Shown here one piece after another: positions 1-20,710 of a stretch of 20,710 nucleotides of DNA. This DNA is from a virus, in the IMG/VR virus record IMGVR_UViG_3300001097_000014, positions 1-20,710 of that record; one strand, given 5' to 3'. Both the position numbers and the translations under genes were made by a program. The notes beneath the pieces were generated by a model. The model saw nothing but the letters and a program-made list of their open reading frames with translations, ran no database searches and had not been told where the DNA came from. The number at the start of each line of letters is the position of its first letter. Position 1 is the stretch's first letter.

Positions 1-1
1 C

Positions 2-127
2 GACGTCGTCGATGCCGCCCGCGAAACCCTCGACGCCGCCGATGCTCTGCTTGCCATCGACGCCCACGACATCGCCCTCGCCGCGCTCGAAGCCGCCGGC
101 AAATACGACGCGGCCACCACTCCATGA
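2..127 (+). CDS. Ala-rich small protein, 3' part only (cut by window edge)
   Basis: An open frame enters from the left edge and gives 41 residues ending K-Y-D-A-A-T-T-P before TGA. The composition is dominated by Ala and Asp with regularly spaced Leu/Ile, consistent with a long amphipathic helix or coiled coil. The K-Y-D-A-A motif recurs in the two following genes, so this is probably the end of the first of three tandem paralogues. Its stop overlaps the next start (ATGA at 124-127), which implies translational coupling. I know of no function for such a protein. The missing 5' end lies outside the window. Confidence 0.5.
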   Translation, partial: DVVDAARETLDAADALLAIDAHDIALAALEAAGKYDAATTP

Positions 128-261
128 AAAACAAAACCAATGCCGGCGCCGCAAGCGCCAAACGCGACGCCGCCATCGACGCCGCCGATGCCAAATACGA
201 AGCTGCCTGCGCTCCCCACCGCGCCGAATTTGACGCCACCCTCGCCGCGCTCGACGCTTAA
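124..261 (+). CDS. 45-aa Ala-rich small protein
   Basis: The short frame begins at the ATG that overlaps the preceding stop by 4 nt. It encodes 45 residues starting MKNKTNAGAASAKRD, then D-A-A-D-A-K-Y-E-A-A-C-A-P-H-R-A-E. The segment KYEAACAPHRAE has counterparts in the next gene (KYRAAIAPHLAA and HAACVPHLAE). At DNA level, 202-229 matches 445-472 at 26 of 28 positions, so the two genes are related by duplication. It is predicted to be helical, with charged residues spaced between alanines. There is no recognised domain. It could be a structural or nucleic-acid-associated helix, but that is a guess. Confidence 0.5.
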   Translation: MKNKTNAGAASAKRDAAIDAADAKYEAACAPHRAEFDATLAALDA

Positions 262-545
262 CCCATGAAACCCATGAACGACACCATAAATCCCCGGCGC
301 GTCTCCGAAAACGCCGCCTTCGCAGAACATTCTGCCGAATACGCCGCAGCGGGCGATAAGTATCGGGCCGCCATTGCCCCCCACCTCGCCGCCTACCGCG
401 CCAAATTCGACGCCGCCAAGGCCGCAGCCAGCGCCGAATGCCACGCTGCCTGCGTTCCCCACCTCGCCGAATGCCGCGCCGAACTCACCGTCGCCGCCGA
501 CAAATACAACGCCGCCATGAACGCACTGGCCGACAAATACAACGC
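202..545 (+). repeat. Degenerate repeats inside the Ala-rich genes
   Basis: Positions 202-229 and 445-472 are 26/28 identical, and a further diverged copy lies around 365-390. A separate exact 17-nt repeat, GCCGACAAATACAACGC, sits at 496-512 and 529-545. All copies are in the same reading frame and encode A-A-C-x-P-H-x-A-E or A-D-K-Y-N-A. This shows expansion by duplication both within and between genes. Confidence 0.65.
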
Positions 546-549
546 ATGA
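265..549 (+). CDS. 94-aa Ala-rich protein with internal repeats
   Basis: Encodes 94 residues rich in Ala with scattered Tyr, Cys and His. Two units of the form A-A-x-x-P-H-L-A-x-x-R-A (residues about 36-50 and 62-75) are followed by two copies of A-D-K-Y-N-A near the C terminus; these are written by an exact 17-nt DNA repeat at 496-512 and 529-545. It follows its shorter paralogue by 3 nt, and its stop overlaps the next start (546). ATG265 is chosen because it comes directly after the preceding stop; ATG274 (MNDT) is an alternative. There is no clear ribosome binding site. Probably an elongated helical protein of unknown function. Confidence 0.55.
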   Translation: MKPMNDTINPRRVSENAAFAEHSAEYAAAGDKYRAAIAPHLAAYRAKFDAAKAAASAECHAACVPHLAECRAELTVAADKYNAAMNALADKYNA

Positions 550-695
550 TACCCACAACCATGGACCCAACAATATACTTCATCATCGCATCCATCGGCC
601 TCGTGCTGGTGTTCCCGCTTGGCTGCCTCGCCTACGCCCTGTTCGTCGTGTGGCGCCACGAGCGCGACCGCGCCGAAGAGGAGGGGCTGGAGTGA
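546..695 (+). CDS. Small single-pass membrane protein
   Basis: 49 residues starting MIPTTMDPT. A strongly hydrophobic stretch of about 25 residues (roughly 8-33, rich in I, L, V, F with G and P) is followed by W-R-H-E-R-D-R-A and an acidic end. The positive charge after the helix suggests N-out/C-in topology. The ATG overlaps the upstream stop (546-549). ATG561 (MDPTIYF) is an alternative start. Small one-helix phage proteins may be holin-like, spanin-like or membrane anchors. No lysis gene is adjacent here (the lysozyme-like gene lies 11 kb away), so I do not assign holin function. Confidence 0.6.
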   Translation: MIPTTMDPTIYFIIASIGLVLVFPLGCLAYALFVVWRHERDRAEEEGLE

Positions 696-967
696 GCGCC
701 TACGTGCCGGCACCGTCTGGTGCGCGGATTACCACCGCAGACAAGCGCGGCGCCAATCTGGCACGCGCCCTCTGTCGCCATGGCTACCGCGGCAACTACT
801 GGTTCAAGCCATGCAACCACCGCAAGTTTCTTCTGCTGAATGCGGCCAAGTTCTCCGCATCTTTCAGATGGGGAAGAAAGGGCAAGACCACCAAATACTG
901 GCGCACGGTGGGCGAGTCGCTGCAACTGCACGAAGCCGTGAAGATCGCCAAACAGTCACGACCATGA
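692..967 (+). CDS. 91-aa basic phage protein, GTG start
   Basis: The start is GTG692, overlapping the upstream TGA (693-695), with a good Shine-Dalgarno sequence (GAGGAGGGG, 678-686) about 6 nt upstream. No ATG in this frame fits. The product is basic: it contains R-G-A-N-L-A-R-A-L-C-R-H-G-Y-R-G, then a C-N-H-R-K-F segment, R-W-G-R-K-G-K-T-T-K-Y-W, and a helical end E-A-V-K-I-A-K-Q. The charge pattern would suit nucleic-acid binding, but no family was recognised. Its stop overlaps the next start by 4 nt (964-967). Confidence 0.6.
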   Translation: MSAYVPAPSGARITTADKRGANLARALCRHGYRGNYWFKPCNHRKFLLLNAAKFSASFRWGRKGKTTKYWRTVGESLQLHEAVKIAKQSRP

Positions 968-1137
968 TACCAATAACCTACAGACCGCGGCGCACCGCCA
1001 ATGGTGGGCCGCTGACAAACAAACCGCAGTTCCCCATCCCCGCGTCGGAGCCCGTGGACCCAACGGAAGCGGACAAAGAGGCTCTGGCCAAGGCCGAAGC
1101 CAAGCGCGCCAGAAAACTAGCGCAACGGGGCGCATGA
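964..1137 (+). CDS. 57-aa hypothetical protein
   Basis: Starts at ATG964 inside an ATGA overlap with the previous gene. The sequence MIPITYRPRRTANGG is followed by a Pro-rich linker (F-P-I-P-A-S-E-P-V-D-P) and a highly charged Ala/Lys/Glu helix ending R-A-R-K-L-A-Q-R-G-A. The first codons (ATG ATA CC-) echo those of the gene at 546, perhaps reflecting shared initiation context. It is the last gene of the first coupled block; after it comes the first two-hairpin leader. Function unknown. Confidence 0.5.
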   Translation: MIPITYRPRRTANGGPLTNKPQFPIPASEPVDPTEADKEALAKAEAKRARKLAQRGA

Positions 1138-1147
1138 TTCCAGCACC

Positions 1148-1203
1148 GTGCATCTGGCGAACTGGATGCACCATGCTGCAATTCCGCGGCACAAAACAAC
1201 AAC
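1148..1203 (+). promoter_or_regulatory. Two-hairpin leader, copy 1
   Basis: Hairpin A pairs GTGCATC (1148-1154) with GATGCAC (1165-1171), 7 bp. Two nt later, hairpin B pairs TGCTGC (1174-1179) with GCGGCA (1186-1191), 6 bp including one G-U, with loop AATTCC. A G-free tail CAAAACAACAAC (1192-1203) leads straight to ATG1204. There is no U-tract, so it is not a standard rho-independent terminator, and no Shine-Dalgarno sequence. The same layout recurs at 2104, 3217, 5211 and 6235. Confidence 0.6.
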
Positions 1204-1589
1204 ATGGAAATAAATATAAAAGCAGCTTACGCTGCTATGCAAAAAGCCAGTGGCATCCGAGCGGGTGACACTGTTCGCGTTATTCGCGCTGCGAATGATC
1301 ACGAGATGGGATGGAAATTCGTGGGAGCCCAATGGACGAATGCGTCGGGCATGAATTCAAGGTGCATTCGGTGAGTGGGGGCATCGTTCTCCAAATGCCA
1401 GATAGAGATATTTACGGCTTCCCGTTCTTCGCGCTCATGCTCATCCACCCGGAGCCCGCCCTCATCTACCTCAACGAAGAATACGTCGCCACGGTGACAC
1501 GCGATAACGTCACGGTCGGATGTCAGGTCTTCTCTCACGAGAAGATTCTGGAGCTGGCCGAAGCCGTGAAAGAGGCAAAAACCAACTAA
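1204..1589 (+). pseudogene. Conserved phage protein split by a 1-nt frameshift
   Basis: Two overlapping frames form one protein. From ATG1204 one reads MEINIKAAYAAMQKAS, then G-D-T-V-R-V-I-R-A-A-N-D-H-E-M-G-W-K-F-V, but this frame stops at 1372-1374. The continuation lies in the -1 frame: G-S-P-M-D-E-C-V-G-H-E-F-K-V through F-P-F-F-A-L to 1589. The order G-D-x-V-R-V-x-R-A-A / G-W / M-D-x-x-V-G / F-P-F-F fits a small phage protein family I have seen with these blocks contiguous. Adding one G to the GGG run at 1323-1325 would give a single 128-aa frame, W-K-F-V-G-S-P-M-D-E. There is no classic slippery heptamer at the junction, so true mutation or a homopolymer assembly error is more likely than programmed frameshifting. 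Confidence 0.65.
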
Positions 1590-1601
1590 CCCACCACTAC
1601 C

Positions 1602-2096
1602 ATGGGACTAGACATGTATCTGTCCGCCGAGCGATTCTCGAGCGGCTCCAATCACGCCAGCGAAGAGGAAAAATCCCAATTCGCGGCCTTGCTCAAGGCG
1701 TCGGGGCTGACACGAAAAGACATTTCCGATGTATCGCCACCGGGGCGCGTCAGGTTCGTGGGGCGCGTCAGGTTCGTCGTCGGCTACTGGCGAAAGGCAA
1801 ACGCCATCCACAAGTGGTTTGTGGATGTGGTTCAAGGCGGGGAAGACAAGTGTATGCCGCATGACGTCAGTCGTGTACAGCTGCAGCAGCTGGTTGACGA
1901 GTGCAAGAAGGCCATCGCAGACAAGGGAAAAGCGGACTCTACGGCGCTTCAGCCGCAGAGCGGTTTCTTCTTTGGCTCCACCGAAAAGGGCGAGCGGTAT
2001 TATGCGGAAACGCAGGAGACAATTCAGATGATCGAATCAATCCTGAATAACCCCAAGTTCGAAGACTGGAGTTTCGAATACCGCTCAAGCTGGTAG
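1602..2096 (+). CDS. Conserved phage hypothetical protein (MGLDMYL family)
   Basis: 164 residues opening MGLDMYLSAERF, with V-G-Y-W-R-K-A-N-A-I-H-K-W-F-V in the middle (about residues 60-74), then a helical region L-Q-Q-L-V-D-E-C-K-K-A and G-F-F-F-G-S-T-E-K-G-E-R-Y-Y. This block order is familiar from small proteins of many phages and prophages whose function is unknown. An exact 18-nt in-frame tandem duplication (1742-1777) writes G-R-V-R-F-V twice just before the conserved V-G-Y-W block. ATG1602 is fixed by the conserved N terminus. It follows the frameshifted gene by 12 nt, without an intervening hairpin leader or obvious ribosome binding site. Confidence 0.75.
   Translation: MGLDMYLSAERFSSGSNHASEEEKSQFAALLKASGLTRKDISDVSPPGRVRFVGRVRFVVGYWRKANAIHKWFVDVVQGGEDKCMPHDVSRVQLQQLVDECKKAIADKGKADSTALQPQSGFFFGSTEKGERYYAETQETIQMIESILNNPKFEDWSFEYRSSW
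1742..1777 (+). repeat. Exact 18-nt in-frame tandem duplication
   Basis: GGGGCGCGTCAGGTTCGT occurs at 1742-1759 and again at 1760-1777 with no mismatch. It adds six residues to the host gene without changing frame. The lack of divergence suggests a recent replication-slippage event. Confidence 0.85.
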
Positions 2097-2103
2097 GCAC
2101 CTC

Positions 2104-2151
2104 CAGCCCATTGGTCAGAGCGATGGGCTGTAAGCTGCCAATGCAGCAACC
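2104..2151 (+). promoter_or_regulatory. Two-hairpin leader, copy 2
   Basis: Hairpin A pairs CAGCCCAT (2104-2111) with ATGGGCTG (2123-2130), 8 bp, loop 11 nt. Hairpin B pairs GCTGC (2134-2138) with GCAGC (2143-2147), loop CAAT. A short AACC tail precedes ATG2152. Hairpin A is related to that of copy 4 (17 of 21 central positions match). Confidence 0.6.
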
Positions 2152-2457
2152 ATGAAACCAAAACAAAAAAACAAATACGCTGCCGTCTTACTCAAGGCGG
2201 CTGAGCTGATCGACGATCACAGGGAAATCTACTGCTGTGGTGCCATTGGCGTAGCCAACCGAAACGTGTGGCACAGCAATGTGGAAGCATATTTCCACCA
2301 CTGGATGATGCCACCTTGGGAGCGCCCACACTACGCCTATTTCTCCTATCCCGCGCCTAAAGCTGAAGCCGAACGTCGCCAGCACCGCATCCTTGCGCTG
2401 CTGCTGGTGTCCCTTCTGGCTAGCGAAGGTCGCAACTCACCGGGGGGCAGACAATGA
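2152..2457 (+). CDS. 101-aa hypothetical phage protein
   Basis: Begins MKPKQKNKYAAVLLKAAELI, a basic amphipathic helix, followed by Y-C-C-G-A-I-G-V-A-N, an aromatic-rich central stretch with several His and Trp (Y-F-H-H-W-M-M-P-P-W), and a hydrophobic helix L-A-L-L-L-V-S-L-L-A near the C terminus. The hydrophobic segment is short and may be a core helix rather than a membrane span. The C-C pair and His residues could bind metal, though there is no recognisable site. It follows leader copy 2 by AACC and overlaps the next gene by 4 nt. Function unknown. Confidence 0.65.
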   Translation: MKPKQKNKYAAVLLKAAELIDDHREIYCCGAIGVANRNVWHSNVEAYFHHWMMPPWERPHYAYFSYPAPKAEAERRQHRILALLLVSLLASEGRNSPGGRQ

Positions 2458-2744
2458 TTCGCACTCTAACGCTCGAGTTCCGGATCGTGGCAGTGACCGA
2501 CAAGCCCAACTCATTCGGCCTGCATGGTCACGTCATGATAAATCGCGCTGGCGAGGCATGGGAAGTCGGCCGATCCCGCGGCCCATGGAATAATCCACAG
2601 TGGAACAAGGGCGACGACATAAAGGTCCCCGCCTCTGAGGACGACCACAAGCGCGTCACGCTTCACTGGGAACGGCTCAGCTGCGAGATACCTCGCCGCC
2701 TGCCGCCCCCACCCGACAGCGTTATCAGGTCGGTGTTCAAGTAA
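2454..2744 (+). CDS. 96-aa hypothetical phage protein
   Basis: Starts at ATG2454 in an ATGA overlap with the previous gene; a G-rich stretch (GGGGGG, about 2443-2448) upstream can serve as ribosome binding site. The N-terminal half is beta-like (T-L-T-L-E-F-R-I-V-A-V-T-D), then come several Trp residues (E-A-W-E-V-G-R-S-R-G-P-W-N-N-P-Q-W) and a Pro-rich C terminus (R-R-L-P-P-P-P-D-S). No domain recognised. It is the second gene of the cassette and is followed by the third hairpin region. Confidence 0.6.
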   Translation: MIRTLTLEFRIVAVTDKPNSFGLHGHVMINRAGEAWEVGRSRGPWNNPQWNKGDDIKVPASEDDHKRVTLHWERLSCEIPRRLPPPPDSVIRSVFK

Positions 2745-2745
2745 T

Positions 2746-2800
2746 CTTGCCGCAAGGCCCGCCGTCAGTCGGTCACTGACACAAAAAGGAAACAAACAAC
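2746..2800 (+). promoter_or_regulatory. Divergent hairpin leader, copy 3
   Basis: A small hairpin CTTG/CAAG (2746-2749 with 2753-2756) comes first, then GTCAGT (2764-2769) pairs with ACTGAC (2775-2780) around loop CGGTC. The tail is ACAAAAAGGAAACAAACAAC before ATG2801. Unlike the other copies it carries a Shine-Dalgarno-like AAGGA, and its hairpin order is reversed. It is therefore a weaker member of the set, included because of its position and A/C-rich tail. Confidence 0.4.
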
Positions 2801-3208
2801 ATGGGAACTCGCTCACTAACGCACGTCTATGATGACGATAAAGTCATCCTGACGCTCTACCGTCAATTCGACGGCTATCCGGAAGGCCTCGGCCTTGACC
2901 TCGCCAAATTCCTCGACGGCTTCGTAGTCGTCAACGGTTTCGGCATAAAGAACCCAGAAAAGTGCGCCAACGGCATGGGCTGCTTGGCGGCGCAGCTCGT
3001 CTGCCACCTCAAGGATGGAGTCGGCAACGTATACATCTACCCCGTCGAGTCGAAAGACTGTGACGAGGAGTATGTCTACCACATCAGGCACGAGGAGGGC
3101 ATCGGCCTGACCATCGAAATCAGGGACGCCGACAACAAGAAACTGACCCTGAAGGGCACGCCCAAGGCGCTGCTTTCGGCCATCCCGAAACTGCAGCACG
3201 ACAGCTAA
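2801..3208 (+). CDS. Conserved phage hypothetical protein (MGTRSLTHVYD family)
   Basis: 135 residues opening MGTRSLTHVYDDD, then Y-R-Q-F-D-G-Y-P-E-G-L-G-L-D-L-A-K-F-L (about 21-39) and N-G-M-G-C-L-A-A-Q-L-V-C-H-L-K-D (about 58-73), then a beta-rich V-Y-I-Y-P-V segment. This order of blocks is a well-populated family in phages and bacterial genomes with no assigned function; the conserved R-Q-F-D-G-Y-P block is its hallmark. The start is fixed by the conserved MGTRSL N terminus, and an AGGA sequence lies about 12 nt upstream. It is a single-gene cassette between two hairpin leaders. Confidence 0.8.
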   Translation: MGTRSLTHVYDDDKVILTLYRQFDGYPEGLGLDLAKFLDGFVVVNGFGIKNPEKCANGMGCLAAQLVCHLKDGVGNVYIYPVESKDCDEEYVYHIRHEEGIGLTIEIRDADNKKLTLKGTPKALLSAIPKLQHDS

Positions 3209-3216
3209 CCTGCTCC

Positions 3217-3281
3217 TAGCCCATCGTTCTGAGCGGTGGGCTACAGGCAGGCTGGATTCCCCGGCCATGCAAACAACCAAC
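3217..3281 (+). promoter_or_regulatory. Two-hairpin leader, copy 4
   Basis: Hairpin A pairs TAGCCCATCG (3217-3226) with CGGTGGGCTA (3234-3243): 10 bp including one U-G, loop TTCTGAG. Hairpin B pairs GGCTGG (3250-3255) with CCGGCC (3261-3266), including one U-G, loop ATTCC. The tail ATGCAAACAACCAAC (3267-3281) runs into ATG3282. This is the strongest copy by base pairing. Confidence 0.65.
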
Positions 3282-3575
3282 ATGAAAAATGAAACTGTTA
3301 GAGTTAGCCAAGGCGTCGTCCCGGTCCCGGAAGAACTCAGCACGCAAAGCATTGCGGGGCTGGCCGAAATCATCCGGGGCAACTGGAAGCCGAAGGTTTA
3401 CTTCGGCGCCGTTCCCTATCTGGATGCCATGAGAAGCATGCAGAGCATCAACGACGACTACGGCTTCGATCCCGGCCGGGAAGTGGTCAACTACTTCCTC
3501 GCCAACGCCCAGACGTGGCGCGGTGACGTCGCCCGGTCGGTTAAGGCCGAACTCAAGAAGCGGGTGTCGTCATGA
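3282..3575 (+). CDS. Conserved phage hypothetical protein (AVPYLDAM family)
   Basis: ATG3282 is preferred over ATG3267 because every other leader copy places the start immediately after the CAAC tail; ATG3267 lies at the foot of hairpin B. The C-terminal half carries Y-F-G-A-V-P-Y-L-D-A-M, then D-D-Y-G-F-D-P-G-R-E-V-V-N-Y-F-L-A-N-A-x-T-W-R-G-D-V-A-R-x-V-K-A-E-L. I recognise this as a common small phage protein (here 97 aa) of unknown function. It is mostly helical with a basic C-terminal end. Its stop overlaps ATG3572 of the next gene by 4 nt. Confidence 0.75.
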   Translation: MKNETVRVSQGVVPVPEELSTQSIAGLAEIIRGNWKPKVYFGAVPYLDAMRSMQSINDDYGFDPGREVVNYFLANAQTWRGDVARSVKAELKKRVSS

Positions 3576-3871
3576 GCGCCAAGCAAATGTTTGCCCCCAA
3601 CGGTCTCAGGATCGTGGGGCAGGTGGACATCATCATCGGCATCGCCCAGTGCAGCGAAGCCACTCGCAAAAAGGATCGCACGCTCGAACCGGAATGGGAG
3701 GGCGGGACTGACGTGGACTGGGACAGCCAGACCGGCATGATCATCAAGTCCGGACGGCTATCTGGCCAGAAGCAGTTCAAAGACGAGAACGCGGGCTGGT
3801 GGCCCGAGTCTCTCGTCAGCCTCGAAGGAGAACCGCTGAAGATCGCCAGCAAACGGGAGGGAAAGAAATGA
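3572..3871 (+). CDS. 99-aa conserved hypothetical phage protein
   Basis: Begins MSAKQMFAPNGLRIVGQVDI and includes I-I-G-I-A-Q-C-S, E-P-E-W-E-G-G-T-D-V-D-W-D-S-Q and a basic tail K-R-E-G-K-K. The G-G-T-(D/E)-V-x-W-D-x-Q block with an upstream V-x-G-x-x-x-I pattern is seen in small phage proteins and suggests a beta-strand fold. Function unknown. It is translationally coupled on both sides: it overlaps the upstream stop by 4 nt and the next ATG (3868) by 4 nt. Confidence 0.65.
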   Translation: MSAKQMFAPNGLRIVGQVDIIIGIAQCSEATRKKDRTLEPEWEGGTDVDWDSQTGMIIKSGRLSGQKQFKDENAGWWPESLVSLEGEPLKIASKREGKK

Positions 3872-4059
3872 AAATGATCCCCTGCTGCCGGAACTGGCGC
3901 GTCAAGGTGTGGCACCCTGACGGTTCTATCACATCGATAGTTGTCGTCACCATCAACAAGCGCTTCGCCAAGTGGGAGGCCATCGACCAGATCGGCCACC
4001 TGCGTTGGTATAACCGGACCAAGGACACGGTGTCTCTGGTTCAACAACCGAAAAAATAA
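3868..4059 (+). CDS. 63-aa hypothetical protein
   Basis: Starts at ATG3868 within an ATGA overlap and is preceded by a strong purine run GGGAGGGAAAG (3856-3866). The sequence begins MKMIPCCRNW, then R-V-K-V-W-H-P-D-G-S-I-T-S-I-V-V-V, and ends with a basic, aromatic segment L-R-W-Y-N-R-T-K-D. It reads like a compact beta protein. The gene at 7100 has a comparable W-R-L-P-D-G pattern, which may or may not be homologous. No function can be given. Confidence 0.6.
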   Translation: MKMIPCCRNWRVKVWHPDGSITSIVVVTINKRFAKWEAIDQIGHLRWYNRTKDTVSLVQQPKK

Positions 4060-4060
4060 C

Positions 4061-4459
4061 ATGAACAGACAAGAAGTATTCAACACGGTGCGCAAGCACC
4101 TCCTGAAGCAAAATGCAAAAGCAGAAACGTGGGGGGGTTCGTGCAGATACCGAACCGGCGAGGGCCTCAAGTGCGCGGTTGGGTGTCTTATCGCGTCAGA
4201 GCATTACCACCCAGACTTCGAGGGCCTGACCCCTACACTCGAGGGCGCTGAAGGCGATGGCGCTGAAGGCGATAGCCCTATCTCTCGCACAAAGCGCTTG
4301 CTACGGGCCATCGCCGACTCCCTCGGGATTCCCGAGATAACCAGCGAAGATGCGTCGTTCCTGAAAGAACTCCAGAGCATTCACGACGACTACGACACGC
4401 ATAAATGGAGTGCGAAACTGGAAGAGTTTGCCTTTATGAACAACCTCAGCATCGACTGA
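4061..4459 (+). CDS. Conserved hypothetical protein (CAVGCLI family)
   Basis: ATG4061 follows the upstream stop by 1 nt with an A-rich AAAAAATAAC context and no Shine-Dalgarno sequence. The product is 132 residues: N-R-Q-E-V-F-N-T-V-R-K-H-L-L-K-Q-N, then C-R-Y-R-T-G-E-G-L-K-C-A-V-G-C-L-I (about 29-45) and a helical C-terminal domain ending near I-H-D-D-Y. This block order with three Cys is known from bacterial and phage hypothetical proteins. An exact 15-nt tandem repeat (4244-4273) adds a second G-A-E-G-D in an acidic linker. Metal binding by the cysteines is possible but not shown. Confidence 0.7.
   Translation: MNRQEVFNTVRKHLLKQNAKAETWGGSCRYRTGEGLKCAVGCLIASEHYHPDFEGLTPTLEGAEGDGAEGDSPISRTKRLLRAIADSLGIPEITSEDASFLKELQSIHDDYDTHKWSAKLEEFAFMNNLSID
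4244..4273 (+). repeat. Exact 15-nt in-frame tandem duplication
   Basis: GGCGCTGAAGGCGAT at 4244-4258 is repeated without mismatch at 4259-4273. It duplicates G-A-E-G-D in an acidic, probably flexible linker and keeps the frame. Confidence 0.85.
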
Positions 4460-4475
4460 ACAACCCAAGGACTAA

Positions 4476-5201
4476 ATGAGCTATCAGAAATACCGACTGC
4501 TGTGCGTCGGTCACGACCCCAAGACCCTGAAGGGAGAGAAGTTCGGCTACCTTACGGGGCTGACCTACCTCGCTCCGCACAAGTTGAGCGGTCTGGGCAA
4601 CGTCTGCCCCCATGCCAGCAGTGGCTGCATCAAGGCCTGCCTTAACACGGCAGGACGTGGTGCCATGCAGTATGCGCAGGATGCGCGAATCAGGAAGACC
4701 CGCCTGTTCTTTCAGGACCGGCTGGAATACCTGAGGCAGTTGCGGTTTGACCTAAGCACGCTCAGCAATGATGCCGAGTATCGGCGCATGATCCCGTGTG
4801 CCCGGCTGAACGCAACCAGCGACATCCCGTGGGAAAAATTCGGAGTGATGGAGGCCTATCCGTCGCTTCAGTTCTATGACTACACCAAAAACCCCAAGAG
4901 AATGATGGCGTTTCTCGCGGGCAAGTCTGCCGGCGTGCCAATGCCAAAAAACTACCACCTGACGTTCAGTCGCAGCGAATCAAACGAGGACCAGTGCCTT
5001 GACATTCTTCGCTGGGGCGGCAACGTCGCCGCTGTATTCTCTGGTGGACTCCCTTCCGAGTGGAAGGAGTTCCCCGTAGTCTGCGGAGACGAGAGCGATC
5101 TGCGCTTCCTCGATGGCAAGGGCGTTGTCGTCGGTCTCACCGCCAAGGGCCGCGGCAAGAAGGACACAAGCGGATTCGTCATAAGCCAATATGGCGCTTG
5201 A
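4476..5201 (+). CDS. Gp88-like cysteine-containing phage protein
   Basis: 241 residues, start supported by CCCAAGGA about 8 nt upstream. Key blocks: L-T-Y-L-A-P-H-K-L-S-G, then N-V-C-P-H-A-S-S-G-C-I-K-A-C-L-N-T-A-G-R-G (Cys44, Cys51, Cys55), R-I-R-K-T-R-L-F-F-Q-D-R, A-R-L-N-A-T-S-D-I-P-W-E (about 109-120) and a C-terminal beta-rich region. The clustered cysteines followed by a conserved R-L-N-x-T-S-D segment match a phage protein group related to mycobacteriophage Gp88-like proteins (family assignment from memory, not searched). No catalytic activity is established; a metal or Fe-S site at the three cysteines is plausible. It is the last gene before leader copy 5. Confidence 0.65.
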   Translation: MSYQKYRLLCVGHDPKTLKGEKFGYLTGLTYLAPHKLSGLGNVCPHASSGCIKACLNTAGRGAMQYAQDARIRKTRLFFQDRLEYLRQLRFDLSTLSNDAEYRRMIPCARLNATSDIPWEKFGVMEAYPSLQFYDYTKNPKRMMAFLAGKSAGVPMPKNYHLTFSRSESNEDQCLDILRWGGNVAAVFSGGLPSEWKEFPVVCGDESDLRFLDGKGVVVGLTAKGRGKKDTSGFVISQYGA

Positions 5202-5210
5202 TTGCATCCC

Positions 5211-5267
5211 TAGCCCCGTGACAGGGGGCTACATGCTGCAATCCCGCAGCAAACAACCAACAAGTAT
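5211..5267 (+). promoter_or_regulatory. Two-hairpin leader, copy 5
   Basis: Hairpin A pairs TAGCCCC (5211-5217) with GGGGCTA (5225-5231), loop GTGACAG. Hairpin B pairs TGCTGC (5234-5239) with GCAGCA (5246-5251), loop AATCCC. The tail AACAACCAACAAGTAT leads to ATG5268. The core of hairpin A, CCCCGTGACAGGGGG, is the exact reverse complement of the core of copy 6. Confidence 0.65.
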
Positions 5268-6227
5268 ATGGCACATGAAATGACTAAGGATGACCACATG
5301 GTCTCCGCTGGGAACAGAGTTCCGTGGCACGGCCTCGGCGCTGTCTTGACCGACAAAGCGCTGACGGCTGAAGCCGCCCTGAAAGCCGCAAGGCTCGACT
5401 GGGAGGTGACGCCCGAGCATGTGTTTGACGGTGAGATGGTGGACCTTGACGGGTTCCGCCTGCTTCGCCGCTCTGACACCCGGCAGGTGCTGTCCATCGT
5501 AACGAAGGACTGGACCCCGCTGCAGAACCGCCAGCTGCTGGAAATCGCTGAAGCCTTGGCGCAAGCCCCGGGCACTGGCGACTTCCAGCCTGTGATCGAA
5601 ACGGCCGGCTCCCTACGCTGGGGCAAGATCGTCTGGGCACTCGTCCAGACCGGACTGCGCAACTTCGCAGGCAGCGACCACAAGCAGTATATCCTGCTGT
5701 CCAACGGCCACTACGCTGGCCGGGGGGTGCGTGGCACGCTGACTGACGTTCGCGTCGTCTGCAACAACACCCTGACTGCGGCGGAGAACAGCAAGTCGGC
5801 GCTGTTCACGACGCATCAGGGCAACGTGACCGACCGCATCAATGCGGCGATTGAGACCATCGGCTGGGCCACGTCGGCCACCGAGGCGACATTCGCCATC
5901 TATGAGGCGCTGGCCAACAAGAACGTGACGCACGACGCGGCCTACAAGCTGTTCGTGCGGCTGTTCCAGAAGGACAAGGAAGCAAATGACGTCACGGACA
6001 CCGAGCTGGACCGCGCCGCCGAGATGATGGCGCTGTTCAAGATCGGCCGGGGCAACGAGGGCAAGACGGCCTTCGATCTGGTCAATGCGGTAACCGACTT
6101 TGTGGACCACCACAAGGTCTACAAGGAGTCGGAAGGTAAGGACGAGCGCCGGTTTCTGGACACCACCTTTGGTGGCGTCGGGGCTGGCCTCAAGAAGCGC
6201 GCCCTGAAGATGGCGATGGCACTGTAA
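5268..6227 (+). CDS. DUF932 (phage/plasmid-like TIGR03299-type) protein
   Basis: 319 residues beginning MAHEMTKDDHMVSAGNRVPWHGLG, followed by W-E-V-T-P-E-H-V-F, L-L-R-R-S-D-T-R-Q-V-L, Y-I-L-L-S-N-G-H-Y-A-G-R-G-V-R-G, and V-C-N-N-T-L-T-A-A. The W-H-G-L-G start, the central V-x-C-x-N-T-L block and the length are typical of the DUF932 family carried by phages and plasmids. The biochemical role is unknown; a link to DNA metabolism has been guessed from distribution. The start follows leader copy 5 and has no Shine-Dalgarno sequence. It is the largest gene in the left cassette region and forms a single-gene cassette between two leaders. Confidence 0.88.
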   Translation: MAHEMTKDDHMVSAGNRVPWHGLGAVLTDKALTAEAALKAARLDWEVTPEHVFDGEMVDLDGFRLLRRSDTRQVLSIVTKDWTPLQNRQLLEIAEALAQAPGTGDFQPVIETAGSLRWGKIVWALVQTGLRNFAGSDHKQYILLSNGHYAGRGVRGTLTDVRVVCNNTLTAAENSKSALFTTHQGNVTDRINAAIETIGWATSATEATFAIYEALANKNVTHDAAYKLFVRLFQKDKEANDVTDTELDRAAEMMALFKIGRGNEGKTAFDLVNAVTDFVDHHKVYKESEGKDERRFLDTTFGGVGAGLKKRALKMAMAL

Positions 6228-6234
6228 CCTCAAC

Positions 6235-6298
6235 CTGCCCCCTGTCACGGGGGGCAGTCATGAGGCGGCAATGCCGCTACCTCAAAACAACCATAAAA
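6235..6298 (+). promoter_or_regulatory. Two-hairpin leader, copy 6
   Basis: Hairpin A pairs CTGCCCCC (6235-6242) with GGGGGCAG (6250-6257), loop TGTCACG. Hairpin B pairs GCGGC (6265-6269) with GCCGC (6273-6277), loop AAT. An A/C-rich tail CTCAAAACAACCATAAAA ends at ATG6299. Hairpin A carries the inverted core of copy 5. Confidence 0.62.
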
Positions 6299-6331
6299 AT
6301 GAACCTGCAAGGAATGTTCGAGTCGTCATGA
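6299..6331 (+). CDS. Possible 10-residue leader peptide
   Basis: The ATG that directly follows leader copy 6, where the other copies place their gene start, opens a frame of only ten codons, MNLQGMFESS, then TGA (6329-6331). The stop overlaps ATG6328 of the next gene (ATGA). Translating it would couple ribosomes from the leader into the following gene. The alternative is that ATG6271, in frame with the downstream gene but inside hairpin B, is used. The call rests only on position. Confidence 0.35.
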   Translation: MNLQGMFESS

Positions 6332-6639
6332 CCATACTACACAAACCAGTGAGGCGCGTCAGCAATAGCAAGCTATCCGCCTCGCATGGCAGAGACAAGA
6401 ACCGTCGCATCGTCGTCACCCTAGTCCCGGGTAACGGCGGCAGCGTCCCTGACCTCATCCAGCTGAAACCGCAGCGCCTGAAAATGGCCCGCGCCATCTC
6501 GATGGAAGACCTCTGGGTCTACCTCATAAAGTGCGAAGCGAACCAGACCAAGATGGCCAAGCTGCGGGATCGCAAAGCCAAGAAGGAAGCAAGCAGGGCA
6601 GAGCGCGCCCGGAAACGCCGACTAAGGAGCAACGAATGA
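6328..6639 (+). CDS. Small basic phage protein
   Basis: From ATG6328, 103 residues: MTILHKPVRRVSNSKLS, then R-R-I-V-V-T-L-V-P-G-N-G and I-Q-L-K-P-Q-R-L, then a long Lys/Arg/Ala-rich C-terminal helix (about residues 75-103, ending A-R-K-R-R-L-R-S-N-E). Small phage proteins of this shape, with a V-x-R start, beta core and basic helical tail, are common and uncharacterised; the tail suggests nucleic-acid binding. The start is uncertain: ATG6271 would add 19 residues but lies inside hairpin B. Coupling from the 10-codon frame fits ATG6328, and AAGGA lies about 14 nt upstream. The stop overlaps ATG6636. Confidence 0.6.
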   Translation: MTILHKPVRRVSNSKLSASHGRDKNRRIVVTLVPGNGGSVPDLIQLKPQRLKMARAISMEDLWVYLIKCEANQTKMAKLRDRKAKKEASRAERARKRRLRSNE

Positions 6640-7082
6640 AAAACCAACGAAAGCAATCCAACATCACGGTCAGCGTCATCGACCTGACCGGCCCTCTTGC
6701 GCAGGCGCTTGAGGAATTCAACCAAGCCCGTCTATCCAAGGGGCAGGAGACCGCCATCAAGGTAAGCACCAGTGACTACGGTTACGTGCAGACAGAGCAA
6801 GGCATGTTCTGTCTGTGTCGAGATGGCGCGGGCCATGACCACCCCATCACAGCAGACAAGAAGCTGGACATCGACCTCTATCCCGGGTGGGCTGAGGCGG
6901 AGGCGATAATGCCGTCCGGTATACTCGAGCTGTCGGATATGGAGATCATGATGCTCCCCTCCAAGCAGGAGGAACAGCTGGAGGACTTCATCCGCACCTT
7001 CGGTGGCCGGCTGGAGGCCAACTACGAAGTCTGGCTCAACTGCCTCACCAAGGCCCGTCCCATGGCCGCAAATTTTGGGTAA
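6636..7082 (+). CDS. 148-aa hypothetical phage protein
   Basis: Starts at ATG6636, overlapping the previous TGA, with a clear Shine-Dalgarno sequence AAGGAG (6624-6629). It begins MKNQRKQSNITVSVIDLTG, followed by a helix P-L-A-Q-A-L-E-E-F-N-Q-A-R, a central beta region with Y-G-Y-V-Q-T-E-Q-G-M-F-C-L-C-R-D-G, and an acidic helical C-terminal half containing E-E-Q-L-E-D-F-I-R-T-F-G-G-R-L-E. No domain recognised. It is the second-last gene of the rightward block. Confidence 0.65.
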   Translation: MKNQRKQSNITVSVIDLTGPLAQALEEFNQARLSKGQETAIKVSTSDYGYVQTEQGMFCLCRDGAGHDHPITADKKLDIDLYPGWAEAEAIMPSGILELSDMEIMMLPSKQEEQLEDFIRTFGGRLEANYEVWLNCLTKARPMAANFG

Positions 7083-7099
7083 CATCCAATAAAAACTAA

Positions 7100-7279
7100 A
7101 TGCTTAAATATCTATACCAACGCTGGCTTGCGTGGCGTCTCCCCGACGGCCCACTAGTGCTGGAGACCCGGACCGTGCTAGCCCGTAAAGGGCCCGTCAA
7201 CATAGTTTGGTATTCCTACAGGAAGCCCAACGGAAACATCCTCTGGCATATAATCGAGGAGAAATCCTCTGATATATAA
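7100..7279 (+). CDS. 59-aa hypothetical protein at the convergent junction
   Basis: ATG7100 lies 17 nt after the preceding stop, in AT-rich sequence (AATAAAAACTAAATG) with no Shine-Dalgarno sequence. The product starts MLKYLYQRWLAWRLPDGPLV and contains L-A-R-K-G-P-V-N-I-V-W-Y-S-Y-R-K-P-N-G and a short C-terminal I-I-E-E-K-S-S-D-I. Its last codons lie inside a 26-nt tandem duplication, and the stop TAA is supplied by the second copy, so the original C terminus may have been different. It is the last rightward gene before the terminase genes, which run the other way. Confidence 0.5.
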   Translation: MLKYLYQRWLAWRLPDGPLVLETRTVLARKGPVNIVWYSYRKPNGNILWHIIEEKSSDI

Positions 7280-7289
7280 TCGAGGAGAA
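7238..7289. repeat. 26-nt tandem duplication between convergent genes
   Basis: Two adjacent 26-nt units (7238-7263 and 7264-7289) differ at only two neighbouring positions (GC versus AT). Each contains TCCTC and GAGGA 12 nt apart, so each can form a 5-bp hairpin on either strand. The repeat sits between the end of the rightward block and the terL stop at 7294. No T-run follows on either strand. It may be a weak bidirectional transcription-stop or processing element. Confidence 0.75.
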
Positions 7290-7293
7290 GCAA

Positions 7294-9267
7294 TCAACCC
7301 CCATCCTCGGCGCCAAGGTCAAGCTCTCCGCGAACGTCGTCACCGGCTTCCAGCGGAGAACCTTCGAGGTCGAGCGGCTCCTCCCTGTCGATCTTTTCGT
7401 CAGTGGGCGTAGTCGCTTGCGGCGCACCCTTTCCCTCGTTTCGTGACTTCTGCTCAATGATGCCGGGCGTGATCCCGCCGCGCATCCTGACCAGATGCAC
7501 CAGCATGACGACAGCGTCCATTTCGTCTGGCGATTTGCCGGCGTTGCGGGCCTTGTATTCATCCTTGGATTCGACATGCAGGCGGCCATTGCGCATGCCC
7601 TTGTAGCGGCGCGTGGTCATCTGGCTATACATGTCAGGCGCCTGAATCGTGCCGTTGAACAGCAGCGCGCACACGTTTGGGTCCAGCCAGTGCTTGGTGG
7701 CAAACCACATCTCGGACGGAACTCCGTCGAACCTGTCCTTTGCCATCATGACGTCATCGGTCAGAATCTTGGTCTCACTGGCGGACTCCGCCCAGTTGAT
7801 GCCAAGCACCTTGCCCCAGTATTTGGAGGCATAGGAATAGGTGGCCATGGCGTTGCCAGTGGAGTCCATTGCGACCCACTCGGCCGAGATGCGGAGCTGC
7901 TTGCACTGCCCCATCACCTGCTGCGTCACGCCCATGACGTCGAGGCTCTTCGGCAGCGTGAAGAATTGGTCGATGGTCAGGACGTGCCGGCTCTGCTTCT
8001 GGCCCGGGTTCAGCCGGTTCTCGAAGTAGTGGTTGGCGCCCTTCTGGTCGCGCCAGCCATGCGCCAGACCCCAGCGACCGATGGCAATGACCGCCTTGTC
8101 GGCGCCTTGGTAGGCCAAGTCTACCGCTGCCACGTTGATGACGTCACCCACGTATAGCGCCTCACCGCGCTGCGTGCTCGCCCAATCCGGCGGGATGATT
8201 GTGTTGGCCGAGTTCTGCAGTGGCGGGAAGCCGCGGGCAAACGTCCAGTAGCGGGGCGAGGCATCGCCGCCACCCTTCAGCGTATCTAGGAAGGCCTCGT
8301 AACGCATGACGCCCGGGTAGATTTCCCGACGCTGCACCACGTTCTCGCACTTGGCGGCATCCAATCGAACCACCCACCAGCCTTGTGCGGACTCGTAGCT
8401 GTAGAGCGTCTCCTGCTGGTCGGAATGCCAGCCGCCAGTCGGTTCAGCGCGCCGAACGACCGCCTGAGACACGTCCTCGGGGTTGAAGGCGGCAAAGATT
8501 TTCACACGGCCGGCACCGACGGATGCCTTGACCGAGTTCAGGTCCTGCCACACGCCCTCAGGAATCTGCTGCGCCTCGTCCATAAGCACGCGCAGCCGGG
8601 TCATCGGTCCGAACTGGTGAAAGTTCTGGTCGGTAATTGGGCGCTTGGGCTGGGGCTTGAATCCCTTCCACGCGCCAGACGACAACTGGCTCTGCTTGAA
8701 CGCCATGCCAGCGAAGCCGTAGGACTTTTCGCAATCCGCCATGCCCATCCACAGATCAGACGGTAGGTCCTTCACCTTGCCGTCCGGACGCAGCGCGCAC
8801 GACTCATGAATCTGCATCAAGTGAGGCCAGACGTTGTCGGTCAAATGCTTGTCCGACTGGGACATCAGCTTCACGCTGGTCCACTCCGGATCGCGCAGCC
8901 AGTCCATGTAACAGAAGATGACCAGATTGTAAGTCTTGCCCATGGAGGAGGCGCCCATCGATAGCATCAGTGGCTGGACAGCAGCCGCCTCAAAGATTTC
9001 TCGCACGCTCTGAAGCTCGGGGTGAAACAGGGGCGGGCCCCAGCAGAGGGCGGCAGCGCCGACGTAATTGTTGGCGTCCACCATGGCATTGAAGAACATC
9101 CGGATGATTTTCTCGCCTTCGGTATCCAGCGACACGTCAGGCGTGTCACCGATGGCGTATTTCAGCAGATTTGCGGCGGTCGCTTTGTTGCCAGCAGCCA
9201 GCTCTCCATGGATCAGTTTGATCTGTGCAATGTCGAGCGCCAGACCGAGAGGCTTGGCATCGGTCAT
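7294..9267 (-). CDS. terL: Terminase large subunit (DNA packaging ATPase-nuclease)
   Basis: 657 residues with all main TerL elements. The N-terminal ATPase domain has a Walker A-like G-A-S-S-M-G-K-T (105-112), Walker B R-V-L-M-D-E-A-Q with D230/E231, and a coupling segment A-A-F-N-P-E (about 259-264). The C-terminal RNase H-like nuclease has V-A-A-V-D-L-A-Y-Q-G-A-D (D383, D390), W-V-A-M-D-S-T-G-N-A (D468) and K-S-P-D-E-M-D-A (D581, D584), the expected metal-binding acids. It would pump DNA into the prohead and cut the concatemer. An acidic, probably disordered tail (about 600-657) follows the nuclease. It is the second gene of a leftward pair, overlapping the upstream gene by 4 nt. The subtype (cos or pac) cannot be told from sequence alone. 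Confidence 0.95.
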   Translation of the reverse strand: MTDAKPLGLALDIAQIKLIHGELAAGNKATAANLLKYAIGDTPDVSLDTEGEKIIRMFFNAMVDANNYVGAAALCWGPPLFHPELQSVREIFEAAAVQPLMLSMGASSMGKTYNLVIFCYMDWLRDPEWTSVKLMSQSDKHLTDNVWPHLMQIHESCALRPDGKVKDLPSDLWMGMADCEKSYGFAGMAFKQSQLSSGAWKGFKPQPKRPITDQNFHQFGPMTRLRVLMDEAQQIPEGVWQDLNSVKASVGAGRVKIFAAFNPEDVSQAVVRRAEPTGGWHSDQQETLYSYESAQGWWVVRLDAAKCENVVQRREIYPGVMRYEAFLDTLKGGGDASPRYWTFARGFPPLQNSANTIIPPDWASTQRGEALYVGDVINVAAVDLAYQGADKAVIAIGRWGLAHGWRDQKGANHYFENRLNPGQKQSRHVLTIDQFFTLPKSLDVMGVTQQVMGQCKQLRISAEWVAMDSTGNAMATYSYASKYWGKVLGINWAESASETKILTDDVMMAKDRFDGVPSEMWFATKHWLDPNVCALLFNGTIQAPDMYSQMTTRRYKGMRNGRLHVESKDEYKARNAGKSPDEMDAVVMLVHLVRMRGGITPGIIEQKSRNEGKGAPQATTPTDEKIDREEPLDLEGSPLEAGDDVRGELDLGAEDGG

Positions 9268-9746
9268 TTCTTGTGCTCCAGCTTCACGTCAATGACAGTC
9301 TCAATCTTCCTTGCCGCGGCATCCATGAGCTTGGCCTTCTGGGCGAAGCTATCGGCCGTTCCGGCAGCGGCTCCGGCAGCAGCGGCATGGACAATACCCT
9401 GCATCTGGCGGCCAAGTTCACTGGAAGAAGCGGTTCCGGGTGAGTTGTTTGCGTGAGTAACATACTGCTCCCGCTGCAGGGAGTCAATGTCGGTAACCGC
9501 CCTCACCAAGTCCTTCACCTCGGCCGGCGTCAGGGCTGCGTTCTTCAGGCGCTCGAGCTGGTCAGTCACAAAGTCACGCGCCTTGGCCACCAAGATTGAG
9601 CGCTTAGCATCAGACGCCATCTTGTCCACCGGAACCATAACAAAGCTGCGATCCGGCATCATTACCTTCATGCACGGAGCGAACTTCTCGGAGATGATGC
9701 GCTTACGCCTCTTTGGAACTACCGCCAGCTGGTATTCATCGGACAT
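9264..9746 (-). CDS. Protein upstream of TerL; possible small terminase subunit
   Basis: 160 residues, beginning MSDEYQLAVVPKRRKRIISEKF, so with a basic N-terminal segment; then a long helical stretch with L-T-P-A-E-V-K-D-L-V-R-A-V-T-D-I-D (about 73-89), an Ala/Gly-rich linker and a final charged helix. Its stop overlaps the terL start (9264-9267). Position directly before terL, size, helical content and a basic DNA-contact candidate are what a TerS would show, but I recognise no TerS domain, so the call is by context. The start codon ATG9746 lies in the loop of a 5-bp palindrome (9738-9751). Confidence 0.5.
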   Translation of the reverse strand: MSDEYQLAVVPKRRKRIISEKFAPCMKVMMPDRSFVMVPVDKMASDAKRSILVAKARDFVTDQLERLKNAALTPAEVKDLVRAVTDIDSLQREQYVTHANNSPGTASSSELGRQMQGIVHAAAAGAAAGTADSFAQKAKLMDAAARKIETVIDVKLEHKK

Positions 9747-9826
9747 CCGATCATGGTATTAGATGGCCTTAATTCGTCAATAATTTTGTTTTGACAGCGT
9801 TTTTGGCATGTGAATGCTCGGCGGGC
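9747..9826. promoter_or_regulatory. Divergent intergenic region with candidate promoter
   Basis: This is the AT-richest stretch between divergent genes in the window. On the plus strand a perfect -35 hexamer TTGACA (9791-9796) follows an AT-rich tract (9770-9790), but the best -10 at 16-nt spacing, AATGCT (9813-9818), is poor. If used, transcription would begin close to ATG9827 and give a very short or leaderless mRNA. On the minus strand TTGACG (9780-9775) and TAATAC (9761-9756) are present but only 13 nt apart, so that pair is weak. Divergent orientation itself demands promoters here. Confidence 0.45.
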
Positions 9827-11044
9827 ATGAGCTTCGACACAATCGACCGTTGCCGCATCAGCGGTTCTGCGAATCTGATAAGGGTTCTTTCTCTTGGGAA
9901 CATGGCACTCACCGGGGTTTTCCCCAAAAAGCGCACCGACAAGGTGACGTCTGGCCCAGTCAGCCTTGTCTATTGCCCAGACTCCGGCCTGCTCCAGATG
10001 GAGCAGAGCTACGATCTCAACGAGATGTATGGCGACAACTACGGCTATCGCTCGGGCCTGAACGCCAGCATGGTCAAGCACCTGACAGACAAGGTCGCCT
10101 ACCTGCAGACCATCAAGCCACTGGATGCCGAGTCCACGGTTCTCGACATCGGAGGCAATGACGGCACGCTGCTGAAGTGCTATGGCACAGCAGGGCTCAG
10201 GCGCATCTGCATAGACCCGACCGTGGACAAGTGGCGCGAGCACTACGTGGGCACGGACATCGAAGTGGAAGCGAACTTCTTTGCGTTCCGTCCGATGAAC
10301 ACGGCAGACATCATCACGAGCATCGCCATGTTTTACGATCTCGAGGACCCGAGCGTCTTCGTGCGGGATATTGCTCTAAGCCTGAAGCCGCAGGGAATCT
10401 GGCACTTTGAGCAGAGCTATCTCCCTTCCATGCTGCGGGCCAACGCCTACGACACGGTGTGCCACGAGCACTTGGAATACTACACGCTAAGCGTGGTCAT
10501 GGCACTCCTTGCCAAGCACGGCCTGCGCGTGATCGACGTTGAGCTTAACGACATCAACGGCGGAAGTTTTGCTGTGACTGCGGCGCACATAAAAAGCGGC
10601 CACAAGGAAAACGCCATCGCCATCACCGGCTTGCTGCTCAAAGAGGCGCGCACCGACATGCTATCTGAGCTGCGCAACTTCGAGGCCCGGGTATCGGTGC
10701 ATCGAGCCAAACTGCGTCATCTGGTGAGCGATCTGAACAACCAAGGCCACACGGTGGCGGCTCTGGGCGCATCGACCAAGGGCAACGTGCTCTTGCAATA
10801 CTGTGGATTCACCAACCGCGACATCGGCTTTGTGTCCGACGTCAACCCGCTCAAGCACGGCTGCTTTACCCCCGGCACCCATATCCCGATCGTCAGCGAG
10901 GAGTTCGCAAGGGCTTACAAGCCTGACTATATGCTGGTGCTGCCTTGGCACTTTAGGGAAGGCATCGTAAAGCGAGAGCAAGCCTATCTGCAGGGCGGCG
11001 GCAAGCTCCTGTTCCCGCTGCCTAATCTCGAGGTGGTCCGTTGA
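9827..11044 (+). CDS. Sugar C-methyltransferase-like SAM enzyme
   Basis: 405 residues from ATG9827; a TTG at 9791 would add 12, but it coincides with a -35-like sequence and the family starts just before its Cys motif. Three parts: an N-terminal zinc-ribbon-like segment (C9-R-I-S12 ... Y-C50-P-D-S53-G), a class I SAM-binding domain with V-L-D-I-G-G-N-D-G-T-L-L (105-116), and a C-terminal C-methyltransferase-type domain with L-G-A-S-T-K-G-N-V-L-L-Q-Y and a final L-L-F-P-L-P-N-L-E-V-V. This architecture belongs to NDP-hexose C-methyltransferases, which add a carbon-bound methyl to a keto-sugar nucleotide. Two of the usual CxxC cysteines are Ser here, so zinc binding is doubtful. It overlaps the next gene by 4 nt. 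Confidence 0.8.
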   Translation: MSFDTIDRCRISGSANLIRVLSLGNMALTGVFPKKRTDKVTSGPVSLVYCPDSGLLQMEQSYDLNEMYGDNYGYRSGLNASMVKHLTDKVAYLQTIKPLDAESTVLDIGGNDGTLLKCYGTAGLRRICIDPTVDKWREHYVGTDIEVEANFFAFRPMNTADIITSIAMFYDLEDPSVFVRDIALSLKPQGIWHFEQSYLPSMLRANAYDTVCHEHLEYYTLSVVMALLAKHGLRVIDVELNDINGGSFAVTAAHIKSGHKENAIAITGLLLKEARTDMLSELRNFEARVSVHRAKLRHLVSDLNNQGHTVAALGASTKGNVLLQYCGFTNRDIGFVSDVNPLKHGCFTPGTHIPIVSEEFARAYKPDYMLVLPWHFREGIVKREQAYLQGGGKLLFPLPNLEVVR

Positions 11045-11904
11045 AACGGGCAATTATCTTTGGCGCAGGAGGTCAGGACGGACACTACCTAAAGCAGCTG
11101 CTGGCTAGGGAAGGTGTGGCCGTGTATGCATACAGCAGGATTCAATGCAACGTCGTCAGCCAGACCCATGTCCGCTCAATCGTGCGCATGGCTGAGCCCG
11201 ACTACGTCTTCCACTTCGCGGCCGAGTCCAGCACCAAGCATGAGGATTGGTATCGAAACCAAGCGGCTATCGTTGATGGCGCCCTTCACATTCTCGAAGC
11301 CGTCAAGGACCACGCGCCGAACTGCAAAGTATATTTGGCCGGAAGTATCCTGCAGTTTCAAGAGCAGCACGACGTGTCCCTGACGAGCACGCCGAGCAAC
11401 AACACGATCTACGCCGCCCAGCGCAACGCCATGGTGGGCTACGCCCGCTACTATCGCAGCACCGGAATTCAGGTCTACGTCGGCTACTTCAGCCACCACG
11501 ACAGCCCGCTTCGCAAGCCGCACCATCTAGCCAAGAAACTGGCCGAAGAGGCTAGGCTTGTGGCCAAGGGACTATCCCCCCACATGAGGGTAATGAACCC
11601 GGATGACGAGAAGGAGTGGAACTTTGCCGGCGACATGATGCAGGCGGTCTGGGAACAGGTCAACAGCCCGATCTACGAGGCTGTACTAGGCTCCGGGGTA
11701 ACCCGAAGCGTTGGAGACTACGCCAAGGCCTGCATGGATGTACTAATCATTGATGCACTCATTCCCGAGGAGGAGTCTTGGGCGAAGGTATACGCTGAAT
11801 ACAGCAGGGAATACCACACGAAGTGCTGCACCTCGTACAGCAGCTTTTCTCACTGCTTCAAGACCACGCTGCCGCAGCTGGCCGAGATGATGGTCACCGG
11901 GTGA
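11041..11904 (+). CDS. NAD(P)-dependent sugar dehydratase/epimerase-like SDR
   Basis: 287 residues from TTG11041, which overlaps the upstream TGA; GAGGTGG (11031-11037) is a good ribosome binding site. The Rossmann motif is G-A-G-G-Q-D-G-H-Y-L (8-17), whose G-Q-D-G matches GDP-mannose 4,6-dehydratases; H-F-A-A-E-S-S follows at about 58-64, Y-L-A-G-S-I-L with Ser102, and F-S-H-H-D-S-P (150-156), the counterpart of the F-N-H-E-S-P block. The usual YxxxK is N-T-I-Y124-A-A-Q-R128, so the catalytic Lys is Arg. The protein is shorter than typical dehydratases (about 340-370). It probably acts on a nucleotide sugar with the neighbouring methyltransferase, or has become a binding or non-dehydratase SDR. 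Its 3' end overlaps the convergent gene by 11 nt. Confidence 0.75.
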   Translation: MKRAIIFGAGGQDGHYLKQLLAREGVAVYAYSRIQCNVVSQTHVRSIVRMAEPDYVFHFAAESSTKHEDWYRNQAAIVDGALHILEAVKDHAPNCKVYLAGSILQFQEQHDVSLTSTPSNNTIYAAQRNAMVGYARYYRSTGIQVYVGYFSHHDSPLRKPHHLAKKLAEEARLVAKGLSPHMRVMNPDDEKEWNFAGDMMQAVWEQVNSPIYEAVLGSGVTRSVGDYAKACMDVLIIDALIPEEESWAKVYAEYSREYHTKCCTSYSSFSHCFKTTLPQLAEMMVTG

Positions 11905-12265
11905 GCCGGTAGTAGCGGCCATCAACATGCAGGGCGTAGTCGTAACTGAACAGCTTGGCCTTCCCGGTTGTGGCACGGGTAAGGCCAGCGTTCCAGCACA
12001 GCGCAAGGTTGAATGCATTCACCTTTACGCCCTTGGCCTTCAGGCTGCGCTCGAGCCATTCCAGATGACTCAAGGCAGCCACTAGATCGTGTCCGCCGGC
12101 ATCCCGCACCGTTTTGGGCATCATCTGGTATGGGCCAAGCTCGCCGGCCTTGCCTGCCTTGCCCCAGCTATTCTCCTGAATAGCGATGCACTGCAGGAAG
12201 GCCAATCGGTCGATGGCGAACGCTTGGCCGACAAGCAGCAGGAAGGCGAACAGTATCTTTTTCAT
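11894..12265 (-). CDS. Exported lysozyme/lytic transglycosylase-like protein
   Basis: ATG12265 is chosen because it starts a clean signal peptide, MKKILFAFLLLVGQAFA, and lies 3 nt after the upstream stop; an ATG 18 codons upstream would bury it. The mature part (about 106 residues) has I-A-I-Q-E31-N-S-W, then G-E-L-G-P-Y-Q-M-M-P-K-T-V (41-53), matching the catalytic Glu and G-x-x-G-x-x-Q block of SLT-type transglycosylases, and L-A-L-C-W-N-A-G-L near the end. It would cleave peptidoglycan in the periplasm, as an endolysin exported by the host Sec system or a virion-associated muramidase. Two cysteines (26 and about 92) could form a disulphide. It is last in the long leftward unit, and no holin is obvious beside it. 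Confidence 0.75.
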   Translation of the reverse strand: MKKILFAFLLLVGQAFAIDRLAFLQCIAIQENSWGKAGKAGELGPYQMMPKTVRDAGGHDLVAALSHLEWLERSLKAKGVKVNAFNLALCWNAGLTRATTGKAKLFSYDYALHVDGRYYRLTR

Positions 12266-12267
12266 GG

Positions 12268-12732
12268 TTAATCGAAGCTGGGCTGAACCTGATAGCAGGT
12301 AAGACCGCGGGAACGCCACATATCAACAACCTTTTGTCGGTCGTCAAAGATAGCGACCGGGCCGGCGTATTCATGGGTGATAATTGAGTCCATCCATCCG
12401 CCCTTCAGTGTATCATCGGGCTGGCTGTCTCCGGCCGGGCGCATGCGCAGGTTCTCGCGCAGCCACTGACGGCTGACGTGAAGGCGCGACTCGAGCCACT
12501 GCTCCGTCTCTTCACGAACCTCGTCGCTGCGGCCGGACCAGATCGCAACAGCCCCCTCGGAGCGAAGCAAGGCATGGAAGGTGTGGATCACGGAGCGATT
12601 AGGCTCGTCATCCACGCAGGCCTTGAAGAAGTCGCGCCAGCGATGCGGGTTCGCCCGATTGTCTAGAATATGCTGACGGTGATGACAGAGCGCGAGCGTT
12701 CCGTCTAGGTCGAATATGTAAGTCGGTGTCAT
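12268..12732 (-). CDS. HAD-family polynucleotide 3'-phosphatase-like protein
   Basis: 154 residues. Motif I is Y-I-F-D-L-D-G-T-L-A (D8, D10), followed by a C-H-H-R-Q-H-I-L segment; motif II is W-S-G-R-S-D (65-70), then T-E-Q-W-L; K110 lies in a D-D-T-L-K-G-G-W context; and motif IV is A-I-F-D-D-R (D130, D131). This pattern matches the C-terminal phosphatase domain of T4-type Pnk, which removes 3' phosphates from nucleic-acid ends. There is no kinase domain and no P-loop, so only the phosphatase activity is expected. It overlaps the upstream VRR-NUC gene by 4 nt, suggesting joint processing of DNA or RNA ends. A general nucleotidase is the alternative. Confidence 0.82.
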   Translation of the reverse strand: MTPTYIFDLDGTLALCHHRQHILDNRANPHRWRDFFKACVDDEPNRSVIHTFHALLRSEGAVAIWSGRSDEVREETEQWLESRLHVSRQWLRENLRMRPAGDSQPDDTLKGGWMDSIITHEYAGPVAIFDDRQKVVDMWRSRGLTCYQVQPSFD

Positions 12733-13094
12733 GGCTGTTTCAGATAGGCCTCAATGCCGTTGCGAGCTTCATCTGTCGAGTAGAAAGCTGCGATGCAGTA
12801 GCCTTGCTGGGCAAGCTTATCAAGGGCAACCTTTTGCTCCGGAGAAAGCCTGCCATCAGCTGACTTCATCTCGATGAACATCCCATGATATACGCCACGC
12901 GGAATCGCCAGCATGTAGTCGGGCTGGCCCTTGCGCACACCCATGCGCTGCAGATTGCGCCCATTCTTGACGCCTCCCGCCGACTGGTTGGGGCAGTGAA
13001 ACAGCAGGCCCTCGTAGAACTTGTTGATCCGTGCGTAGAAGGACCACCACTCCATGAGGGCACAGCACGATTTGAACTCGGTATACCTTGGCAT
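12729..13094 (-). CDS. VRR-NUC domain nuclease
   Basis: 121 residues. The core motifs are K-G-Q-P-D59-Y-M-L (55-62) and G-M-F-I-E75-M-K77-S-A-D-G-R-L-S-P-E-Q87, followed by a helix ending in Y-C-I-A-A-F-Y-S-T-D-E-A and Y-L. This is the PD-(D/E)XK-type VRR-NUC fold, common in phages as a stand-alone nuclease and related to Holliday-junction or flap-cutting enzymes such as the nuclease domain of FAN1. The position of the first acidic residue is not certain from sequence alone. The TGA of the upstream gene overlaps its ATG by 1 nt, and it overlaps the Pnk-like phosphatase by 4 nt. Confidence 0.85.
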   Translation of the reverse strand: MPRYTEFKSCCALMEWWSFYARINKFYEGLLFHCPNQSAGGVKNGRNLQRMGVRKGQPDYMLAIPRGVYHGMFIEMKSADGRLSPEQKVALDKLAQQGYCIAAFYSTDEARNGIEAYLKQP

Positions 13095-14584
13095 CAGGAG
13101 GCCTCGTATTTCGACGGATTCGGGAACAGCTCATGCAGAAACCCCTTGGCGTCATCCAGCAGACCGTCACCGATGGAGAAGCAGTGCCGCCCGGATGTCT
13201 TGGCCTTCAGCTCCGCCGCGGTAGTCGCGTTGCCGATCTTCATGTCGGTGTAGCGCGGGCCCGGGGTGACGCCAAGGACGTTGCAGTAGACCGAGCGGAA
13301 CGTCAGCCCCATGGGAACCCGGGACGAAAGGTCGAGCCATTTCTCCAGCGAGCGGAACTTCGTGCGGTTATACATCAGCGGAACGTGAATCTCGTGGTTC
13401 GAAGTCGGCAGGCTCTTGCCGCGCAGCTGGGCGTCCGTCTGCATGAGCGCCACGCGGTAGCCGCCCGGCTTGCACCTGTTCCACTTCTGCTCCAGATCGC
13501 CGTCGTGGTAGTAGGGGTATTTGGTGATGTCTGTATCCTGAAGGAAGAACACGTCGTCTGTGGTCCACAGGAAGTCCTCTGACAGCGGCAGGCTCTTGCA
13601 GGCATGCATGACCTGTTCCGCGATGTTGTGTTCCTTGTTCTTGCCGGCGTCGTCGCGCCACAGGGTGATGCACTCCTTACTCAGGAAGCCCGGGTTGTTT
13701 CCAACCACGAACACTCGGCCGAGGCCATTCGCATGCTTCTCAATCGACCGCAGGCAGTATCGCAGCTCGGTGTTGGACCACTTGCTGCCACGGCCAAGGA
13801 CAATCAGGACGTCGGTGGTTACGCCAGAGATGACAGGCGCCCCTTCCTTCTTGGCCCATTTGACCAGCGGCCAAGACACTTCGTCGTAGGGGGCATTGGC
13901 AATCTCGCGCAGGTGCATCTTGCGGTGGCGCAGCCAAGCGCGGGCATAGCTGCGGTTGTAGACGTTGCCCGGCTGATAGAGACGGCCCTTCTTCCATGGC
14001 GAACGGTGGCTTTCATGATAGATGGCGGCATGCAGCTCCTGTCCGCCTGTCTCCTTGATAAGCTCACGCAGAATCCAGTCCCATGTCTCCCGGCCAAGAA
14101 TGAAGGGGGGAAGCTCATCGCGGTGGTCATTCCACCACTTGCGGGTGAAGGCGAACGCATCGCTGCCAATATACCAGCGCCCCTTCTTGATCTCGGCCTT
14201 GGTGGATATGGGTCCAGACACACTGGAAAAGTCCCAGCGATAGGCATAGCAAGAGCCATGCTTCCCGCAGACGTCGGCAACCTCGTCGGAGAATCCACGA
14301 TACAGACAGATGTCGGCGTTGGTAATGACGCAGATGTCGGAGTCGTTCTCGATGACCGTGTCAAAGGCGGCATCAGCCATGTCATGGATGAACGGCAGCG
14401 GCGCCGGGTCACCGACGTCCTTGCCGGTGCGCTTGAAGTCGCGCTGACTCAGGTCCATGAGCAAATACGTGCCGCCGTATTGGGCGGACTCGGTCTCTCT
14501 GGTCTGCTGGGCCATGGAGACGCGGCGGTCGGTCTCGACGTCGCCCTTGCTGCCTGACCATACGTGATAGATTGATGGCTGCAT
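13094..14584 (-). CDS. Two-domain glycosyltransferase-like protein (module + Stealth-like domain)
   Basis: 496 residues from ATG14584, sharing 1 nt with the upstream HNH stop; an earlier ATG at 14641 would overlap that gene extensively. Residues 3-235 form a module with I-Y-H-V-W-S-G, V-I-T-N-A-D-I-C-L (86-94), W-Y-I-G-S-D-A-F-A, L-G-R-E-T-W-D-W and Y-H-E-S-H-R-S-P-W, closely similar to the C-terminal half of the product at 14883-16439. Residues about 255-400 contain T-E-L-R-Y-C-L-R-S-I-E-K, V-V-G-N-N-P-G-F-L-S and S-E-D-F-L-W-T-T-D-D343-D344-V-F-F-L, recalling Stealth-type sugar-phosphate transferases. A glycan-transfer role is likely; donor and acceptor are unknown. Confidence 0.6.
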   Translation of the reverse strand: MQPSIYHVWSGSKGDVETDRRVSMAQQTRETESAQYGGTYLLMDLSQRDFKRTGKDVGDPAPLPFIHDMADAAFDTVIENDSDICVITNADICLYRGFSDEVADVCGKHGSCYAYRWDFSSVSGPISTKAEIKKGRWYIGSDAFAFTRKWWNDHRDELPPFILGRETWDWILRELIKETGGQELHAAIYHESHRSPWKKGRLYQPGNVYNRSYARAWLRHRKMHLREIANAPYDEVSWPLVKWAKKEGAPVISGVTTDVLIVLGRGSKWSNTELRYCLRSIEKHANGLGRVFVVGNNPGFLSKECITLWRDDAGKNKEHNIAEQVMHACKSLPLSEDFLWTTDDVFFLQDTDITKYPYYHDGDLEQKWNRCKPGGYRVALMQTDAQLRGKSLPTSNHEIHVPLMYNRTKFRSLEKWLDLSSRVPMGLTFRSVYCNVLGVTPGPRYTDMKIGNATTAAELKAKTSGRHCFSIGDGLLDDAKGFLHELFPNPSKYEAS

Positions 14585-14886
14585 CAGATGTTCTCCAAAA
14601 GGCCCAGCTGACGGGCTACGTTTTTGTGGTTCTCGATCCACTCATGACTAGCGCGGCACACGGCCAGCCACGTATCAGAATTGAGGTAATTCTTGCCGCG
14701 CTTGGCCTTGTGGTGGACCTCGGTTGACGGCGGGGGCGGAAGCCCGTGCATCTTCAGGTGGCAACGGATTACTGGCCACGCCTGACAGTTGACGTGCTTT
14801 TCGAGGAACTCCTTGCGAAGCTTCGAGTATTCCCGCATGTCTCGCATGCGTTTCTTGCTGACGCGGCGGATGGGCGTTCGCTTCAT
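14584..14886 (-). CDS. Small HNH endonuclease
   Basis: 100 residues, start MKRTPIRRVSKKRMRDMREY with a basic N terminus. The HNH signature is S-T-E-V-H58-H59-K-A-K-R-G-K, then L-A-V-C77-R-A-S-H81-E-W-I-E-N86-H87. This is the compact phage type that reads HH ... CxxxH ... N-H. C34 and C42 may be structural metal ligands, but the usual paired CxxC knuckles are not clear. It lies between the two genes that share a duplicated glycosyltransferase-like module, overlapping one by 4 nt and the other by 1 nt. It could be a free-standing homing-type endonuclease, or a packaging-related HNH protein away from its usual place next to terminase. Confidence 0.8.
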   Translation of the reverse strand: MKRTPIRRVSKKRMRDMREYSKLRKEFLEKHVNCQAWPVIRCHLKMHGLPPPPSTEVHHKAKRGKNYLNSDTWLAVCRASHEWIENHKNVARQLGLLENI

Positions 14887-16439
14887 AGGGGCCGTTTGAT
14901 GTCGATGAACGGCTCGTTGGCAATCTCTTGCAACGGCAGTCCTCGTTCCTGAAGGAACGCCCGGCAGTAGCTGCGGTTGTATAGGTTACCCTTCAGGTTG
15001 CGCGTAACCTCCCAAGGCGAAGCGTGCTTCTCGTGGTATATGCCCCGCTCGATCTGTGACCCTCCGGTCTCTTCGATCAGAACGCGAAACGCCCAGTCCC
15101 AACACTCACGCCCAAGCACCATCGGTGGAAGCTTGTGCTTGTGCTGGTCCCACCAGCGCTTGCTGCACGCGAACAGATCGCAGCCAATATACCAGCTGCT
15201 GCCGATATGGATGTCCTTGCGCTCGATGTGCGTGTTCACTCGCGGGAAATCCCACCGATGGCAATAGGTTGACCCGACGGATTTGCACTTCTGCACAAGC
15301 TCCTTGGCAAGGCCGGGCACAAGACAGATGTCAGCATTGGTGATAAGCAAAATGTCATCTGGCTCAGCCTTGGCCGCTGCGTGATCCAGCATGTCGTTGA
15401 TATATGGCAACGCCACCGGGTCCCCGATGTCTCGGGCGGATCGCTTGAAATCCGCCGAGCTGACTTGATATTCGTGCCAGTTGCCGTAGTCGTAGGCCTC
15501 GCTCCTCCACGTCTCTTGCGCAACCCCCTGCCGGCGGATGGCCTCATGGCTGAGCGCAACGCCGGACCAGACATGGTGAATGCGGGAGCTGTTGGTCTGA
15601 ACGCGGGGGCGGGCCGAGATGCAGCGGTCAACCGCCTGCAGGAACTCCCCCTTGCGGGACGGGAACTCATTGTAGCGGATGTAGGCCACGTGCTGGGTGC
15701 GGCGAGGTGAGCTGTGCCACGTCGTCGGCTTGTAAGCTATGAGTGCCACGACGGGCACGGAACTGGCGCAGGCGAGCTGGCCAAACCCGGTGTCGATTGT
15801 CACCAAGCAGGCGGCGCGGTCCATCAGGCCGAGGAAGTCGTGGAAATGGGGCGAGCGATAGTCGGCAAGGTCCACAATATGCGCAACCTTGGCTGCGCCA
15901 GAGAAGGTCTCTCGCAGCGCCTGCATCATCGCCTCGCGGTGCTCGAACGGGGAAGACACGCCATCGGCTGCAACCAGAATGATTGGCAGGCCTTCCGGAA
16001 GGGCCTCGGCAAGCTTGGCCTCACGGGCCGCATTGCGTCGGTCAAACACCAGAGGCGCATTGGCCCAGTCGGCCAATCGCCCCACCTGATGCCATGACTC
16101 GAGGATGAAGGACGAAGTGTTGCGACCCACCGTGATGCCGTTGCCGTAAATCTGAGCGACCTTGATCTCGGTATAGCCAAGGCGCTTGCAGTGCTGGCGG
16201 GCCGACCCAACATCCTTCCAGTCGCCCTCCCATATTTCCGGCTCAACATAGCTCACGCCCTCCAAGAAGGAGGAGAACTGGCGATGCACCATGAGCGCTG
16301 CTTTCTTGCCGGTCTCCTTCCAGTAGAGATAGCAGAGCGGCAGGCTTGCGATGGCGTCTCCGGTTCGGCCGAGGTTGATGTATACCCGGCTCACTCTCGC
16401 CCGGTCCTTGGGGCGAATGGGGGAGTATGGCCCGCTCAT
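14883..16439 (-). CDS. Fusion of GT9-like (GT-B) domain with shared glycosyltransferase-like module
   Basis: 518 residues, ATG overlapping the upstream stop by 4 nt. Residues about 17-270 resemble heptosyltransferase-type GT9 enzymes: V-Y-I-N-L-G-R-T-G-D-A-I-A-S-L-P-L (19-35), a central P-I-I-L-V-A-A-D-G-V-S-S, and V-T-I-D-T-G-F-G-Q-L-A-C-A-S-S-V-P-V-V-A-L-I-A (213-235), the donor-binding region. Residues about 286-518 carry the module also found at the N terminus of the product at 13094-14584: H-H-V-W-S-G, L-I-T-N-A-D-I-C-L (365-373), W-Y-I-G-C-D-L-F-A, L-G-R-E-C-W-D-W and L-Q-E-I-A-N-E-P. A glycan-building role is likely; neither substrate can be named. Nothing suggests a membrane anchor. 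Confidence 0.65.
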   Translation of the reverse strand: MSGPYSPIRPKDRARVSRVYINLGRTGDAIASLPLCYLYWKETGKKAALMVHRQFSSFLEGVSYVEPEIWEGDWKDVGSARQHCKRLGYTEIKVAQIYGNGITVGRNTSSFILESWHQVGRLADWANAPLVFDRRNAAREAKLAEALPEGLPIILVAADGVSSPFEHREAMMQALRETFSGAAKVAHIVDLADYRSPHFHDFLGLMDRAACLVTIDTGFGQLACASSVPVVALIAYKPTTWHSSPRRTQHVAYIRYNEFPSRKGEFLQAVDRCISARPRVQTNSSRIHHVWSGVALSHEAIRRQGVAQETWRSEAYDYGNWHEYQVSSADFKRSARDIGDPVALPYINDMLDHAAAKAEPDDILLITNADICLVPGLAKELVQKCKSVGSTYCHRWDFPRVNTHIERKDIHIGSSWYIGCDLFACSKRWWDQHKHKLPPMVLGRECWDWAFRVLIEETGGSQIERGIYHEKHASPWEVTRNLKGNLYNRSYCRAFLQERGLPLQEIANEPFIDIKRPL

Positions 16440-16753
16440 GCGCTGTCGGTGCCGTCGAGGTGCTCTTGAACCTTGCTCAAGACCACTGCGTCAACCGGGA
16501 TGAAGCCCTCGATGACTTGCGAGCTGCCCTGTTCACGTGATGCCTTCTCTTCCACGACCTTGGCGTGCATCACTGCCATGTATTCATCCACGATGGCCTT
16601 GATCTCCTCGCGGTCCTTGAGGCCCAGCTTCCAAAACATGGCGTTGGCCACGAATGTGCCGTGGTTGGCGTTGGCAATGGCTGACTTCAGCAGTCGCTGC
16701 GTTTGCTTGAGTTGCGCCCGGAGACCGAGCTTGGCGGGAGTAGGTTGGTTCAT
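16436..16753 (-). CDS. 105-aa hypothetical protein
   Basis: Starts MNQPTPAKLGLRAQLKQTQRLLKSAIANANHG, then A-M-F-W-K-L-G-L-K-D-R-E-E-I-K-A-I-V-D-E-Y-M-A-V-M-H-A-K-V-V-E-E-K, predicted as two long helices, followed by a less regular C-terminal part ending V-Q-E-H-L-D-G-T-D-S-A. The helices may form a coiled coil. It overlaps both neighbours by 4 nt, so it is coupled to the glycosyltransferase-like gene downstream and the zinc-finger candidate upstream. Function unknown. Confidence 0.6.
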   Translation of the reverse strand: MNQPTPAKLGLRAQLKQTQRLLKSAIANANHGTFVANAMFWKLGLKDREEIKAIVDEYMAVMHAKVVEEKASREQGSSQVIEGFIPVDAVVLSKVQEHLDGTDSA

Positions 16754-17055
16754 CGAAGTTGTTCGTCGTCGTGTGACTTGTTCGGATCGTGTTTCTTGAA
16801 TTGGTCAATGGCCCACGACGCAAAGCGGTCACGAGCCATGTGCCAGTGTGTGCATAGCTTATTAACTGGCAAGCCTTTTCTAAGCTTGGGACCGACCTCG
16901 CACTGCCAGAAACGACACTGGCACTCAGGCAGGCCGAGGTCCACAACGTAGGCTTCGTGGCCCTTGGTGCGACTTTGGATCATCCATCTGAGTGGAGAGT
17001 CGTATGGCTCGTGCTTTGGCACGTCCAGATAGGCTGTTTCGTCAGGGATTGGCAT
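16750..17055 (-). CDS. SWIM-like zinc-finger protein candidate
   Basis: 101 residues. The centre carries P-E-C-Q-C-R-F-W-Q-C (about 43-52) and, about 18 residues later, L-C-T-H-W-H-M-A-R-D-R-F. The C-x-C ... C-x-H arrangement is that of SWIM-type zinc fingers, which mediate DNA or protein contact. The N-terminal part includes S-P-L-R-W-M-I-Q-S-R-T and the C terminus is charged. Phage proteins of this shape often lie near recombination or replication genes, as here next to an exonuclease. It starts 14 nt inside the upstream gene's 3' end and overlaps the downstream gene by 4 nt. Confidence 0.55.
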   Translation of the reverse strand: MPIPDETAYLDVPKHEPYDSPLRWMIQSRTKGHEAYVVDLGLPECQCRFWQCEVGPKLRKGLPVNKLCTHWHMARDRFASWAIDQFKKHDPNKSHDDEQLR

Positions 17056-17317
17056 CGGAGTCGGTGGCGTAAAGGGTGTCCAAGACCTTTATCTGGTTCT
17101 TCTGCGCCCACCTGTAGCAGCGCTGGAAGTGGACGGGCTTGTGCTGTCTTAGCCAGAATCCAAACTGGCTGACAGCGGTGCGGCGGGCTCTCGTGCATGA
17201 CTCCATGTATTTGTCGAGCATGGGCACAAGCTCAGGAAACACGTCTGCCGCATGCTCGTTCAGCAATCGGCAGACATCCGTCTTGGTGACCTTGATCTTG
17301 GGGTTGCCTACGATCAT
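17042..17317 (-). CDS. 91-aa hypothetical protein, probably nucleic-acid associated
   Basis: ATG17317 (MIVGNPKIKVTKTDVC) lies 4 nt after the exonuclease stop and is preferred; a start further upstream would sit within that gene. The product is basic and helical: D-V-C-R-L-L-N-E-H-A-A-D-V-F-P-E-L-V, then R-A-R-R-T-A-V-S-Q-F-G-F-W-L-R-Q-H-K and R-C-Y-R-W-A-Q-K-N. No known domain. Charge and position between the exonuclease and the zinc-finger candidate suggest a small DNA-metabolism accessory, but this is inference. Confidence 0.55.
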   Translation of the reverse strand: MIVGNPKIKVTKTDVCRLLNEHAADVFPELVPMLDKYMESCTRARRTAVSQFGFWLRQHKPVHFQRCYRWAQKNQIKVLDTLYATDSDANP

Positions 17318-17321
17318 GGGC

Positions 17322-18131
17322 TCAATGGTCAAACGGGAACGACGGATTCCACTTGCCGGCTGGCCAGTAGTCCTTGGACGAACACCACAGCCAAACATGG
17401 GACAGGAATTCAATGTAGGCCTCTTGCTGCTCTTCCATTGAGTAGAGTTTGTCGTAGGGGCGGCTGGGATTCTTGGAGTCGATCACCACGGACATGATGC
17501 GTGGCAGCACGCCATGCATGCGCCTGTAGGCACCGGCATAGAACGACAGCTGGCGCGAGAAACTGTCATAAAACTCGGCCTTGCCGTCCCTGACCTTCTT
17601 CGTCTTGTAGTCGAGGATGACCAGACCGTGCTGCTTGTGCTGCACAATTCGGTCCACCTTTCCGGCCACGCCAATGGTCTCGTCCGCCAGCTTCACCTCG
17701 CTCCCGATAGTGGTCTCAATGTTGTCGGCATGCCACGGAAGGTAGGCCTCATAGAACGGCAGGATCGCCGGGTCGGAGGTGCCATCATTCTCGAGGGCGG
17801 CGTGGATGCGGGTGCCTAGATCGGCTGCGTTATCCCGCACGCCGTCAGCCAGCTTCAGGATACGCTCGGCGTATGGCTGGTCGTCCTCGCCCTCAAGGCG
17901 CGGGTTATTCACGAAGGCCTTGGCCACTTGGTTCTTGATCCATCGGCTCAAGACTGGATTGGCCCGGACTTCTTTCTCGATGCTGGTTGGGCTCGGGAAG
18001 AGCTTCTCCTTGCGGGCGCGCCGAAGGTCGGCGTCGTGCTGCTCCACGACAGAGCCGTCCGGCATGACCTTATACCAGTGGGCACTGGTCTCTTCCTTGA
18101 CGAAGTTTTGTTGTCCTTGTTTCAATAGCAT
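17322..18131 (-). CDS. PD-(D/E)XK exonuclease (RecB/Cas4-like fold)
   Basis: 269 residues. Motifs in order: L-G-T-R-I-H110-A-A-L-E, E145 in a V-K-L-A-D segment, V-A-G-K-V-D160-R-I-V, L-V-I-L-D174-Y-K176-T-K-K, and S-R-Q194-L-S-F-Y-A-G-A-Y. The H ... D ... D-Y-K ... Q-x-x-x-Y layout is that of RecB/Cas4-type nucleases found in phage recombination or replication modules. It would resect DNA ends or process recombination intermediates. Both catalytic acids and the Lys are present. There is no Fe-S cysteine cluster like that of Cas4. It lies downstream of the SSB-like genes with 2-3 nt gaps. Confidence 0.82.
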   Translation of the reverse strand: MLLKQGQQNFVKEETSAHWYKVMPDGSVVEQHDADLRRARKEKLFPSPTSIEKEVRANPVLSRWIKNQVAKAFVNNPRLEGEDDQPYAERILKLADGVRDNAADLGTRIHAALENDGTSDPAILPFYEAYLPWHADNIETTIGSEVKLADETIGVAGKVDRIVQHKQHGLVILDYKTKKVRDGKAEFYDSFSRQLSFYAGAYRRMHGVLPRIMSVVIDSKNPSRPYDKLYSMEEQQEAYIEFLSHVWLWCSSKDYWPAGKWNPSFPFDH

Positions 18132-18134
18132 AAA

Positions 18135-18563
18135 TCAGGGGGTCCACAGTCCGCGGACGTATTGGAACTCAACGGATCGCCCGTTGACTCCTATTCTTTT
18201 TCCAGCCTCGATCCAGCACTTGCGCCTGCCCTTGCTGAAGCCGCGCTGGTGCAGCATCTGCATGATCTTCAGGCAATCCTTCTTCTGGGCATCGGTGATG
18301 CGCCTGCCGCCAATCTTCTTGGGCTTATGGCCCTCTTCCCTGCGGCGAATCTGGGTGTAGTGACTCAGGCTATTCGCATTAACCTCAGTGACACGCGCAG
18401 CCTCGCCTAGCCCAACCTCCTTACTCAGCTTGTAGGCTTCCTCCAGAAGCCCCACGCTGTAGACACGTTGGGCCTGCGATTGGCGCGCAGAGCTGCACTC
18501 CGAGTGCCGGCTAAGGTCACTCAGAGTGCAGTGTCGCAGGGGCTTATTTAGTCCCGGTAGCAT
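18135..18563 (-). CDS. 142-aa protein with helix-turn-helix-like halves
   Basis: Starts MLPGLNKPLRHC, with GAGGT upstream at about 10 nt. A helical segment L-L-E-E-A-Y-K-L-S-K-E-V-G-L-G-E-A-A-R-V is followed by N-A-N-S-L-S-H-Y-T, a pattern like the helix-turn-helix of small regulators or transposase-type N domains; then a basic linker G-H-K-P-K-K-I-G-G-R-R, a second helical part A-Q-K-K-D-C-L-K-I-M-Q-M and G-V-N-G-R-S-V-E-F. DNA binding is plausible. It is flanked by SSB-like and exonuclease genes, so it may be a replication accessory or a regulator of the unit. Confidence 0.5.
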   Translation of the reverse strand: MLPGLNKPLRHCTLSDLSRHSECSSARQSQAQRVYSVGLLEEAYKLSKEVGLGEAARVTEVNANSLSHYTQIRRREEGHKPKKIGGRRITDAQKKDCLKIMQMLHQRGFSKGRRKCWIEAGKRIGVNGRSVEFQYVRGLWTP

Positions 18564-18565
18564 GC

Positions 18566-19291
18566 TCAGAACGGGACCTCTTCGTCCAGAATCTCCTGCT
18601 TGGCAGGAGCCGGAACGGACGGCTTGTTGACATTGGCCCCGGCCGCATGGGCCGCAACGTCGGCTTCGTGTGCAGCGCGGTGGGATGCCTCGTCACCCAT
18701 GTCCAGAGGCTCGCGGCCTTCCGCGCCAGTGGCCTGCATGACCTCTTCGCAGAATGTGACCTTCTTCTGAATCCACTGAGGCATGTTCACAGGGAATCGT
18801 AGGTTCGTCAGGTCAGCACCCTCCAGCGTGAAGTAGAGCGACGGGTTCTCCTGCTTGACGACAGGAATCTGGGCCATGAGCTTCGAGATGCTCTTGATAT
18901 TGGCATAGACCTTGTCGCCCTTCTCCTCGTGGATGACGCCCAGCATGCAGTTCACGCCGATCAGGACCTTCGGGTCGAAACCCTCCAGCTCCTGTGCCGT
19001 GAACTTGCGACCACGCCAGCTCTCCAGCATGCCGCGGAGAACGGCCTTCTGGTTGAGGGAGGCGGTCAACGTGATGCTGATGGCCCGCGGCTGGTCCTTC
19101 TTGTCTCCGAAGTCCGCCCTGACGTAGGGCAGCTCGAAGACAAGCACAAGCTTGCGCTTGGAACCGTGCTGTGGGTTGTTGGACTTCTGCGTGCCGGTGT
19201 CAACGACACCGTAGCAAACGGCCTGATGGGTCTCGGCCGGTATGGGGGCGAAATCGGCTCCGCCTTTGTCTGTCAGTTTGAACGTGCTCAT
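18566..19291 (-). CDS. Single-stranded DNA-binding-like phage protein
   Basis: 241 residues. It begins MSTFKLTDKGGADFAPIPAE, then a beta-rich domain with C-Y-G-V-V-D-T-G-T-Q, K-L-V-L-V-F-E-L-P, L-N-Q-K-A-V-L-R-G-M-L-E-S-W-R-G-R and I-G-V-N-C-M-L-G-V-I-H, a block order typical of phage ssDNA-binding/replication proteins. From about residue 195 it becomes Ala-rich and flexible and ends D-E-E-V-P-F, very like the acidic aromatic tip of bacterial SSB (D-D-x-I-P-F) that recruits partner enzymes. It would coat ssDNA during phage replication and recombination next to the exonuclease. The OB fold is inferred. Confidence 0.7.
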   Translation of the reverse strand: MSTFKLTDKGGADFAPIPAETHQAVCYGVVDTGTQKSNNPQHGSKRKLVLVFELPYVRADFGDKKDQPRAISITLTASLNQKAVLRGMLESWRGRKFTAQELEGFDPKVLIGVNCMLGVIHEEKGDKVYANIKSISKLMAQIPVVKQENPSLYFTLEGADLTNLRFPVNMPQWIQKKVTFCEEVMQATGAEGREPLDMGDEASHRAAHEADVAAHAAGANVNKPSVPAPAKQEILDEEVPF

Positions 19292-19297
19292 GGTTTG

Positions 19298-19726
19298 TTA
19301 ATCCCCAAGTTTAGGGGAAAGTTTTTGCTCGGGCCGCTTGGTGGTTCCACACAGCTGAGCATACGTCTCGGGGGTGTGGATGGCGCCGGCTTTGGAAACG
19401 CGGATCACGGCCTTGGCTGGGCGGCGGGCAAACAGGCCACCACTGGTCGGGTCAACCTTGATGGTCACCCCGCCAAAGCGATTGTTGCGCGCTTTCATGG
19501 ACGCAAACACCACCTTCTTTCCGTCGTGGGGCTCAAGCTGGTAGTGGTCGTAGATCGTGCCCAGCATCTCGCCTGTTCCATCGCTGACTGAGAAGGTCTG
19601 CTGGGTGTATGGCGTGCCGTCGTCGCGGTGCTTTTCCACTCGGGGACTGGTCACCGTGAGGCGACCACCAACAGCCTCGACAATGGTGCCGTCCGGCAGC
19701 TTTAGGGCGTCGATGACAGGGATCAC
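19298..19726 (-). CDS. OB-fold-like nucleic-acid-binding candidate
   Basis: 142 residues, starting M-I-P-V-I-D-A-L-K-L-P-D-G-T-I-V-E-A-V-G-G-R-L-T-V. The pattern G-R-L-T-V-T-S-P, then Q-Q-T-F-S-V-S-D-G-T-G-E-M-L-G-T-I-Y-D, D-G-K-K-V-V-F-A-S and G-G-V-T-I-K-V-D gives alternating beta strands with the D-x-T-G turn often seen in OB-fold nucleic-acid-binding proteins. It immediately precedes the SSB-like gene (6 nt gap) and overlaps the upstream small gene by 4 nt. A role in ssDNA handling is likely but not shown. Confidence 0.5.
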   Translation of the reverse strand: MIPVIDALKLPDGTIVEAVGGRLTVTSPRVEKHRDDGTPYTQQTFSVSDGTGEMLGTIYDHYQLEPHDGKKVVFASMKARNNRFGGVTIKVDPTSGGLFARRPAKAVIRVSKAGAIHTPETYAQLCGTTKRPEQKLSPKLGD

Positions 19727-19911
19727 TTGAAGAATTCTTTGGCCGCCATGTCGGCCGAGCTAACATCGATCGCAATGTGCCCGTTGTTGGTGTTGGGGTT
19801 GCTGAGCATCGCCTTCAGGACCTCCAGTTTGACGTGCTCGAACTTGCTCATCCCGGGATAATACCGCTTGCTCGTTGTGAGCGGAACCGCCGGTTCATCT
19901 TTATTTTCCAT
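19723..19911 (-). CDS. 62-aa hypothetical protein
   Basis: Starts MENKDEPAVPLTTSKRYYPG, with S-K-F-E-H-V-K-L-E-V-L-K-A-M-L-S-N-P as a central helix and a C-terminal I-A-I-D-V-S-S-A-D-M-A-A-K-E-F-F-K. Predicted helix-strand-helix, soluble, acidic and basic mixed. It is the first gene after a 38-nt gap holding a repeated GGCCGTATG element, so it may head a promoter-bearing sub-unit. It overlaps the OB-like gene by 4 nt. Unknown function. Confidence 0.55.
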   Translation of the reverse strand: MENKDEPAVPLTTSKRYYPGMSKFEHVKLEVLKAMLSNPNTNNGHIAIDVSSADMAAKEFFK

Positions 19912-19920
19912 GCCCCCAAC

Positions 19921-19942
19921 ATACGGCCCCGCATACGGCCGT
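19921..19942. repeat. Repeated/palindromic element, candidate operator
   Basis: In the 38-nt intergenic gap, ATACGGCC occurs at 19921-19928 and 19933-19940, spaced 12 nt apart. ACGGCC (19923-19928) also pairs with GGCCGT (19937-19942), and ACGGCCGT (19935-19942) is a perfect palindrome. No T-run follows, so a standard terminator is unlikely. It suits a protein-binding site or small hairpin before the 62-aa gene. Confidence 0.45.
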
Positions 19943-19949
19943 CAAGCAC

Positions 19950-20710
19950 TTATTTGTATGGGACGAACTCGCTCTTCTTGGGCGGAGGAAGTTGCGGCCC
20001 CGGAGGTGGTCCATCCGTAACGATGTTTCCAGCGCCGCCCGCACGGAAGCGATCCTGCAGCCTGAGACGCTGCTCCAGCTTGTGGTCCAGCTGAATCTGG
20101 CGGTTCGGGCGATACTTGGTTGCACGCACCTGATTGATTAGCGCGTTCGGAACGCCGGCCATGTCCATGCCGCGGCGGATTTCCGAGTCTCCCAGACCGA
20201 ATGTCTTTCCGTCGTCATAGAGCTGCACCAAGTCCGAGAAGACCTCGGCCTGCGCATCGGTCATCTTCTTGTAGGCAGCGGCCTTCTCCTCGGGGGTGAA
20301 CGATGGGTTCTTGCGGACAGTCTCGGTGTAAAGCTTGCCGGCGTTGGTGTAGCGGGAGTAGATGTCGGCCGAACGGCGCGGAAGAATCACGCGGGCATCG
20401 ATGGTGGTCGAGCGGCGACCAAGTGTGCGTAGCGCCTCCTCCTTCATCGAGTAGACCTGACCAGATGTCCCCACCGGGTTGTCGCTAAGCGCCTTGGACA
20501 TACGCTGCGCCTTGCTCCAGCCACCCGGGGCAAACTTGTTCAGGATGTATTTGCTGATGACCTTATTCTTTTCCGGGTCCTCCGGGTTGAAGATACGCTC
20601 GCCAAATTCGTTCTTGTTGCCCCGAATCTGTTCAATGGTTCCGGCCACCGGGCCTAGACTCATGACGTTTTCGTTGGAACCGCCGAGGAATGGCTCAAGC
20701 GCGACTTCCG
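19950..20710 (-). CDS. C-terminal end of a large phage protein (cut by window edge)
   Basis: An open frame runs leftward from the window edge with no stop; an internal ATG at 20663 is not a convincing start because the coding pattern continues upstream (E-V-A-L-E-P-F-L-G-G-S-N-E-N). About 250 residues are visible: F-N-P-E-D-P-E-K-N-K-V-I, F-A-P-G-G-W-S-K-A-Q-R-M, L-G-R-R-S-T-T-I-D-A-R, a helical T-P-E-E-K-A-A-A-Y-K-K-M-T-D region, and a Pro-rich end P-P-P-G-P-Q-L-P-P-P-K-K. The layout resembles the C-terminal segments of very large polyvalent or internal virion proteins of phages, but I cannot confirm the family. It is the first gene seen of the leftward unit. Confidence 0.6.
   Translation of the reverse strand, partial: EVALEPFLGGSNENVMSLGPVAGTIEQIRGNKNEFGERIFNPEDPEKNKVISKYILNKFAPGGWSKAQRMSKALSDNPVGTSGQVYSMKEEALRTLGRRSTTIDARVILPRRSADIYSRYTNAGKLYTETVRKNPSFTPEEKAAAYKKMTDAQAEVFSDLVQLYDDGKTFGLGDSEIRRGMDMAGVPNALINQVRATKYRPNRQIQLDHKLEQRLRLQDRFRAGGAGNIVTDGPPPGPQLPPPKKSEFVPYK

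Follow-up and report, generated by a model that had tools for sequence, protein, structure and literature searches.

A structured RNA element, built from three short strands that can pair in two ways, is repeated five times (at 1148, 2104, 3217, 5211 and 6235) in the window, the stretch of 20,710 nt of phage DNA analysed here. In each copy, strand A lies at the stop codon of the upstream gene and is followed in order by an inner hairpin of 7–12 bp, strand B, strand C, a leader and the ATG of the next gene. Pairing of A with B gives a long interrupted hairpin, and pairing of B with C gives a second hairpin. The structure was very probably selected at the RNA level, as judged from strong covariation behind the GP88 gene in related phages, and, on sequence evidence, the repeat probably functions as an RNA switch or a site of processing.

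Architecture and placement of the five copies

All copies lie on the plus strand. Copy 1 (1141–1191) has A (CAGCA) at 1141–1145, the inner hairpin at 1148–1171, an internal-loop CA at 1172–1173, B (TGCTG) at 1174–1178 and the B–C hairpin at 1174–1191, with the next ATG at 1204. Copy 2 (2096–2147) has A (GGCA) at 2096–2099, its first base being the last base of a TAG stop codon, the inner hairpin at 2104–2130, B (TGCC) at 2136–2139 and the second hairpin at 2134–2147, ahead of an ATG at 2152; its outer stem is the weakest of the five (4 bp, with a 4 × 5 internal loop). Copy 3 (3209–3266) begins right behind a TAA stop codon with A (CCTGCT, 3209–3214), followed by the inner hairpin (3217–3243), CA (3244–3245), B (GGCAGG, 3246–3251) and a second hairpin (3250–3266) that shares two bases with B and can be extended over it; two in-frame ATGs follow at 3267 and 3282.

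Copy 4 (5200–5251) is positioned behind the GP88 gene (PF17338; 4476–5201, plus strand), at the same site as in the GP88 relatives. Its A strand (GATTGCA, 5200–5206) shares two bases with the TGA stop codon at 5199–5201, and is followed by the inner hairpin (5211–5231), B (TGCAATC, 5237–5243), the second hairpin (5234–5251) and an ATG at 5268; an alternative GCAT/ATGC pairing joins 5204–5207 with 5233–5236. Copy 5 (6228–6278) lies behind the DUF932 gene (PF06067; 5268–6227, plus strand), which thus separates copies 4 and 5, and occupies the same site in the relatives L025 and L027. Here A (CCTCA, 6228–6232) stands right behind a TAA stop codon, followed by the inner hairpin (6235–6257), TCA (6258–6260), B (TGAGG, 6261–6265) and a second hairpin (6264–6278) that overlaps B by two bases and is again extendable over it, with the next ATG at 6299.

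The initial annotation described a two-hairpin architecture, and a descriptor of that form does find the copies, but the description was incomplete: in 5/5 copies what it took as the first hairpin forms the core of a longer one, closed by the outer stem A–B around an internal loop. Across the copies A starts anywhere from two bases inside the upstream stop codon to three bases after it. The outer stems are short (4–7 bp), and pairing each A with its own B ranks first of 120 permutations. B overlaps the second hairpin, so that the two states compete. Competition is complete in three copies and partial in copies 3 and 5, where outer stem and second hairpin can largely coexist. The A–B state and the state in which A is blocked are predicted to lie 0.5–2.2 kcal/mol apart in the five copies, energies that stand without a null comparison. 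The leader between the end of C and the ATG (4–20 nt) is A/C-rich and lacks a Shine-Dalgarno-like motif. Beyond their common build, the AAT/ATT of the second loop and the A/C tail, the copies share little sequence, apical loops and stems being strongly divergent. Five of the first seven pairs of hairpin 1 differ on both sides with pairing intact, in agreement with the earlier claim that pairing is kept as stems change, although this comparison is a description and not a test, the stems having been drawn as pairs.

The folds are more stable than those of dinucleotide shuffles in every copy (z of −3.19, −3.48, −4.12, −3.57 and −4.76 for copies 1 to 5). The two-hairpin descriptor, composed after inspection of the copies, requires a stem of at least 7 pairs, a short gap, a stem with an AAT/ATT loop and an ATG within 40 nt; on both strands of the 42,264-base phage record it matches the five copies and no others, and 200 shuffles of 1–7290 give a mean of 0.07 matches (maximum 2). 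By the shuffle check suggested in the initial annotation, then, shuffled sequence does not reproduce the five-copy pattern. Without the AAT/ATT and ATG conditions the record yields 15 matches on its plus and 10 on its minus strand, a total that includes the five copies; two-hairpin combinations of the looser kind are thus common in this GC-rich DNA. The second hairpin scores 75.5 against 26.7 in shuffles (0/500 reach it), a comparison that carries no weight as evidence, the copies having been reported for possessing that hairpin. An interrupted-hairpin descriptor is not specific by itself: at its standard threshold it catches only copies 1, 3 and 5 of the five and also gives 5 minus-strand matches in the record (shuffles, 1.25 per strand).

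The plus-strand block (692–7279), whose ATG starts include 964, 3282 and 6299, has 15 gene junctions. Six have gaps of 55–73 nt, five of which contain a copy; at the other nine the genes overlap or are at most 17 nt apart, and none holds a copy. The copies thus do sit at cassette boundaries, as first described, and all have one orientation relative to their genes. The sixth wide gap contains a looser site (2745–2800, plus strand) with a 6-bp hairpin (GTCAGT and ACTGAC around cggtc) and an A-rich tail. This site at 2746 had been described as a looser sixth locus; it is not supported as a copy, since 55/200 shuffles fold equally well (z −0.50).

Conservation and covariation in related phages

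Sequence alignment with MAFFT misaligns the five copies, so covariation was assessed at the orthologous site of relatives, using RNAalifold and pair counts in place of R-scape and of a model of the five copies. Uncultivated phages with a GP88 protein ∼55% identical carry such a hairpin behind GP88, and some of them behind DUF932 too. A search with DUF932 found only the near-identical phage; the synteny of that site therefore rests on L025 and L027, which were reached through GP88. Raw hit counts include near-copies, since the searches share loci.

Among 31 distinct orthologous post-GP88 sequences, cells with double changes number 73 against 28.0 and the covariation score is 0.420, compared with 0.177; slid controls do not exceed 0.111. 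For two of the five measures, shuffles attained the observed value in 25 and 53 of 500 cases. The alignment leaves out 7 of the 47 distinct post-GP88 sequences of the L010 group, which carry other hairpins, in six of them a plain hairpin followed by CTTTC. On the coding strand, G-U cells outnumber A-C mismatch cells by 76 to 12 (47 to 12 once a single invariant wobble pair is set aside). This excess points to coding-strand RNA, with some bias built in because the structure was derived by RNA folding, in which G-U is allowed. These data bear out the suggestion in the initial annotation of a selected RNA structure.

Both pairings are specific to their own sites. When hairpins of relatives were picked on the inner stem alone, their own outer stems matched at 7.01 against 2.91 (0/2000 permutations). 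The B–C pairing likewise matches its own downstream sequence, as judged from 0/400 permutations with 29 clustered representatives (drawn from 66 candidates, counted before removal of the window phages) and 3/2000 with a larger set of 69 representatives of 243, in which two copies of the near-identical phage L004 are included. In the L010 group the predicted pairing runs over the stop codon in 37/39 sequences, and in L010 itself it amounts to 6 + 7 + 10 pairs broken by two small interruptions. Behind GP88 the L010 class lacks strand C, and the B–C hairpin is absent from it and from others; some relatives do without the second hairpin of the original description. CA is common in the internal loop but not fixed (23/69 near-stop hits, some near-identical), and GNRA-type loops occur. 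The gene behind GP88 differs between the window and L027, and the element is present in both.

The distribution has limits. The element is absent behind GP88 in L005, a 57% GP88 relative, and among 80 loci fetched with the gene at 1602–2096 (one being the near-identical phage) no hit was judged to be of this family. Predicted folds of the 90 nt after GP88 gave no match in seven of eight GP88 regions of phage records (two uncultured), three of the seven having plain hairpins; the eighth, MW202701.1, shows a similarly built interrupted hairpin on either side of GP88, together with a Shine-Dalgarno-like leader. Rfam 15 gave no match in the window at gathering score and, at a permissive threshold, two weak hits on the minus strand, neither of them at a copy (E 0.47 and 4); in five relatives it found one tRNA and nothing else. 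A near-identity search in phage records found no match, a genome-contig scan gave four loci, none indicating a clear host, and no description of such an element was recognised among the papers found by searching the open-licence literature.

Proposed function and competing explanations

The non-structural genes of the block probably share a single polycistronic transcript, co-transcription being assumed; the proteins with head or tail matches, among ten examined, lie on the minus strand. Like the intercistronic RNase III sites of phages, the copies are long interrupted stems between cistrons with no U-tract. On the most likely reading, which is tentative and as a whole mechanism falls somewhat short of an even chance, the element would act in mRNA processing and stability. 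The A–B hairpin would be a signal of the RNase III kind; a cut in the 3′ strand of the internal loop, frequently CA, would leave the inner hairpin to cap the 3′ end of the upstream mRNA. Released B could then pair with C, giving the downstream mRNA a 5′-terminal hairpin beside an unpaired start region, so that one element would separate two cassettes and shield both ends. In favour are the placement in five of the six wide gaps, the own-matching outer stems, the covariation and G-U excess, the fit of B–C to its downstream sequence, the stop-codon pairing of the L010 group and the lack of U-tract terminators at the copies. Re-capping would not be universal, since the L010 post-GP88 class and others have no B–C hairpin. 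Also against it count the short outer stems, the variable internal-loop CA, the unspecific interrupted-hairpin descriptor, the possible coexistence of both stems in copies 3 and 5, the two covariation measures that shuffles attained and the U-tract terminators that some other GP88 phages have at this site. The RNase III of the host may follow cleavage rules of its own.

A more novel formulation, less likely than not, is that of a portable three-strand RNA switch in uncultivated phages, in which B toggles between a stop-codon partner and a next-start partner and upstream termination and downstream initiation would exclude or time each other. Such a switch would be reused along one transcript, both pairings being kept by matching change while genes and sequences turn over. 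The main rival to processing, a possibility on the unlikely side, is a switch driven by ribosomes without cleavage: a terminating ribosome would cover or melt A and let B go onto C, an initiating ribosome on the next gene would do the reverse, and the element would set the timing or ratio between adjacent cassettes. The position of A at the stop codon, the predicted pairing of that codon in the L010 group, the small energy differences between states, the B–C specificity above permutations and the closeness of C to the ATG are all consistent with this. The L010 class without a C strand, the overlap of just two bases in copies 3 and 5 and the want of a null for the energies weigh against it. Of the roles first proposed, RNA processing or translation control would fit.

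It is unlikely that the element is a non-canonical, U-poor terminator or an attenuator by which expression declines from one cassette to the next. U-tract terminators do occupy the orthologous site in several more distant GP88 phages (L045, L057, L060 and others), and the other hairpins of the L010 group lie there; however, a scan of 1–7300 gave 12 terminator-like hits against 9.0 expected and none on a copy, confirming the reported lack of U-tracts, and the copies examined in the L017–L031 group have no T-run behind them. None of the copies shows the GC-rich hairpin and U-tract of an intrinsic terminator. The block has no more promoter-like hits than chance would give (2 vs 2.2), so full termination would silence the next cassette. 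There is perhaps a slim chance that the element is a binding site for a phage or host RNA-binding protein repressing or activating translation of several cassettes jointly, as repeated copies of conserved build in one block, the recurrent CA and the GNRA-type loops might suggest, but the divergence of loops and stems leaves little shared sequence to recognise. That the palindromes are DNA-level boundaries, promoting cassette exchange or marking insertion sites, is very improbable: the location of the copies, the mutually inverted loops of copies 4 and 5 and the change of gene behind GP88 would suit this earlier proposal, which is disfavoured by the excess of G-U over A-C on the coding strand, by the single orientation and by the part that strands beyond the palindrome also play. 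A structure kept at the DNA level would show no such strand bias of G-T over A-C. Chance folding of GC-rich intergenic DNA, to which the 25 loose matches might point, can hardly account for the shuffle z values, the descriptor nulls, the ranking of own A with own B, the outer stems of relatives and their covariation.

Comparison with known elements and significance

The SAS and ESAS elements of cluster K mycobacteriophages are inverted repeats just upstream of starts, nearly all in one orientation, confined to the non-structural genome half and mostly in gaps >50 bp, with no established function; the SAS itself is one fixed 13-mer containing a Shine-Dalgarno core, and the ESAS repeats follow a consensus sequence (PMC3203893; PMC12699233). 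The present element is similar in its inverted repeats before starts, its single orientation and its position in 55–73 nt gaps of the non-structural plus-strand block, and its function, too, is a matter of proposal. It differs from what they describe in that its sequence varies while structure is kept, its leader has no Shine-Dalgarno-like motif, its hairpin starts at the upstream stop codon and it has an alternative pairing. Inverted repeats are present here too, but they do not form 17-bp repeats with a consensus, stem sequences differing among copies. The SAS 13-mer GGGATAGGAGCCC has no match in the window with up to 2 mismatches; at 3 mismatches there are 7 against 6.01 expected, one on the opposite strand at copy 3.

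The T7 R1.1 signal has a long, interrupted stem. To our knowledge its description includes neither an alternative pairing to the next leader nor a stop codon in or touching the stem, whereas the element described here has both. The T7 RNase III intercistronic signals, R1.1 among them, are hairpins that separate cistrons in a polycistronic phage transcript (PMC4858673), and by that account the copies resemble them as hairpins between phage cistrons, cleavage here being a proposal by analogy. In type I toxin mRNAs, structure holds the nascent RNA untranslated until ribonuclease processing (PMC11228461). The likeness to that account, alternative structure coupled to processing and translation, would be one of concept; the genes differ.

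Overall, the element recurs in uncultivated phages with leaders that lack Shine-Dalgarno motifs, and belongs with RNA structures that have no Rfam match and can be found by build, not by sequence. Phages pack short genes into long transcripts and need separate outputs without separate promoters. If the proposal is true, a stop-to-start element with two pairings would be one answer to how output is set within phage transcripts.

A two-hairpin element and its outer stem

The initial annotation reported a two-hairpin element at 1148, 2104, 3217, 5211 and 6235 (copies 1–5), with a looser sixth site at 2746. All five copies fold better than shuffled sequence (z −3.19 to −4.76), whereas the site at 2746 folds no better than its shuffles (z −0.50). 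A descriptor of the reported architecture, written after the fact with the copies already known, matches exactly these five places in the whole record and none on the minus strand, against a mean of 0.07 and a maximum of 2 in 200 shuffles of positions 1–7290. If neither the AAT/ATT loop nor the ATG is required, the matches rise to 25 over both strands, the five copies among them. The proposed placement at cassette boundaries also holds: between 692 and 7279 there are 15 gene junctions (a tally in which three start positions were entered 1–3 nt off); of the six with gaps of 55–73 nt, five contain a copy and one the weak sixth site, and none of the nine tight junctions contains a copy.

The five copies had been correctly recognized, but the structure given for them was incomplete: an outer stem had been overlooked. 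In every copy this stem, formed by strands A and B, encloses the inner hairpin (A/B: CAGCA/TGCTG in copy 1, GGCA/TGCC in copy 2, CCTGCT/GGCAGG in copy 3, GATTGCA/TGCAATC in copy 4 and CCTCA/TGAGG in copy 5). The total score of A and B with their own partners, 68.5, is the best among 120 permutations (mean 35.9). Relative to the upstream stop codon, strand A starts anywhere from two bases within it to three bases past it. Strand B has bases in common with the second hairpin, where its alternative partner is strand C. The outer stem and second hairpin are mutually exclusive in copies 1, 2 and 4; copies 3 and 5 have a two-base overlap and allow the second hairpin to be lengthened across B. When A is forced open in folding, B remains in the second hairpin, at an energy difference of 0.5–2.2 kcal/mol from the best A-B state across the five copies. 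The predicted balance favours B-C in copies 1, 2 and 4 and A-B in copies 3 and 5. An interrupted-hairpin descriptor alone finds copies 1, 3 and 5 on the plus strand and five matches on the minus strand (shuffles, 1.25 per strand), and so is by itself unspecific in this genome.

A 16-nt stretch of copy 4 (5214–5229) is the exact reverse complement of one in copy 5 (6237–6252), so that the loops of the two copies are mutually inverted. On the 3′ side of copy 5, a 10-codon frame (6299–6331; MNLQGMFESS), possibly a leader peptide, shares an ATGA with the next gene, whose frame has an ATG at 6328.

Genome setting

The window covers positions 1–20,710 of an IMG/VR virus record that is 42,264 bases long. 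Its plus-strand block (∼1–7280) consists of small genes, among them GP88 (PF17338; 4476–5201), which precedes copy 4, and DUF932 (PF06067; 5268–6227), between copies 4 and 5; head or tail matches were obtained for three of ten minus-strand proteins examined. A Shine-Dalgarno-like 4-mer is absent at 9 of 14 starts in the plus-strand block, including all five that follow copies, and at 18 of 26 minus-strand starts. No near match to the window was found in the phage collection. The relative L004 (64.6 kb) matches the window at 99.4% identity across ∼15 kb; its five copies are the same bar one additional G in a run of Gs in copy 5, and being practically unchanged they contribute no covariation.

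The gene after copy 1 (1204–1589) is frameshifted in the window record and intact in L004. A repeat array with a spacing of 33 bases occupies the first genes (7–550), where L004 differs by 12- and 9-base insertions and several substitutions. Perfectly complementary 19-nt stretches lie in two adjoining genes (6484–6502 and 6818–6836). One of three late gaps inspected (record positions 38688–38821, minus strand) holds a strong GC hairpin with TTTGC after it.

Conservation in related phages

Related uncultivated phage contigs were reached via their GP88 proteins. Many, with a GP88 ∼55% identical to that of the window, have a single interrupted hairpin at the GP88 stop codon followed by a leader of the same kind. 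Along the coding strand, six loci (L017, L023, L025, L027, L028 and L031) have three to seven such hairpins each (0 to 0.25 per strand in their shuffles), although a few are possibly due to chance; L025 and L027 have one after GP88 and one after DUF932, like the window. Many B strands of these six loci also match a downstream C strand. Other GP88 phages have U-tract terminators, different hairpins or nothing similar after GP88. Directly 3′ of GP88, other hairpins replace the interrupted one in L014, L021, L260, L287, L183, L269 and L294, and L019 and L020 share the start of the following gene yet differ from each other in hairpin type. In a spring-water podovirus record (MW202701.1), interrupted hairpins flank GP88 near 10529 and 11342, both followed by the leader TTCTATAGGAYA. 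In another GP88 phage, L005, an intergenic GC palindrome, CCGGGCSGCCCGG, repeats by eye at ∼5906, 6579, 7507, 8266, 8968 and 9346, at several places 50–110 nt upstream of the next start.

Covariation was assessed in a gap-free alignment of 40 orthologous post-GP88 sequences, 31 of them distinct. Paired cells (89.9% versus 77.2% shuffled), double-change cells (73 versus 28.0) and the covariation score (0.420 versus 0.177) were reached in none of 500 shuffles; pairs changed on both sides (9 versus 7.3) and further pair types (25 versus 22.5) were reached in 25 and 53. Slid controls scored at most 0.111, and RNAalifold on the same relatives gave 14 pairs, nine with changes on both sides. G-U cells in this alignment outnumber A-C cells by 76 to 12 (47 to 12 once an invariant wobble is left out), which fits an RNA of the coding strand, although some bias is built in, the structure having been derived by RNA folding, in which G-U is allowed. 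In the L010 group, 37 of 39 predicted folds pair the stop codon as well.

For the outer stem, 69 representatives of 243 hairpins were used, picked by inner stem only and lying close to a stop codon, ahead of a G-poor leader. The stem scored 7.01 against 2.91 permuted (0/2000) and is clear in 36 of the 69. Pairing of B with its own downstream sequence scored 10.48 in 29 representatives, excluding the window phage and L004, against 8.08 permuted and 8.56 shuffled (each 0/400), and 9.18 against 7.29 permuted (3/2000) in a set of 36 with two L004 copies among them. Strong interrupted hairpins (score ≥ 34) begin −3 to +8 nt from the stop codon end of an open frame in 25 of 44 cases, versus 22 of 249 weak ones. 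CA occurs on the 3′ side of the internal loop in 23 of 69 hairpins near stops versus 6 of 163 far from them, counted in a redundant set, with the window and L004 among its members.

Known systems and possible mode of action

The Start-Associated Sequences of cluster K mycobacteriophages and their extended form (SAS/ESAS) are the nearest described kind found; PMC3203893 and PMC12699233 give their function as not established. They resemble the window element in placement, in association with non-structural genes and in gaps > 50 bp, whereas their repeats are sequence-conserved. Because of that difference, and because the SAS-defining 13-mer is absent from the window and Rfam gave no match for the element in the window or in five relatives, it is placed in neither SAS/ESAS nor any Rfam family. 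RNase III sites of T7 are long interrupted hairpins between cistrons, a build that the window element shares, with cleavage in the window putative. By analogy, it would work most like such an intercistronic site with added strand exchange. PMC4858673 gives five cut sites for the T7 early precursor.

Judged from sequence, the element is real and very probably selected as RNA structure; its placement from stop codon to start region and the two possible pairings of B are shown by the statistics. The main rival to RNase III-like processing is a ribosome-driven switch, in which the terminating ribosome must open A and so favour B-C; we consider this rather unlikely, while noting against processing that classes of the element without a C strand exist. 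A terminator fits more poorly and is improbable, a protein-binding site is a doubtful reading that also fits less well, and a DNA boundary, again a poorer fit, is very improbable.

Tentatively, we favour a processing and stability signal of the RNase III kind with strand exchange. A cut at the internal loop would leave the inner hairpin capping the upstream RNA; B, once freed, could join C in a hairpin that caps the downstream RNA next to a start region left unpaired. Both the alternative pairing and the placement would thereby be explained.
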